64,000 nt of DNA from Nitrosomonas sp. PY1. Lineage in GTDB: Bacteria; Pseudomonadota; Gammaproteobacteria; Burkholderiales; Nitrosomonadaceae. Both the position numbers and the translations under genes were made by a program. Of this stretch, positions 1 through 64,000 are shown in pieces. The notes under the pieces are model-generated. The model was not told the DNA's origin. It searched no databases and saw only the letters and a list, made by a program, of their open reading frames with translations. Where the stretch lies: assembly GCF_022836435.1 (NCBI RefSeq), contig NZ_BQXC01000001.1:2058121-2122120 (forward strand), in the 5' to 3' direction. The first letter of the stretch is position 1, and each line of letters opens with the position of its first letter.

Positions 1-2006
1 GATTCAGTCACACTGTCAAAATTCAGTACCGTTTCTCCCACTTCTAAATCTTTTACTGATTCGTAATCCGAAGAATCGATCTTGACTTGATCGTTTTGGA
101 CAGATTCATTCGCATCCGACAAATCAAATTCTGTTTCGTAATTCACTTGGACAGGATGCACGTCAGTATTGATGCCATCATCAGTCAAGTCAATATCTCT
201 CGATTGATGAGAATGCTTTGTTTCATTATTTTCCGAATCTATCTGTAGCTGAGAATCAAATTCAGCCGCATCCGACTTCTCGGGAAGATTTGCGTATAAA
301 ACAGTATTCTGTTCAAAATCTTGATCTTCTTCATTAGATTGCTCAGCACTCGCAGCACTCTGGTAGGTTGAATCTTCATCGCTCGACTCAGCATAACCAT
401 CTGCCGCAGCAACTTGTTGTGCGCCGGACATGGCCGCCATTCTCGATTTCATCCTAGAGGAAAAGCCTTCTGCTGCTTTGTCGTTTTTATCATCATCTTC
501 TTTATTTTGCCGACGCTTACGCACCCACAATAATGCGGACAACAAAGCCACCATTAAAAAGGCACCCACATACTCAATATTGGCAAAAATCTGATCGGTT
601 AGTGACATCTCCTCATCATTCGTATCTGATACCGGTAGTGGTAGCGATGCCGGCATTACCGCTTCCACAGGCGCCGACTGTTCGGTAGGTGTTGTTCCCG
701 CATCTGGAATTGTTACATCTACTTGATCGTTTTCAGTTACCGACTCACTGTCTTGCTGTAACTGTACGGATGACTGTTGAGGAGGTTGTGCAATCACAGC
801 CTCAGGCCTAATTTCCGGTTCAGTTGCTACTTTGCCAGTGGATTCCGCTCTGACTTGCGCTTGAGCAAGTGTGGCATCTTTCAACTCTAAAAGTTTTTTT
901 AAATTCTCAACGCTTTTTTCAAGCATTGCCACACGTTCATTCGCTTCTTTAAGTGAAAGGTTTTTTGCGATAGCATCTTCTTCCATCATACGCAAACGGT
1001 CTGCCACATTTGATGGAGCAGCAGAATCTTTATTACCATCCGTTTGTAACGCACTGGATAAGCGCAACACTTCTTTAGGTTCCACATTCGAGCTAGTCGC
1101 TTGTTTCTCGATTCGAGTGGTAATTTTGCCTTGATCTGATTGACGTATCGTTCTCCGAGAAGATTCATCACGGGATGAAGACGCTAATCTTGAGCGATAG
1201 TTTTGCCAATCAACCACTTGCACACGAATTTCTGAGTTCGCCGATTTTTTGTCGATCGCATCAGCTTCACTTTTCTCTGGTATTTTCAAAACCGCACCAA
1301 CTCTCAGCAAATTCATATTGCCAGCAATAAATGCATCACGATTGGCACGATAAAGCGCAACTAACATCTGATTCAAGTCAACACCTGCGGGCAATACTTG
1401 ACGTGCGATCACTGACAAATTATCACCAGGAACGACAGGACCGTAAGTTCCTGTCGTTCTGTATGCTGAAGAATTATTTTCAGTTGGCGGAGCTTGCTTG
1501 TCTTTAGGCGGTATTTTTTTAGGTATCTCTGATTCTGTAAGCTTATTTTGCTGAGGTGCTGCCACGACAGGCGATGCAACACTTGGTGCGGTGACTTGCT
1601 GCGGAGAAGATTCTGCTGGATCCAGCAATACCGCATATTCGCGCAGAATCCGACCAGACGCCCAATTCAATTCTACTAATAAATTCAAAAAAGGATCGTT
1701 GATCGCTTGTGGTGAACTAAGCTTTATATAAGGATTGCCATTTACTCTCGATTCGACAGAAACTTTAACTGTTGAAAAAAAAGGCTCATATTGAATACCA
1801 GCCTGAGCAAACGCCTCTTGCGATGCAATGCTCGCCCGAAGTGAAGGAATCTCACTTTTATTGGCAGTAACAATATCGATTTCAGCACTCAGTGGTTGCC
1901 CTAAAGCAGACATGAGCGATAATTTACCCAGTCCTGCTGCAAAAAGTACCGAGGGAAGGAACAAAATGATTAAGAACAAGCTTACTCTAAAGGAAGTTTT
2001 ATACAC
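1..2006 (-). CDS. fimV: FimV/HubP-like polar peptidoglycan-binding membrane protein (C-terminus beyond window)
   Basis: The gene is open to the left edge (about 668 codons seen). I place the start at the GTG at 2006, which has an AGAGGG ribosome site just upstream and opens a signal peptide (hydrophobic FLIILFLPSVLFA). The mature part begins with the FimV-type N-terminal domain (LGKLSLMSALGQPLSAEID). Next comes a LysM module (around YGPVVPGDNLSVIA...LRVGAVLKIP), a coiled-coil stretch (ERVAMLEKSVENLKKLLELK), a P/Q/T-rich linker, one membrane helix (YVGAFLMVALLSALLWV) and a very acidic cytoplasmic region. This is the known FimV/HubP order: LysM binds peptidoglycan and the acidic tail organises cell-pole proteins and type IV pili. 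It lies just downstream of asd, as in many betaproteobacteria. The C-terminal TPR motif is not visible because of the edge. Confidence 0.9.
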   Translation of the reverse strand, partial: MYKTSFRVSLFLIILFLPSVLFAAGLGKLSLMSALGQPLSAEIDIVTANKSEIPSLRASIASQEAFAQAGIQYEPFFSTVKVSVESRVNGNPYIKLSSPQAINDPFLNLLVELNWASGRILREYAVLLDPAESSPQQVTAPSVASPVVAAPQQNKLTESEIPKKIPPKDKQAPPTENNSSAYRTTGTYGPVVPGDNLSVIARQVLPAGVDLNQMLVALYRANRDAFIAGNMNLLRVGAVLKIPEKSEADAIDKKSANSEIRVQVVDWQNYRSRLASSSRDESSRRTIRQSDQGKITTRIEKQATSSNVEPKEVLRLSSALQTDGNKDSAAPSNVADRLRMMEEDAIAKNLSLKEANERVAMLEKSVENLKKLLELKDATLAQAQVRAESTGKVATEPEIRPEAVIAQPPQQSSVQLQQDSESVTENDQVDVTIPDAGTTPTEQSAPVEAVMPASLPLPVSDTNDEEMSLTDQIFANIEYVGAFLMVALLSALLWVRKRRQNKEDDDKNDKAAEGFSSRMKSRMAAMSGAQQVAAADGYAESSDEDSTYQSAASAEQSNEEDQDFEQNTVLYANLPEKSDAAEFDSQLQIDSENNETKHSHQSRDIDLTDDGINTDVHPVQVNYETEFDLSDANESVQNDQVKIDSSDYESVKDLEVGETVLNFDSVTE

Positions 2007-2167
2007 TGAGATACCCTCTTTCTTTTAAAAAATAAATATTACGAGGCCAGCATTACAACGTAGATGCTCAAATGTGCTACGTTTTGGATATAAACCGATC
2101 ATTTAGTAAACTGTTATTCAATCACATAGGCAACTCATTTTAAATTTTAATTTAATAACGCAAGAAC

Positions 2168-3280
2168 TCAGTGTTGAATTAATATCCGCAGCATTCTGCG
2201 TAAAGGTTCTGCAGCTCCCCATAATAACTGATCGCCCACGGTAAAAGCAGACAAATACTCACCCCCCATCGCCAATTTACGCAGCCGACCGATATTAATC
2301 GACAAAGTGCCCGTCACAGCGGTGGGTGTCAGCTCTACAGTTGTTTCTTCACGATGATTAGGTACAACATGAACCCACTCATTAGCGTTTGAAATAATTT
2401 CTTCAATTTCGTTTAGAGGAATATCTTTCTTCAATTTAATGGTCAGCGCTTGGCTATGGCAACGCATCGCACCAACACGCACACAAATACCATCGACAGG
2501 AATTTGATGATCAAATCGACCTAGAATTTTGTTCGTCTCTGCCTGCCCTTTCCATTCCTCTCGACTTTGTCCATTTGCAATTTCTTTATCAATCCAAGGA
2601 ATCAGACTGCCTGCCAATGGCACGCCAAAGTTTTCTGTTGGAAATTTTTTATCGCGTAATGTTTCTGCTATCTCACGATCGATATCGAGTATATTTGAGG
2701 CAGGATCATCCAATAAATCCTTAGCCGCGCGATGCGTTTCTCCCATTTGTTGTATCAGTTCGCGCATATTCTTGGCTCCTGCTCCAGACGCCGCCTGATA
2801 AGTCATGGCGCTCATCCATTCCACCAAGCCTTTTTCAAACAATCCTCCAACTGCCATCAGCATCAAGCTCACGGTACAATTGCCGCCAATATAATTTTTT
2901 ACTCCATCTTGCAATGCTTGCTCAATCACAGGTTTATTGATCGGATCAAGAATAATCACAGCGTCCTTTTCCATGCGCAGTGCCGAAGCTGCATCGACCC
3001 AGTAGCCCTGCCAACCAGACTGGCGTAATTGACCAACAATCTTATTGGTATAGTCACCACCTTGGCACGAAACTATGATATCCATAGCGCTGAGCTGTTT
3101 AATATCGCACGCGTCTTGCAATACCGGAATTTCTTTTCCGATATCTGGGCCTATCCCGCCTTTTTGTGATGTTGTAAAAAAAACCGGATCAATCAGTGAA
3201 AAATCATCTTCTTCACGCATGCGTTGCATAAGCACAGAACCTACCATGCCGCGCCAACCAACAAAACCAACTTGTTTCAT
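2168..3280 (-). CDS. asd: Aspartate-semialdehyde dehydrogenase
   Basis: This 370-residue protein reduces aspartyl phosphate to aspartate semialdehyde with NADPH, the branch point to lysine/diaminopimelate, threonine and methionine. The N-terminus shows the nucleotide-binding start [18 protein letters not shown]. The catalytic cysteine sits in [12 protein letters not shown], with the flanking [14 protein letters not shown] typical of the Gram-negative class. Length fits the proteobacterial enzyme (about 370). It follows leuB on the same strand with about 157 bases between, in the common leuC-leuD-leuB-asd-fimV order, so it may be co-transcribed or have its own promoter in that gap. Confidence 0.97.
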
Positions 3281-3437
3281 TACCCTATTTACATCCTAAA
3301 AATTAACAAAATGGCAAACTAGTAAAAATACTCGATAAATATTAACTTATTTTATAAAGTTACAACAAATGATTTAGCAGGGTGTTACTATTTAATTTAA
3401 TTATTTGTAACATTTTCATGTAATTTAAATTCTTGAG

Positions 3438-4499
3438 CTACAGTAGCGACAGTACTGCATCGCCCATAGCTTTGGTCCCAACCACAGGCATATTGGGTTC
3501 GGCTATATCTTTTGTTCTCAATCCAGACGCCAGTACTTTTCTTATGGCTTGTTCAATCCGATATGCAGATTCTTCATGATTAAACGTATAGCGTAACATC
3601 ATGGCCACTGACAAAATCGTCGCCAATGGGTTGGCTAGGTCTTTACCAGCGATGTCCGGTGCTGAACCATGAATCGGTTCATATAATCCTTTATTATTCT
3701 GATCCAAGGAAGCCGATGGAAGCATGCCAATTGAACCTGTCAGCATCGAAGCCTCATCAGACAAAATATCGCCAAACATATTGCCTGTAACCATCACATC
3801 AAATTGCTTAGGGTTTCGTACCAGTTGCATTGCTGCATTATCTACGAGCATATGGGAAATCGTGACATCCGGATAGTCTTTGGCTACTTCTGTTACAATA
3901 TCACGCCACAACTGTGTACATTCCAACACATTCATTTTATCTATAGAGCACAATTTTTTCTGGCGCTTCCTAGCTGCTTGAAAAGCTACGTGTGCAATGC
4001 GAAGAATTTCTGATTCACTGTAGATCATCGTGTTAAAACCAACACGATGACCATCACGTATATCAATACCACGCGGTTCGCCAAAATAAATATCACCCGT
4101 TAGCTCACGTACAATTAAAATATCCAAACCCGCAACGACATCATATTTCAAACTGGATGCACTCGCCAACTCGGGATATAAAATAGCCGGACGAAGATTA
4201 GCAAATAAATTCAGCTCCTTGCGTATAGAAAGCAAACCTCTCTCAGGGCGTTGGTGACGCGGCAATGCATCATATTTTGGCCCACCTACTGCACCCAATA
4301 AAATTGCATCAGCCTGACTGGCTAAACGATGGGTCGCTTCAGGGTAAGGCTCCCCGGTCGCATCGACAGCGCAGCCCCCAATTAAACCATATTCCAATTC
4401 AATTGGTAGACCGTCAGCTTTTAATGCCTCTAACACGCGAACAGCTTGTGCCACGATTTCTGGTCCTATGCCATCGCCTGCTAATACTGCTAATTTCAT
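3438..4499 (-). CDS. leuB: 3-isopropylmalate dehydrogenase
   Basis: LeuB (353 residues) oxidises and decarboxylates 3-isopropylmalate to 2-ketoisocaproate in leucine synthesis. Visible family features are the start [15 protein letters not shown], the substrate-binding [14 protein letters not shown] segment, the catalytic Lys in [10 protein letters not shown], and the metal-binding [15 protein letters not shown]. The NAD-preferring loop [18 protein letters not shown] follows. It lies 25 bases after leuD on the same strand, completing leuCDB as an apparent operon. Confidence 0.97.
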
Positions 4500-4524
4500 A
4501 ATATTTGATTAATCATTTCATTTA

Positions 4525-5160
4525 TTAGAATAACCAAGGTTGTTCTTGACGTCTTTTATTTTCAAAAGCCTTGATTTCATCCGCATGCTGCAGAGTAAGT
4601 CCGATCTCATCCAATCCGTGCAATAAGCAGTGCTTACGAAAAGTATCTATTTCAAACTCAAAGCTCCTATTGTCAGGTGTACAAACACTTTGCTTTTGAA
4701 GATCTACGGACAATTGATAGCCTGGATGCATTGCAACCGCCACAAACAGTAAATCCAATATCGCCGTATTCAAGACGATCGGCAGCAATCCTATCTTAAA
4801 ACAGTTATTAAAAAATATATCTGCAAAACTCGATGCAATAACGACTCGAAAGCCATAGTCCTGTAGTGCCCACGGTGCATGTTCCCTGCTCGACCCACAA
4901 CCAAAATTAGCACGCGCTAATAAAATTTGAGCTCCTTGATATCTGGGCTGGTTCAACACAAACCCTGAATTAAGCTGACGCTTTGATAAATCCATACCCG
5001 GTTCTCCATGATCCAGAAAGCGCCACTCATCAAATAAATACTGACCAAAACCGGAACGCTTGATGGATTTGAGGAATTGTTTGGGAATAATCGCATCGGT
5101 ATCGACATTAGCGCGATCAAGAGGTGCAACTAAACCAGTAAATGTTAGGAATTTTTCCAT
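4525..5160 (-). CDS. leuD: 3-isopropylmalate dehydratase small subunit
   Basis: LeuD (211 residues from this start) pairs with LeuC to isomerise 2- to 3-isopropylmalate. The family N-terminus [20 protein letters not shown] argues for the ATG at 5160 rather than the one 18 bases upstream, which would add six residues not typical of the family. The swivel-domain signature [19 protein letters not shown] is intact. It lies between leuC (about 38 bases upstream) and leuB on the same strand. Confidence 0.95.
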
Positions 5161-5198
5161 TGGATTATGCGAACACACATATTAAAGTAAGGAAGTTA

Positions 5199-6605
5199 TT
5201 ATAACTTGCGCACATCTACAAAATGCCCAGTAATAGCAGCAGCAGCTGCCATAGCAGGACTCACTAGATGCGTTCTTCCACCAGGTCCTTGCCGTCCTTC
5301 AAAATTTCGATTAGAAGTCGAAGCACAACGCTCTCCCGGGCCCAAACGATCATCATTCATAGCCAAGCACATCGAACATCCTGGTTCACGCCACTCAAAT
5401 CCAGCCGCCATGAAAATCTTATCCAATCCTTCACGTTCGGCTTGTTGCTTAACCAATCCTGAACCGGGAACCACCAACGCCAGCTTTATGCTTGAGGCAA
5501 TTTTCTTATCTTTTACTATCTGTGCGGCTGATCGTAAATCCTCAATACGCGAATTTGTACATGAACCGATAAAAACCTTATCAATGGTAATTTGTTGAAT
5601 TGGAGTGTTAGCTTTCAATCCCATATAATTTAGCGCAAGTTGTATATTCTTACGTTTCGTTTCATCAGTAACATGCGCAGGATCTGGCACTCTACCATCG
5701 ACATCGACAACCATTTCGGGCGAAGTTCCCCAAGTAACTTGGGGTTTGATTTGTGCGGCATCCAATATTACCGTTTGATCAAAAACAGCGCCAGGATCAC
5801 TATGTAAGGTTCTCCAGTAAGCAATCGCACGCTCCCACATCTCTCCTTGAGGAGCAAAAGGACGGCCCTTGATATAATCAATCGTAACATCATCCACGGC
5901 TACGATGCCTGCGCGTGCGCCCGCTTCAATTGCCATATTACACAACGTCATTCGCCCTTCCATTGATAGCGCCCGAATGGCGCTACCAGCAAATTCAATC
6001 GCATGCCCATTACCGCCAGCCGTGCCAATTTTACCGATAATAGCCAGTGCGATATCTTTTGCGGTAACACCCAGGCCTAATTGACCTTCAACAAGAATAC
6101 ATAAGGTTTTCGATTTCTTCATCAGCAAACATTGCGTTGCCAAAACATGCTCAACCTCAGAAGTACCAATTCCAAATGCCAAGCACGCAAAAGCACCATG
6201 CGTACTGGTATGCGAATCGCCGCATACCACCGTCATACCTGGTATCGTTGCTCCTTGCTCCGGACCAATAACGTGTACGATACCTTGACGCAAATCATGC
6301 ATTTTGAATTGAGTAATACCCAATTCATCGCAATTTTGATCGAGTGTATCCACTTGTAAACGCGAAAGTGGATCATGAATTCCCTGACTCCGATCAGTTG
6401 TTGGTACATTATGATCAGCAACAGCTAGAATGGAGTTCAGTCGCCATGGCTTACGTCCAGCAAGCTTTAGGCTCTCGAATGCTTGTGGGCTCGTCACCTC
6501 ATGCACTAGATGACGATCAATGTATATCAGTGACATGCCTCCCACGTCAGTTGATTCAGTCGGAACTATGTGTTGATTCCAAAGTTTATCGTATAACGTT
6601 TGCAT
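5199..6605 (-). CDS. leuC: 3-isopropylmalate dehydratase large subunit
   Basis: LeuC (468 residues) carries the [4Fe-4S] cluster of the isopropylmalate isomerase. Cluster cysteines are in [11 protein letters not shown] and in the GCSMCLAMN motif. The substrate loop [21 protein letters not shown] is intact and the length is normal. It is the first gene of the minus-strand leu cluster. The upstream gap of about 60 bases to the MFS permease gene on the same strand shows no clear terminator. Confidence 0.97.
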
Positions 6606-6667
6606 CCTATTTACTCAAAATTCACATTAGGATGCAATTATCCCATAAAGTTCTAAAATCAAACAAA

Positions 6668-7861
6668 CTAAACAGATGCATTAATTGATGCATGAATAGA
6701 CTTCATTTTCCATAGGATCAAAATTAAACTGATACCCACAATCGCAGCGCTAATTGAAAAAGTGATATCAGGGCCCAGCTTTTCCCACGTATAGCCGCTA
6801 AATACTGCACCAGCCGCTCCCCCTAATCCATAAACCACACTAGAATATATCGCCTGTCCTTTAGCTTGATGGCGTCCTCGAAAAAAATGATGAATAATCA
6901 TCATTGCTGCGATATGGTGTGCGCCGTAAGTTGCCGCATGCAATATCTGTGCGAACACTATCAATAGTGGCCACTCAACACACCAGCCAATCAATAAAAA
7001 ACGAACAATGGCAGAAACAAAACTAAAAACAAGTATAAGCTTTAGGCTAAAATGCTTCAGTAACCAAGGCATCAGAAAAAAAATTCCTATTTCGCAGATT
7101 ACACCAATAGCCCAAGTCCATCCCACGAATCCCTTGGTATAACCATGCTCAACCAAATAAATTGAAAAAAAAGTATAATAAACCCCATGTGCAAATAGCA
7201 TAAACAGGCTAACGGACAAAAACAGTATTACTTCCGGGCGTAAACAAATCTCCCGTACTGAATGATGAAACGTTGCAACTTCTCCGATTATCTCTTTCTC
7301 GCGAACTTGATAAGAAAATATGACAATAAAGGCCTTTAAACTCAATATAATCCAAAGTAACCAAAAAATTTCTATCTTATCCAGAACATAACCCACACCA
7401 ATTACTGTTAAAACAAATCCTACTGAGCCCCATGAGCGAATACGGCCATAGTGCATCGTACGCTCGCCTAAATGTGATAGCGTTATAGCCTCCATCAATG
7501 GTAACGAAGCGCTCCAAAAAATACTCATCAACAGCATAAACAAAAATATCCAACTAAAAGAATCTCCAACAAAAAAGCCACAAAAAGTAATTAACCCCAT
7601 CACTGCAGCGACTTGAACAACTCGAGCCCGTTTTCCAGTGTAATCAGCCACCCATCCCCAAAATGCCGGAGAAAATATCCGTGTAACGAGTAATAATGAC
7701 ATCAGCAAGCCAATCTGCAATGAATCAAAATTTAATGATTGCAGATATAAAGTCCAGTAAGGTGAGAAAGCCCCTATCAAAGCAAAATAAAAGAAATAAA
7801 AACCAGAGAGTCGCCAATAGGGTAATAAAGGTATATGGTGGGTCAGTTGAAACAAAGACAT
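6668..7861 (-). CDS. MFS permease (MFS_1-like group)
   Basis: A 397-residue membrane protein with about 12 hydrophobic helices, the normal size of a major facilitator. The loop WGWVADYTGKRARV after the second helix is the MFS cytoplasmic motif A (G-x-x-x-D-x-x-G-K-R-x-R). Repeated charged loops and a second half starting near SVREICLRPEVILFL fit the two-bundle fold. It resembles the uncharacterised group near LacY/nucleoside and phenylpropionate permeases, but the substrate cannot be read from sequence. It sits upstream of leuC on the same strand with no sign of a functional link. Confidence 0.85.
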   Translation of the reverse strand: MSLFQLTHHIPLLPYWRLSGFYFFYFALIGAFSPYWTLYLQSLNFDSLQIGLLMSLLLVTRIFSPAFWGWVADYTGKRARVVQVAAVMGLITFCGFFVGDSFSWIFLFMLLMSIFWSASLPLMEAITLSHLGERTMHYGRIRSWGSVGFVLTVIGVGYVLDKIEIFWLLWIILSLKAFIVIFSYQVREKEIIGEVATFHHSVREICLRPEVILFLSVSLFMLFAHGVYYTFFSIYLVEHGYTKGFVGWTWAIGVICEIGIFFLMPWLLKHFSLKLILVFSFVSAIVRFLLIGWCVEWPLLIVFAQILHAATYGAHHIAAMMIIHHFFRGRHQAKGQAIYSSVVYGLGGAAGAVFSGYTWEKLGPDITFSISAAIVGISLILILWKMKSIHASINASV

Positions 7862-8107
7862 ACAATCTGATTCCTATAAATAAACTCAATTCACATCGAA
7901 AGATTTTAGAAGCCTGGAATCAATGGCAATTTCATGAAATCAACTAGAAAAGTATGCTTAATTGATAAATTATGTTACGCATCAACAAGATTTCGGTAAC
8001 GAACGAATTAGTCATTCGTGGTATTCCTTGACAAAACATACAGCATCACTATAATCCACCCTTTGTTTCTGAAGCTTTCTAATCAAACCGTAGCGAAGCT
8101 TCATAAT

Positions 8108-8182
8108 GCGGGAATAGCTCAGTGGTAGAGCACAACCTTGCCAAGGTTGGGGTCGCGAGTTCGAGCCTCGTTTCCCGCTCCA
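8108..8182 (+). tRNA. tRNA-Gly (anticodon GCC)
   Basis: The acceptor arms GCGGGAA (8108-8114) and TTCCCGC (8172-8178) pair perfectly, with discriminator T and an encoded CCA (8180-8182). The D-arm motif AGCTCAGTGGTAGAGC and T-loop GTTCGAGCC are present. The anticodon loop TTGCCAA between CAACC and GGTTG gives GCC, decoding glycine. A tRNA-Cys gene follows 50 bases downstream, so the two are probably co-transcribed. Confidence 0.97.
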
Positions 8183-8232
8183 CATCACCATCAGAAAACA
8201 AATTTGCACATGTTGGTGATCCACACAAATAA

Positions 8233-8306
8233 GGCGGGGTGGCAGAGTGGTCATGCAGCGGCCTGCAAAGCCGTCTACGCCGGTTCGATTCCGACCCCCG
8301 CCTCCA
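8233..8306 (+). tRNA. tRNA-Cys (anticodon GCA)
   Basis: The acceptor stem GGCGGGG (8233-8239) pairs with CCCCGCC (8296-8302), followed by discriminator T and an encoded CCA. The D-arm GGCAGAGTGGTCATGC and T-loop GGTTCGATTCC are present. The anticodon loop CTGCAAA within GGC/GCC stems gives GCA, decoding cysteine. Confidence 0.97.
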
Positions 8307-8428
8307 TCGCACTATTTATTTCAATATTTATCACCGACACTACTTTGAGCCCCTTACATATAGATTCAATCCACTAGCGCGGATCAAAAAAGATATATAC
8401 GAGAAATAGTAAGACAGTGATTTTAATG

Positions 8429-9787
8429 TTATTGATGCTTCTTTATCGTTTCTGCAATATGTTCGGCCCAAAAATTGATGCGATCTTCGGATTCTCCCTC
8501 TACCATCACTCGTATCAGTGGTTCTGTACCGGAAGAACGAATCAAAATTCGACCGCTATTCTTAAGTTCAGACTCAGCTTCTTTGATTAATTCCTTGAGT
8601 TCACTGTCAGCATTCCATTGATAAGATGGGGGTACTTTTACATTAATAAGCCGCTGTGGATAAAGCACCACCTCTTGCGTAAATTCTGCCAGTGTTTTTT
8701 GTGAATCTCTCAATGCATACAAAACCTGCAAAGCTGAAATAATACCATCGCCAGTAGTATGTTTATCCCTACATATAATATGGCCAGAACCCTCTCCCCC
8801 AATCTGCCAATTTTTTTCTTGTAGTAACTCTAAAACGTATCGATCACCGACATTAGCACGCAAGAAAGGAATTTTATGTTCTTTAAAGTGATTCTCAATC
8901 GCTAGATTTGTCATTAAAGTCCCCACCACCCCTCCAGTAAGTACTTTTCGCATTTGACGATGCTTAGCGATAATATAAATCAGTTGATCACCATCGTATA
9001 CCTTGCCCGTTTCATCCACCATCATCAAGCGATCACCATCACCGTCCAATGCAATTCCTAAATCAGCGCCATGTTCCTTAACAGCATGTTGTAACGTTGC
9101 ACAGTGCGTAGCACCACACTCATGGTTAATATTCAGCCCATCTGGGTCTACACCAATAGCGATAACCTCGTCAGCGCCTAATTCATGCATTACGTGTCTA
9201 GCAATGTGATAAGTTGCGCCATGTGCACTATCGACTACTATTCTTAATCCATGCAAGTCAAGTGGATAAGGAAAAGTACTTTTACAAAATTCGATATAGC
9301 GCGCATCAGCATCGCGTAACCTACGAACCTTTCCAAGCTGAGCGGACGGCTTAGTTTCTATCGGTTTATCTAATTCCGCTTCAATTTTGTGCTCCATATC
9401 ATCAGGAAGTTTGGTTCCTGCAGCGGAAAAAAACTTGACACCGTTGTCTTCAAACATGTTATGCGATGCTGAAATCACAATCCCTGCTTGTAGGCGTAGT
9501 GCTCGGATCAAATAAGCAATTGCAGGTGTGGGCATTGGGCCTGACAAAAACACATCTACACCAGCTGCACATAATCCAGCTTCTAAAGCCGATTCAAACA
9601 TGTACCCAGACACTCTTGTATCTTTACCAATCACTACCGTAGGACGTTTTCCCTCCATAAGATGCCAATCTGCATCCGCTAAGGCTTTACCGGCGGCATA
9701 TCCCAAATGCATGACAAATTGCGGTGTTATTGGGCCTTTCCCAACTCTTCCTCGTATACCATCTGTGCCAAAATATTTTTTAGTCAT
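8429..9787 (-). CDS. glmM: Phosphoglucosamine mutase
   Basis: GlmM (452 residues) converts glucosamine-6-phosphate to glucosamine-1-phosphate for UDP-GlcNAc, the precursor of peptidoglycan and LPS. The start KKYFGTDGIRGRVG and the phosphoserine loop GIVISASHNMFEDNGVK are diagnostic. The metal-binding loop ALDGDGDRLMMVDE and the C-terminal phosphate-binding IRSSGTEPLIRVMVEG are also intact. It is last in the rlmE-ftsH-folP-glmM array, a conserved proteobacterial order. Confidence 0.97.
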   Translation of the reverse strand: MTKKYFGTDGIRGRVGKGPITPQFVMHLGYAAGKALADADWHLMEGKRPTVVIGKDTRVSGYMFESALEAGLCAAGVDVFLSGPMPTPAIAYLIRALRLQAGIVISASHNMFEDNGVKFFSAAGTKLPDDMEHKIEAELDKPIETKPSAQLGKVRRLRDADARYIEFCKSTFPYPLDLHGLRIVVDSAHGATYHIARHVMHELGADEVIAIGVDPDGLNINHECGATHCATLQHAVKEHGADLGIALDGDGDRLMMVDETGKVYDGDQLIYIIAKHRQMRKVLTGGVVGTLMTNLAIENHFKEHKIPFLRANVGDRYVLELLQEKNWQIGGEGSGHIICRDKHTTGDGIISALQVLYALRDSQKTLAEFTQEVVLYPQRLINVKVPPSYQWNADSELKELIKEAESELKNSGRILIRSSGTEPLIRVMVEGESEDRINFWAEHIAETIKKHQ

Positions 9788-9852
9788 ATTTCCAGTATTT
9801 AATAGTTAGGTAAATGAAAAAATAAGAAGTAACGTACAGTTACTGATAATCT

Positions 9853-10689
9853 TTATACCGCATGCCTCATTGCCGAATAGATAGCTATGGCATCTTTTGT
9901 AGCCTTAACATCGTGCACTCTGACAATTTTGGCACCTTTAATTATGGCTAGCAAGGCGGCAGCTATACTTTCATGAATTCTTCGGTCAACACTATTGCCA
10001 GTAATACCGCCAAGCATAGACTTTCTCGATATCCCTACAAGTATTGGGACACTCAATGTAATTAATCGGTCGAGTTGCTGTAATAATTTATAATTGTGTT
10101 GCAATGTCTTACCAAAACCAAAACCTGGATCAATAATAAGTTGCTCTTGAGAGATGCCTGCAAGCTTTGCTGCGTCAATTCGATGCTGCAAAAAAATTTT
10201 CACCTCAGAAACAATATCCTGATACTGAGGATTACTTTGCATGTCAACAGGGATACCTTGCATATGCATTAAGCAGACGCGCACATGACGATATTGCGCA
10301 ACTATATCCAATGCTCCCGGATTGCGTAATGCATGAACATCATTAATCATAAAAGCACCCGCATTAATAGCTTGTTTCATAACCTCGGGTTTTGAAGTAT
10401 CGACAGAAATAGCTACATTTCGACCCGAAAGTCCCTCCAACACTGGAATTACACGATGCAATTCCTCATCAATGCTAACAGATTGACTACCAGGGCGAGT
10501 CGACTCACCGCCAATATCCAGTATATCCACACCCTCATCAATGAGGCTCATTGCATGCGCGATGGCCTGTTGAGTCGATTGGTAACACCCTCCATCTGAA
10601 AAAGAATCGGGTGTCACATTAACAATCCCCATAATGAGCGGACGGTTAAGTGAAAAAAGTTGGCTGTATGATAGTAAAGTCAATTGCAA
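9853..10689 (-). CDS. folP: Dihydropteroate synthase
   Basis: FolP (278 residues) joins p-aminobenzoate to dihydropterin pyrophosphate in folate synthesis. Both family signatures are present: MGIVNVTPDSFSDGG and DIGGESTRPGS, plus the pterin/pABA pocket IDPGFGFGKTLQHN and GISRKSMLGGITG. The likely start is the TTG at 10689: the only nearby ATG would begin at MGIVNV and delete the first beta strand. A long perfect hairpin lies directly upstream, between folP and ftsH. A CADD-type pABA synthase gene at 52390-53133 could supply its substrate. Confidence 0.95.
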   Translation of the reverse strand: MQLTLLSYSQLFSLNRPLIMGIVNVTPDSFSDGGCYQSTQQAIAHAMSLIDEGVDILDIGGESTRPGSQSVSIDEELHRVIPVLEGLSGRNVAISVDTSKPEVMKQAINAGAFMINDVHALRNPGALDIVAQYRHVRVCLMHMQGIPVDMQSNPQYQDIVSEVKIFLQHRIDAAKLAGISQEQLIIDPGFGFGKTLQHNYKLLQQLDRLITLSVPILVGISRKSMLGGITGNSVDRRIHESIAAALLAIIKGAKIVRVHDVKATKDAIAIYSAMRHAV

Positions 10690-10704
10690 AAAATTGAGTT
10701 CTGC

Positions 10705-10753
10705 AAGCTAAAATGCGGGATGCGATTTAAAATCGCATCCCGCATTTTAGCTT
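10705..10753. terminator. Perfect 23-bp inverted repeat between ftsH and folP
   Basis: Positions 10705-10727 and 10731-10753 are exact reverse complements, with a 3-base loop (TAA). The arms have GC-rich cores (ATGCGGGATGCG) and A/T-rich ends, so either strand would give a strong hairpin with TTTT inside its 3' arm. On the minus strand it begins 15 bases after the ftsH stop and ends 15 bases before the folP start. It could terminate or process the ftsH transcript. There is no long U tract beyond the stem, so read-through or an mRNA-stabilising role is also possible. Confidence 0.75.
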
Positions 10754-10767
10754 ATTTAGCTTAACCT

Positions 10768-12687
10768 TTACTCAACTTCTTTCACTATTTCTTGTGGCGT
10801 TGATTTGGGTTCCTCTTTAGCATCCGACGCAGGCGATGAAGAATCACCGCTGGTTGTTGAAGACATTGATTGAGGTGGTTTTGGAGGCCGAGGTTCGCGA
10901 CCTTCCATAATATCCTTGATCTGATCACTATCAATAGTCTCCCACTCCAACAAAGCCTTAGTCATCGCTTCAATTTTGTCTTTATTCTCTTCAATCAACT
11001 TACGCGCCAATGCATATTGCTCGTCTACAATACGGCGTACTTCCACATCAACTTTTTGCATGGTTGCCTCACTCATGTTTTTATGAGTAGTTACTGAGCG
11101 ACCGAGAAAAACTTCACCCTCATTCTCACCATAGACCATTGGGCCGAGAATATCTGACATCCCCCACTGAGTTACCATTTGCCGAGCCAATTCAGTTGCG
11201 CGCTCAAAATCATTCGATGCTCCAGTAGTCATTTGTTTCATGAAAACCTCTTCGGCAATACGACCACCGAACATTACCGAAATTCTTTGTAGAATTTCTT
11301 CGCGCTCCATACTAAACCGATCTTCAGTAGGCAATTGCATAGTTACACCCAAAGCACGTCCTCGCGGAATAATCGTTACCTTATGAACCGGATCAGTCTT
11401 AGGTAACAATTGAGCCACTACAGCGTGCCCCGATTCATGATAAGCAGTATTCCTGCGTTCATGCTCTGGCATTACCACTGAGCGCCGCTCTGCACCCATG
11501 AAAATTTTGTCTTTCGCACGTTCAAAGTCATCCATATCAACCAGACGTTTATTACTTCTGGCAGCAAATAACGCCGCTTCATTGACCAAATTTGCAAGAT
11601 CCGCGCCCGACATACCAGGCGTACCACGCGCCAGAATATCTGCTTTTACATCGGGTGAAAGTGGCACTTTGCGCATATGCACATGAAGAATTTGCTCACG
11701 TCCACGGATATCAGGCAACGGTACAGTAACTTGACGATCAAAACGACCGGGGCGCAACAATGCAGGATCCAACACATCGGGTCGATTGGTCGCAGCAATG
11801 ACAATTACTCCCATAGCCCCTTCAAATCCATCCATCTCAACCAATAATTGATTCAGAGTTTGCTCACGCTCATCGTTACCTCCACCCAAGCCCGCACCAC
11901 GCTGACGGCCAACCGCATCAATTTCATCAATAAAAATGATGCAAGGAGCATGTTTCTTAGCTTGCTCAAACATATCACGCACTCTAGAAGCACCTACACC
12001 AACAAACATTTCAACGAAATCAGATCCAGAAATACTGAAAAAAGGAACCTGTGCTTCACCAGCAATCGCACGTGCAAGCAGCGTTTTACCGGTTCCTGGA
12101 CTACCCACCATCAATACGCCGCGTGGAATACGTCCTCCTAATTTCTGAAACTTAGACGGGTCTCGTAAAAATTCGACCAGTTCAGCAACTTCTTCTTTTG
12201 CTTCTTCACAACCGGCAACATCGCTGAAAGTAACTGTATTGGCTGATTTATCAAGCATACGCGCTTTACTTTTACCAAAAGAGAAAGCGCCACCGTTACG
12301 TCCGCCCCCTTGCATTTGCCTCATAAAGAAAATCCAGACCGCAATGAGCAACAACATTGGAAACCATGAAATAAAGATACTCATCAACATTGAAGGTTCT
12401 TCTTCTGGTTTGGCTTCCACAATAACGCCGGCTTTCAATAAATCGCTCACCATCCAAGGATCTGATGGCGCGTAGGTCGTGAAGCGTCTCCCATCGGATT
12501 TTGTGCCTTTAAGGGTACGCCCCTCAATAACTACTTTAGCAATTCTGCCTTGATTCAGCTCAGTAATAAATTGAGAGTATTCCATCGGTACTTGCGTCGG
12601 TTGACGTACGCTAAATTGATTAAATACTGTCATCAACACAAGTGCAATCACTAGCCAAATGGCCATATTTTTTATTAAGTTATTCAA
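10768..12687 (-). CDS. ftsH: ATP-dependent zinc metalloprotease FtsH
   Basis: FtsH (639 residues) is the membrane-anchored AAA+ protease that degrades misfolded membrane proteins and regulators such as LpxC and sigma-32. Two membrane helices ([14 protein letters not shown] and [20 protein letters not shown]) flank a periplasmic domain. The AAA module has Walker [12 protein letters not shown], Walker [13 protein letters not shown] and the second region of homology around RPGRFDRQV. The zinc site is HESGHAVV. I use the TTG at 12687 because AAGGAG stands seven bases before it and the family begins MNNLIKN; an internal ATG lies 21 bases further in. It follows rlmE, the usual order. Confidence 0.97.
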
Positions 12688-12852
12688 AATAGCTCCTTGG
12701 TTTGCACCTTAAACATCGATTAATCATTCTAACCCTATTTTTAAAAATATAATACAACAGAGTTATACCTCATTCATCTCTCTCTAAAACAGTAAAAAGC
12801 CGCGCTTACTTTGTTTATTTAGTTCCATCATTCAGAAAATTAATTATCTTTT

Positions 12853-13479
12853 TCATAATTTATTTATTTTCTTCATTCCCAACAAATACAATTCATTACT
12901 GCGGTTACGTGAAGCTTTAGGTTTTCTTATTAATACATTCTTAAAAAGTAAGCGCATGTCACGCAAATAAGAATCAAACTCGCTCCCTTGAAAAACTTTG
13001 ACTAAAAAACTCCCATCTAAGTTCAGTTGCTCTACAGCAAAAAGTAATGCCAATTCTGCCAGATACATACTTCTTGCCTGATCATTCGTCACGATACCAC
13101 TAATATTTGGTGCCATGTCAGAAATTACAAGATCGGGTTGATTGTTACCAAGTTTCTCCTTAAGTTTTGAAACCGCGCTTTCTTCGCGAAAGTCGTCTTG
13201 TATGAATTCGACACCAGGTAGTGGCTCCATATCCAAAATATCTAACGCAACAACCAAGCCATGGTCACCCATGGTGCGACGAACGACTTGGGACCAGCTT
13301 CCAGGTGCCGCACCTAGGTCAACGACAGTCATGTTTGGCCTAATCAAGTGATCTCGCTCGGCAATTTCAAGTAGTTTGTAAGCCGCACGAGAGCGATAGC
13401 CTTGCATCTTTGCTTGCTTAACATAAAAATCACTCACGTGCTCTCGCATCCAAGCGTTGCTGGTTTTCCCTTGTTTCAT
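12853..13479 (-). CDS. rlmE: 23S rRNA (U2552-2'-O) methyltransferase
   Basis: RlmE (FtsJ/RrmJ, 208 residues) methylates U2552 in the A-loop of 23S rRNA. It has the N-terminal RSRAAYKLLEI segment, the SAM-binding TVVDLGAAPGSWSQV and the catalytic tetrad region: Lys in YRSRAAYKL, Asp in VISDMAPN, Lys in GSFLVKVFQG and Glu in RSNELYLL. It is upstream of ftsH on the same strand, with about 165 bases between, and divergent from yhbY. Confidence 0.96.
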   Translation of the reverse strand: MKQGKTSNAWMREHVSDFYVKQAKMQGYRSRAAYKLLEIAERDHLIRPNMTVVDLGAAPGSWSQVVRRTMGDHGLVVALDILDMEPLPGVEFIQDDFREESAVSKLKEKLGNNQPDLVISDMAPNISGIVTNDQARSMYLAELALLFAVEQLNLDGSFLVKVFQGSEFDSYLRDMRLLFKNVLIRKPKASRNRSNELYLLGMKKINKL

Positions 13480-13510
13480 CCAGTAAAATGAAATATTTTT
13501 GATGGAATTT

Positions 13511-13870
13511 ATGTTAATACTGACTATTGCTCAAAAACGAGAACTCAAGGCACGCGCTCACCCGATCAATCCTGTCGTAATTATCGGCAAAACAGGACTA
13601 ACATCAAGTGTTATTAAAGAGCTCAATTGTGCTCTTCTAAGTCATGAGTTGATTAAAGTTAAAGTTCAAGTGGATGATCGCACACTTAGAAATGCACTTT
13701 TCGAAGAAACCTGCCAACAGCTTGATGCTGCACCTGTACAGCATATCGGTAAGATTTTTGTGATCTATCGACCTAAACCTGAAGATTCGAATATCAAACC
13801 AACAAAGCAATGCTCTGAAAAAAATAAGCGCACCTCAGCTCATCGAACAAAGCGTAGCTTTCAAGGTTAA
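13511..13870 (+). CDS. yhbY: YhbY-type CRM-domain RNA-binding protein (ribosome assembly)
   Basis: A small basic protein of 119 residues with one CRM domain (residues 1 to about 90). The start MLILTIAQKRELKARAHPIN is typical, so the ATG at 13511 is preferred over one 12 bases upstream. The GxxG RNA-binding loop appears as IIGKTGLT. Known homologues bind pre-50S ribosomal particles. A basic, low-complexity tail (KNKRTSAHRTKRSF) follows. It is divergent from rlmE and convergent with greA, and the rlmE/yhbY pairing is classical. Confidence 0.92.
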   Translation: MLILTIAQKRELKARAHPINPVVIIGKTGLTSSVIKELNCALLSHELIKVKVQVDDRTLRNALFEETCQQLDAAPVQHIGKIFVIYRPKPEDSNIKPTKQCSEKNKRTSAHRTKRSFQG

Positions 13871-13900
13871 ACCTCAGAGGTTATTAGTACTTCAATAATA

Positions 13901-14377
13901 TCAAATATACTTTACATTCAATATTTCGTACTCTCGAAGACCACCGGGTGCTTGCACTTCAGCGACATCACCTGAATATTTACCAATTAAAGCGCGAGAT
14001 ATTGGAGAGCTAATCGATATTTTCCCTTCCTTAATATTCGCTTCATCGTCACCTACTATTTGATAAGTAACCATATCACCGCTTTGCAAATCTTCCAACT
14101 CAATGGTAGCACCAAATACACAGGCTCCATCCGCATTAATTAAAGCCGGATTAATAATTTGTGCACTAGAAAGCTTGCTTTCTAATTCAGCTATCCGCCC
14201 CTCAATGAATCCTTGCCTTTCCTTCGCCGCATCGTACTCAGCATTTTCTGAGAGATCGCCATGCGAGCGAGCCTCAGCAATTGCCGCGATTACTGCGGGG
14301 CGGTGCACCGTTTTCATTTCATGCAACTCTTTGCGTAGCGCCTCTGCACCTACGACCGTAATTGGAATAGTACTCAT
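13901..14377 (-). CDS. greA: Transcription elongation factor GreA
   Basis: GreA (158 residues) rescues backtracked RNA polymerase by stimulating transcript cleavage. The N-terminal coiled coil carries the acidic tip motif [15 protein letters not shown]. The C-terminal FKBP-like domain includes [14 protein letters not shown] and the ending [17 protein letters not shown]. It follows carB on the same strand with a gap of 58 bases, the usual carAB-greA order in proteobacteria. Confidence 0.97.
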
Positions 14378-14435
14378 TGTAATCTTTACCTTTTACAATA
14401 ACCGTTTTATCATTAATTAGCGATAGCCAAAGGGA

Positions 14436-17400
14436 TTAAGTAGCACACGGCTTTAGCTGGGCATGTAATTTTTGTAAATTATATGTTTGCAATTCGTGTC
14501 CACTATTGGTTATACCAACGCAAGCAGCACGGGCTCCTGCCAAAGTCGTGTAATAAGTAACTTTACCCTGCAGTGCAGCGCGACGGATAGAATAGGAATC
14601 ACGAATCGCGCTTGGTTGATTTTTTACTGTATTAATAATCAAACTAATCTCACCATTCTTAATCATATCAACAATATGCGGTCTCCCTTCTGCAACTTTA
14701 TTAATAGCAATCACATTAATACCAGCTTCTTTGATAACAGCTGCAGTGCCACGAGTAGCATAAACGGTGAATCCAAGTTCCGCAAGCGTTCGAGCGATTT
14801 CTACCGCATCCAGCTTATCTGAACGCTTGACACTGATAAAAATTTTACCAGCACTCGGTAATCGCACATCGGCAGCTAACTGCGATTTAACAAAAGCCTC
14901 TGCAAAAGTCACACCCATCCCCATTACTTCGCCCGTCGACTTCATTTCTGGTCCAAGTATGGTATCAACTCCGGAAAGCTTAATAAAAGGAAAAACAGCC
15001 TCTTTAATCGAATAATAGTGAGGCACAATTTCTTTAGTTATTCCTTGTTCAATTAATGTTCTACCCGTCATACAACGAGCTGCGATCTTCGCCAACTGTA
15101 GTCCGGTCGCTTTCGAAATAAACGGCACAGTGCGAGAAGCCCTAGGATTCACTTCAAGCACATATACCGTGTTATCTTGGATCGCAAACTGCACGTTCAT
15201 TAACCCTACGACTTGCAGCGCACGCGCCATCTCTCCCGTTTGACGACGCAGCTCAGCCAACAACTCTTGTGACAAATTAAATGTTGGCAAGGCACACGCC
15301 GAATCTCCGGAGTGCACCCCTGCTTGTTCAATGTGTTCCATGATTCCACCAATTAAAATGGTTTCACCATCATAGATTGCATCAACATCTACCTCAGTAG
15401 CATTATTCAAAAAATGATCCAACAAAACAGGAGAATCGTTAGAAACCTTTACTGCTTCTCTCATGTAGCGCTCTAAATCAGCTTTTTCATGTACGATCTC
15501 CATCGCACGACCGCCTAACACATAACTTGGACGCACCACCAGCGGATAACCGATTTCTTCAGCTACTAGCAAAGCCTCGTCAGGACTGCGAGCTGTTCGA
15601 TTAGGTGGTTGCTTGAGTCTCAATTGCTGAAGTGTACGCTGAAAACGTTCTCGATCTTCAGCGCAATCAATCATATCTGGACTAGTACCGATAATAGGCA
15701 CGCCGTAAGCCTGCAAATCACGTGCAAGCTTTAAAGGTGTTTGGCCACCATATTGTACGATTACACCTTCAGGTTTTTCGACCGCTGCAATTTCAAGTAC
15801 ATCTTCCAGAGTGAGTGGTTCGAAATAAAGCCGATCAGAAATATCGTAATCAGTCGAAACGGTCTCCGGATTACAGTTAATCATAATGGTTTCAAAACCA
15901 TCTTCGCGCAAAGCCAGGGCCGCATGCACACAGCAATAATCAAACTCGATACCTTGTCCGATGCGATTTGGGCCGCCTCCCAACACCATCACTTTTCTAT
16001 TATGAGTGGGGCGCGATTCACATTCGTCTTCATACGTTGAGTACATATACGCTGTATTGGTTGCGAACTCGGCTGCACATGTATCAATTCGTTTATAAAC
16101 CGGATGCAAACCAAAACTATGACGGCGCTCCCGAATCATGGTTTGATCTGTATTGAGCAATTTTGCTAAGCGCCGATCAGAAAAACCACTACGTTTTAGC
16201 TTACGTAAAGCTTGCTGATCCAGTGCGGACAAATCAACTCCTTTAAGTGCCTGTTCCTGCCTCACCAGATCTTCTATCTGTGCGAGAAACCAGATATCGA
16301 TATGTGTCAATTGATGGATCACTTCTATCGACATATCGCAGCGGAAAGCATCCGCGATGAACCAGATTCTTTCGGGACCGGGATTTGCCAACTCACTGCG
16401 AATAAGATCTAGATCCATGGTTTTTTCATCCAAACCATCGACCCCAGTTTCCAAACCCCTTAATGCTTTCTGCAAGGATTCCTGAAATGTTCGACCAATC
16501 GCCATAACTTCACCAACAGACTTCATTTGAGTGGTCAAGCGATCATTGGTTTGTGGAAACTTTTCAAAAGCAAACCGAGGTACCTTCGTCACAACATAAT
16601 CTATGGCTGGCTCAAACGAAACCGGTGTAACGCCACCGGTAATATCATTACCCAGCTCATCTAAGGTATAACCCACAGCAAGCTTTGCCGCCACTTTTGC
16701 GATTGGAAATCCTGTCGCTTTAGAAGCCAGAGCAGAGGAACGAGAAACACGCGGATTCATTTCTATTACCAACATACGGCCATCATCAGGATTGATAGCA
16801 AACTGCACATTTGATCCGCCAGTTTCTACGCCAATTTCACGCAATACTGCAATCGCCGCATTACGCATCAATTGATATTCTTTATCGGTCAGTGTTTGAG
16901 CTGGTGCTACGGTAATCGAATCGCCAGTATGCACACCCATCGCATCGACATTTTCAATGGAACACACAATGATGCAATTATCCCGTTTATCCCTAACCAC
17001 CTCCATTTCAAATTCTTTCCAACCGATTACCGACTCTTCAATTAGTAACTCCTTGGTTGGGGAAGCATCTAGGCCACGTTCGCAAATCGATAAAAACTCT
17101 TCCCGATTGTATGCAATCCCTCCGCCACTCCCACCCATGGTAAATGAGGGCCGAATAATAACCGGATAGCCCACCATCGCTTGCACTTGCATGGCCTCTT
17201 CCATACTATGCGCTACAGCAGAGCGGGCCGAACTCAAGCCAATGCGAGTCATAGCTTGCTTGAATTTTTCACGATCCTCCGCCATATCAATGGCCTCTCG
17301 TGAAGCACCGATGAGTTCAACACCGTATTTCTTCAAAATACCATGCCTCACCAAATCCAGAGCACAATTAAGCGCCGTTTGCCCACCCATAGTAGGCAGC

Positions 17401-17657
17401 AAAGCCTCGGGGCGCTCTATCGCGATAATCTTTTCCACCATAGCCCAAGTAATTGGCTCAATATAAGTCGCATCAGCCATTTCTGGATCAGTCATGATAG
17501 TGGCCGGATTAGAATTCACTAAAATAATCCGATAACCTTCTTCTCGCAAAGCTTTGCAGGCTTGCACACCTGAATAATCAAACTCACAGGCCTGACCGAT
17601 GATAATCGGCCCGGCACCGATGATGAGAATAGATTTTATGTCGGTACGTTTAGGCAT
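14436..17657 (-). CDS. carB: Carbamoyl-phosphate synthase large subunit
   Basis: CarB (1073 residues) makes carbamoyl phosphate from bicarbonate, ATP and ammonia delivered by CarA, for arginine and pyrimidines. Two homologous ATP-grasp halves are visible: the first from [23 protein letters not shown], the second from [20 protein letters not shown]. Both contain [22 protein letters not shown] motifs ([12 protein letters not shown] in the second). The C-terminal allosteric MGS-like domain starts near [12 protein letters not shown]. Full length, with no frameshift. Confidence 0.98.
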
Positions 17658-17708
17658 GCTCTCTCTAAAAATAAGTCCATTAGTTCAAGTTTTTTATGAT
17701 GAGAATCA

Positions 17709-18863
17709 CTATAAGATTGTAGATCTGTGGCTTTCCATAGCCTTAATGAAACGATCAAACAGATAATCAGCATCGTGAGGTCCGGGACTGGCTTCGGGAT
17801 GGCCTTGAAAGCAGAATGCTGGTTTATCAATAAACTCAAAACCCTGCAAGCTCCCATCAAACAATGATCTGTGGGTAATTCGTATATTTTTTGGCAACGA
17901 TTCCGCATCTACTGCGAAACCGTGATTCTGACTAGTGATTATCACTTTACCGGTCATGACATCTTGAACTGGGTGATTAGCACCTCTGTGCCCGAACTTC
18001 ATTTTTACGGTCTGCGCACCGACGGCCAGACCCAATATTTGATGCCCTAAACAGATGCCAAAGATAGGAATCTTACTATCTAGTAATGCTTGTGCAGCAG
18101 AAATGGCATAATCACAAGGCTCCGGATCTCCTGGACCATTCGAAAGAAATATCCCGTCAGGTTGCAATGCCAAAGCTTCCTGTGCATTAGTCTGAGCCGG
18201 TAGCACAGTAATCTTGCACCCTCGTTGCGCCAATTTACGCAACATGGTGCGTTTAATTCCAAAATCGTACGCCACAACATGATATCGATGATCCTCTCGA
18301 ACCACATAGGTTTCACCAAGCAACCACTCTCCTTCATCCCAGTTGTACGGATTTTGGCAGCTAACTACTTTGGCAAGATCCATTCCGGATAGCCCCTGAA
18401 ATGTCCTTGCAGCCTGCAAAGCCTGTTGCTCACTAACGAACTCACCAGCTATTATGCAACCGGATTGAGCGCCTTTTTCGCGTATGATTCGTGTCAATTT
18501 TCGCGTATCAATCTCAGCAATTGCTACAACATTCTGAGACTTCAAAAATTCTTGCAACGTTTGTGTTTTTCGGTGATTACTAGCAACAAAAGAAAGATCC
18601 CGTATCACCAAGCCTGCAGCATGTACTTTTTCAATATTTCCTGATTCAATATCATGCGAATTCGCACCGGTATTTCCAATATGCGGATAAGTTAAGGTAA
18701 TGATCTGCCGGCAGTAGGAAGGATCCGTTAATATTTCCTGATACCCGGTCATTGCCGTGTTAAAAGCAACTTCGCCAACAGTTACTCCTGAAACCCCAAT
18801 AGACACGCCATGAAAAATAGTCCCATCCGCAAGTACTAAGATGGCGCGCTGATAGTGTAACAC
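17709..18863 (-). CDS. carA: Carbamoyl-phosphate synthase small (glutaminase) subunit
   Basis: CarA (384 residues) hydrolyses glutamine and channels ammonia to CarB. The class I amidotransferase triad is present: Cys in [15 protein letters not shown], and His and Glu in [17 protein letters not shown]. The N-terminal CPSase_sm_chain domain shows [21 protein letters not shown]. The start is a GTG at 18863 with AAGGAG upstream. It lies 51 bases from carB on the same strand and probably leads a carA-carB-greA operon. Confidence 0.97.
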
Positions 18864-19267
18864 AAAGAAACTCCTTGGAAATCAACAGGATATTGGAATA
18901 CTGACATTACAAACTTGCTTAAGATAACAACCGCTTGTAGGCGGTGATTATACTTGAAATGAACATGCTTTTGCATTTTACTCTACAGCACGAAGACGCC
19001 ACCGCTTTGTGCAACTTTATGTAAGTCTGCGCAAGCTTAGTTTAAATAGCGCTATTGATAAAATGCAAAAAATCAACATATACTTTTCCCTCGTAAAAAT
19101 AATAGTTTTTAGAATGAAGAAATAATTTTCTAGCATTAAAATCATTCAACCCCACAGAAACACACTGCAACTAATTACATTTACGCTGTCCCAATAAAAG
19201 TACACCTACTAATTGACCAGACCTTGACAGACCTTAAAAATCTTTATTTAACTAAGGAGAGTTGTTT
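18864..19267. other. Intergenic stretch upstream of carA
   Basis: About 400 bases between the divergent carA and a possible small ORF. It is A/T-rich and must hold the carA promoter, but I could not assign boxes with confidence. A TTGACA hexamer lies at 19224-19229, with T/A-rich hexamers 15-17 bases downstream, but any start from it would fall on the ribosome site of the small ORF. No protein-like reading frame is seen. Confidence 0.5.
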
Positions 19268-19342
19268 ATGCGTACATTAATCATCATTGTGTTAGTCATT
19301 TTTATCGCTGGATACGTCACTTTAATGGTGCAGCATTTTTGA
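19268..19342 (+). CDS. Putative 24-residue single-pass membrane peptide
   Basis: An ATG at 19268 is preceded by a strong ribosome site, AAGGAGA at 19254-19260, at ideal spacing. The reading frame of 24 codons ends with TGA at 19340-19342. The peptide begins MRT and is then almost wholly hydrophobic (LIIIVLVIFIAGYVTLMV), long enough for one membrane helix, and ends QHF. Small single-helix proteins of this kind often bind larger membrane complexes, but I recognise no family. The VanZ-like gene begins 109 bases downstream on the same strand. It could be chance, but the ribosome site is among the best in this window. Confidence 0.5.
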   Translation: MRTLIIIVLVIFIAGYVTLMVQHF

Positions 19343-19451
19343 AATATTTCCAACTTTATATCAATAATATGCAGGGATACAGTTTTGTATTTCACATTAA
19401 TCATTTATGTGAATTTTTTTAACTTTAAATCCATCATTTCAAGTTTACTGT

Positions 19452-20468
19452 ATGCCATTATTCAAATTCAACTGCATGCTTTTTATATTACTGACAGTTA
19501 TTACTCTCTTAGCGCATCTTTATCTCGAGCGGTTTCAACCCACAGGTGCCGACTTATTAACCGCCTCATGGTCCACTCGCACTTCTGGAAAAAACCAAAT
19601 CGATATCGGCAAAGACCTTATTCGTATTTCCTCGAATGATCCTGAAACGATAACTTCAGCGTTTCAATATCTACAGCAGGTTCCCTATGGCCAGCTAGTG
19701 ATGTTCTCAGCAGAAATAAAAAGCCATGATGTTATCAAGGGAGAGCGCCCTTGGAATACCGCTAGGGTCGCGATCACACAAAAAGTTAATGAAACACATG
19801 ACCAATATCTACCACTAGTAGTCCAATCACTGATTGGCACGAATGAATGGAAAACCTATCAAGAGCACTTTTATATTCCTCCAGATGCAAAAACTGTCCG
19901 TTTCTCAGTAGAATTGCACCACGCAACTGGATTACTTGAAATCAGGAACTGGCGTTTATATCCTGTCATACAACTGACACCATATTCATGGAGCAGAGAT
20001 ATTATCCTATATGCATGGGGTGTTTTTTTTATGATACTCATCGGCTCTTGTTTTTATACTCAGCAAAAAAATTTCTTGCTACGCTTTCTACTAGTTTCTT
20101 TTTTTGCTGTCATTATTATTGGTATAAGTTTACCTGGTGATATCAAAACATTTATATTTGAAAACATTGACATTCAGATTGACAGCGCCAACCCACTATT
20201 TAGTCCTATCAGCGTGTTACCGTGGGATTTATCCAAAGTTGGGCACTTTGTTTTTTTTCTGGGATTCGGATTGGTGCTACGATTGACAGCCAAGAATACT
20301 GGTACGTGGAAAGTTTTGACAATAATCATTATGATGGCATGTGGCACTGAATTGGTTCAAATTTATATCGATGGACGAACACCGCTTGTAAGCGATGCCT
20401 TCATTGATACAACGGGCGGTACTCTTGGTATTTTCTTTGCAAGAGTTGCAGCATACCCATTTAGATAA
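19452..20468 (+). CDS. Membrane protein with C-terminal VanZ-like domain
   Basis: A 338-residue protein. A first hydrophobic segment (MLFILLTVITLLAHLYL) is followed by about 150 extracytoplasmic residues of beta-rich character (for example EWKTYQEHFYIPPDAKTVRFSVEL), like a carbohydrate-binding jelly-roll. Four membrane helices follow. The last part matches VanZ-like proteins: KVGHFVFFLGFGLVLRL, then CGTELVQIYIDGRTPLVSDAF and GGTLGIFF. VanZ-domain proteins are envelope-associated, and one confers teicoplanin resistance; the biochemical role is unknown. No good ribosome site is seen before the ATG at 19452. The function here is not assigned. Confidence 0.75.
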   Translation: MPLFKFNCMLFILLTVITLLAHLYLERFQPTGADLLTASWSTRTSGKNQIDIGKDLIRISSNDPETITSAFQYLQQVPYGQLVMFSAEIKSHDVIKGERPWNTARVAITQKVNETHDQYLPLVVQSLIGTNEWKTYQEHFYIPPDAKTVRFSVELHHATGLLEIRNWRLYPVIQLTPYSWSRDIILYAWGVFFMILIGSCFYTQQKNFLLRFLLVSFFAVIIIGISLPGDIKTFIFENIDIQIDSANPLFSPISVLPWDLSKVGHFVFFLGFGLVLRLTAKNTGTWKVLTIIIMMACGTELVQIYIDGRTPLVSDAFIDTTGGTLGIFFARVAAYPFR

Positions 20469-20744
20469 TCAATTCACATTTCTAACGCTAATATGAGGCA
20501 TAAAAACGACCATACACAAATTATTTATAAATCATCGCGTATTATTGACTTACTCAGATTGCGTTAAGATCGAGAGAATGTGGTAACTCACATCGCAAAA
20601 TTAGAAATTAGTAGTATCAATTTCGATAAATCTAAATATAATTTCTGCGTTTCTGTGTTTAACTAAGCAGGATCACTACTTGGTTTGTCATTTACGCAGA
20701 AGATCTTCACAATGAGTGATATTTTTTTCTTATGGAGAGAAACA

Positions 20745-21323
20745 ATGAGATTTACCAATAACAAAACCTTTACAACGATTATTCTTTTATCAGCCACAAT
20801 CACACTTTTCGCTTGCAAACCGATTATTGAACCCAAACACAAGCAAAGTAAAGATACGGCAGCAGAACCAGCTAAAGCAGCAGACGCAACGCCTGCACCA
20901 ACAACGGCACCGGCACCGGCACCAGCACCAGCACCGGCCCCTGCAGCCGACACAATTGGAGATGTTAAAAACATACCAGTTCTACCAGGCTCTGCAGTAG
21001 CAGACAATACAGCCGATGATGCTGAAATGATGGTTGAAGTAGAAGAAGAAGTAACAGAGCGTGTTGTCGTAGCTACGCAACCAGCAAAAGACGCTAGCGC
21101 TATAAATACTAGAGACGATGGTAATGATGTGGTGCTTTCATCACCTCAACTAATGCGCGAAATACAACAAGCACTGGCCGACCGTGGTTTTAATCCAGGT
21201 CCAATAGATGGCAGAAGTGGCGCCAGAACCAAGGCAGCTCTCAGTAATTTCCAAGATCAACATGGCATTCCTCCTGGCAGGTTGACTAAAAAAACACTAC
21301 GCTTACTAGGTGTTGATTTCTAA
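20745..21323 (+). CDS. Peptidoglycan-binding lipoprotein with Pro-Ala spacer
   Basis: The ATG at 20745 is chosen because GGAGAG precedes it by a few bases and it opens a lipoprotein signal: hydrophobic TIILLSATITLFAC with the lipobox cysteine near residue 25. The 192-residue precursor then has an A/P-rich spacer of alternating Pro-Ala (about 20935), an acidic segment (VEVEEEVTE) and a C-terminal PG_binding_1 domain (MREIQQALADRGFNPGPIDG through KKTLRLLGVDF). It is probably anchored in a membrane and reaches the peptidoglycan. A strong terminator follows, so it is monocistronic. Confidence 0.85.
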   Translation: MRFTNNKTFTTIILLSATITLFACKPIIEPKHKQSKDTAAEPAKAADATPAPTTAPAPAPAPAPAPAADTIGDVKNIPVLPGSAVADNTADDAEMMVEVEEEVTERVVVATQPAKDASAINTRDDGNDVVLSSPQLMREIQQALADRGFNPGPIDGRSGARTKAALSNFQDQHGIPPGRLTKKTLRLLGVDF

Positions 21324-21365
21324 TTGGAAAATATCGCGGTATAAAGTTACACCTTAACTTTCATC

Positions 21366-21410
21366 AATACACCAGGAAAGTATAAGTTTTCCTGGTGTAT
21401 TTCCTTTTTT
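21366..21410 (+). terminator. Intrinsic terminator after the PG-binding lipoprotein gene
   Basis: Arms at 21366-21379 (AATACACCAGGAAA) and 21388-21401 are perfectly complementary, with an 8-base loop. They are followed by TCC and a run of eight T. This is a textbook Rho-independent terminator 43 bases after the stop codon at 21323. Confidence 0.92.
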
Positions 21411-21655
21411 TTGTTTTCTGCAATCTTTCGGTTTGTTGTATTCATTTCACTTTTCAGCATAACCGTCTTGTATTCAATGCTTTTTGTCGATTTAAATTTG
21501 CCATCATAAAAAGCATGTTTTATAGTGCTGACTAATACATTGATTGAAAAATGATCTATGAGTGAAGTTTTCTTATTCACGCCATAAATCTGTTCAATCG
21601 AGAAACCAATGTTTATCAGGCATGCCCTTATTTAAAAAATTCAAGGAGGTTTTTA

Positions 21656-22774
21656 ATGGGAGTTCCATTACGCCAACAAATCGCAGTTGGCACTTACTTA
21701 ATCAAACAAAAATTAAAAGGCGTCAAAAAATATCCATTGGTTCTCATGTTAGAACCTTTGTTCCGTTGTAATCTTGCATGCGCAGGTTGCGGAAAAATTG
21801 CGCATTCCGAAGATATACTGGATCAAAGACTCTCCTACGATGAATGCATGCATGCCGTTGATGAATGCGGTGCACCTATGGTTTCAATTCCAGGCGGTGA
21901 ACCATTGCTACATAAAGAAATGCCGCAAATTGTTGAAGGCATCATCCGCCGTAAAAAATATGTCTATCTGTGTACTAATGCGCTACTTTTGAAAAAACGC
22001 ATCAACGATTACAAACCTTCTCCCTACCTCACGTTTTCCATTCATCTGGATGGCATGAAAGAGCGTCATGATGCCTCGGTATGTCAAGATGGCGTATTTG
22101 ATCGTGCTGTTGAAGCTATTCAACTGGCTTTGAGTAAAGGATTTAGAGTCACCGTCAATTGCACGTTATTTCAAGGTGAAACCCCGGAAGATGTCGCTGA
22201 ATTTCTGGATTACGCGATGGAATTGGGTGTTGAAGCCGCTACGATTGCTCCCGGATTTAGCTATGAAAAGGCACCGAAGCAAGATGTATTTATCAAAAGT
22301 AAAGATACCAAGGTTCTGTTCCGCGGCATTTTCGAACTGGGTAAAAAACTAAAACGCAAATGGCGTCTGAATCATTCCGCGCTCTATTTAGATTATCTAG
22401 CAGGTAATCAAAATTACAACTGCACCCCCTGGGGCAATCCAACCCGGAATGTTTTCGGTTGGCAAAAACCCTGTTACCTGTTATCGGACGAGGGCTATGC
22501 AAAAACTTTCAAAGAATTGCTTGAAGATACTCCTTGGGAAAAATATGGTACAGCGAACAATCCCAAGTGCGCGCAATGTATGGCACACTGTGGTTATGAA
22601 GCGACGGCCGTGGAAGACACCCTGCATAACCCTTGGAAAGCTTTCATCACTTCTTTAAGGGGACCGCGCACAAAGGGTCCTATGGTTGAAGAACCTACAC
22701 CAAAGTGGACAATGGAAGAAGAAAAAGCTTTTAAAAAGCTTGATGAAATTCCGGTAACAGTCATCAATAAATAA
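21656..22774 (+). CDS. hpnH: Adenosylhopane-forming radical SAM enzyme HpnH
   Basis: HpnH (372 residues) couples the adenosyl radical to diploptene, giving adenosylhopane, the first step of the extended hopanoid side chain. The radical SAM cluster cysteines are Cys38, Cys42 and Cys45 in FRCNLACAGCGK, followed by the GGEPLL motif in SIPGGEPLLHKEM. C-terminal cysteines (NPKCAQCMAHCGYE) match the family. A perfect AAGGAGG ribosome site precedes the ATG. It leads hpnH-hpnB-hpnM-hpnN on the plus strand. Confidence 0.96.
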   Translation: MGVPLRQQIAVGTYLIKQKLKGVKKYPLVLMLEPLFRCNLACAGCGKIAHSEDILDQRLSYDECMHAVDECGAPMVSIPGGEPLLHKEMPQIVEGIIRRKKYVYLCTNALLLKKRINDYKPSPYLTFSIHLDGMKERHDASVCQDGVFDRAVEAIQLALSKGFRVTVNCTLFQGETPEDVAEFLDYAMELGVEAATIAPGFSYEKAPKQDVFIKSKDTKVLFRGIFELGKKLKRKWRLNHSALYLDYLAGNQNYNCTPWGNPTRNVFGWQKPCYLLSDEGYAKTFKELLEDTPWEKYGTANNPKCAQCMAHCGYEATAVEDTLHNPWKAFITSLRGPRTKGPMVEEPTPKWTMEEEKAFKKLDEIPVTVINK

Positions 22775-22816
22775 TATCGCACCGACTATCCAATTTAATT
22801 CTGAAATTTTATTGGC

Positions 22817-23968
22817 ATGTTAGAAGTCTTGGAACTAGTCGAATATTTAGCGATTTTTGGTGTCGTTTGCTGGTATGCAGTGATATTTCTGCCGTGGCGC
22901 CCTTGCGAAGTTCGCGAGAAACTCGAATGCCCTGTTTCTGTAGACGAGCCGCCAATAACTGATCCACCAGTAACTGATATTACCGTTTTAATTCCTGCTC
23001 GCGACGAAGGCCTCTATATTCAGCGCACGCTAGCAGGGGTTAAACAACAAAGCGTGAAAACGCAAATCATCGTCATCGATGATCAGTCGTCTGATGATAC
23101 CGCAGAACAAGCTCTCGCATGCAATGCACAGGTAATCTCGGGAACATCACCACCACCTGGTTGGAGTGGAAAGCTATGGGCACTTCAGCAAGGGCTACAG
23201 CATGTCAAAACGCCTTTTACGTTACTATTGGATGCTGACATCGAATTAGCACCGGGAATTGTCGCTGAATTGCACAAAAAAGCATTAGCAGAAAACCTTT
23301 CTTTAGTATCATTAATGGCGGAACCGCCAATGATGAATTTTATCGAGCGGCTTTTAATGCCGGCGTTTATCTTCTTCTTTAAGCTACTATACCCATTTAA
23401 TTTAGCCAATAAAATGACCTCCCCCATCGCAGCAGCAGCAGGAGGGTGTATTTTAATAAAAACGGAAACGCTGCACGCTATTAACGCCTTTTCGAGTTTG
23501 CATACCGCATTGATTGATGATTGTACTTTGGCCGCATACGTAAAGCGCACAGGAGAACGTACATGGATTGGCTTAAGTCATGCCGCCCGTAGCCATCGAG
23601 GATACTCTGGGCTAATGCAAATATGGAATATGGTAGCGCGTACGGCATTCACGCAACTGCGCTATTCATCGGTTTTGCTAATCTTATGCACTTTTATTAT
23701 GATCGCAATGTTCTGGATAGGACCAATGGCTTTCTTATTTTCTAGTACACAACTTTTATTGCTAATCGGCATGTTCAGTTGGATTGCGATGTTTTTTGCC
23801 TATATCCATACTTTGGTTTATTATCAACGGTCAATATTATGGGTGCTGGCATTACCCCTTATTGGCACACTGTATCTTGCCATGACCTGGACATCAGTAC
23901 TGCGGTATTGGAATGGAGAACGTGCTCATTGGAAAGATCGTCGCTATGAAAGCAAAGCAAATAATTAA
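22817..23968 (+). CDS. hpnB: Hopanoid-associated family 2 glycosyltransferase HpnB
   Basis: A 383-residue GT-A glycosyltransferase with an N-terminal membrane helix and C-terminal helices. Key motifs are VLIPARDEG, IVIDDQSSDDTAEQAL, the HpnB-type PPPGWSGKLWALQQGLQ, the metal-binding LLLDADIEL and the ALIDDCTLAAYVKR acceptor region. The ending (MVARTAFTQLRYSSVLLI) is also typical of HpnB rather than HpnI. HpnB is genetically tied to hopanoid loci, but its exact substrate is unsettled. It lies 42 bases after hpnH. Confidence 0.9.
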   Translation: MLEVLELVEYLAIFGVVCWYAVIFLPWRPCEVREKLECPVSVDEPPITDPPVTDITVLIPARDEGLYIQRTLAGVKQQSVKTQIIVIDDQSSDDTAEQALACNAQVISGTSPPPGWSGKLWALQQGLQHVKTPFTLLLDADIELAPGIVAELHKKALAENLSLVSLMAEPPMMNFIERLLMPAFIFFFKLLYPFNLANKMTSPIAAAAGGCILIKTETLHAINAFSSLHTALIDDCTLAAYVKRTGERTWIGLSHAARSHRGYSGLMQIWNMVARTAFTQLRYSSVLLILCTFIMIAMFWIGPMAFLFSSTQLLLLIGMFSWIAMFFAYIHTLVYYQRSILWVLALPLIGTLYLAMTWTSVLRYWNGERAHWKDRRYESKANN

Positions 23969-24587
23969 CATGAAACTAATTATCAAATTCAAGCTTGCAG
24001 TGTTGCTACTGCTAGTCAGCATAACGGTTATCGCTGACAACAATTCACTTAATGAAAATCCAGAACAGGTCATCGTCCAAATGCAATCATCCCTCATTGA
24101 AGCAATGAAGAATGGTGAAAAACTGGGCTATGAAGGTCGCTTCAAATTTCTTGAACCAGTTATTGATCAATCACACGACATTGAGCTAATTATCAAAACG
24201 ATTCTGGGTTCAACCTATTGGGCACAGTTGGATAATGAGCAAAAACAACTGATTATAAAAACCTTCAGAGAACTAAGCATTGCAACCTATGCAAGTCGAT
24301 TCACACAATATGAAGGTGAACAATTCGAGGTCATTGAGCAACGCGACCTGCCACATGAACAAAAGCTTGTACGCAGTCAATTGATAAAATCAGATGGTGG
24401 AACAGTTAATTTTGATTATGTTTTGCATAAAACCGAACAAGGATGGCGTATTGTCAATATCCTATTTGACGGTGTCAGCGATTTGGCTATCAAGCGCGGC
24501 GAGTATCGGGCGGTAATGCAGCGTGACGGATTTCAAGCTTTGATCGAATCACTCAAAGAAAAAACCGCATTAGCACAACAAAGCTAA
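23946..24587 (+). CDS. hpnM: HpnM, MlaC/Ttg2D-like periplasmic lipid-binding protein
   Basis: A periplasmic protein of about 213 residues with signal peptide LAVLLLLVSITVIADN and the MlaC/Ttg2D domain (GYEGRFKFLEPVIDQSHD, GSTYWAQLDNEQKQ, GWRIVNILFDGVSDLAIKRGEY). Several starts are possible. I use the ATG at 23946, with GGAAAG nine bases upstream, which overlaps the end of hpnB; an ATG at 23970 just after the hpnB stop would also give a signal peptide. HpnM is thought to carry hopanoids or phospholipids through the periplasm with HpnN. Confidence 0.88.
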   Translation: MKAKQIINMKLIIKFKLAVLLLLVSITVIADNNSLNENPEQVIVQMQSSLIEAMKNGEKLGYEGRFKFLEPVIDQSHDIELIIKTILGSTYWAQLDNEQKQLIIKTFRELSIATYASRFTQYEGEQFEVIEQRDLPHEQKLVRSQLIKSDGGTVNFDYVLHKTEQGWRIVNILFDGVSDLAIKRGEYRAVMQRDGFQALIESLKEKTALAQQS

Positions 24588-24625
24588 TCCTCAAATTTCG
24601 AACATCTTAATACAACTTTTTAATC

Positions 24626-27283
24626 TTGGAAAACCCCAATCCTTCGGATCAGCGCATTTTTGGACGCTGGGCTGGTACCACATACCGATATGCAATCTGG
24701 GTTATTCTCGCTTTATTGTTGCTCACAGCTTGCAGTATAAAATACATTGCTGATAATCTGGAGGTAGATACCGATACCACAGATATGCTTTCGGAAGACA
24801 TTCCGTTTCGCGCAAATCATATTCGCTATCGGCAATCGTTTTCTCAATATGAAGACACACTACTACTAGTAATTAACGCTCCTACTCAAGAACAAGTACA
24901 TTCAGCAGCTAAACGGCTCAACACTTATCTGCAGGAAAAGCGCGAACAATTTCCAGAAATCTATTATTTAAGCGGTGAATTGTTTTTTCAACAAAATGGA
25001 TTGCTATTCAAAAACATTGATGAATTAAGCCGCATCACCGATCAGCTAGCCTCAGCTCAACCGCTGGTTGCCCGCATAGCCGAAGATCCTAGCCTGACGA
25101 CCTTCTTCGCCATTCTAACCGAGGCTATAGAAGCATTACGAACGGGACAAACATTAGAACTCGGATCAGTATTTGATCAGGTCAGCAACACCATTCATGC
25201 ACGCTTGGCCGGGAAGCCTCATGCACTCTCATGGCAAGCATTGCTCAGCGGCGAAATTCAAAAAGGCAATTATCAAGAATTTATCGTCGTTAAGCCAAAG
25301 CTAGATTATTCACAGATATTTGCTGCGAAAGAATCCATCGAATTGATACGGAATGCAGCACCAGGATTAGGATTCTCCCTCGAATCGGGCATTACATTAC
25401 GGATCACCGGTGAAGTTGCACTTGCACATGATGAAATTGATAGCGCCATGCACGGTGCGCAAGAATCCGGCTTATTGGCATTGGTGCTGGTAGCGATTGT
25501 GTTATATCTGGCGCTGCGTTCGGTTGGAACTTCTATCGCTGTAGTAATCAGTTTAATTGTCGGATTGATATTGACGGCGGCGTTTGCCGCCCTTGCTGTC
25601 GGTCACCTGAATCTGATCTCGATTGCATTTGCCGTGCTATATATTGGATTAGGTGTTGATTATGCCATTCATTTTTTATTCCGCCTTGAAGAATTGAAAA
25701 ATACCCGAAACCCCGATGTAAAAGCCATATCCGATACGGGCAACGATGTAGGTCAGGCACTTCTGATTTGTGCCATTACTACTGCGATTGGTTTTTATGC
25801 TTTTATACCAACGACCTATCGCGGTATAGCGGAATTGGGAATCATTTCTGGCACCGGTATGCTGATTAGCTTTACCGTCACTATGACGCTTCTTCCGGCA
25901 TTACAGAAATTTTTTCCGATACCCACGACCAAGCAAACTTCTTTAACGAATACTTTAAAACCAATTAACAGAATTCTGGATTTTGCCGGTCGCTCACAAA
26001 AACTGATCCTGACAAGCACGGCCATCGCAATCATCGCGGCAGTAATCATCACACCACAGATCCGATTTGATTACAACTTGCTGAACATGAATAATCCGCG
26101 CGCCGAATCGGTGATAACCTTTCAAGAATTGTTGAGTCATTCTGAGGATTCACCGTGGCATATCGAAATTCTTGCTGATAATCTGGTCGAGTTAGAACAA
26201 TTAAAAAAGCGCCTCAAAGCGCTTCCTGAAGTGAAAACTGTCGTCAGTATCACGGATTTAGTACCGGAAGATCAAGAAACAAAAAATCAGCTAATTGCTG
26301 AAATGTCAATGACACTCGGTCCCATCTCTTTCGCAACACCATCGCATAATTCGAGTCATTCGCAAAAACAATCAATTGCTGCACTCGAAAAATTAATCGC
26401 TAAAATAAACGTTTTTCTTCAAGAGCGACATGATCACCCTGCTAATGCTTCGATACATGCTTTACTAGAATCTTTGTCTAAGCTCAAAACACAATTACTA
26501 CTGGATAACCATTCGAATCATAAGAACGATCAACTATTGCAATCACTCGAAAGCGATTTGCTAAGCCTACTACCGGAATCGATTCAACGTTTGCAGTTAG
26601 CATTGGGCGCCAAACCATTCACACAGGAAACACTACCGGAAGCTTTCAGTTCACACTGGCACAGTCACGATGACCTTTATCGAATTTCAGTGTATCCGTT
26701 AGAGAACATCGATGATAACGACGCATTACGGCGCTTTGTTCGAGCTGTACAACAAGTAGCCCCGACCGCGACAGGCGTTCCAGTAATTAGCTTAGAAGCT
26801 GGAGAAGCGGTTGTGGACGCTTTTATTCACGCGTTTGCACTGGCGCTGATCGGCGTTATTGTAACGTTGTTGTTGATGTTACGCAGCATAAAATACACAT
26901 TGTTAGCATTAGCGCCGCTACTATTAGCGACTTTATTTACCGGTGCATGCATGGTTTTGTTCGACTTGCCCTTTAACTTTGCTAACATTATCGCATTACC
27001 GTTACTACTTGGAACCGGTATCGATAGCAGCTTACACATTGTGCACAGAAGACGCAGTCAATCCGACAACAATCTCCTTCATTCCAATACCGCACGTGCA
27101 GTTTTTTACAGTGCTCTCACAACATTAGTTGGCTTTGGCAGTCTGTTTTTCTCATCACATCAAGGTACCGCCAGCATGGGATTATTACTAACAATCGGTT
27201 TATCAATTACATTGGTATGCGTGCTTGTCATACTACCGGCATTGTTGCAGTGGAATGATATCGACAAATCAACAAATACGTAA
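24626..27283 (+). CDS. hpnN: HpnN, RND-family hopanoid transporter
   Basis: HpnN (885 residues) moves hopanoids from the inner towards the outer membrane. Twelve membrane helices form two RND/MMPL halves, each with one long periplasmic loop (about residues 40-270 and 470-720). Characteristic segments are GLGVDYAIHFLFRLEEL in the first half and LGTGIDSSLHIVHRRR in the second. The reading frame starts at a TTG (24626) with no clear ribosome site; no better in-frame start precedes the first helix. It ends the hpnH-B-M-N cluster and is convergent with rsmB. Confidence 0.92.
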   Translation: MENPNPSDQRIFGRWAGTTYRYAIWVILALLLLTACSIKYIADNLEVDTDTTDMLSEDIPFRANHIRYRQSFSQYEDTLLLVINAPTQEQVHSAAKRLNTYLQEKREQFPEIYYLSGELFFQQNGLLFKNIDELSRITDQLASAQPLVARIAEDPSLTTFFAILTEAIEALRTGQTLELGSVFDQVSNTIHARLAGKPHALSWQALLSGEIQKGNYQEFIVVKPKLDYSQIFAAKESIELIRNAAPGLGFSLESGITLRITGEVALAHDEIDSAMHGAQESGLLALVLVAIVLYLALRSVGTSIAVVISLIVGLILTAAFAALAVGHLNLISIAFAVLYIGLGVDYAIHFLFRLEELKNTRNPDVKAISDTGNDVGQALLICAITTAIGFYAFIPTTYRGIAELGIISGTGMLISFTVTMTLLPALQKFFPIPTTKQTSLTNTLKPINRILDFAGRSQKLILTSTAIAIIAAVIITPQIRFDYNLLNMNNPRAESVITFQELLSHSEDSPWHIEILADNLVELEQLKKRLKALPEVKTVVSITDLVPEDQETKNQLIAEMSMTLGPISFATPSHNSSHSQKQSIAALEKLIAKINVFLQERHDHPANASIHALLESLSKLKTQLLLDNHSNHKNDQLLQSLESDLLSLLPESIQRLQLALGAKPFTQETLPEAFSSHWHSHDDLYRISVYPLENIDDNDALRRFVRAVQQVAPTATGVPVISLEAGEAVVDAFIHAFALALIGVIVTLLLMLRSIKYTLLALAPLLLATLFTGACMVLFDLPFNFANIIALPLLLGTGIDSSLHIVHRRRSQSDNNLLHSNTARAVFYSALTTLVGFGSLFFSSHQGTASMGLLLTIGLSITLVCVLVILPALLQWNDIDKSTNT

Positions 27284-27353
27284 CCACAATCTTGCTGTGC
27301 ACTATCAATACAACCCGGAATCTTTGGTTCAATAAAGATATCACTGCTCTATT

Positions 27354-28610
27354 TTAGCCACCACGCACCAAAGCCGCCGCAAAAAAGCCATCGGTTTGAT
27401 GTTGTTGCGGATTGATTTGCAAAAATTCTCCTGTATCCAATGCAATTTTCTGCTGTGCCAGCAATTCTGTGGAATTCAACACCGCAAATTGCGGTTGGCT
27501 GTTTAGAAAATTAGAAATAATCTCTTGGTTTTCTTCGGCCAAGAAACTACAGGTGGCATAAACCAAGCGCCCACCCGGTTTGAGTAGCTTGGCTGCAGCA
27601 GAGAGAATCGCGCCTTGCTTGGTTTTCAATTCTTCGATGCTTTGAGAAGATTGGCGCCACTTTAAATCGGGATTACGGCGCAGCGTTCCAATACCGCTGC
27701 AAGGTGCGTCAACCAGCACACGGTCAATTTTTCCTGACAAACGCTTTACTTTACTGTCGTTCTCATCATTGATTCGTTGGATATGCAAGTTGGATAAACC
27801 CGAGCGCTTGAAGCGCGGTGTTAAATTGCTCAGTCGCTTCTCAGATACATCAAACGCGTACAATCTCCCTTTTGAATTCATTAAAGCACCCAGCAATAAA
27901 GCTTTACCACCCGCGCCAGCGCAAAAATCCACGACCATTTCACCGCGCTTGGGCGCCAGCAAATAACCTAACAATTGACTTCCCTCGTCCTGAACTTCAA
28001 TTTTCCCAGACAAAAACAATTCATGACGATTAATCATCGGTTTTCCAGCAAGCCGTATACCACACGGTGAATAAGGAGTGATTTGCGCATCAATGCCCTC
28101 TCCCTGGAGTATTGCAATAACTTCATCACGTTTCGCCAACAACGTATTCACGCGCAAATCTAGCGAAGCAGTTTTTTGTAGTGCAAGCCCCAATGCTAGG
28201 ATTTGCTCATCGGATAAGTTAATTCTGAGTTTCTCAATCAACCAATCTGGAAGTTCAGCACGAATGGATAACGATAATCCATCAATCTTGATTCCTTTGA
28301 TTTCGGCAAGCCACTTTTTCTCGGATTCACTGATAAAACCATCAAGCTCTCTTAAATTCAATCCGTGATATTTGATCAGATAAGCCAATACCAGTGCGCG
28401 CGGTGTAACCGGATGAGCCAAACTCTCAAGAAAAAAGCGGTGCCGCAAAACGCCAAACACTACTTCTGCGACAAAAGCGCGATCTTGTACACCGAGTATC
28501 GCATTATCACGAAAGAAACGCCGTATGATCGCATCAGCGGGAAATTCCAACGGCAACAATGCACGCATTGCAGCGATAGCCGCATTTAATTGGGATAAAA
28601 TTATTGGCAT
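27354..28610 (-). CDS. rsmB: 16S rRNA (m5C967) methyltransferase
   Basis: RsmB (Sun/Fmu, 418 residues) methylates C967 of 16S rRNA. An N-terminal NusB-like helical domain (to about residue 140) precedes the SAM-binding fold (VVDFCAGAGGKALLLGALM). The two m5C cysteines are in VDAPCSGIGTLRRNPDLKW and LVYATCSFLAEENQEI. It overlaps the upstream DUF3108 gene by 10 bases, so the two are co-translated. In many proteobacteria rsmB is near purine or fmt genes. Confidence 0.95.
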   Translation of the reverse strand: MPIILSQLNAAIAAMRALLPLEFPADAIIRRFFRDNAILGVQDRAFVAEVVFGVLRHRFFLESLAHPVTPRALVLAYLIKYHGLNLRELDGFISESEKKWLAEIKGIKIDGLSLSIRAELPDWLIEKLRINLSDEQILALGLALQKTASLDLRVNTLLAKRDEVIAILQGEGIDAQITPYSPCGIRLAGKPMINRHELFLSGKIEVQDEGSQLLGYLLAPKRGEMVVDFCAGAGGKALLLGALMNSKGRLYAFDVSEKRLSNLTPRFKRSGLSNLHIQRINDENDSKVKRLSGKIDRVLVDAPCSGIGTLRRNPDLKWRQSSQSIEELKTKQGAILSAAAKLLKPGGRLVYATCSFLAEENQEIISNFLNSQPQFAVLNSTELLAQQKIALDTGEFLQINPQQHQTDGFFAAALVRGG

Positions 28611-29368
28611 CGGTTTTGACGTGCGGTTTCAGGTTTTGTCGATTTGCTGAAACACCGGCCATTACTGTAGCGGACATAAATACTAGTCACAGTTTTATCG
28701 ATTTCTCGGCCATTTTCTTCAATCGAAACGATACGCACAGGCAGCATGTGATAATCCGGGGCAAGCCAAATCTTTCTTTTCAGCTTTGAGCCTTTTTCTT
28801 CCTGGCGCGTTATGGCAATCGTATTAAATTTCCCAAACGCAGTTTTAAAATGCTCCTCAGTGACTTTATACTGCGATAATCGAATCTGGTCATTATGTGC
28901 CACATACCGCTCCAACGATTCTTTTGGTGGCGGTGCAAAAATAAAGCTATAAGACATACTTAGACGATCCATGGTATCGGGAAAAAGCTTTTCTTTCGTC
29001 TCCACACCTTTGTGTTGTAAGGTAGCGCGCATATGATCCCAATCGAATACGACCGAACTGGGTTCTTTTTTTCCACGCTTTTCATATGCACGTAAAGGAC
29101 GCAGTCCTTGTTTGGTAACCAAGCCTTCACTGTGACGCACTAAACTGCTCGGCTCAATGATTTTAAAAATACCTGTTGCCTGCGCTTCACTATTAATTAC
29201 ATAGCTATCACCTTTCTTGGTGTGCTTAATATCCATTACTTCTTGGATTTCGCCATCACCGATATCAGTAGAAACCTGATAACTGATTTCGATACGAACA
29301 GGAGTATCCGTTGCCCATACTGAAAAACTTAAAGCTGAAAATATAACAAAGAATGCGAAAAACCTCAT
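28601..29368 (-). CDS. DUF3108 periplasmic protein
   Basis: A 255-residue protein with a signal peptide (MRFFAFFVIFSALSFSVWA, cleaved before TDTPV) and the DUF3108 fold: a beta-rich lipocalin-like region including RIEISYQVSTDIGDGE, LRPLRAYEKRGKKEPSSVVFDW and LPVRIVSIEENG. Members are exported proteins of unknown function, frequently found next to purN/purM. It overlaps purN by four bases (ATGA type) and rsmB by ten, giving a tight purM-purN-DUF3108-rsmB operon. Confidence 0.85.
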   Translation of the reverse strand: MRFFAFFVIFSALSFSVWATDTPVRIEISYQVSTDIGDGEIQEVMDIKHTKKGDSYVINSEAQATGIFKIIEPSSLVRHSEGLVTKQGLRPLRAYEKRGKKEPSSVVFDWDHMRATLQHKGVETKEKLFPDTMDRLSMSYSFIFAPPPKESLERYVAHNDQIRLSQYKVTEEHFKTAFGKFNTIAITRQEEKGSKLKRKIWLAPDYHMLPVRIVSIEENGREIDKTVTSIYVRYSNGRCFSKSTKPETARQNRCQ

Positions 29369-30009
29369 TCAGTTAACCCTGGAGAATAAAGCGTTATTTG
29401 ACTCATACAGGTATGGTTTATTTCTATTTGAACCATATCACCCGTTAACTTAAGTTGATCATCTACGAACCACCGCACTGCCTGAGGGAAAATGCGATGC
29501 TCTTGTTGTAAGACACGATTCGCCAGCGATGTTTCCGTATCTTCTGGCAATACCACAACAGCCGCTTGAATAATAATCGGTCCATGATCCAATTGTGGTG
29601 TCACAAAATGCACCGTGCAACCGTGAATCTTCACTCCCTCCCGCAATGCACGGTCATGCGTAGCCAGACCCGGAAATGCCGGCAGCAACGATGGATGAAT
29701 ATTGATCAACCGGCCCTGGTAACGATGCACGAAGTCATCGCTCAGAATACGCATGAATCCAGCCAATGCCACTAGTTTAGGCTGGAATTCTGCAATTTTT
29801 CCCGCCAACACTTCATCGAAATCTTTCCTATCCTTAAAATTTCGGTGATCGACAACGTAGGTTTCAACGCCTTGTCGTTGGGCGATCTGCAAGCCTTCTG
29901 CTTGCGGATTATTGCTGATCACGATTATGCGATCCACGTTGAGATCAGCATTCAACAATGCTTGCATATTGCTACCGCGACCGGAGATTAGGATCACCAG
30001 TGTTTTCAT
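29365..30009 (-). CDS. purN: Phosphoribosylglycinamide formyltransferase
   Basis: PurN (214 residues) formylates GAR using 10-formyl-tetrahydrofolate in purine synthesis. The start LVILISGRGSNMQALL, the catalytic RLINIHPSLLPAFPGL and the HFVTPQLDHGPIIIQAAV signature with catalytic Asp are all present. It lies 12 bases after purM and overlaps the next gene by four bases. Confidence 0.97.
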   Translation of the reverse strand: MKTLVILISGRGSNMQALLNADLNVDRIIVISNNPQAEGLQIAQRQGVETYVVDHRNFKDRKDFDEVLAGKIAEFQPKLVALAGFMRILSDDFVHRYQGRLINIHPSLLPAFPGLATHDRALREGVKIHGCTVHFVTPQLDHGPIIIQAAVVVLPEDTETSLANRVLQQEHRIFPQAVRWFVDDQLKLTGDMVQIEINHTCMSQITLYSPGLTE

Positions 30010-30021
30010 CAGAGCTACGTA

Positions 30022-31077
30022 CTACATGAATTGCGTTGCTGAATGGGATCCGCGCGGCCTGATACAACCAATTTGCCAAACCGTCTCACCCAAGTCCTGC
30101 AATAATTGCATAGCCTTTGCAACCTGATCAGGAGCAACCACAATCACCATACCAATACCACAATTAAAAACTCGTGCCATCTCATAATCCGTCACATGAC
30201 CGATTTGTTGGAGCCATTCAAATAAAATTGGCATCGGCCATGCATTTTTCTGGAGCACCGCTGCCATCGAATCGGGCAGAATTCGCGGCACGTTTTCTAT
30301 TAATCCACCTCCAGTAATATGTGCCAAACCCTTAATCGGAATTCTCCTAATCATTTCCAGTACTGGTTTCACATAGACTCGCGTCGGCTCCATAATATGT
30401 GCTGCCAGTGTCCGCTCGTCAAGTAATTGCTGCAAATCAACCTGATGTGTGCTGATGATCTTGCGAATCAACGAGTAGCCATTAGAATGCGCACCACTCG
30501 ATGCAAGACCAAGAACGATATCACCGCTTTCAATAGTATCACCACTAATAATTCGTTCTTTTTCTACAATACCCACGGCAAAGCCTGCTAAATCATATTC
30601 CCCGGCTGGATACATGCCTGGCATTTCGGCAGTTTCTCCCCCAATTAAAGCGCAACCTGCCAATTCACATCCTTGAGCAATTCCGCTAATGACTTTGGTC
30701 GCAGTCACCACATCCAGTCGCCCACACGCAAAATAATCCAGAAAAAACAACGGCTCCGCGCCTTGCACCAGAATATCATTGACACTCATGGCTACCAGAT
30801 CGATACCTATCGTGTCATGTTGGTCGAGTTCAAAAGCCAGCTTTAACTTAGTACCCACGCCATCAGTACCGGAAACCAACACAGGATCTCGGTATTTTTT
30901 TGAAATTTCAAACAACGCACCAAATCCGCCAATACCCGTCAAGACTTCCGGGCGCAACGTTCTTTTCGCCAGTGGCTTAATGTTTTCTACCAACCGATCA
31001 CCGGCATCAATATCCACGCCGGCGTCACGATAGGAAAGCGGTGTTGCATCGGAGGTATTACAACTGGATGAAGTCAA
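30022..31077 (-). CDS. purM: Phosphoribosylformylglycinamidine cyclo-ligase
   Basis: PurM (351 residues) closes the imidazole ring to AIR using ATP. Family segments are [58 protein letters not shown] and the [16 protein letters not shown] loop. The start appears to be a TTG at 31077; no in-frame ATG lies between it and the conserved core. It heads the purM-purN-DUF3108-rsmB operon. Confidence 0.96.
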
Positions 31078-31157
31078 AATGAATTCTCACGCGATCCAAA
31101 ATGAAAAATATACAAAGCGTCATTTTACCGCAAATCTGATATACAGGAGATACGGAA

Positions 31158-31420
31158 ATGACTAACTAGCGCACATCCTATAAGCTGGATAAGCTGTACT
31201 CCTTCAGTCTTAAAGAAATCGCGGCGAAGCTGTTAGTGGAAAAACCTACCCAAAAAATATGCCTCAAGGATCGAGAAACGATACGTAGAATACTCCGTGC
31301 GCGAAAAATTTGAGATCATTCACTTGATTAAACAACCCAATTTATCAGTACGGCAGACATTGCTGTAGGTCAGTTTCGCAGATCTACTTTCTACAATTAG
31401 TCAAAGCACTATTAATCGAG
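31158..31420 (+). pseudogene. Decayed IS3-like transposase fragment
   Basis: Between purM and hpnO, one frame reads SVREKFEIIHLIKQPNLS VRQTLL and then a stop (written here with a break). A shift of frame gives GQFRRSTFYN, again followed by stops. Together these match the start of IS3-type orfB transposases, where an EKxEII..L...LSVRxTL segment is followed by xRSTFYxWY. The rest of the element is missing and no intact terminal repeats were found. It is an old, non-functional relic. The upstream boundary is approximate. Confidence 0.6.
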
Positions 31421-31697
31421 CGACATAGACACATTGTAAGATCGTGTTCGTCAATTTGTTGATTACATCTGCACATATTGCTTTGGTATACGGCTTCAAA
31501 AAAATTCCCGGATTCAATGAAGCACATCAAAACCCAGTAAAACCCAATTTGCCAACATAAATATCGTATCACTTATCTCTTTAGATATTCCCTTATCATG
31601 TAAAGGTCTCAGTAAGTCTTTATGCGAGAACACTACACTTCTAACAGCATAAAGAAGAGAATGAATGGTATGATTTGCATTGATTTTACTTACAGCG
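31421..31697. other. Non-coding stretch upstream of hpnO
   Basis: No reading frame with protein-like composition or recognisable motif is seen here. It may contain the end of the decayed IS and the promoter for transcripts ending at the two hairpins before hpnO. I could not place promoter boxes with confidence. Confidence 0.4.
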
Positions 31698-31726
31698 ATA
31701 CCGCCGAATGGCGGTATTAGTTTTTT
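31698..31726 (+). terminator. First terminator-like hairpin before hpnO
   Basis: ATACCGCC (31698-31705), loop GAAT and GGCGGTAT (31710-31717) form a perfect 8-bp stem, followed by TAG and a run of six T. On the plus strand this is a good Rho-independent terminator, yet the nearest upstream plus-strand reading frame is only the decayed transposase. Confidence 0.8.
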
Positions 31727-31753
31727 CTATTTTCGGGAGCTTTTGGATTCCAA

Positions 31754-31780
31754 CCTCCGATTTTGTCGGCGGCTTTTTTT
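31754..31780 (+). terminator. Second terminator-like hairpin, 17 bases before the hpnO start
   Basis: CCTCCGA (31754-31760) pairs with TCGGCGG (31766-31772), with one mismatch and a five-base loop, followed by C and seven T. With the hairpin at 31698 it forms a tandem pair directly ahead of the hpnO ATG at 31798. It may end an upstream small RNA, or act as an attenuator in an hpnO leader. Confidence 0.7.
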
Positions 31781-31797
31781 ACATGTAGAGGTCTTTC

Positions 31798-33186
31798 ATG
31801 TCTTTCAGTATAGCCAGTCTATTATCACAACATCGTTCCGATAAATTTGACTTGCATGATCGGTATTTAAATGCCCAAATGGTTAGAGTTCTCAAAACCA
31901 TTGGCTACGATCGCAATTATCAGCGCGCTGTTGGCCAATATCTATATGACGAGCACGGTAATGAATACCTCGATCTATTAAGCGGTTTCGGTGTTTATGC
32001 ATTTGGACGTAACCATCCGACGATGATTAGTGCGCTCAAGGAAGTACTGACTTTAGAAATGCCGGATCTGGTGCAACTTGATGCATCCATTCTAAGCGGC
32101 TTACTGGCACAAGAAATATTGACCACCACGCCTGATAATTTATCGCGTGTTTTCTTTTGTAATTCCGGAACAGAAGCAGTCGAAGCATCCATAAAATTTG
32201 CTCGCTACGCAACCAAACGTAACCGCATCATCTGTTGCGATCATGCCTACCACGGTTTAACAATGGGGGCATTGTCGCTGAATGGTGAGCAGATCTTTCG
32301 GGATGGTTTTGGTCCACTGTTACTCGACTGTGGCTCTGTACCCTTTAATGATCTTGCCGCTTTAGAAAAAGCATTGTGCAATAAGGATGTAGCCGCTTTT
32401 ATCGTGGAGCCAGTGCAAGGTAAAGGAGTAAATATTCCTGATGACAATTATCTACCCGAAGTAGAACGGCTATGTAAACAATACGGCACACTATTCGTCG
32501 CCGATGAGATACAAACCGGCATCGGACGTACTGGAAAATTCTGGGCGATCGAGCACTGGCAAGTCAAACCTGACATGATTTGCATGGCAAAAGCATTATC
32601 AGGCGGCTTTGTACCGGTTGGTGCGGTCGCCATGACGCAGAAAATTATGGACAGTGTATTTAATCGCATGGATCGCGCGGTGGTTCATGGTTCGACTTTC
32701 TCAAAAAACAACATGGCGATGGCAGCCGGTTTAGCCAGTTTGGAGATTATCAAAACCCAAAAATTGGTAGAAAATAGTGCCAGAATCGGCTCGGAAATCG
32801 TCAATCGCTTAAATGTCGTAAAAGGACAATTTGAATTTTTTAAAGAAGCCCGAGGAAAAGGCTCTATGATCGCAGTCGAATTTAAATCCCCTAGTAGCTT
32901 ATCTCTAAAAGCTGCTTGGATGATGCTCGAAACTGCAAACAAAGGATTGTTCTGTCAGATGATTACTATTCCTTTGTTTAAAGAACACCGAATCTTGACG
33001 CAAGTAGCCGGACATGGCATGAATGTAGTTAAGCTGCTCCCACCGTTGATACTGCAACAAAGAGACCTGGATCACATCATCGCTGCATTCAACAAAACGA
33101 TTGCCGATACCCATCAAATTCCTGGCTCCATTTGGGAATTAGGCAAAAATCTTGCTACCCATGCATTAAAAGCTAAAGCGGGCTAG
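31798..33186 (+). CDS. hpnO: Hopanoid aminotransferase HpnO (aminobacteriohopanetriol)
   Basis: A class III PLP aminotransferase of 462 residues. It has the GTEAVEASIKFARYAT cofactor loop, DEIQTGIGRTGKFWA, and the Schiff-base lysine in MICMAKALSGGFVPVGAV. HpnO converts the hopanoid side-chain aldehyde to the terminal amine (35-aminobacteriohopanetriol) in other bacteria. The N-terminus (FDLHDRYLNAQMVRVLKTIGYD) and the C-terminal extension fit HpnO rather than ArgD/GabT. Lacking a biochemical test, another acceptor is possible, but the hopanoid genes in this window support the call. Confidence 0.85.
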   Translation: MSFSIASLLSQHRSDKFDLHDRYLNAQMVRVLKTIGYDRNYQRAVGQYLYDEHGNEYLDLLSGFGVYAFGRNHPTMISALKEVLTLEMPDLVQLDASILSGLLAQEILTTTPDNLSRVFFCNSGTEAVEASIKFARYATKRNRIICCDHAYHGLTMGALSLNGEQIFRDGFGPLLLDCGSVPFNDLAALEKALCNKDVAAFIVEPVQGKGVNIPDDNYLPEVERLCKQYGTLFVADEIQTGIGRTGKFWAIEHWQVKPDMICMAKALSGGFVPVGAVAMTQKIMDSVFNRMDRAVVHGSTFSKNNMAMAAGLASLEIIKTQKLVENSARIGSEIVNRLNVVKGQFEFFKEARGKGSMIAVEFKSPSSLSLKAAWMMLETANKGLFCQMITIPLFKEHRILTQVAGHGMNVVKLLPPLILQQRDLDHIIAAFNKTIADTHQIPGSIWELGKNLATHALKAKAG

Positions 33187-33200
33187 AATATATAAGGTCC

Positions 33201-34280
33201 ATGGAAAATAATACACATACAGATAATTTAAATTACCTTTGGTGGTTACTCCTCTCGTGTGTAGCCGCTAGCTTGATCTATCTGCTCAGTCCGATTTTGA
33301 CTCCCTTTTTATTTGCTGCTGTGATTGCTTACATCTGCAATCCAATCGTCACCTACTTAGCCAATAAAAAACTTTCCCGCACGGTCGGCACGATACTCGT
33401 CTTGATTATGTTGACGGGATTACTTGCAGCATTGGTGTTCATCATGATCCCGCTGATACAAAAAGAAACCAGTCGTTTCTTCGATAAGGCACCCGCCTAT
33501 CTCGATATCATTAAAACTAATATTATCCCTTTGATCGAGACCAAGTTGGATGTAAATTTAGAACTCGACATGATTGCGCTAAAAGAGGCTTTTTCCGAGC
33601 ACTGGAAAAGCGCAGGTAATTTTGCGGCAAAAATTATACCGTCATTGACTGTTGGCGGTATGGCAATTGTGGAATTCTTAGTTAATTTACTGCTGATTCC
33701 TGTTGTTTTATTTTATATGCTGCGGGATTGGGATCAATTAATAAAACTGATCGATGAAATGATTCCTCGATATTGGCATGAAAAGATTTCCATGTTGGCA
33801 TTTGAAACCGATGCCATACTGGCAGAATTTTTACGCGGTCAACTCGCGGTAATCGTGTTAATGAGTTTTTTTTATATCACCGGCTTATGGCTGGTTGGAT
33901 TAGAATTTTCTCTGCCGATAGGCTTGGTGGCTGGTATTTTAGTATTTGTACCCTACCTCGGTATGATTGTCGGTTTAACGCTAGCAATCCTTGCCGCCTT
34001 GATGCAGTTCCATGATTGGACTGGGATTATTTATGTAGGGTCTGTATTTGCTGTCGGTCAATTACTGGAAGGTATGCTCATTACACCTTGGCTAATAGGT
34101 GACCGTATCGGATTACATCCAGTCATGGTTATCTTCGCCTTACTAGCATTTGGTCAATTATTTGGTTTCTTTGGAATTTTATTAGCTTTACCAGTCAGTG
34201 CAGTGCTATTGGTATGGCTGCGTCACTTGCATCAACACTATCTGGAAAGTGAATTATATTCCGATAATAAACAAGACTAA
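33201..34280 (+). CDS. AI-2E/PerM-family membrane transporter
   Basis: A 359-residue membrane protein of the AI-2E transporter (PerM/YdiK) family. N-terminal helices (LLSPILTPFLFAAVIAYICNPIV) precede a soluble amphipathic region (about residues 90-150) and a bundle of C-terminal helices with GLVAGILVFVPYLGMIVGL and FGFFGILLALPVSAVLLVWLRH. Substrates differ between members, from autoinducer-2 to sodium/proton exchange, so none is assigned. It sits 15 bases after hpnO and 9 bases before hda. Linkage of PerM-like genes with hda is common in proteobacteria. Confidence 0.88.
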   Translation: MENNTHTDNLNYLWWLLLSCVAASLIYLLSPILTPFLFAAVIAYICNPIVTYLANKKLSRTVGTILVLIMLTGLLAALVFIMIPLIQKETSRFFDKAPAYLDIIKTNIIPLIETKLDVNLELDMIALKEAFSEHWKSAGNFAAKIIPSLTVGGMAIVEFLVNLLLIPVVLFYMLRDWDQLIKLIDEMIPRYWHEKISMLAFETDAILAEFLRGQLAVIVLMSFFYITGLWLVGLEFSLPIGLVAGILVFVPYLGMIVGLTLAILAALMQFHDWTGIIYVGSVFAVGQLLEGMLITPWLIGDRIGLHPVMVIFALLAFGQLFGFFGILLALPVSAVLLVWLRHLHQHYLESELYSDNKQD

Positions 34281-34288
34281 TCACACTA

Positions 34289-34990
34289 ATGAGTTCCGTG
34301 CGCGCTGATTTTAGTAAGCAATTATTATTGGATATCCATGCTTCATTTGTGCCCACGCTGAACAATTTTTTACCCGGACGCAATATTGAGTTACTGCAAT
34401 TACTTAAAAACGTTCTTTTACGGCACGAAAAAGAACGTTTCATTTATTTATGGGGCAATCCTGGGTGCGGCAAAAGCCATTTATTGCGAGCCATGATTAC
34501 TGAATCTGCCTCTACCGGTCAAAATGCCGTGTTCTTTTCTGCCGACAAACAACATGATTTCTTAACATCGATCGACATCGATTGTATAGCTATTGACAAT
34601 ATCGACGCATTGAATACTCCCGGTCAAGCAGAATTATTTAAACTGTATAACCAACTACGTGACGAGAGCGAAGCTATATTCTTAGCAAGCGGTTCCGTCG
34701 CTCCAAAATATTTGGATATGCGGCAAGACTTGGTAACGCGCCTAGGATGGGGATTAGTTTATCAAATACACGATCTGAATGAAGAAGAAAAAATACGTGC
34801 ACTGAAAAAGCACGCTGCCAATAGCGGCTTTAATTTATCACAAGACGTTTGCCTATACTTATTGCGGCATGGCAAACGTGATCTATCGTCGCTAATGATG
34901 ATTATTGATGCATTGGATCGTTACTCGCTTGCGAACCAACGCCATATTACAGTTCCTTTATTACGAGAATTATTACAGGTATCTTCATGA
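34289..34990 (+). CDS. hda: DnaA regulatory inactivator Hda
   Basis: Hda (233 residues) is a DnaA-like AAA+ protein that, with the beta clamp, promotes hydrolysis of DnaA-bound ATP and prevents re-initiation. Visible are Walker A LWGNPGCGKSHLLRA, the Walker B-like CIAIDNIDALN, sensor 2 region RDLSSLMMIIDALDRYS and an N-terminal QLLLDIHASFVPTLNNF. The residue pattern matches Hda rather than DnaA, since domain IV is absent. It overlaps the next gene by four bases. Confidence 0.92.
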   Translation: MSSVRADFSKQLLLDIHASFVPTLNNFLPGRNIELLQLLKNVLLRHEKERFIYLWGNPGCGKSHLLRAMITESASTGQNAVFFSADKQHDFLTSIDIDCIAIDNIDALNTPGQAELFKLYNQLRDESEAIFLASGSVAPKYLDMRQDLVTRLGWGLVYQIHDLNEEEKIRALKKHAANSGFNLSQDVCLYLLRHGKRDLSSLMMIIDALDRYSLANQRHITVPLLRELLQVSS

Positions 34991-35649
34991 ATTTAGCATT
35001 ATTTGATTTGGATAACACACTTATTGCAGGCGATAGTGATTTTCAATGGGCACAATTTCTAATTACAAAAAAAGCACTCGATCGCGAGTTACACGAAGCT
35101 AAGAATATCGAGTTTTACGAGCAGTACAAAGCCGGCACATTAGATATCCATGAATTTCTAGACTTTCAACTCAAACCACTGGCACGTCATCCACGCGCTC
35201 AACTGGAAGCTTGGCGCAGCGAATTCGTTCAGAAAAAAATTGCACCGATTATTGCTCCCGGCGCCCGCCCTTTGATCGAAAGACATCAGTTAGATGGCGA
35301 TCTGTGCATTATCATTACCGCTACTAACAGCTTTGTTACTACACCAATTGCACAACTATTGGGAATCGATCATCTGATTGCAACCGAACCGGAGCAGAAA
35401 GAAGGCGAATTCACGGGCAGGATCACAGGCACACCCTCGTTTCGGGAAGGTAAAATCGAACGACTGGAGGAGTGGCTCGACAAGCACAATTTAACATGGC
35501 TGTCGTTTTTGCGTAGTTGGTTCTATAGCGATTCCCTCAACGATTTGCCACTCATGAGTAAAGTCACCCATCCAGTCGCAGTGGACCCCGATGTCACACT
35601 CAAAAACCATGCGGAAAGAAACAATTGGCCGGTCATCAGCTTACGCTAG
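34987..35649 (+). CDS. HAD-IB family hydrolase (SerB-like phosphatase)
   Basis: A 220-residue haloacid dehalogenase phosphatase. Motif I is ALFDLDNTLIAGDSD, motif II ITATNSF, motif III Lys around EGKIERLEEWL, and motif IV YSDSLNDLPLM. Relatives act on phosphoserine, histidinol phosphate or similar small phosphates. The substrate is not clear here. It is translationally coupled to hda (ATGA overlap) and convergent with lysS. Confidence 0.88.
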   Translation: MNLALFDLDNTLIAGDSDFQWAQFLITKKALDRELHEAKNIEFYEQYKAGTLDIHEFLDFQLKPLARHPRAQLEAWRSEFVQKKIAPIIAPGARPLIERHQLDGDLCIIITATNSFVTTPIAQLLGIDHLIATEPEQKEGEFTGRITGTPSFREGKIERLEEWLDKHNLTWLSFLRSWFYSDSLNDLPLMSKVTHPVAVDPDVTLKNHAERNNWPVISLR

Positions 35650-35661
35650 TATCGGCAAACG

Positions 35662-37173
35662 TCATCCATCCTCACGCCGTAACTGTGGGAACAAAATGAC
35701 ATCACGAATGCTCGGATTATCCGTCAACAGCATTACTAAACGGTCAATGCCAATACCCTCTCCCGCTGTTGGCGGCAAACCATATTCCAGCGCACGAATG
35801 TAATCAGAATCATAGTGCATCGCTTCAATATCACCAGCATCTTTAGCTTTCACTTGTTCCAGAAAACGCGCAGCCTGATCCTCTGGATCGTTCAACTCGG
35901 AAAAACCATTGGCAATTTCACGTCCGGCAATATATAGTTCAAAACGATCAGTAATATCTGCATTGTTATCATTACGTCTCGCTAATGGCGATACTTCTGC
36001 CGGATAATCAACAATAAACGTTGGTTCAAACAACAAATGTTCGGTAGTCTCATCAAACAATGACAATTGCAACCCACCAATACCATCGTTGCTATTGTAA
36101 TGAACACCGAGCGATTCCAATGTATCAATCAAAAAACCTCGATCATAAAGCTGCGTATCGGTATAACTCGGATGAAACTTCTGAATCGCCTGCGTGATTG
36201 TCAACCGCAAAAAAGGTTTTGACAAATCGATGGCTCTTCCCTGATAAGTAATTTGCTGAGTACCCAGGACTTTCTGGGCAACATCCGCAAACATTTGTTC
36301 GGTTAAATCCATTAAGTAAGTAAAATCCTGATAGGCCTCATAGAATTCCAGCATTGTAAATTCTGGATTATGCCGAGTAGAAATACCTTCATTACGAAAA
36401 TTGCGGTTGATCTCAAACACTTTCTCCATACCGCCTACTACCAAGCGCTTCAAATACAACTCAGGTGCAATACGCAAGTAAAGCTCCATGTCTAGGGCAT
36501 TATGGTGCGTGACAAAAGGTCGTGCTGAAGCACCACCCGGAATTGAATGCATCATTGGTGTCTCGACTTCCAGGTATTCACGAGCAACCAAGAATTCACG
36601 AATCACTTGAATCACTTTTGATCGCGTCGTGAAAGTTTTACGCGCTGCTTCATTGGTAATCAAATCCAGATACCGCTGGCGGTACTTTTGCTCTTGATCG
36701 GTCAAGCCGTGAAATTTTTCCGGTAATGGACGCAATGATTTTGTCAGAAGTTCCAGGCGCGTCACACGAATCGACAATTCCCCGGTTTTGGTTTTAAATA
36801 AAACCCCTTGCGCACCTAAGATATCACCCAAATCATGCTGCTTAAAAACCAAATGCGCACCTGCGCCGGTATGATCATCTGAGATATACAATTGAATCCG
36901 ACCGCTCATATCTTGGATCGTTGCAAAGCTGGCTTTTCCCATCACTCGCTTGAGTGTCATGCGCCCCGCTACTTTAACCGCAACCTCTTCTACTTCGAGC
37001 TGCTCCTTGGCATGATCATCAAATTGATGATGCAATTGAGCGGCTAAATGCTCACGTCGAAAAGTGTTCGGAAAAGCATTGCCTACTCCGCGTAGCTCAG
37101 CCAATTTAGCACGCCGCTCTGCGATAATTTGATTCTCGTCTTGAATAACGAGTGAAGAATCTTCTTGAGTCAT
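35662..37173 (-). CDS. lysS: Lysyl-tRNA synthetase, class II
   Basis: LysS (503 residues) charges tRNA-Lys. The N-terminal OB-fold anticodon domain ([30 protein letters not shown]) is followed by class II motif 1 ([21 protein letters not shown]), motif 2 ([24 protein letters not shown]) and motif 3 ([15 protein letters not shown]). Normal length and intact. It is convergent with the HAD phosphatase gene, with 12 bases between the stop codons. Confidence 0.97.
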
Positions 37174-37351
37174 AAAATATATTTTTTAATTATTCTTATA
37201 GCACGATAACAACTTGTTTAAATCAGTAGGCCATTATACGCTGAGTGCTATGAGAATGCTCCAATGGAAACTTCCATGAGGAATTCTTCGCTCATACCGA
37301 TGGGATTCCTGTAGCATGTTGTTTTCTCACATCGGATTAATAAGTAACCTT

Positions 37352-38245
37352 ATGCCGAATATCCATCGAACAATAGTGTTACTTGCTTTGTTATTGCTAC
37401 TAAACAGTTGTAGTTTGATGCGATTGGGGTACAACAACGGACCACAGTTAGCTTGGTGGTGGATTGATAGCTATCTTGATTTTAACCGAGAGCAAACACC
37501 GCGTGTCAAGCAAGCAATCCACAATTGGTTTAGCTGGCATCGCGTGACTCAATTACCCGAATATGCCGACTGGCTAGCTTCTGTACGCAGTCAAATCGAC
37601 GGTTCATTGACATCAACCCAAGTTTGCAGTTGGTCGGAGCAACTACAACACATGCTCACACCCGCCTTCAACCAAGCCGCTCTACTTGCAGCTCCGCTGG
37701 TTCCGCAATTAACAGCTTCTCAATTACACCACCTCGAACAACGCTTCAGTAAAAGTAATAGCGAGCTCAGAGACAATTTTCTACAACCCGACCTGAATGA
37801 ACGCAAACAAGCATCCATCAAGCGAACTACTAAACGTGTCGAAAATCTGTATGGCGACCTCGATAGACGACAGCAACATTTGATCGCTGTCAGCATTGAA
37901 AATTCACCGTTCAATCCCGAAGCCTGGATGATTGAGCGCCAGCGTCGACAACAAGATACCTTACGAACACTGCGTCAATTCATCAATGAGAAAAATGCTT
38001 CTACTGAGGAAATAGCTGATTCATTACAGAAAATCATTGAACACACTCATCGCTCGAATAATCCTGAATATCGTGCTTATCAATTAGAATTAACTGAATA
38101 TATCTGCGATTTTATCGCTCGCATGCATAACCTTACCGCGCCAATCCAACGCCGTCATGCTAGTGACAAGCTAAAAGACTGGGAAATGGATATGCGCACG
38201 TTGACTGCTGAAAACCCTATCAACCCTACAAAACAATTACAGTAG
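37352..38245 (+). CDS. DUF6279 family lipoprotein
   Basis: A predicted lipoprotein of about 297 residues. The signal IVLLALLLLLNSC ends in a lipobox cysteine, followed by SLMRLGYNNGPQLAWWWIDSYLDF, the hallmark start of the DUF6279 family. The remainder is helical and rich in Arg/Gln. I prefer the ATG at 37352 because the 12 extra residues from the ATG at 37316 lengthen the signal without need. The function is unknown; homologues are widespread in Gamma- and Betaproteobacteria. Confidence 0.8.
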   Translation: MPNIHRTIVLLALLLLLNSCSLMRLGYNNGPQLAWWWIDSYLDFNREQTPRVKQAIHNWFSWHRVTQLPEYADWLASVRSQIDGSLTSTQVCSWSEQLQHMLTPAFNQAALLAAPLVPQLTASQLHHLEQRFSKSNSELRDNFLQPDLNERKQASIKRTTKRVENLYGDLDRRQQHLIAVSIENSPFNPEAWMIERQRRQQDTLRTLRQFINEKNASTEEIADSLQKIIEHTHRSNNPEYRAYQLELTEYICDFIARMHNLTAPIQRRHASDKLKDWEMDMRTLTAENPINPTKQLQ

Positions 38246-38392
38246 CCAGCGTTTTGAATTTGCATCGAACTCGGAACTGAAGCACTACGTTATGGAATCA
38301 ATCCAATTCTATTACATCTCATACATAAAAAACCCATTGACTCGATGACTATATTTGATTCACACCAGTGTTAATTTTTGGAAGCACCTATC

Positions 38393-38800
38393 CTATTTCC
38401 TTTCTTCAACCCCTGACGCACCTTCATTTGATCTGGATTTTAATGCAGGATCCAAATCCTGTTCATCTGCTTTATTTGCACGCTTTGAAGATTTATCTAA
38501 TTTGCGTGATTTTATTTCCTTATTAATTTCAAATAAGAAAGTAATATTATCTCGGCGCACTTTGTCGTTTTTAAGCCATGAGGCGCATGTAATGATGCCC
38601 ATTACAATCAAAATGATACTCAAAGCATCAACACCATCGAGAAAGATAAACGCAACACCGGTGGAAATAGCTAAAGCACCTATCAGCGCGGTCAATAATC
38701 CTAATTTTGAGTTTGCACCTTTATCTGCGCGATTTTTCAAAGCCTCCAAGTTATCTCGCGTTGTAACCAATTCTTCGTCTGTCCATTTTTTCATACTCAT
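38393..38800 (-). CDS. Small two-helix membrane protein, family not recognised
   Basis: A 135-residue protein. A charged N-terminal helix (KKWTDEELVTTRDNLEALKN) is followed by two adjacent membrane segments (LGLLTALIGALAISTGVAFIFL and ALSIILIVMGIITCASWL), then a long basic/acidic tail (RKLDKSSKRANKADEQ). GAGGA stands a few bases before the ATG at 38800. Codon use and composition look genuine, but no family is recognised. The opposite strand has a longer overlapping frame without protein-like features. Confidence 0.6.
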   Translation of the reverse strand: MSMKKWTDEELVTTRDNLEALKNRADKGANSKLGLLTALIGALAISTGVAFIFLDGVDALSIILIVMGIITCASWLKNDKVRRDNITFLFEINKEIKSRKLDKSSKRANKADEQDLDPALKSRSNEGASGVEERK

Positions 38801-38905
38801 AACACGCTATTCCTCACTCATGATAATAGTAATTGTACAAAACCTTGAATCAAGCCGTCTGATTCACCCTATTTGAGTATCCACCATACTTCTTCTTACA
38901 GCAAT

Positions 38906-38934
38906 AAAAAAGGCACCCAAAGGTGCCTTTTTAT
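38906..38934. terminator. Terminator downstream of the porin gene
   Basis: AAAAAGGCACC (38906-38916), loop CCAAA and GGTGCCTTTTT (38922-38932) form an 11-bp stem with A and T tracts on each side. It can act on either strand. It sits 14 bases beyond the porin stop (minus strand). Confidence 0.9.
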
Positions 38935-38948
38935 CCAATCAAACTCGA

Positions 38949-40181
38949 TTAGAAATTGTGACGCATACCTACTGTGTAGGTGTTGCTGTCTCTAAACAAA
39001 CTAGTACTATTACCGGCCTTATCATCAACCATACCGCGTTGATAACCACCGAACAAGCTTGAGCGTTTGCTCAGATTATGGATTAAGCCAACGGTAAATT
39101 GACTAAATTCACGTTTTGCTAAATCACCAACCGCTCCTGGAGCTAAATTCGTGGTTGAGTTTGCTTGCGACATACCACCTTGTGCAACCAAACTGGTATT
39201 ACCCCAATCGTATTGACCACCGACGAACCACAACTGTCCATTACCACCTAAGTGCATGGCAGAATTACATTGGCCATAGGTATCTCCTAAACCCGTTGCC
39301 GGATTTCCCAAAGCTGCTTGATTAGAGCAAGTTGCCGCACCAATTGCATTGGTTACACGTTCATATTGCCCACCCAGTCTAAAATTCCGGAAGCTCCAAA
39401 ATGCACCGCCACGCCATACATGTTCATTACTGGTCGTACCTAAAGTAGCCTGTTGCCGTTTACTAATGTTATCACGCGAATAGCCACCGAAGACGCCAAA
39501 ATCGTGATCTTGTATTTTAGCATCGTATTTACCGGCCACCTGAAAATCCCATTCGCCATCCTCACCACCTGAATTAGATTGACTACCGCCCTGCGAGCTG
39601 GTAGCCGGATAAAAATTGGAAGGATCCAAACGATTTGCATCACCAGGCATCAAAATTGCCGCCATACTAAAACCTTCAACGCGTGGTGAATCATAACGAG
39701 CCGCGCTATTAACAAAACTGCTTGCACCAGAACCCAAACCATTCGCTGAAGCCGTCATCAGTCCACCACTACCAGATGCTTGCAGTGTTGTGTACGCAAA
39801 TGGATCAATAGTCATACCACCCGCGAAATCTTTAAAAGGTGATTGAACGCGACCCAATTTCATTTCACCCCATTGATCATTAGCTAATCCAACCCAACGT
39901 TCACGAGCAATACCCAATGCACCGCTACCCGTACTAAAACCATATTCAACGCGCGCTTTGGCTTTCAATCCACCGCCCAATTCCTCAGTGATTTGAGCAC
40001 CAAATTTTGAACGGCCTGTCTCGTCTCCAATTAGTGCTTGACTACTTTGTCCATCTTTATTGACTGTCGCATATTCAGCTTGCACACTACCAAATAATGT
40101 TACATTGGTGCCTTGAGCCGATGCAACCATTGGAGTTGCCAGTGCGCCAGCTACCGCCAATGAGATAAGTTTCTTCTTCAT
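38949..40181 (-). CDS. Gram-negative general porin (OmpC/GBP type)
   Basis: A 410-residue outer-membrane porin. The ATG at 40181 is chosen because AAGGAGA lies at ideal distance and it opens a clean signal peptide (KKLISLAVAGALATPMVASA, cleaved before QGTNV). The mature protein begins VTLFGSVQAEYATV and has the betaproteobacterial porin features RERWVGLANDQWGEMKLGRVQSP (loop/eyelet region) and a C-terminal beta strand ending in Phe (NTYTVGMRHNF). It forms trimeric diffusion pores, probably for small anions. Monocistronic. Confidence 0.93.
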   Translation of the reverse strand: MKKKLISLAVAGALATPMVASAQGTNVTLFGSVQAEYATVNKDGQSSQALIGDETGRSKFGAQITEELGGGLKAKARVEYGFSTGSGALGIARERWVGLANDQWGEMKLGRVQSPFKDFAGGMTIDPFAYTTLQASGSGGLMTASANGLGSGASSFVNSAARYDSPRVEGFSMAAILMPGDANRLDPSNFYPATSSQGGSQSNSGGEDGEWDFQVAGKYDAKIQDHDFGVFGGYSRDNISKRQQATLGTTSNEHVWRGGAFWSFRNFRLGGQYERVTNAIGAATCSNQAALGNPATGLGDTYGQCNSAMHLGGNGQLWFVGGQYDWGNTSLVAQGGMSQANSTTNLAPGAVGDLAKREFSQFTVGLIHNLSKRSSLFGGYQRGMVDDKAGNSTSLFRDSNTYTVGMRHNF

Positions 40182-40238
40182 ACGAAGTTCTCCTTTAATG
40201 TTAAAACGATTGGGATGTTCAATTCCACTAAAAATCAA

Positions 40239-41072
40239 GAAGTAGAACGCACAACATTAATCCGGACCCTCCACACTCAATTCGCATCTCGGAAGGTTTG
40301 ATCAAATTGTGCACAACCCAGCCATGTACTGCAAGAAAAATTAGCGCTTCTTTGCAAAAAAAACTCTTTTTTGTTGTATGCGAGCAACACGATTGTTGTT
40401 TTTATGACTATGCCAACACCTAACTTATCGCAGTTAGCGAGCAACCAAGAAGTGCAAGTAACTGATAAAAATAGAATAAAAAATTACAATTCATCACACT
40501 TCCAAAGGGAAATAATTGTTCAAATCCACTTTGCATTTCATCCATTACTTTAAATTGATTTTGTACATATTGATGAATAATTTCCTCATTGATTTTACCG
40601 AGATCTTTACGCAACAAAGAGCATGAGACTTTTGCAAAAGCCCTTTAATTAATCTTCAAGTTACTATTTTCATTGATATTAATTCAAGAAATAGGGTTTT
40701 GCAAAGGTCTTTTTAAGTGAATATAATTTCGTTAACTTGATCGACTTGTTAAATCCATCAATAATTTTGAGGAAAGTCGTTAAGTATGAAAGAAAAAAAC
40801 TAATCAATCGTACTTTATATGAGCTTCGCGAGTTATGTTTTCCATTGATGAAAAATCGCAAGCCAGATAAAACTGGGTCTAGTTAGCAGGTTTCTGAAAA
40901 ACCCCGCCACTACAATTAATAATGCTAAGGCATGCCATTTTATTTTAATGACTCTGAGTCTAACAACCTTATTACTAAGCTTTGACGATGGCAAATTGGA
41001 CTGATAGACTGAGATTGAAGACAGCACGCCTCTACCTTACTTTTTATCTATACTTTACGCAGATGGAAACTT
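40239..41072. other. Gene-poor, AT-rich stretch before the hpnA remnant
   Basis: About 830 bases upstream of the porin and ahead of the hpnA pseudogene. Short frames exist (for example minus strand 40420-40617), but none has a recognisable motif or a convincing ribosome site. The stretch includes the porin promoter, an inverted repeat resembling IS ends (40625-40710) and possible debris of an inserted element. No gene is called. Confidence 0.5.
40625..40710. repeat. Inverted pair of IS-end-like sequences
   Basis: GAGACTTTTGCAAAAGCCCT begins at 40625, and the opposite strand reads AGACCTTTGCAAAACCCT from 40710 inwards. The two facing ends match at about 16 positions and enclose only about 50 bases. 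The AGACxTTTGCAAAA form resembles the ends of IS5-group elements. It could be a deletion remnant or a small non-autonomous (MITE-like) element. No transposase lies inside. Confidence 0.5.
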
Positions 41073-42072
41073 ATAAGCAACAAACACGCATTAGTAACAG
41101 GTGGCGGTGGTTTTATTGGCTCTCATCTAGTGCAACAGTTACTAGAAAACGGTGACTCTGTCAGAGTTTTAGAACTACCCGATACTCCTTTACCAGAAAA
41201 TATAGAAATAATACGTGGATCAATCTGCGATCCTCGTATTGTTAGTGAAGCACTCTAAGGTATCGATCACGTTTATCACTTGGCAGCCAATCCTAATTTG
41301 TGGACGCACGACAAAAGCCACTTCAATCAAATCGATTTTGAAGGAACACGCACTGTACTTGCAGCAGTCGCCAAATGCGATATTGAAGTGATGGCGTATA
41401 CTTCAACGGAATCAATAGCCCCTAGAAATGCACTTATCGATGAGCTGGCAGCGCCTGTGCAACGCACTCTTGCCGAAATGCCAGATCCATACTGCCGATC
41501 TAAATTCTTGGCTGAGCAAGAAGCCTACCGAGCAATCGGTCAGGGAATGCCAGTAATCATTGTTGCCCCAACACTTCCAATAGGTCCTGGCAATCGAAAC
41601 ATCACACCACCGACAAAAATGATTTTGAATTTTCTAAATCACAATATGCCTGCTTATCTCGATTGCGGTCTGAATATGATTGATGTGCGTGATGTTGCCA
41701 AGGGGCATATACTGGCAGCAAAACATGGCCGGATTGGTGGATATTATATTTTTGGAAATGAAAATCTGACACTCGCAACTGTATTGCAATGGATAGAAGA
41801 AATCACTGGTCTGCCGATGCCTAAAAGACGTATACCTTATTGGTTAGCTTTAGTTACAGGTGTAGTCTGAGTTGATTGCCGATCATGTAACTCGCCATCC
41901 ACCGCAAGTTCCGCTGACAGGAGTTCGTTTGGTACGCAATCCTATGTTTTTTCATAGCAAGAAAGCTATTAAAGAGTTCTGTCTTCCACAAAATTCAGTA
42001 CGGCAGGCTTTATCCGATGAAATTCATTGGCTATTTAATCAGAATGTTATCACTAGGCACTGCCACTTTTAA
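41073..42072 (+). pseudogene. hpnA: Broken hpnA (hopanoid-associated sugar epimerase)
   Basis: The reading frame gives a short-chain dehydrogenase/epimerase of the HpnA type: NKHALVTGGGGFIGSHLV (NAD loop), GIDHVYHLAANPNLW, the DPYCRSKFLAEQEAYRA active-site YxxxK, VIIVAPTLPIGPGNRNITPP and DVRDVAKGHILAAKHG. Three lesions break it. The expected start codon is ATA at 41073, with GGAAA upstream; an in-frame TAA lies at 41256-41258; and a frameshift occurs near 41866, after which the C-terminus (ADHVTRHPPQVPLTGVRL) continues in another frame to 42072. The intact protein would be about 330 residues. It is a pseudogene unless several sequence errors coincide. Confidence 0.9.
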
Positions 42073-42117
42073 ACAGAGCCTAACTTTTGTATATGTTTTT
42101 TGCCAAGTAGAATCTCG

Positions 42118-43275
42118 TTAAACCAGATAGGTATCAACGCCAGACAACATTAAATCGTATTGTGCTTCAACAATCTCTTTAATTGCTAAAGCCGAGATTC
42201 CCGTCACTAAATTACTTCTAGTTCCAAGCCAACCTACCGCATCATGCGCACCCAAATTAACGACGCTCCCTAAATCTTGATGTACATATGGCTCAAGTAA
42301 TCCAGGAAAGCCAGCATGCCGCAATATATTACGAGCAGTCAATTTACCTTTTCGCACCGCAGCTTGTGCAGTACGCGCATTGCTTCCAATCGATTCATAG
42401 TTAGAATAGTCACCTGCCGTAAAAACATTTGGTAATACTTGATGATTAACGATTACCTGCCCAAATGCATTTGCCGACAGATTATTTTGCATTTCTTTAC
42501 CTAAGAACACCAAGGATGCTATCGATGGCAATGCAAATCGTTTTTCCGTGAGTCTATTCGTTAATTGAATCTGACCGGATTGTTGCTGATAAAAATAGCA
42601 ATTTGGATAAAAGTTAATTTCCAGGTCTTGCATGCGAGACTGAACATAATCATTAAAACTAGCAGGGAATAACTCTAGCACACGTCCCTTGGAATGCACC
42701 AAATTCAGTGTTGTTTCGCTATTAATTCTATTAAGAAAAAATCTCAATTCAAATAAAAACTGTATACCTGTCGCACCGCCACCCACGACTGAAATCGATG
42801 GATTCGATTGATTACTGCTATTCAATATTTTAGTAATCAGCTCTGATCCAGGTGTTGCCTCAAAATCTTTTAACAATAATTTCTCATGCGATTCCTCCAC
42901 CACTCGATCTCGGCAACCTACTGTAACGACAAGATAATCAAAATCAAAGACCTCTCCGTCAACAATAAGTCGTCTATCCTCCTGGAAACGATGTAAATCT
43001 TGGCATGTGAAATCAATCGACGCTTTGATATGACGACAACCAAAACGGTTTTCTATGTCATGAAAAGGCACCAGAATATCTTCTAATGGATAACGAAATG
43101 TCTCATGCAGATGAGTCGTTTTGACGTGTTGATCTCTTGGATCAATGATGGTGATACTGGTATCCGATGCATAACGCGCAAGCGTTATTAACGTGGCCAT
43201 ACCGGCATATCCTCCACCAATAATCACTACTTTGATTTTTTTTTGCTTTGCTATGTTAAATGGCAACAGAGCCAC
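42118..43275 (-). CDS. Type II NADH dehydrogenase-like FAD oxidoreductase
   Basis: A pyridine nucleotide-disulfide oxidoreductase of about 385 residues. The FAD loop is VVIIGGGYAGMATLITLA, the NAD loop SISVVGGGATGIQFLFEL, and the second FAD contact VFTAGDYSNYESIGSNARTAQAAV. It resembles NDH-2 and sulfide:quinone-like enzymes and is short for NDH-2 (about 430), without a C-terminal membrane helix. The substrate is uncertain. I choose the GTG at 43275 because AAGGAG lies five to eight bases upstream; a TTG 18 bases further up overlaps that site. It is downstream of gluQRS on the same strand. Confidence 0.8.
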   Translation of the reverse strand: MALLPFNIAKQKKIKVVIIGGGYAGMATLITLARYASDTSITIIDPRDQHVKTTHLHETFRYPLEDILVPFHDIENRFGCRHIKASIDFTCQDLHRFQEDRRLIVDGEVFDFDYLVVTVGCRDRVVEESHEKLLLKDFEATPGSELITKILNSSNQSNPSISVVGGGATGIQFLFELRFFLNRINSETTLNLVHSKGRVLELFPASFNDYVQSRMQDLEINFYPNCYFYQQQSGQIQLTNRLTEKRFALPSIASLVFLGKEMQNNLSANAFGQVIVNHQVLPNVFTAGDYSNYESIGSNARTAQAAVRKGKLTARNILRHAGFPGLLEPYVHQDLGSVVNLGAHDAVGWLGTRSNLVTGISALAIKEIVEAQYDLMLSGVDTYLV

Positions 43276-43314
43276 ATCATCTCCTTGGTTCAAAATTCCT
43301 CTTCAAACTCATCG

Positions 43315-44241
43315 TCAAGCACAACTATTGATTCCTCGCGCAGAATCCCGAGGAATCTGCTGTATTCGCCAATTTTTCTTCGCCCATTGCCAGAATGAAG
43401 CAATATCACCTTGCACAATTTCCGCTGGAGGATTTTGTCCAAGGAACCGTATTGCTTGAACTAAATACATTAATGCGCAAGATAACTCGATTGCTGGCGC
43501 GCGAGTTTGTTTACTCAATTTCTCACCCACTGAATTGATTACTACGGGCAAATGCATATAGTAAGGAGTATCATAGCCCAGCAACTGCTGCAGGAAAATC
43601 TGGCGTGGCGTAGAATCGAGCAAATCAGCACCACGTACTACATGCGTAATACCCTGTTGCGCATCATCGACAACCACAGCCAATTGATACGAAAAAAAAC
43701 CATCTGCGCGACGTAAAATAAAATCGCCAATTTCCTGCTTGAGATTTTGCATGCATAGTCCTCGCAAGAAATCTTTGAATACAATTGGCTTATGATGTGT
43801 TCGAACTCGTAAAGCATGCGCATCTTTGACGAACATCGGTCCCTCACCGCAAGTACCTGGATAAATGGGGCCATTGATACCGACAATGCTAGAGTCCGCG
43901 ATTTCTTTTCTTGAGCATACACAAGGATAGATTAGATCTCGTTGATTTAATTCATCCAATGCCGCTTGATAGTACGTTAAACGCTGACTTTGGTAAACGA
44001 CTTGACCATCCCATTCCATTCCTAATGCCTCCAGTGTATGCAATATGCGACTTGCCGCTCCTTTAATTTCACGTTGCCGATCCAAATCTTCAATTCTTAC
44101 GATCCATTGGCCATCATTAAACTTCGCATCCAGATAACTCCCCACCGCCGCAACCAACGATCCAAAATGTAGAGGCCCCGTAGGTGAAGGCGCAAATCGC
44201 CCGCAGTATGCGGATTTAGCGATCTTAACTCTATTTCCCAA
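43315..44241 (-). CDS. gluQRS: Glutamyl-Q tRNA(Asp) synthetase
   Basis: GluQ-RS (308 residues) attaches glutamate to queuosine of tRNA-Asp. It is a truncated GluRS catalytic domain: GRFAPSPTGPLHFGSLVAAVGSYLDAK with the HFGS nucleotide motif, zinc-ligand cysteines in YPCVCSRKEIADS and a nearby Tyr/Cys pair, and the KMSK-like motif KLSKQTRAP. The absence of an anticodon-binding domain distinguishes it from GltX. The start appears to be a TTG at 44241 just before the conserved AYCGRFAPSPTG. Confidence 0.93.
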   Translation of the reverse strand: MGNRVKIAKSAYCGRFAPSPTGPLHFGSLVAAVGSYLDAKFNDGQWIVRIEDLDRQREIKGAASRILHTLEALGMEWDGQVVYQSQRLTYYQAALDELNQRDLIYPCVCSRKEIADSSIVGINGPIYPGTCGEGPMFVKDAHALRVRTHHKPIVFKDFLRGLCMQNLKQEIGDFILRRADGFFSYQLAVVVDDAQQGITHVVRGADLLDSTPRQIFLQQLLGYDTPYYMHLPVVINSVGEKLSKQTRAPAIELSCALMYLVQAIRFLGQNPPAEIVQGDIASFWQWAKKNWRIQQIPRDSARGINSCA

Positions 44242-44412
44242 AAAGTATTACCTATCAAAGTATTTCTGACCAAAAATACCAATACTCAAAATCTGTAATG
44301 TCATATGGCACAAATTGCGGCGGTTACACACATAGTAAATCGACTATAATTTAATTACGCATGGTTTCATAGCGAATTTGCTCATTCTATTTTTTATTTC
44401 TTAAAATTGCAT

Positions 44413-45810
44413 ATGCATATTCATATACTTGGAATTGGTGGTACCTTCATGGGCGGAATCGCCGTTATCGCACGCGAATCCGGATTCAAGGTGACGGGCT
44501 GTGATCAAAATGTCTATCCGCCAATGAGCACTCAACTCGAAGCTCAAGGAATAGAATTGATTTCAGGGTATTCCGCAGATCAAATTTCGCTGCGACCGGA
44601 TTTATACGTAATTGGCAACGTAATTACCCGCGGCAACCCTCTGATGGAAGAAATTCTGAATCAGAACTTACCTTACATTTCTGGCCCGCAATGGTTATCA
44701 GAAAACATTCTGCGCCATCGTTGGGTTCTCGCAGTCTCCGGTACGCATGGAAAAACAACGACCAGCTCAATGGTAGCATGGATACTTGAGTACGCTGGAT
44801 TCAATCCAGGGTTCTTGATTGGCGGCATACCCGAAAATTTTGGTATTTCCGCAAGAATAGGCAGCATACCCACCGACTCAAAGTTATCTGACGATAACGT
44901 CGAATTCTCTCCTTTTTTTGTCATCGAGGCGGATGAGTATGACACTGCATTCTTTGACAAGCGCTCTAAATTCGTTCATTACCACCCTAGAACGGTCATC
45001 CTCAATAACCTTGAGTTTGACCACGCCGATATCTTTCCAAACCTTGCTGCAATCGAGCGTCAATTTCATCATCTTGTCCGTATCGTGCCCAGCACTGGCT
45101 TACTCATCTCGAATGGTAGAGACGCTAACTTAAATCATCTGCTTCAGCAAGGTCACTGGACGCCGACCGAGGAGTTTGGCATTGAAACCGGTTGGCATTT
45201 TGCAATACAGCCCGATAATGGAGTAAAAATATTTTTTAAGCAAACTTATCAAGATAGTCTTTATTGGGATTTATTTGGCGAACACAATCATATGAACGCA
45301 TTAGCCGCGCTATTGGCCGCCCGTCACGCAGGAATTCCGATCCAAATCGGTATCGAAGCCCTGATGCGCTTCAAGAGCGTCAAGCGGCGCATGGAAAAAC
45401 GTGGCAGCATTAATGGAATCACACTTTATGATGATTTTGCACATCACCCAACTGCGATACGAACAACACTCAGTGGACTTAGAGCACATATTGGTAAAGA
45501 AAAACGTATCATTGCAGTATTTGATCCTCGCTCAAACACAATGAAAATGGGTGTTTGGAGAAACGATCTTGCGGATAGCCTTGCTGATGCCAATCAGATC
45601 TTTTGTTTTACCGCCGACGCACCATGGGCCAAAACAGCTCTGAATCAATTAGCAGGAAAAGCGAGTTGTCATGATGATTTGGGCCAAATGATTCAGGAAA
45701 TTTGTATTACTGCGACACCTGAAGATCATATTTTAATCATGAGTAATGGTAGTTTTGGGGGAATTCACGAGAAAATATTGTTACAACTAAAAAATAGGCT
45801 GTTTAAATAA
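44413..45810 (+). CDS. mpl: UDP-MurNAc:L-Ala-gamma-D-Glu-meso-DAP ligase
   Basis: Mpl (465 residues) reattaches recycled murein tripeptide to UDP-MurNAc. It is a Mur ligase: MHIHILGIGGTFMGGIAVIARE, ATP loop VSGTHGKTTTSSMVAWILE, the metal/substrate EADEYDTAFFDKRSKFVHY that marks Mpl, LNNLEFDHADIF and the C-terminal FAHHPTAIRTTL and FDPRSNTMKMG. I use the ATG at 44413 rather than the TTG six bases upstream. It is divergent from gluQRS. Confidence 0.95.
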   Translation: MHIHILGIGGTFMGGIAVIARESGFKVTGCDQNVYPPMSTQLEAQGIELISGYSADQISLRPDLYVIGNVITRGNPLMEEILNQNLPYISGPQWLSENILRHRWVLAVSGTHGKTTTSSMVAWILEYAGFNPGFLIGGIPENFGISARIGSIPTDSKLSDDNVEFSPFFVIEADEYDTAFFDKRSKFVHYHPRTVILNNLEFDHADIFPNLAAIERQFHHLVRIVPSTGLLISNGRDANLNHLLQQGHWTPTEEFGIETGWHFAIQPDNGVKIFFKQTYQDSLYWDLFGEHNHMNALAALLAARHAGIPIQIGIEALMRFKSVKRRMEKRGSINGITLYDDFAHHPTAIRTTLSGLRAHIGKEKRIIAVFDPRSNTMKMGVWRNDLADSLADANQIFCFTADAPWAKTALNQLAGKASCHDDLGQMIQEICITATPEDHILIMSNGSFGGIHEKILLQLKNRLFK

Positions 45811-45944
45811 AAACACCTTTACCGTAACGGAGTATTAACTATGCTCTCAGTCTATTGTTTTCAGACACTCTCACACACCCCAGGGTAGAAAATCGAATCC
45901 ACAGAAATTAAAAAACTCACACTCTCTAGTTACACAAACAATAC

Positions 45945-46484
45945 CTAGCTTCCTGAAAACTCACACAGTGAAAATACCTTGCATCCCATATTAGTCAAGC
46001 GCATCCTACCACCAACATCAGGCAAGTCAATTACAAAACAACATTCAACTACTTCACCTCCCATATCGTGTATCAATCCTACGGCTGCTTCAGCAGTACC
46101 ACCGGTCGCAATTAGATCATCAACCAACAACACGCGCTCTCCGGGTTGAATTGCATCAATGTGGATTTCGATACGGTCACTACCGTACTCCAATTGGTAA
46201 TTTCTACCAATCGTTTCGGCAGGCAATTTGTTTTGCTTTCTAATGGGAACAAAACCTTTTTGTAATTGAAAGGCGACAGGGGCACCAATGATAAATCCCC
46301 GAGACTCGATCCCAACGACTTTATCAATACCTACATCCCTATAACGCAATGCAATTTCATCAATAGCTGTGTGAAATGCAACGGCATCTTTCAGTAAAGT
46401 AGTGATGTCACGAAACATAATTCCATCGCGTGGATAGTTAGGAACGACACGAATAAGAGAGCTAATTGGCATAATAATTTTCAT
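45945..46484 (-). CDS. apt: Adenine phosphoribosyltransferase
   Basis: Apt (179 residues from this start) salvages adenine to AMP with PRPP. It shows IRVVPNYPRDGIMFRDITTLLKD, VGIESRGFIIGAPVAFQLQKGFVPIRK, and the PRPP-binding VLLVDDLIATGGTAEAAV. The ATG at 46484 (MKIIMPISS) is favoured over one 36 bases upstream that adds residues not usual for Apt. A second ATG 12 bases downstream (MPISS) is also possible. It is downstream of nirK on the same strand, with a hairpin between. Confidence 0.95.
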   Translation of the reverse strand: MKIIMPISSLIRVVPNYPRDGIMFRDITTLLKDAVAFHTAIDEIALRYRDVGIDKVVGIESRGFIIGAPVAFQLQKGFVPIRKQNKLPAETIGRNYQLEYGSDRIEIHIDAIQPGERVLLVDDLIATGGTAEAAVGLIHDMGGEVVECCFVIDLPDVGGRMRLTNMGCKVFSLCEFSGS

Positions 46485-46506
46485 TGATTTATGGTAAGAA
46501 ATAATA

Positions 46507-46536
46507 AAGGCCTCAACCACTCTAGGTTGAGGCCTT
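46507..46536. terminator. Terminator between nirK and apt
   Basis: AAGGCCTCAACC (46507-46518) and GGTTGAGGCCTT (46525-46536) are exact complements, with a six-base loop. On the minus strand the stem ends CCTTTATTATTT, so it probably ends the nirK transcript about 50 bases after its stop codon. Confidence 0.85.
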
Positions 46537-46586
46537 CGATATTACTTAAAAGCTACACGAGATTTTTTTCTTACATCAAAAAAATC

Positions 46587-47690
46587 TTAGTGATCCATAG
46601 CAGCTTTTGCATCAAAGCTAGCTGGTTTTTTAAGTTGGATCATCATGTCGTCGTCCCATTTACCTTCGACATTCATGTGAAGCGCAGCACCTAGCAACAC
46701 GGCTTCAATCAAGTTATGGCTTAGATAAACATACAGTCCTGGCTGTTTGAATTCATACGCAGCAGCAACTGCTGAGCCAGCAGGAACAAACCAAGTCTCT
46801 TGACTGGTTAAAGGAACATCGCTGAATGAACCACCAACCCAATATAGATCAGCATGACCACCTATTAAGTGTGGATAAGAAGGGCGGTTAGCTTGCGAGT
46901 GAATAAATAGAACTTTTTCACCAACTTTCGCTTTCAATGCATTGTCACCAGTAATTGCACCTACTGAACCGTTAAATACTACGTGCGAAGGAATAAGTCC
47001 TTTGGCAGTTTCCAACATTTCGTGCATACCTTCAGCCGGTGAAGCAAAAGATTTGTATCCACCTTTACCATCTTGCGGTAGATAAAAGTCTTGCTCGCCA
47101 ATATAGAAAGCTTTGTCATACTTGTATTGCTTGCCTTTGTTATCTTTCAATCCATCACGCGGCAACACCATAACAGCACCATTCATACCAGAGATCACGT
47201 GAAAAGGAATCATCGTTCCTCCAGGTGCACAATGATAAACAAACACGCCTGGTTTAACTGCCTTCCAACGAAGTACAACTTCTTCGCCAGGTTGCACCAA
47301 GGTCAATCCTGCGCCACCTAAAGCGCCAGTTGATGCATGAAAGTCCACGTTATGCGCCAAGGTGCTGGTTTTTGGATTAGACAATGTCAATTCCAGATAA
47401 TCACCCTCGTGCAAAACAATCAGCGGACCTGGAACGCTACCATTGAAAGTTAAGGCCCAAACTTTTGCACCAGGAGCAACTTCAATTAATTTTTCCTGGG
47501 TTTCCATACGAACTTCAACAATTCTCGGTCCGCCAGTCACGACTTGGTCATGCTTTGGAGCATTTGGTGGCGCCACCAATTCTTGTTTAATACGCGGTAA
47601 TTTAGAATAATCTACTGCCGCCACAGCGGACTGCGATGCGGCAAAACAGAGCAATCCTAATCCTAAAACTGCCTGAACTGCTTTAATCAT
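46587..47690 (-). CDS. nirK: Periplasmic copper nitrite reductase NirK
   Basis: NirK (367 residues) reduces nitrite to nitric oxide. A signal peptide (AVLGLGLLCFAASQSAVAA) precedes two cupredoxin domains. Type 1 copper ligands are His113, Cys154, His164 and Met169 (HNVDFH, YHCAPGG, PFHVISGMNG); type 2 ligands are His118, His153 and His325 (YLSHNLIE); the catalytic Asp is Asp116. The ATG at 47690 is chosen because GGAGGGAG directly precedes it; an ATG 12 bases upstream overlaps that site. It stands alone, without the multicopper oxidase/cytochrome genes that accompany nirK in N. europaea. An AAGATG half-site upstream faintly resembles an NsrR site. Confidence 0.96.
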   Translation of the reverse strand: MIKAVQAVLGLGLLCFAASQSAVAAVDYSKLPRIKQELVAPPNAPKHDQVVTGGPRIVEVRMETQEKLIEVAPGAKVWALTFNGSVPGPLIVLHEGDYLELTLSNPKTSTLAHNVDFHASTGALGGAGLTLVQPGEEVVLRWKAVKPGVFVYHCAPGGTMIPFHVISGMNGAVMVLPRDGLKDNKGKQYKYDKAFYIGEQDFYLPQDGKGGYKSFASPAEGMHEMLETAKGLIPSHVVFNGSVGAITGDNALKAKVGEKVLFIHSQANRPSYPHLIGGHADLYWVGGSFSDVPLTSQETWFVPAGSAVAAAYEFKQPGLYVYLSHNLIEAVLLGAALHMNVEGKWDDDMMIQLKKPASFDAKAAMDH

Positions 47691-47935
47691 ATCTCCCTCC
47701 ATAAAAGATGAACTTTATGCTTGTTTTATTCTTTCGCAAAAAATCTAACCTGCCAAGTAACATTCTATAATTAAAAAATTATTTATCGATTACATCAGCA
47801 TCTACCCTTTTTCTAAAGAGCCAGGGCGGAACGGCGAATATACACGTTCCAAGAAAAACTGTCCATGCCTCTCGCGCATAACATTCGGTAATAAAAGCCT
47901 TATTAATATTATTGTCATTGCAAGTTTAGCCTGTT

Positions 47936-49912
47936 TTATCCTTGCATTAATTTGATTTCCGCGGCCGCCAGATTTTCTTGTGTTCCTTTAAGTACCACCA
48001 CATCGCCTGCTTCCAATCTCGTATCAACACTCGGCAATAATCCGCGGATATTGCGCCGACGCACAGCGATCACCTCTACGGTCAGAGTTTTTAAATCGAT
48101 TTCTGCCAATGTCTTGTTAATAGCCGCTGCCGCTGGCAAGATCGTAAGCGTATGTAAATGCAAATGCGAGAACAGGCTATCATTCGCTTCACCCGCCTCA
48201 TCCGATACCCCATGATAGAAACCACGCAGCAAGCTATAGCGTTCCTCGCGAATACTCCGGATACGACGCAATATCCTACCGGTAGAAATATTCACAAACA
48301 TCAATGCATGCGATGCCAACATCAAACTTCCTTCCATAATCTCCGCAACTACTTCTGTAACACCTGCTTTTTTCAATACATCCACTTCTGATTCATCCAT
48401 AACTCTCGCTACCACAGACAGTTCCGGGTGCAATTCTTGTACATGCGCAAGAACTTTCAAAGTGGAATGGATATTGTGATAACTCACCACAAGTACCTTG
48501 GCACGCATCAATCCTGCTGCGATCAAAACCTCACGTTTTGCGGCATCGCCATAGACAACTGATTCACCCGCAGTTCTTGCTTCATGAATACGCTTAGGAT
48601 CAAGATCCAAAGCAATAAAGTTAATTGATTCTTGCTCCAGGATTCTTGCTACGCTTTGGCCGCTACGACCATAGCCGCAAATGATGACATGGTCTTGCTG
48701 CGACATCGTTTGTGCCGCGATAGAGGTAATCTGCATTGCTTTTTGCATCCAATCCGAACCATAAGAACGCCGAATGATGGATTCACTATACTCAATCAAG
48801 AAAGGTGCGATAAATAATGATAATACCATCGCTGCCAATACAGGTTGCAGTACGGTACTGCTGATCAACTGCAAAGCGCTGGCTTGCGCCAACAAAACAA
48901 AACCAAATTCACCCGCTTGTGCTAAATTCATACCCGTTCGAATTGCCACACTTAAATCGGCGCCAAATAAGCGGGATAATCCAATAATGAGCGCAGTCTT
49001 TAATACAATCAAGGTCAATAAAATCACGAATACCCAGAAAAAATTCTCAATGAGCACCTGTACATCAAGCAACATACCTATCGTGACAAAAAACAACCCC
49101 AATAACACATCCCGAAACGGCCTAACATCTTCTTCTACCTGGTAGCGATATTCCGTTTCAGAAATTAACATGCCGGCAAGAAACGCACCTAAAGCCATTG
49201 ATAGTCCTGCCATTTGAGTCACCCAAGCCAAGCCTAACGTAATCAGCAATACATTCAAAACAAATAACTCAGGTGATCGTTGCTGCGCCACAACATGAAG
49301 CCACGAACGCATTAATTTCTGACCCAAAAACAGAATGATTGCTAGTACCACTGCAATTTTTACAAAAGCTATCAATAAATCGCTGGTTTCACTATCAAAA
49401 CCAGAGCCCAGTGCAGGAACAATAACGAGTAATGGAATTACCATCAAATCCTGAAACAACAGTACACCAATAATTTGCGTGCCATGCTCGGAATTTAATT
49501 CCAAGCGTTCTGCCAGTAGCTTAATCACGATTGCTGTGGATGACATGGCAAGAGCGCCACCCAACACAAATCCGACATACCAATCCAAACCGATAAGCCA
49601 CGCAGCTCCCATGACTAACGCAACAGTACATAAGACTTGCGCGGTACCGAAACCAAATACAAGGCGCTTCATAGTCACCAATTTAGGCAGACTAAACTCC
49701 AGGCCAATAGTAAACATCAAAAAAACCACACCAAATTCTGCTAAATGACGTGTTTCCTCGTCTTCAGAAATCCAACCCAATGCGTGCGGTCCGATAATCA
49801 CGCCGACCAACAAATACCCCAACATAGGTGGAAGCTTTAACAAGCGAAATATCACTACGGCCATTACCGCAGTTACCAATAAAATAAGCACAGGCTGAAG
49901 AGGATCGGTCAT
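47936..49912 (-). CDS. CPA2 (Kef-type) monovalent cation:proton antiporter with TrkA domains
   Basis: A 658-residue protein. Twelve or so membrane helices form a Na/H-exchanger domain (LKLPPMLGYLLVGVIIGPHALG, GVVFLMFTIGLEFSL). A cytoplasmic Rossmann TrkA-N (HVIICGYGRSGQSVARILEQ, binding NAD(H)) and a C-terminal TrkA-C-like region (VIAVRRRNIRGLLPSVDTRL) follow. It most resembles the KefB/KefC/YbaL group, which exports potassium under control of nucleotides or glutathione adducts. GshAB genes follow on the opposite strand, but control by glutathione is only a possibility. Confidence 0.9.
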   Translation of the reverse strand: MTDPLQPVLILLVTAVMAVVIFRLLKLPPMLGYLLVGVIIGPHALGWISEDEETRHLAEFGVVFLMFTIGLEFSLPKLVTMKRLVFGFGTAQVLCTVALVMGAAWLIGLDWYVGFVLGGALAMSSTAIVIKLLAERLELNSEHGTQIIGVLLFQDLMVIPLLVIVPALGSGFDSETSDLLIAFVKIAVVLAIILFLGQKLMRSWLHVVAQQRSPELFVLNVLLITLGLAWVTQMAGLSMALGAFLAGMLISETEYRYQVEEDVRPFRDVLLGLFFVTIGMLLDVQVLIENFFWVFVILLTLIVLKTALIIGLSRLFGADLSVAIRTGMNLAQAGEFGFVLLAQASALQLISSTVLQPVLAAMVLSLFIAPFLIEYSESIIRRSYGSDWMQKAMQITSIAAQTMSQQDHVIICGYGRSGQSVARILEQESINFIALDLDPKRIHEARTAGESVVYGDAAKREVLIAAGLMRAKVLVVSYHNIHSTLKVLAHVQELHPELSVVARVMDESEVDVLKKAGVTEVVAEIMEGSLMLASHALMFVNISTGRILRRIRSIREERYSLLRGFYHGVSDEAGEANDSLFSHLHLHTLTILPAAAAINKTLAEIDLKTLTVEVIAVRRRNIRGLLPSVDTRLEAGDVVVLKGTQENLAAAEIKLMQG

Positions 49913-50029
49913 AACAAATTAAGCAATAAAGAAAGCTAATGATCAATGAAGATACTGAATGATTGCTAGGTTCACAACCTATTCCTAACATAATGCTATA
50001 ATGACGACGAATTAATACTTCAAATAGAA

Positions 50030-51352
50030 ATGTCAATACCCCATCTTTCAACCGCATTACGCGGTCCGCTGCTTGATCTTGAAAACCGAATAATCAATGC
50101 AATGCCCGACATCGAGCATTGGCTACGAAAGAAATGGCGGGATCATACGATACCTTTTTATTGCTCGGTCGATTTACGTAACAGTGGATTCAAGTTGGCC
50201 CCGGTCGACACTAATTTATTCCCGGGTGGATTTAACAATTTAAATCCAGATTTCACCCCGTTATGTATTCAAGCCATGATGAGCGCAATCGAGAAAATTT
50301 GCCCAGATGCTCATAGCTTACTGTTAATCCCGGAAAATCACACACGCAATACTTTTTACCTGCAAAATATTGCCACATTGCAAGGCATCATGCAGCAAGC
50401 CGGACTTAATGTTCGCATCGGTACTTTATTACCGGAAATTTCGGTTGCCACAAAACTGAATCTACCTGATGGACAGAGCGTTACATTAGAACCCGTGATA
50501 CGAAAAAATGGGCAATTAGGTGTACAGGGCTTCGAGCCTTGTGCTGTGCTGCTAAATAACGATTTATCCACTGGCGTTCCTCCCATTTTACAAGACCTAA
50601 ACCAGATTGTAATTCCACCATTACACGCCGGCTGGTCCACACGAAGAAAGTCACGACATTTTGCAGCATATGATCAAATTGCCGAAGAATTCTCAACACT
50701 ACTTGGAATTGATCCATGGTTAATCAATCCTTTCTTTACCGCATGTGGACAAATTAATTTTCGCGATAAACAAGGCGAAGATTGTGTCGCGAAGGCAATT
50801 AACCAAATACTCGATAAGACTAGGGAAAAATATCACCAATATGGAGTTAAAGAAGATCCATTTGTGATTGTCAAAGCAGACTCAGGAACCTATGGTATGG
50901 GTATCATGACTGTTAAAGATGGCTCTGATATTTATAACCTAAATCGGAAGCAGCGCAACAAAATGGCCGTCGTCAAAGAAGGATTGCCGGTTTCCAACGT
51001 ACTCGTTCAAGAAGGCGTCTACACTTTTGAAAACATCAACCAAGCAGTTGCAGAACCCGTTGTTTACATGATTGATCGTTATGTTGTCGGTGGATTTTAT
51101 CGAGTACATACTGGACGAGGCATTGATGAAAATTTAAACGCTCCCGGTATGCATTTTGTCCCATTGGCATTTGAAACCACTTGCTTGGAACCAGACACGA
51201 ACCGGCCCAATTCGATTCCTAATCGCTTTTATTCCTACGGCGTCGTCGCCCGCCTTGCACTTTTGGCCGCTGCGCTTGAATTAGAAAAAGATCACGTTGA
51301 ACTTGAGTTGAAGCAAGATTATTTGAAGACCCCCGAAGTCTTACCCACATAA
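50030..51352 (+). CDS. gshA: Glutamate-cysteine ligase (GshA, betaproteobacterial type)
   Basis: A 440-residue enzyme of the Nitrosomonas/Cupriavidus-like glutamate-cysteine ligase family, distinct from E. coli GshA. It begins LRGPLLDLENRIINAMPDIEHWLRKKW, contains CSVDLRNSGFKLAPVDTNLFPGGFNNL, and has ATP-grasp-like IVKADSGTYGMGIMTV and YVVGGFYRVHTGRG. It forms gamma-glutamylcysteine, the first step of glutathione synthesis. gshB follows after eight bases, so the pair is one operon. Confidence 0.92.
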   Translation: MSIPHLSTALRGPLLDLENRIINAMPDIEHWLRKKWRDHTIPFYCSVDLRNSGFKLAPVDTNLFPGGFNNLNPDFTPLCIQAMMSAIEKICPDAHSLLLIPENHTRNTFYLQNIATLQGIMQQAGLNVRIGTLLPEISVATKLNLPDGQSVTLEPVIRKNGQLGVQGFEPCAVLLNNDLSTGVPPILQDLNQIVIPPLHAGWSTRRKSRHFAAYDQIAEEFSTLLGIDPWLINPFFTACGQINFRDKQGEDCVAKAINQILDKTREKYHQYGVKEDPFVIVKADSGTYGMGIMTVKDGSDIYNLNRKQRNKMAVVKEGLPVSNVLVQEGVYTFENINQAVAEPVVYMIDRYVVGGFYRVHTGRGIDENLNAPGMHFVPLAFETTCLEPDTNRPNSIPNRFYSYGVVARLALLAAALELEKDHVELELKQDYLKTPEVLPT

Positions 51353-51360
51353 TCCACGAT

Positions 51361-52338
51361 ATGAAGCTAGCTTTTATTGTTGATCCGCTTGATTCGATCA
51401 AGATCAACAAAGATTCCAGTTATGCAATGATTTCCGAAGCTATTTCCCGAGGGCATGCTATTTATGTGCTTGAGCAACATGATATAGCCTTGGTTGACAA
51501 TCAAGTCATCAGTAATGCACGTTCATTACATTTGAAATCTGCTTCCCAATATAACCCACAATGGTATGAACTCGGTCATGCTGAAAAGCTGTCCTTAACT
51601 ACGTTCGATGCTGTTTTGATGCGTAAAGACCCACCTTTTGATTCAGAGTATGTATATAGCACTTACCTACTGGAATTGGCAGAAACACAAGGTGCCCTGG
51701 TAATCAACAGCCCTCGTGGCATCCGCGATCATAATGAAAAACTCGCTATCGCAAAATTTCCGCAATTTATTGCGCCCACGTTGGTTACCAGCCGAACAGC
51801 TCTAATCCGCGAATTTATTACTATTCATCGCATTGCCATTCTAAAGCCACTTGACAGCATGGGAGGAACTAGTATTTTTCAAGTCAGCGAATCAGATGCT
51901 AATCTTTCTGTCATTCTCGAAATTATGACACAGTATGAAACACGCACAATCATGGTGCAGCGTTATATTCCTGAAATTACACTCGGCGACAAACGAATAT
52001 TGATTATTGACGGAGAAGCCGTTCCCTATGCCTTAGCTCGCGTGCCTAAGCCTGGTGAAACACGTGCCAATCTGGCTGCTGGCGGCATTGGAAAAACACA
52101 ACCGCTTTCAGTGCGCGATCAAGAAATCGCAGCATTTATCGGTCCAGAATTAGTAAAAAATGGTTTAATGTTTGTCGGATTGGATGTTATCGGTGATTAT
52201 CTCACCGAAATCAACGTAACCAGTCCTACAGGAATACAGGAAATAACTAAACAAAGTGGATTTGATGCGGCGGCAATGATAATCGACAGAATCGAAGCGA
52301 TGGTAAACAAAAGAAAACAGGCCAATCGTCATATATGA
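51361..52338 (+). CDS. gshB: Glutathione synthetase
   Basis: GshB (325 residues) adds glycine to gamma-glutamylcysteine. The N-terminal MKLAFIVDPLDSIKINKDSSYAM is diagnostic. The ATP-grasp core shows AILKPLDSMGGTSIFQV, VQRYIPEITLGDKRILIIDGE, and the metal-binding FVGLDVIGDYLTEINVTSPTG. It follows gshA after eight bases and ends ahead of a convergent gene. Confidence 0.96.
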   Translation: MKLAFIVDPLDSIKINKDSSYAMISEAISRGHAIYVLEQHDIALVDNQVISNARSLHLKSASQYNPQWYELGHAEKLSLTTFDAVLMRKDPPFDSEYVYSTYLLELAETQGALVINSPRGIRDHNEKLAIAKFPQFIAPTLVTSRTALIREFITIHRIAILKPLDSMGGTSIFQVSESDANLSVILEIMTQYETRTIMVQRYIPEITLGDKRILIIDGEAVPYALARVPKPGETRANLAAGGIGKTQPLSVRDQEIAAFIGPELVKNGLMFVGLDVIGDYLTEINVTSPTGIQEITKQSGFDAAAMIIDRIEAMVNKRKQANRHI

Positions 52339-52389
52339 TCAGCCTGTTTGATTCATTCCATTCTCTATTTGCGATAAATATATTTAATG

Positions 52390-53133
52390 CTAGTGTAGTG
52401 TAACAGCTTCTTTTTCTTCGCAAATCAGATTTTCACAATACGTTTCATGTATGCCATCCAAGAATTTCCACAAGGCGTCGCAAGCCTCCTCAGTTGCGAC
52501 TAAAATCTCTTCCTGTTTTTCCGGTGTATCCGCAAAACGCTCAATCAACGCCCATTCAGCTTGTGAATGATATACATCCGCTTTTTGATGCACCGAGAAG
52601 AATTCATATTCATCCGGATTATTCATACCATAAAACTTCGCCAATCCATCAATTTTTACTGCAGCGACGTCAGGAACTTGAGATTCAAAGGCATGTAGCG
52701 CCGCCAAACCTGCATAAAAAGGACGATTGATACAAATGCTTCTAAAGGTATTCACCAGATTTTGAGTCGTTGGCAATGCTGCGGCACTCGACAGTATCTT
52801 ATCATCCGCACCCAAAGCAAAAGCGAATTTCTTCCACAATGCAGGGTGATTTTTATCACCATGCTCTTCATCAATCAAATTTTTAAGCACTTCCTGGCGC
52901 ACGCTGATATCACCGCTATTAGTTTCTGAGTGGATATGCGGCGTATTAAAATGTACAGCACTTAAATAGGTGGGTTCAGCGAGTACATTATAGAAATACT
53001 GCTCTGCGTAATGCCGTAGCTGTTCTTTTGTTAACTGACCTGCCGTCCAAGCAACATAAAACGGATGTTTCAGTAAATGTCTGCTACTGATAATGGCATT
53101 CACTTTTTGTTTCAAAACAGTCGGTGTAATCAT
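52390..53133 (-). CDS. CADD-type p-aminobenzoate synthase (TenA/HO-like diiron fold)
   Basis: A 247-residue protein of the CADD/CT610 family. AAGGAG before the ATG at 53133 sets the start. Conserved metal ligands of the family are visible: Glu89, His96, Glu150, His182, Asp186 and His189, plus Lys160 and tyrosines at 26 and 42 (HPFYVAWTAGQ, HYAEQYFYN). In Nitrosomonas europaea (NE1434) and Chlamydia, relatives allow pABA synthesis without pabABC, and chlamydial CADD consumes its own tyrosine side chain. The role here is inferred from that homology. It lies 112 bases after the acyl carrier protein gene, on the same strand. Confidence 0.85.
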   Translation of the reverse strand: MITPTVLKQKVNAIISSRHLLKHPFYVAWTAGQLTKEQLRHYAEQYFYNVLAEPTYLSAVHFNTPHIHSETNSGDISVRQEVLKNLIDEEHGDKNHPALWKKFAFALGADDKILSSAAALPTTQNLVNTFRSICINRPFYAGLAALHAFESQVPDVAAVKIDGLAKFYGMNNPDEYEFFSVHQKADVYHSQAEWALIERFADTPEKQEEILVATEEACDALWKFLDGIHETYCENLICEEKEAVTLH

Positions 53134-53244
53134 TATAAAAACTCCTTCTAAAACCGAAAAATGTAAAAAACACATCTATCATCGCTAAATAATATCTGTA
53201 AGTCAAATAAAGCCTGGATAGCCGCAGCCTTACTCATACTAGGA

Positions 53245-53490
53245 TTAGGGTGTTGGATGCTTTTTGATATATTCAATGATATCACCGACATTACGAAAAT
53301 TTTTCACTTCGTCCCCATCAAAGCTGATTCCAAATTTCTCTTCTGCATCGAATAACAATTGAATAGTATCCATCGAATCGAAACCTAGCTCCGAAAATTG
53401 CGAAGCAGTGGTAATCTCAGAAGCATCTATGTTTTCAACTTTTGCGCTAATAAACTCTAGCACTTGTGCTTCCAAATTTGTTGTATCCAT
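53245..53490 (-). CDS. Acyl carrier protein (non-canonical copy)
   Basis: An 81-residue ACP. The phosphopantetheine site is Ser39 in ELGFDSMDTIQLLFDAEE, matching the DSx motif, followed by helix III residues FGISFDGDEVKNFRNVGDIIEYI. The sequence differs from housekeeping AcpP (DSLDTVELVM and the usual TIxERV start are absent), so it is likely a second, dedicated carrier. It is 18 bases after the ketoacyl synthase gene on the same strand. Confidence 0.88.
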   Translation of the reverse strand: MDTTNLEAQVLEFISAKVENIDASEITTASQFSELGFDSMDTIQLLFDAEEKFGISFDGDEVKNFRNVGDIIEYIKKHPTP

Positions 53491-53508
53491 CGTGAAGTAA
53501 TATCCTGT

Positions 53509-54726
53509 TTAAAGATTAGTAAAAACGATGCTGACATTATTTCCGCCGAACCCGAATGCATTGCACATCGCCGTATCTACTTTTCTTTCTACAGCTTGGT
53601 TGGCTGTATAGTCAAGATCGCAGTCGGGATCCGGTTCAACTAGATTAATTGTAGGATGAATCATCTGCGTACGTAATGTCTGAATCGTCGCAATGGCTCC
53701 GATTGCAGCGGAAGCACCAATACTATGACCAATCATGGATTTAGTAGCACTGATCGAAAGCCTGCTCGCATGCTCAGCAAATAAATGTTTGATAGCACGC
53801 GTTTCGATAATATCTCCCAAAGGCGTTGAGGTTGCATGTGCGTTAATATAATCGACGCTGTCTGGCTTTACGCTGGCATCTTGAAGTGCCGTTTGCATTG
53901 CAGCCACCTGCCCCACCATATCAGGTGCCACGATGTGTGTCGCATCACAAGCACATCCGTAACCAGCAAGCTTCGCATAAGTTTTGGCACCACGACCCTC
54001 AGCGTTACTTTGCTCCTCAAGGACCAAAACACCAGCCCCTTCCCCCATAATAAATCCATCACGTCCGTTTGCAAAAGGACGTGATGCGTACTGTGGTTGA
54101 TCATTAAAACCTGTTGATAGCGCATGCAATACCTCAAACCCTTTCATTGTCAAAGGTAAAACACAGGCCTCCGCGCCCCCCACGATAACAGTATCTGCTC
54201 TGCCTGAACGCAACAAGTCTAGCCCCATACCAATTGCATTCGCACCAGACGAGCAAGCCGTGCTGCATGTTAGGTTAACGCCTTTGAATCCGTATTTAGT
54301 TGCAATCCAAGCACCTGCAGAATTTGCCATGATGCGTGGTACAGTAAATGGTGGTATCGAGCGATCTTGAAATCGGCGTAATGCTGAGGATTCAAATGTG
54401 GAAAATCCACCCATCCCAGAACCCAGAACTACAGCTATACGGTGCGGAGAATAACAGTCTAAACCACCAGCATCTTCGATAGCTTGATTTGCCGCATGCA
54501 ATGCGAATTGTGTAAAGCGATCCATTTGATCAATATATTTCGGCGTTAAAAATTCTTTTGGATCAAACTGCTTTACCTCTCCCGCTATTTTAGAGCTTAA
54601 CTTCGATGAATCAAATGATTGAATTTTATCAATACCACTGACACCCTTGATAGCAGCGCTCCAGAATTGTTCTACACCAGTGCCAATAGGTGACACAACG
54701 CCCATTCCGGTTACGACAACATGCAT
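53509..54726 (-). CDS. Beta-ketoacyl-ACP synthase (FabF/KAS II type)
   Basis: A 405-residue condensing enzyme. The catalytic Cys lies in NLTCSTACSSGANAIG, the two His residues in NAHATSTPLGD and SMIGHSIGASAAIG, and the C-terminal AFGFGGNNVSIVF is intact. It extends acyl-ACP by two carbons with malonyl-ACP. It begins the small minus-strand cluster KAS-ACP-CADD rather than lying in the fab operon, so it may be a second FabF or serve a particular acyl product. It starts at ATG 54726; no clear promoter is assigned. Confidence 0.9.
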   Translation of the reverse strand: MHVVVTGMGVVSPIGTGVEQFWSAAIKGVSGIDKIQSFDSSKLSSKIAGEVKQFDPKEFLTPKYIDQMDRFTQFALHAANQAIEDAGGLDCYSPHRIAVVLGSGMGGFSTFESSALRRFQDRSIPPFTVPRIMANSAGAWIATKYGFKGVNLTCSTACSSGANAIGMGLDLLRSGRADTVIVGGAEACVLPLTMKGFEVLHALSTGFNDQPQYASRPFANGRDGFIMGEGAGVLVLEEQSNAEGRGAKTYAKLAGYGCACDATHIVAPDMVGQVAAMQTALQDASVKPDSVDYINAHATSTPLGDIIETRAIKHLFAEHASRLSISATKSMIGHSIGASAAIGAIATIQTLRTQMIHPTINLVEPDPDCDLDYTANQAVERKVDTAMCNAFGFGGNNVSIVFTNL

Positions 54727-55117
54727 ACGAGATCTAAACTGAAGATAAGATAATAAGGAAGGTCAAAGTTATAAAATAAATAAATTACTTATATGTTCTT
54801 TTGAATATACTGAAAGTCCCATACGCTGTCAAACAAGGTTTGGTTTGATATAACTCGATAGAATACTGAAGCAGTCTGGTTGAGAGAAAACATTTTTAAC
54901 TCAAGAAAAAACGATAAATCTACAAATCTGTGCCACAAAATTGATGCTAGAATTCTAGCGCCTCAAACCAAACATAGTGAAAGGAATAAATTAAACATTA
55001 AATTTAAGGCATGTATATTTAGGAAATTGAGAAAAGCTTGCTTTTTTGAATTGCTTTGAGTATGGCAAAGGTAAGAATTTTTCGATCAATTAACCAATTA
55101 CTACAAAGGATTAAAAT
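54727..55117. other. Intergenic stretch between KAS and the CA-like gene
   Basis: About 390 AT-rich bases between divergent genes. It must hold both promoters. I saw no credible reading frame, repeat or strong hairpin. AAGGATT precedes the ATG at 55118. Confidence 0.4.
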
Positions 55118-56083
55118 ATGTTTGAAAGCCTAATTAAATGGTGTAGAGATTTCTTCAGTACTCAAGATACAGCAAACGCAACAAGCACGCCATCCAATCA
55201 ACCACCACAGCCGAATAATGCTCGGGCAAACTATCACACTCTAGGTGAATTCAATCTTGGACTAGGTGCGATCGGCCCAGAAAATCGCACAGATGTCGAT
55301 CAATCAGTTGTAAACGCTATGTACCAAACAATCGCTTCCGGGAAATTTAATATTCCAGTTGGCGATAGCGTACCGTCTATTTGTGTCGATGGCCGTTGCA
55401 ACAAAGATGGCAAGCGCGAAGTATCGCCTTCTGCCGCAGGAGGTACGCTTAGTATCGTATATGGTGCAGATCTCGGTGGCGCATCTACATCCAGTGACAC
55501 CAACGAAATCACGCTAGCAACAAGAATTTCGAATACGCTCAAGGAAAAGGGACACGCAATTGGTGTACATGGTGACGATCACAGTAACTGCGGTTGCGGT
55601 GCATGCGCTAAAGTAAAAAACATTTATCAACATATCGCAGAAAAAATCAACGATATCGTATCACTGACCAGTCAATATGGCATTACCCTATCGCAATCCG
55701 AGAAGGATCGTATTGTTCAACAAGCGCAAAACCGTTTAAATCAATCGAATTTTTTCGCCGAAGACAGATCCAGTGTACTGAAAAATTCTCAAGAATGCGG
55801 TTCGGTATATGAGGAGCTAGTGGGCGCACATAATGAACTTGGTATAGCATTGAATACGAAACCAGGCACCACGGTTGATCGCTCTGCAATCCGTGCACAA
55901 TATGGCCCACAGTATGACATGTTTGTTGTAGACGCATGGACTTTTGCCAATGCCGCAAAAGCAATCAACAGCAATGAAGATGCCATGGCTACAGAATTGA
56001 TCGCAAAAGCCATTACGTTGCAAAATGTAGCTACTGCCTCGGTTCTAGGACACGGATCTCTACGCATAATTCCTATCAGTTAA
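55118..56083 (+). CDS. Putative carbonic anhydrase, CDCA/beta-like metal site
   Basis: A 321-residue protein without a clear signal peptide. After a flexible Pro/Asn/Thr-rich N-terminus (residues 15-38) comes a domain with Cys89-Val-Asp-Gly-Arg93, matching the CxDxR dyad of beta-class carbonic anhydrases, and His155-Ser-Asn-Cys158 followed by GCGAC, matching HxxC(G). AAGGT-like SPSAAGGTLSIVYGADLGG and the second half (ELVGAHNELGIALNT, YDMFVVDAWTFANAAKAI) fit the cadmium carbonic anhydrase-like (zeta-related) family known from diatoms and some bacteria. It would hydrate CO2 to bicarbonate. Activity and metal are inferred. Monocistronic, with its own terminator. Confidence 0.65.
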   Translation: MFESLIKWCRDFFSTQDTANATSTPSNQPPQPNNARANYHTLGEFNLGLGAIGPENRTDVDQSVVNAMYQTIASGKFNIPVGDSVPSICVDGRCNKDGKREVSPSAAGGTLSIVYGADLGGASTSSDTNEITLATRISNTLKEKGHAIGVHGDDHSNCGCGACAKVKNIYQHIAEKINDIVSLTSQYGITLSQSEKDRIVQQAQNRLNQSNFFAEDRSSVLKNSQECGSVYEELVGAHNELGIALNTKPGTTVDRSAIRAQYGPQYDMFVVDAWTFANAAKAINSNEDAMATELIAKAITLQNVATASVLGHGSLRIIPIS

Positions 56084-56095
56084 ACAAACATCACA

Positions 56096-56118
56096 CCTCC
56101 GGCCTTGCCGGAGGCTTT
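56096..56118 (+). terminator. Terminator after the CA-like gene
   Basis: CCTCCGGC (56096-56103) and GCCGGAGG (56107-56114) form a perfect 8-bp G/C stem with a three-base loop, followed by CTTTAATATT. It lies 12 bases after the stop codon. Confidence 0.85.
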
Positions 56119-56479
56119 AATATTAAGGGTATTCGTTCTGCTATTCACAATCTTGGGCTGCGATATCACTTTCTAAACATTAATTGCTCGTAATCCTATT
56201 ACGCTGCTCGGTATGCAATTAGTATTTCTGAGGCTTTACGCGTGTGACTTCAGGTATCGAAGCAGCTTGCCTAGACATGGACAAAAGGTCAATTATGATT
56301 GGATTAATAAATCTTCCAATTAATCCAATCCGGGTTACGGTAACTGGTGAAACACTACCTTGGCTAGAAAATAAGCGTGATTTGTATTCGAGCGTCTGTA
56401 TCTGCCTGTGAGATATTGAGATGATCGTATAAGCTTAGCCAATTTGAATCAAGTTGACTGGCAGTCGATTTTAATGACA
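56119..56479. other. Intergenic stretch between the CA-like gene and the polysaccharide operon
   Basis: About 360 bases between convergent genes. It contains a 12-bp inverted repeat (56297-56308 and 56319-56330) and no recognisable reading frame. Confidence 0.5.
56297..56330. repeat. 12-bp perfect inverted repeat
   Basis: GATTGGATTAAT and ATTAATCCAATC are exact complements, separated by ten bases. They lie between convergent genes. No T tract follows, so a terminator is not certain; a protein-binding site is possible. Confidence 0.6.
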
Positions 56480-57544
56480 TCAGTACTCACCCATAATGCC
56501 CCTGAAATAAACTTCAACCGGCATTCCATTCATCAGTCGATTATTGACTTGATCTATAAACTCCATTCGTGCAAGAACTGCTGAGCGCACAGTTTCGAGT
56601 GGACCACTTTCATCAGAAGTGGATTTCTGCACAATTCCAGGAACGGCAACAACTTTTGCTTTAGCAATCTCGCCATTAGGGAATTTGACTTGAGCAACTT
56701 GCCCAATAACCGCATAATTCTGGTGTTTTGGCGGGATAAATGCATCAATATAGATCGTATCTGGAATAATAATTTCCATCAACGGCTGACCTTTTCCAAG
56801 ATATTCTTCCGGTTGTACAAATATCTCGGTCACCATTCCTGTAATGGGTGCAATAAGCTCTAGCTGCGCTACTTGATTGCGAATATTTTCAAACTCCAGC
56901 ATCCTTTGATTCATATGATTACTGATTTGGATCATTTCAGGCGCTAGATTTTGCGCACTGTGTTGTGCTTTTTGTAATAACACCGAATTTTCCAAAGCGG
57001 CTTGATATTGGCTATGAATCGTCGCTACTTCCGCCTGTGTTGCGGCACCTTGCTGGAATAAAGATTCATATTGGCGTAACCGTTTGTGCAAGAAATCTTT
57101 TCGTTCTTGCGAGAATTTCAATAATTGCAGAGAGGCCGATTGGGATTGCCCGGCATGATCCAATAACTTTTGCTTTTCTCTCGCTAATGACGCAACTTCC
57201 ATTTGCACGCGATCATGTTGTTCTTGCAACAATGTATTTGCCAATTGTGCTAATGGCTCACCCTCCATCACTCTTTGCAAGGGTTGCACCCATATCTGCT
57301 GAACATGACCATCAACCGGAGCCCGCATCACAAAATTAGTGACTCTGATCCTCCCATTCGCTTCAATCGCAACGCCATCCCAAATAATCAACCCTAATAG
57401 ATACAGCAAAGGTAGGCTAACTACCAGCACGATTAAATACCAACGCCAGGATTTACCTAAGCGCTTGGCATGACTGTATTGAACAAGCAATCCCCGATCA
57501 TGATCAGGGCTCATAGCCTCGGGCTGATTAAATCGAATTTTCAT
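56480..57544 (-). CDS. HlyD-like periplasmic adaptor (membrane fusion) protein
   Basis: A 354-residue protein. A cytoplasmic N-terminus is followed by one membrane helix (WYLIVLVVSLPLLYLLGLIIW), a biotinyl-lipoyl-like half (FVMRAPVDGHVQQIWVQPLQRVMEGEPLAQL), a long coiled coil (about residues 115-230) and the second lipoyl half plus beta barrel (IAPITGMVTEIFVQPEEYLGKGQPLMEIIIPD). This is the HlyD order, linking an inner-membrane machine to a TolC-like channel. The ATG at 57544 overlaps the end of the upstream gene. It is the last gene in the four-gene operon with a glycosyltransferase, so it probably serves polysaccharide export. Confidence 0.88.
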   Translation of the reverse strand: MKIRFNQPEAMSPDHDRGLLVQYSHAKRLGKSWRWYLIVLVVSLPLLYLLGLIIWDGVAIEANGRIRVTNFVMRAPVDGHVQQIWVQPLQRVMEGEPLAQLANTLLQEQHDRVQMEVASLAREKQKLLDHAGQSQSASLQLLKFSQERKDFLHKRLRQYESLFQQGAATQAEVATIHSQYQAALENSVLLQKAQHSAQNLAPEMIQISNHMNQRMLEFENIRNQVAQLELIAPITGMVTEIFVQPEEYLGKGQPLMEIIIPDTIYIDAFIPPKHQNYAVIGQVAQVKFPNGEIAKAKVVAVPGIVQKSTSDESGPLETVRSAVLARMEFIDQVNNRLMNGMPVEVYFRGIMGEY

Positions 57545-59708
57545 AAAGATAACTCTCAAAGTCCTGCCAAGATTGAATTACAATTCCACTAAAATTATGA
57601 TTCTGGAGCTGAGTATTAAATTGCTGCATTGCTTCATTAAAAACAGCAGGAGATTGGCGAAAGTAACTGTTCTCCGGTCCTAATACCGGTTCCAGGCTTT
57701 GCGCCAGACTAAAAAACATACTTGGATGCTTATTCATGGCATCCCTGAGCGTTTTAACAATTGCACTGGTATTTATTGAGTAATACATAATGGCAATTTC
57801 TCGAATACCTGCTTGCTTGAGCTTGCACACAATACATAAATCAAACGATAACTTGTTATGTAAGTAGCGGTGATGCATACTAACTCCGACTGGCCAAGGT
57901 GAAATAGCGGTTGCTTGACGAACGGTTTCGACAAATGCGATTAATCGTTCTTTTTCAGTTAAGGCATCCTCAAGTTGATCAGGCTCTATATCCAGATGCA
58001 GCCCATCAAAACGAATATCTGCCAATGAACCAATAATTGTCATCAACTTGTTTCGATATTTTGGCAGAATCCAACTGGGGTCACCTAGTAGCAATTCCAC
58101 CCTACTTCCATGACGATGCGCTTTTTCGATAAATTGATTAAGTTTGCCTGGATTGGCAGAAAATCTTAAAATTTGCTTTGCATTCAGCGAAATTAAAAAA
58201 CGATCAATTTTCTCAATAGATTTTTGTTGCCAAAAGTATGGACGATCGACCAAATCCTCGAAATTCCATACATAGGTCGCAAACTTAACATCCACTGATG
58301 GTGTGCTTACCGGCAAAACAAACCCGCTGAATTGTTGCACTTCGGCATTCTTTTTCTCTCCATGAAGAAACCGCTTTGCCTGATTCAATGGTTCAATGAG
58401 CGAAACAATATCTACTTCGGCATCGTGATCTTTTGATTTATTGCTCTTAGCTGGAAGTGATTCGGAGATATATTGGCGTAAGCGGATATGTATCTTCCAA
58501 TGCTCAGATTCTGCTTCGATATATTCTGTCGCAACACGGTAATAGGTATTAACCGCTTGCAGATATTTTTCCAATACATCGCCATCCATAACACGCATGC
58601 GCAGATCCCTTTCACGCATCAATTCTTTCGCCGCCGCCAGTCGAGTATGTAGGAATTTGATTTGTTGAATCGTTTGCTGATAATTATTAAAGAGTGTATG
58701 GAACTCATGCTGCAACTCTTGCTCGCGTCGAGCATATTCACTTCGGAAACTGATCAACTGACTATTCAAACGAGAACGTTCGCTTTTTCTGTAATTTACG
58801 ATTTCGAGAGGCATCCTAAAATTAACACCAACAGCTCCACCGTAGCCATATTGCATCGAGTCTGCAGAAGGATATGGAATGGCCGGACCAACAAAAGCCG
58901 TAGTGGAAACATCCGACTCGATACCTTGCCACTTCTCGGTTTCTTGGGTGTTTTGTAAATTATCAATCTGCGTTCTAATAATTCTCAAATCCGGCTGATC
59001 ATAATCCGCCGTAAAATTATTGGTAATTTCCGCCAATAAAGGTTTCACTGCCTCGAAAGGCATGACCGTCGAATTGGTTAGGTGAGATAAGCGATTCAAT
59101 GCTTGTTCCCGATTATTGCGATATTCAATCCGGGTACGTTCAGCGCGATCAAAAGCCGAAAGAAATTCCAAATAATCGGACATAAATAACAATCCAGCTT
59201 CACGCCGTTTGCTGATGGCCTTTTCAAAACCCTCATCTCGCAAACGAATGTATGCCTCGCTCAAGGCCAACATCTTCTGCGAACTCCAATACGCCGCATA
59301 ACTTTCTTCCAGAAAAGAAGCCGCTAAACGCCTACTCCATCCCAGTCGGATGTCTTCAATCTTAACTTGTGTAGCCGCATCATTAACTGCGCGCTGTTGC
59401 CTTTCAGCGCTTCCCAATAAAGGATAACGCAGTCCAATACGTGCCATGGGATCAAAAAACCGTCCGAAAGGCTCTCTTGCAAAAGGACTTTTTTGATAAC
59501 CGGCTGAAATACCGCCAAATACTTCCCAGCCTCTCTGAGCCTCTTGTGCCAACAAATTAGATTGCTGTGCTTCCAGATCTGCTTGCGCTTTCAGTACAAT
59601 CGCGGCTTGATCCAGTTTAGAACTAAAATCATTCAGCAATCTTACTTGCGCGGCCACATTGGAAGCCAATAGCGCTAGTAACAACCATAAAAGAATAAGC
59701 TTTTTCAT
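57528..59708 (-). CDS. TolC-like outer-membrane channel fused to a glycosidase-like TIM-barrel domain
   Basis: A 726-residue exported protein (signal MKKLILLWLLLALLASNVAA). Residues about 25-430 resemble the outer membrane efflux family: long amphipathic helices (QRGWEVFGGISAGYQKSP, RIGLRYPLLGSAERQQRAV, RERDLRMRVMDGDVLEKYLQAVNTYY) with a repeated half. After a linker rich in Lys/Asp, residues about 467-726 form a different domain: ATYVWNFEDLV, FDGLHLDIEP at 567-576 (a DGxxxDxE motif like GH18-type glycosidases), GVSMHHRY, IAIMYYS and IVIQSW. I know of no named family with this fusion. It overlaps the glycosyltransferase gene by four bases. Confidence 0.75.
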   Translation of the reverse strand: MKKLILLWLLLALLASNVAAQVRLLNDFSSKLDQAAIVLKAQADLEAQQSNLLAQEAQRGWEVFGGISAGYQKSPFAREPFGRFFDPMARIGLRYPLLGSAERQQRAVNDAATQVKIEDIRLGWSRRLAASFLEESYAAYWSSQKMLALSEAYIRLRDEGFEKAISKRREAGLLFMSDYLEFLSAFDRAERTRIEYRNNREQALNRLSHLTNSTVMPFEAVKPLLAEITNNFTADYDQPDLRIIRTQIDNLQNTQETEKWQGIESDVSTTAFVGPAIPYPSADSMQYGYGGAVGVNFRMPLEIVNYRKSERSRLNSQLISFRSEYARREQELQHEFHTLFNNYQQTIQQIKFLHTRLAAAKELMRERDLRMRVMDGDVLEKYLQAVNTYYRVATEYIEAESEHWKIHIRLRQYISESLPAKSNKSKDHDAEVDIVSLIEPLNQAKRFLHGEKKNAEVQQFSGFVLPVSTPSVDVKFATYVWNFEDLVDRPYFWQQKSIEKIDRFLISLNAKQILRFSANPGKLNQFIEKAHRHGSRVELLLGDPSWILPKYRNKLMTIIGSLADIRFDGLHLDIEPDQLEDALTEKERLIAFVETVRQATAISPWPVGVSMHHRYLHNKLSFDLCIVCKLKQAGIREIAIMYYSINTSAIVKTLRDAMNKHPSMFFSLAQSLEPVLGPENSYFRQSPAVFNEAMQQFNTQLQNHNFSGIVIQSWQDFESYLYENSI

Positions 59709-61030
59709 TGCTTGCCCTTTTTAAGCACCCAAAGTGGCGCCATAGCGGAATCCAAATGTCCTTTATTGAATATTTGATTGAGAATGGCCACTGCACTCCA
59801 GGTGCGCCCGATAAACTGAAAGCCTGGATAAATCAGCAAAACCCAAAAAGCTTGACAATCCTCCAGCCTCCGATCTGAAAGCAGGACCAAATAAAGGATG
59901 TATTGAATGGAAACAAGTACGGTATAAAATAAATACACCAACACCATACTCAGCAAGAAAATATGGGAAGGAAGCATGACCGCCATGTATAACGTGTAAA
60001 TAATAATAGAAAATGGCATGATGACTTGGAATAAAACGCCGTACCACAGTAGGAAAATGAAGTTTTTCCAACCCATTACAGATGCAGCAATACCGAATTT
60101 ATGTTTATTCGCATAGATGTACCAGGTATCTCCATCCCAGCGTAAACGTTGCTTGAGAAAACCCAATAAACTCTCAGGTGCATCGGTATGGGAAACAGCA
60201 TTCGGTTCAAAAGCGAATTTAAGTCTTGGATGGCGTACGTGATATTGTTTGATGCGTAAGGTCATATCGAGATCTTCAGCGGTACCTGTATTCCATCCAC
60301 CAATTTTTTGAATAAAGGATTTACGAAAAACACCAAATGCGCCGGGTACATTGTTAATCACACTGAGTTGTGCAAAACCAAGCTTGCCCACTTGCATGGT
60401 AAGCATGTACTCAAGGCTTTGTAGCCGAGTAACTAGCGTACTCTTGGCATTACGTACTCGCATCGGCCCGGTTACCGCAACCGTATCGGGATCCCCAAAA
60501 TGAGATACTGCACTACTGACCATTTGGTTATCAAACGAGGTATCTCCATCCAAGGCAAAGAAAACCTCACCTTGCGCACGACTCAACCCAGCATTAAGTG
60601 AAGAAACTCTGCCTCCCCTCTGAATTTTGGGAAGAATCGTCAAAGAGCGATTAGCATAATTTTTAACTAAAGGTAGCAATTCCTTAAGCGCCTGATAGGT
60701 CGGTAAATTCTTTTTCACACCATCAACCGCAGCTATGATTTCGATATGCCCCGGATAAATTTGCTCCAGTAAGGAAAGCACAGTATTTTGTACTGCCTTG
60801 CCTTCTGAATAGCAGGTGATCGTACAAGTTACACGTGGAGAATAAGGGGCAATCCATGGGATATCATTCTTTTTTCGATATAAATACCGTAATACCCCCA
60901 ACCAATTGACCAAGTACAGCGGTAATTCCAGGAATAATACAAAAGGAATGAGTATAAGCACGTACTGCAGCTCACTATATTGAGCAATTGTTAAGCGAAA
61001 AACATACCAAGCCTCTAAAAACATATCCAT
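59705..61030 (-). CDS. Processive membrane glycosyltransferase, family 2
   Basis: A 441-residue polysaccharide synthase-like protein. One N-terminal hydrophobic region (YVLILIPFVLFLELPLYLV) precedes the GT-A domain. Its motifs are VTCTITCYSEG, AVDGVKK, the DxD-like LDGDTSF at 160-166, TAEDLDMTLRIKQ (251-255) and KQRLRWDGDTW with the QxxRW motif (294-298) of processive synthases. Four or more helices follow. It resembles cellulose, hyaluronan and poly-GlcNAc synthases, but the product sugar cannot be read. It starts directly after the zinc-ribbon/GGDEF gene and overlaps the channel gene by four bases. Confidence 0.88.
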   Translation of the reverse strand: MDMFLEAWYVFRLTIAQYSELQYVLILIPFVLFLELPLYLVNWLGVLRYLYRKKNDIPWIAPYSPRVTCTITCYSEGKAVQNTVLSLLEQIYPGHIEIIAAVDGVKKNLPTYQALKELLPLVKNYANRSLTILPKIQRGGRVSSLNAGLSRAQGEVFFALDGDTSFDNQMVSSAVSHFGDPDTVAVTGPMRVRNAKSTLVTRLQSLEYMLTMQVGKLGFAQLSVINNVPGAFGVFRKSFIQKIGGWNTGTAEDLDMTLRIKQYHVRHPRLKFAFEPNAVSHTDAPESLLGFLKQRLRWDGDTWYIYANKHKFGIAASVMGWKNFIFLLWYGVLFQVIMPFSIIIYTLYMAVMLPSHIFLLSMVLVYLFYTVLVSIQYILYLVLLSDRRLEDCQAFWVLLIYPGFQFIGRTWSAVAILNQIFNKGHLDSAMAPLWVLKKGKQ

Positions 61031-62413
61031 TTAGAGCAACTCACCGGAAAGCCTTACCAATAGCAATTCTGCATCTTCTTGATCGGATAATTGATCCGAA
61101 CTAATACTACAAAACCGATAAATAAGTTTTTGATCACTTTCTAGCACGAGCTGATTCATGCTGGCTTCTATTCGTTTATGAAAACCAACAAGCCCCTGTT
61201 TATCGGTATTTGGCAACAACAACCACAACATATTCTCGGCTGTTCTCGTCGAAAGATCGGGTGTACGCAATAGATTTCTCAACCGCTGCGCAAATGATTC
61301 CATCACCTGCAGCAATCGAGCATGACCTATCTCATCGACCAATTCCGTAAGATTGCTAAAATAAATTCCAAACAAACTAAAATTAATATTCTTATAACGA
61401 TGAGATAGCACCATCATCCAATCCAAATCGTGGATGAACAATTCTTTGGATATAAAATCCAACTGATCGAATCCAGAAGACAAGTCAAAAACTTCCCCAC
61501 GGAATGCAATCACCCTACCCCGATCACTAAGCCGCCAATGCTGAATTTCGTTAATGACTAATTCATCGGGTTTCATAGATTTCTCACACACAGCGCAACG
61601 CACTCGAATTTCACCTTCGCTAAATGTATGATTGCAGGATTGGCACTGATAATTCTCCAAAGGCCTATCGTAGTCACTACCGATATGGCGTAAATGCGTG
61701 TTGCATTTGGGACATTTCAACATGCCTGCATGCAGGAATTTATCCTGTGCATCGACACAGCCACAGGTAAAGCAATGCAAGGAGGGTCGCAGCGCAATAT
61801 CAATTTCGAAACAATTTGGGCAAATATCGGTAAAACTTAAGTGTGCCGAACGACAATGTGTACATTCTCTTTGTCTATCAATGAGTGAAACTGGCTCCAA
61901 TATTCTGGCAGCAGCCAATTTCCTTAACCATCCAAATGAATCGCCAGTATCGTTATTAAGCGCTTCTAATAATGTATAGCGATAATATCGAGCATTCTTC
62001 CATTCATGCTGCGGCTGAATAATGAAATCAGGGCGCAACCACAAATATTTGATTAGTCGCCCTTGCGGAGTAATACAGGCTTCAGTATTCTTAAATGATT
62101 TTGTTAAACCCTCTGTATCACTTATCTTTTTCTGTAGCGCAGATGGTTCTGTTAGTTGTCCATCCAGTAATTGGCTATCTAACGCAATAGACGATTCTGT
62201 AACAAAACAAAGTGATGCAAAAACTGTATCGTCCCGGCGAATCTCATTGATTATTGTATTGACATATTGCGCATCCTCGCCATCAATAATGAAGGCCAAT
62301 GGAGCCATTTTTGTGAGTTTCCATTCAGAAAAATTGCTGTGACGTTGAATGCGATATAAATTCGCATATACATCAGGAAGCACAATATTATTAGGCGAAA
62401 AAAGTATCAGCAT
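61031..62413 (-). CDS. Zinc-ribbon protein with degenerate GGDEF-like domain
   Basis: A 460-residue cytoplasmic protein. An N-terminal region (1-170) has no recognised fold. Then come six CxxC pairs (Cys184/187, 198/201, 214/217, 234/237, 257/260, 273/276), which would make three zinc ribbons. The C-terminal third (about 300-460) resembles a GGDEF domain (FSLFGIYFSNLTELVDEIGHA, VMESFAQRLRNLLRTPD), but at the signature position it reads AENML (392-396), so diguanylate cyclase activity is unlikely. The order resembles the TackOD1-type metal-binding signalling proteins. A regulatory role in the operon it leads is inferred. Confidence 0.7.
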   Translation of the reverse strand: MLILFSPNNIVLPDVYANLYRIQRHSNFSEWKLTKMAPLAFIIDGEDAQYVNTIINEIRRDDTVFASLCFVTESSIALDSQLLDGQLTEPSALQKKISDTEGLTKSFKNTEACITPQGRLIKYLWLRPDFIIQPQHEWKNARYYRYTLLEALNNDTGDSFGWLRKLAAARILEPVSLIDRQRECTHCRSAHLSFTDICPNCFEIDIALRPSLHCFTCGCVDAQDKFLHAGMLKCPKCNTHLRHIGSDYDRPLENYQCQSCNHTFSEGEIRVRCAVCEKSMKPDELVINEIQHWRLSDRGRVIAFRGEVFDLSSGFDQLDFISKELFIHDLDWMMVLSHRYKNINFSLFGIYFSNLTELVDEIGHARLLQVMESFAQRLRNLLRTPDLSTRTAENMLWLLLPNTDKQGLVGFHKRIEASMNQLVLESDQKLIYRFCSISSDQLSDQEDAELLLVRLSGELL

Positions 62414-63067
62414 TTCTGGTGATTCCCATGAATCGATTCACATTGATTCAACCTAGTCAACGAGCACATTTTAATTTCGCTTTTCCTCTTCAAATTTTCT
62501 GCGCACTTTCGTAATATCTAAACAATTGCATTATTCATTCTCAATTTAGATAATCATCAAAGAAATAAAACAACTATTCCCCGCCTTATTACTACTTAAC
62601 AATAGGAAGTAATGAAGGATATTTACCGGATTAAGACGAGAAGAAGACACCACCACGACCTGGAGCAATGCGGACTTACAAATCAAGCTCCTGAAGCAAT
62701 CGACGAATAAAGAATCACCTGGATCATATTTCTGCTCCATCTGATTTTCTCTATGATTTGTTACAACAACAAAAAGTAACGCCACTAACAGATAGACATT
62801 TCAAAGCAACAGGTTTTGGAAAAGCACTGATACCACAAATTTTAAATACTTTTACATTGATATACTTATCAGACTGGAGAAAGCACCCACTGCAAGTATC
62901 ATTTATGGTAATGGTTGGTACGGTTATAATCGTTCGTTAGATATAGGGGCGCTCCGAGCACTTTCGTGTATCTCATGACGGCAATGAATTTGTTAACAAA
63001 CTATAGCAACTGATCAGATATTATTAGCTGCCGATAGTTTAAAACCATAAAAATAGAGAAAAATCTT
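62414..63067. other. Long intergenic stretch upstream of the polysaccharide operon
   Basis: About 650 bases between divergent genes. Small frames occur (for example 62758-62940 on plus), but none shows a ribosome site with protein-like sequence. It should hold the promoter of the four-gene operon (minus) and that of the RlpA-like gene (plus). No repeat or terminator is evident. Confidence 0.4.
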
Positions 63068-63808
63068 GTGTATAAAATTAGCTTAATGAAATTAGGGTGG
63101 TATAGTTTTGCTGCCTTTTCGATGTTTGGTTGTTCAACCGTAGTTGTACAAGAAAATGCTTCAACGGTAGAATCTTCGAGTGGAAACTCTTCAATAGTTT
63201 TCCATTCGAATACAGAATCCGAGGTTCCGGTAAATCAATCTACTTCCGAAAAAAATATCTCTACAGTTCTTCCTGCTGAGCAAAATCCACAAAAACAAAA
63301 CCCAATAACCAAGTTATCGAATGATGCATCGCAATGGCCCGTGGAAACCGGTATGGCTACATATTACGCAACGGAGATGGAGGGACGTTTAACGGCAAGT
63401 GGCGAACCATATTCACCTGAGTTGTTAACCGCAGCGCATCGCACACTACCCTTAGGAAGCATGGTGCGCATTACGAATTTAAATAATAATCAACAAGTCG
63501 TTGTGCGAATTAATGATCGTTGGGGTGGCGGAAGTGGTCGCGTGATCAATTTGTCGAAACAAGCAGCGGTCGATCTTGGATTTGGTTCTTCCGGTATGGT
63601 TTCAGTACGCCTCGATGTTGAATTATTATCTTCACAGAAAGCGATGCAACCAGCGAGCATAGCGCAACCATTACCCACACGCATTGAAGTGAGTGACCCA
63701 AAAAACCATTCAAAACTGAGTATTTGTCAAAATGAGGCAGATATACTGGGATTATCAGGGAGTTTTTATAACAATCATATCGCAGCCTGTATGATCCGGG
63801 GAAATTAG
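63068..63808 (+). CDS. rlpA: RlpA-like septal ring lipoprotein (DPBB domain)
   Basis: A 246-residue predicted lipoprotein. The signal SFAAFSMFGCS has its lipobox Cys near residue 22 from the GTG at 63068; an ATG at 63086 is an alternative start, but GAGAAA favours the GTG. A Ser/Thr/Asn-rich linker precedes the double-psi beta-barrel (WPVETGMATYYATEMEGRLTAS, AAHRTLPLGSMVRITNL, VVVRINDRWGGGSGRVINLS). RlpA proteins bind or cleave denuded peptidoglycan at the division site. The SPOR domain found in some RlpA is absent. Confidence 0.88.
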   Translation: MYKISLMKLGWYSFAAFSMFGCSTVVVQENASTVESSSGNSSIVFHSNTESEVPVNQSTSEKNISTVLPAEQNPQKQNPITKLSNDASQWPVETGMATYYATEMEGRLTASGEPYSPELLTAAHRTLPLGSMVRITNLNNNQQVVVRINDRWGGGSGRVINLSKQAAVDLGFGSSGMVSVRLDVELLSSQKAMQPASIAQPLPTRIEVSDPKNHSKLSICQNEADILGLSGSFYNNHIAACMIRGN

Positions 63809-63983
63809 CTAGCTGGGTAAACAAAATCAGGTTCTAAGGCGTTTCCGACTAAGAATCTAAGCGGATTCATTACATTCTAAAGACTCTTGTGAATTCTAAT
63901 AGGCGATGTCACTAAGTTGTCATTGGTAGATCGCAGCTTCATTTTTAGCATAGTAGCATTGACCAATCTTATAAAGGAAATTC

Positions 63984-64000
63984 ATGAATACTTCATCGCA
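63984..64000 (+). CDS. Start of a further gene, cut by the window edge
   Basis: ATG at 63984 is preceded by AAAGGAAA at good distance. Only MNTSS is readable before the edge, so no function can be suggested. Confidence 0.4.

Follow-up and report, generated by a model that had tools for sequence, protein, structure and literature searches.

A conserved four-gene operon of Nitrosomonas that probably encodes a c-di-GMP-gated exopolysaccharide synthase with a dedicated HlyD/TolC conduit

The stretch of DNA analyzed here, referred to as the window, comprises 64 kb of contig 1 of Nitrosomonas sp. PY1 (positions 2058121-2122120; genome size 2.85 Mb). The ORF list of the window confirmed four minus-strand reading frames, which are arranged head to tail from position 62413 to position 56480. 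Genes 1 and 2 abut each other; there is an overlap of 4 nt between genes 2 and 3, and one of 32 nt between genes 3 and 4 if gene 4 starts with TTG. The length given for gene 4 assumes the same start; with the in-frame ATG located five codons further in, the overlap is smaller. These coordinates and junctions agree with the abutting or overlapping genes described in the initial annotation, and Pfam reproduced its domain calls for all four products (TackOD1 and GGDEF, Glycos_transf_2, OEP and HlyD_3).

Table 1. Genes, domains and motifs of the four-gene locus and its flanks (positions within the window).
Feature	Position	Strand	Evidence
Gene 1: TackOD1 + degenerate GGDEF protein, 460 aa	61031-62413	-	ORF, Pfam
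TackOD1 zinc-ribbon domain (PF18551)	61529-62071	-	Pfam E 3.4e-62
Degenerate GGDEF domain	61100-61399	-	Pfam E 3.4e-6
I-site-like RxxD, R383-T-P-D386	61256-61267	-	Alignment
Gene 2: processive-type GT2 synthase, 441 aa	59705-61030	-	ORF, Pfam, NCBIfam
QxxRW motif, QRLRW, GT2 residues 294-298	60137-60151	-	Alignment
Gene 3: TolC-family channel fused to C-terminal GH18-like domain, 726 aa	57528-59708	-	ORF, Pfam, model
C-terminal part modelled as (beta/alpha)8 barrel, residues 445-726	57531-58376	-	Structure model
Putative catalytic D-x-E (DIE) after strand 4	57984-57992	-	Alignment, GH18 comparison
M-x-Y, end of strand 6, GH18-like	57780-57788	-	Alignment
Gene 4: HlyD/membrane-fusion-protein-type periplasmic adaptor, 359 aa	56480-57559	-	ORF, Pfam
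Divergent flank: rlpA-type gene	63068-63808		Pfam/NCBIfam
Convergent flank: gene for protein with cadmium carbonic anhydrase domain	55118-56083		Pfam/NCBIfam

A search of positions 55900 to 64000 with Rfam at the gathering threshold revealed neither a c-di-GMP riboswitch nor any other known RNA. Scans for promoters (19 sites versus 18.2 in shuffled sequences) and terminators (7 versus 6.0) hardly exceeded the background, and neither element is claimed. Between the convergent genes, a hairpin at 56095-56115 is no more than suggestive.

The TackOD1 domain occupies residues 115-295 of the gene 1 product and was identified with 209.8 bits, well above the cut-off of 32. TackOD1, an output domain rich in cysteine, was defined in archaea and also occurs in some bacteria; its function is called obscure in the cited part of that work (PMC5847659). 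In an alignment of 15 relatives the TackOD1 cysteine positions were invariant in every sequence, and outside the zinc ribbon only R59, R383 and D386 did not vary. The latter two lie within a weak GGDEF match (residues 339-438), at the place of the inhibitory-site RxxD of diguanylate cyclases, five residues ahead of the GGDEF position, which itself reads AENML. This RxxD was invariant in all aligned relatives and present in 91 of 97 TackOD1 loci; among the other six, one is truncated (L053), one is frame-broken (L059) and four have lost the arginine (L098, L108, L109 and L125). The motif GG[DE]EF was found at none of the 97 loci, and on this ground a reading of gene 1 as a diguanylate cyclase was rejected.

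The relationship to GGDEF domains was also evident from structural comparisons. Searched against the PDB, a profile of 15 diverse gene 1 relatives hit GGDEF structures (E 2.5e-14 for the best), and Foldseek matched the AlphaFold model (mean pLDDT 87.0; pTM 0.59, domain arrangement uncertain) to GGDEF domains. The Pfam model PelD_GGDEF remained below its cut-off (16.6 bits versus 27, E 0.0074), and no hydrophobic segment was found in the gene 1 product. The zinc-ribbon/GGDEF-like call of the initial annotation thus stood for both domains in Pfam, but it had missed that the catalytic GGDEF motif is gone and the RxxD is kept. Loss of GG[DE]EF with retention of RxxD is the combination also seen in PelD. 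According to the cited part of PMC8461298, PelD and BcsE are dead-GGDEF proteins of known synthase systems that bind c-di-GMP via such an RxxD. We propose that the gene 1 product is a c-di-GMP receptor or regulator, and its sequence suggests that the putative RxxD site would be the place of binding. The genome contains 22 further places with a GGDEF match, and c-di-GMP signalling is therefore likely in this organism.

The gene 2 product was assigned to Glycos_transf_2 with an E value of 1.2e-15. It contains the QxxRW motif that had been noted before, and a simple scan indicated three hydrophobic segments. In an alignment of 16 GT2 relatives labelled as three phyla, which includes members from Desulfobulbaceae (L110) and a Sedimentisphaerales MAG (L119), 61 columns were invariant; D103, D161/D163, E252/D253 and Q294/R297/W298 were identical in all sequences. 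The protein thus carries the D, DxD, ED and QxxRW residues and the membrane helices of a processive GT2. QxxRW was present in 90 of 93 GT2 segments, and the three segments without it are cut by contig ends (L124, L148) or belong to the frame-broken locus L059. No PilZ domain was matched by Pfam in the gene 2 GT2 at E values up to 1.

The best NCBIfam model for the GT2 was PgaC/IcaA (TIGR03937) with 139.9 bits, far below its cut-off of 422.3. NodC scored 60.6 bits and CelA 16.3 bits (cut-off 699.1). Among the 16 GT2 members the PgaC and NodC models matched all sequences and the CelA model two. The best solved relatives of the GT2 profile were hyaluronan synthases and the family-2 transferase 6yv7 with about 60 bits, compared with about 47 bits for cellulose synthases; queried by itself, the gene 2 sequence hit only 6yv7 among solved structures. 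Because the GT2 is closest to PgaC, NodC and hyaluronan synthases, ahead of cellulose synthases, its similarity favours an amino-sugar polymer, without proving one.

Gene 3 encodes a protein with a signal-peptide-like N-terminus and two OEP stretches (PF02321, E 2.8e-24, 86.4 bits versus a cut-off of 22), and OEP was also recognized in all four relatives of the same gene order that were scanned (L046, L049, L063 and L176). The C-terminal part belongs to no Pfam family and showed no Pfam GH18 match. It models as a GH18-like barrel, with the first 27 residues of the modelled part disordered. The OEP match bears out the TolC-like channel with an extra domain of the initial annotation, which had overlooked the GH18-like barrel model for that domain.

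In 17 barrel relatives, among them loci with a second gene order (see below), D129 and E131 of the D-x-E motif and M197 and Y199 of the M-x-Y motif were invariant. In a comparison with a GH18 chitinase (E 0.018), the DIE sequence fell on the DxE. Where the GH18 motif DxDxE has its first Asp, the barrel has His. Comparison of the barrel with the PDB using Foldseek yielded generic TIM barrels with a GH10 xylanase in first place, and GH18 structures reached the top only after realignment. Against viral models a mixed list with several GH18 entries was obtained. By sequence, a solved relative with the label 'Putative GH97 from Cellulomonas fimi' was matched (E 8e-5), which has the motif LD(I/V)EP in common with the barrel.

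The gene 4 product contains one N-terminal hydrophobic segment and was matched by HlyD_3 with an E value of 2e-15; its nearest solved structure is EmrA (E 1.2e-7). A strict adaptor docking motif was detected in 25 of 90 HlyD segments, in some of them at unrelated positions. A looser pattern, fitted by eye, occurred in 68 of the 90 segments and is given no weight; the way its matches divided between architectures was an effect of how strict the pattern was.

To place the operon in a wider context we inspected related genomes. The TolC fusion was present in 14 of 37 genomes of the genus, including the own genome, and in none of 24 genomes representing other families of this order. In all 13 other fusion-holding genus genomes (36 searched), the four genes recur in unchanged order. 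At one of the genus loci (L075) the TolC gene and the GT2 gene are each split into two ORFs. Within the class, 27 of 369 genomes gave a TackOD1 match at E values up to 1e-3 (19 above the Pfam cut-off); in a phylum sample it was 18 of 398 genomes (15 above the cut-off). A pattern scan of the genome collection revealed at least 589 relatives of gene 1. The best 80 of these were examined and include sequences from Pseudomonas, Stutzerimonas, Thioalkalivibrio, Marinobacter, Vreelandella, Acidovorax, Desulfobacterales and a Sedimentisphaerales MAG. Together with 17 others, these 80 gave the 97 TackOD1 loci (94 distinct), which were mapped in six frames.

The order TackOD1, GT2, TolC/barrel, HlyD was found at 78 of the 97 loci, with a TolC-barrel fusion at 74 and a barrel without TolC at four. 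A second order, barrel gene, HlyD, TackOD1, GT2, was present at six loci, one of which (L059) has broken frames. The remaining loci showed TackOD1, GT2 and HlyD only (six), TackOD1 and GT2 (three, every one cut by a contig end) or TackOD1 alone (four). GT2 and HlyD were both present at 90 of the 97 loci, including loci without TolC. The four-gene order, for which a search across genomes had been suggested, is thus conserved far beyond the genus. With the same order in 13 of 13 other genus genomes and at 78 of 97 TackOD1 loci, the arrangement is beyond chance and the four genes are a conserved system.

In the second gene order, the proteins ahead of HlyD showed no OEP match in five of five cases using Pfam and no match to an independent TolC profile. 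Their barrel was matched by a profile built without these sequences (E 1e-7 to 1e-13), and their more distant GT2s read LDGD where the others have an AEDLD stretch. Since the region ahead of the barrel is not recognized as TolC, a different outer-membrane or periplasmic component may serve in this variant.

The best 80 loci come from a scan seeded with gene 1, and the even class sample is the fairer test of linkage. Ten of these 369 genomes contain the GT2 subfamily (E up to 1e-80), always adjoining TackOD1. Strong barrel matches (E below 1e-25) occurred in 11 genomes and adjoined TackOD1 in ten; the eleventh comes from a genome that is 55% complete. Three weak barrel matches (3e-11 to 3e-6) were located in class genomes without a TackOD1 match. 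All ten GT2s and most barrels were already members of the query alignments, so that the new information is only that neither was found alone elsewhere: apart from the weak barrels, no GT2 or barrel away from TackOD1 was detected in the 369 genomes, with few candidates scored per genome. The full cassette is also located on the mobilizable plasmid pKAM329_3 of Aeromonas caviae, and a three-gene core is present on plasmids of Plesiomonas, Photobacterium and Alisedimentitalea.

Taken together, we consider it probable (about 0.74) that the operon encodes a synthase-dependent exopolysaccharide system that is gated by c-di-GMP and has its own HlyD/TolC conduit and a built-in glycosidase. Starting from the computed domain make-up, gene order, linkage, kept RxxD with lost GGDEF, GT2- and GH18-type residues and predicted fold, we infer that the complex assembles, which polymer is made, that the barrel acts as an enzyme and that c-di-GMP is bound; all of this evidence is computational. 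The membrane GT2 would build its chain from a nucleotide sugar, with UDP-GlcNAc or a closely related amino sugar as the likeliest substrate. Processive GT2s make and translocate their chain, and the gene 2 product would accordingly thread the polymer across the inner membrane. The soluble gene 1 protein would lack diguanylate cyclase activity, bind c-di-GMP at its RxxD and switch the synthase on, as suggested by PelD and BcsE. HlyD would link the synthase to a TolC trimer and seal the periplasmic path; linkage and the lack of a recognized pump suggest that both proteins take the chain over periplasm and outer membrane. Judged by its fold and motifs, the GH18-like domain at the periplasmic end of TolC may trim, release or clear the chain, a part played by PgaB, PelA or BcsZ in other systems. 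The idea of the initial annotation that a synthase feeds its polymer into an HlyD-TolC conduit gains computational support from the conserved order and from the linkage of HlyD and synthase.

As an alternative, adaptor and channel could belong to a tripartite efflux or type 1 secretion system with its pump gene at another site, and GT2 and TackOD1 would be mere neighbours. The attraction of this assignment is that HlyD scores highest against EmrA-type adaptors and that TolC proteins are often shared between pumps. Pfam recognized no RND, MFS or ABC pump among the four genes, and a simple ABC-motif test within 1.5 kb was negative at 89 of the 97 loci and positive at eight. Two of these eight ABC genes were examined by Pfam (L097, and L083 via its copy in L065), and both contain two ABC domains and ABC_tran_Xtn, which is the pattern of ABC-F proteins and not that of an exporter. 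The joint presence of GT2 and HlyD at most TackOD1 loci, also where TolC is missing, and the failure to find the GT2 subfamily apart from TackOD1 in the class genomes further argue against mere neighbourhood, and we regard a pump encoded elsewhere as very improbable. The claim that HlyD and channel occur without a pump is supported by these counts as far as adjacent ABC genes are concerned, to which the screen was confined. With HlyD tied to GT2 and TackOD1 and no adjacent pump recognized, efflux or type 1 secretion was rejected as the main reading.

Two other interpretations keep the proposed exporter and change its product or its barrel. The same machine could export a beta-glucan as in XcsAB-TolC or BgsA/BgsB, with the barrel acting as an endoglucanase-type enzyme. 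We consider this unlikely: the PgaC and NodC models clearly outscore CelA both in bits and in number of members matched, and the DxE and MxY motifs, together with the top realigned structures, point to GH18. The mechanism of GH18 enzymes is substrate-assisted and requires an N-acetyl group. A somewhat stronger, still doubtful case can be made for the barrel as a carbohydrate-binding or structural cap instead of an active glycosidase. Proteins with the GH18 fold include inhibitors and lectins, the first Asp of DxDxE is replaced by His, and the same-fold plant inhibitors OsXIP and XIP-I as well as concanavalin B were among the top realigned matches. The cap is opposed by the invariance of D129, E131, M197 and Y199 in 17 of 17 relatives, second order included; a functional enzyme would need its acid residue conserved.

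The amino-sugar exporter that we favour resembles several known systems without being identical to any of them. The Pga/PNAG system is made up of PgaABCD. The GT2 is closest to PgaC in NCBIfam and the barrel resembles E. coli PgaB, but gene 2 is not PgaC and the four genes include no PgaA-type porin, PgaD or deacetylase. The Pel system provides a counterpart of gene 1: PelD, a dead GGDEF protein with RxxD, serves as post-translational c-di-GMP receptor for a glycosyltransferase (cited part of PMC8461298). As described there, PelD sits in the membrane and has a GAF domain, whereas gene 1 has no hydrophobic segments and carries TackOD1, and the Pel polymerase is the GT4 PelF instead of a GT2.

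For the conduit itself the closest precedent is XcsAB-TolC, a tripartite synthase-HlyD-TolC route without a pump that was proposed for cyanobacterial cellulose (Maeda et al. 2018, via PMC12430437). In the cited section, this 2025 review calls the model unvalidated and puzzling, since its parts are not in one operon. As outlined in that section, the Thermosynechococcus set likewise combines an inner-membrane GT2 (XcsA), an HlyD-like adaptor (XcsB) and TolC, and it also contains a glycosidase, the endoglucanase XcsC. In T. vulcanus that set lies scattered over the genome, with TolC encoded separately, and the synthase has its own PilZ domain; here, one operon encodes a TolC-GH18-like fusion, and a separate dead-GGDEF protein would read c-di-GMP. 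Gene 2 does not have the make-up of a cellulose-type synthase with a PilZ or PCR domain. In the bicistronic bgsBA operon, a GT2 is paired with the HlyD-like BgsB and activated post-translationally by c-di-GMP; binding occurs at the C-terminal domain of BgsA itself, and the portion of the paper cited describes the system without TolC, a TackOD1 protein or a glycosidase (PMC9495663). A dedicated channel and a regulator thus set the present arrangement apart from BgsA/BgsB as described there, in line with the initial annotation.

The synthase-HlyD-TolC route is not a new idea, because the XcsAB-TolC model and bgsBA with its HlyD-like BgsB precede it in the cited sources. What is apparently unnamed and widespread is the operon with a TolC-glycosidase-like fusion and a TackOD1 dead-GGDEF receptor. 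A description of this cassette was not found in open-licence PMC papers; subscription papers or preprints could contain one. We see an even chance that it constitutes a further, unnamed class of c-di-GMP-gated polysaccharide machines in several phyla and on plasmids. In this class a drug-pump-type TolC would have been taken over for polymer export, a GlcNAc-specific hydrolase at its periplasmic mouth would control chain length or release inside the conduit, and TackOD1 would be the synthase-coupling module of the receptor.

If the proposal is correct, a hidden machine for biofilm polymers exists in many bacteria from the environment, including pseudomonads, halomonads, sulfur oxidizers, sulfate reducers and nitrifiers, and the proposed synthase-HlyD-TolC route would become accessible in a one-operon test system. 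TackOD1 would obtain its first function, and a GH18-like domain new to Pfam would be found fused to an outer-membrane channel. In Nitrosomonas the system could bear on the formation of biofilms and flocs in wastewater treatment. The machine would be hidden by annotation labels such as 'diguanylate cyclase', 'TolC family protein' and 'HlyD family efflux transporter'; the first of these, a RefSeq label, is attached to two plasmid relatives.

Among solved structures, the closest relative by sequence of the GH18-like barrel domain that ends the TolC fusion is PDB entry 10yv, a Cellulomonas fimi protein with which it has the motif LD(I/V)EP in common. This entry is labelled 'Putative GH97', a name that may fit it poorly. 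At the mapped loci L052, L054, L056, L057 and L061, which have the order barrel gene, HlyD, TackOD1 and GT2, about 450 residues are fused to the N-terminal side of the barrel, and no match to them came from either the Pfam family OEP (PF02321) or the profile that represents TolC at the other loci. The TolC-barrel protein of locus L049 carries, beyond the usual parts, an AMIN domain at its N-terminus; domains of this type are known to bind cell-wall polymers.

In the three-gene core on a plasmid of the alphaproteobacterium Alisedimentitalea (L177) the TackOD1-type gene is apparently shortened (312 aa) and is followed by a 113-aa gene and then by the genes for GT2, HlyD and UDP-glucose 4-epimerase; the regulator may be split here. 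Near the TackOD1-dead-GGDEF genes of L048 (the same place as L118) and L062 no GT2, HlyD or TolC was recognised, and the protein may therefore have other partners.

Features adjoining or modifying the cassettes and the three-gene core TackOD1-GT2-HlyD
Feature	Position	Strand	Family or basis
Bacterial cadmium carbonic anhydrase-domain protein	window 55118-56083	+	PF18484, E 9.6e-38
Apparently shortened TackOD1-type gene with genes after it, Alisedimentitalea plasmid	L177:6602-9245 and 10276-11286		
TolC-barrel protein with additional AMIN domain	L049:10932-13442	+	PF11741, E 5.1e-13
GH16 glycosidase gene	L051:12471-13382	+	
PAS-GGDEF-EAL-type protein genes	L058:12182-14401; L060:12027-14072		translations read

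In the nitrifier the cassette is adjoined by a gene of the cadmium carbonic anhydrase family, whose best-known source is diatoms. The cassette of L051 has no TolC-barrel gene and a GH16 glycosidase gene comes after HlyD, perhaps indicating a different polymer or a different editing enzyme. In two genomes a protein that, judged by its translation, is of PAS-GGDEF-EAL type is encoded downstream of the three-gene core, a possible source or sink of c-di-GMP for the system.
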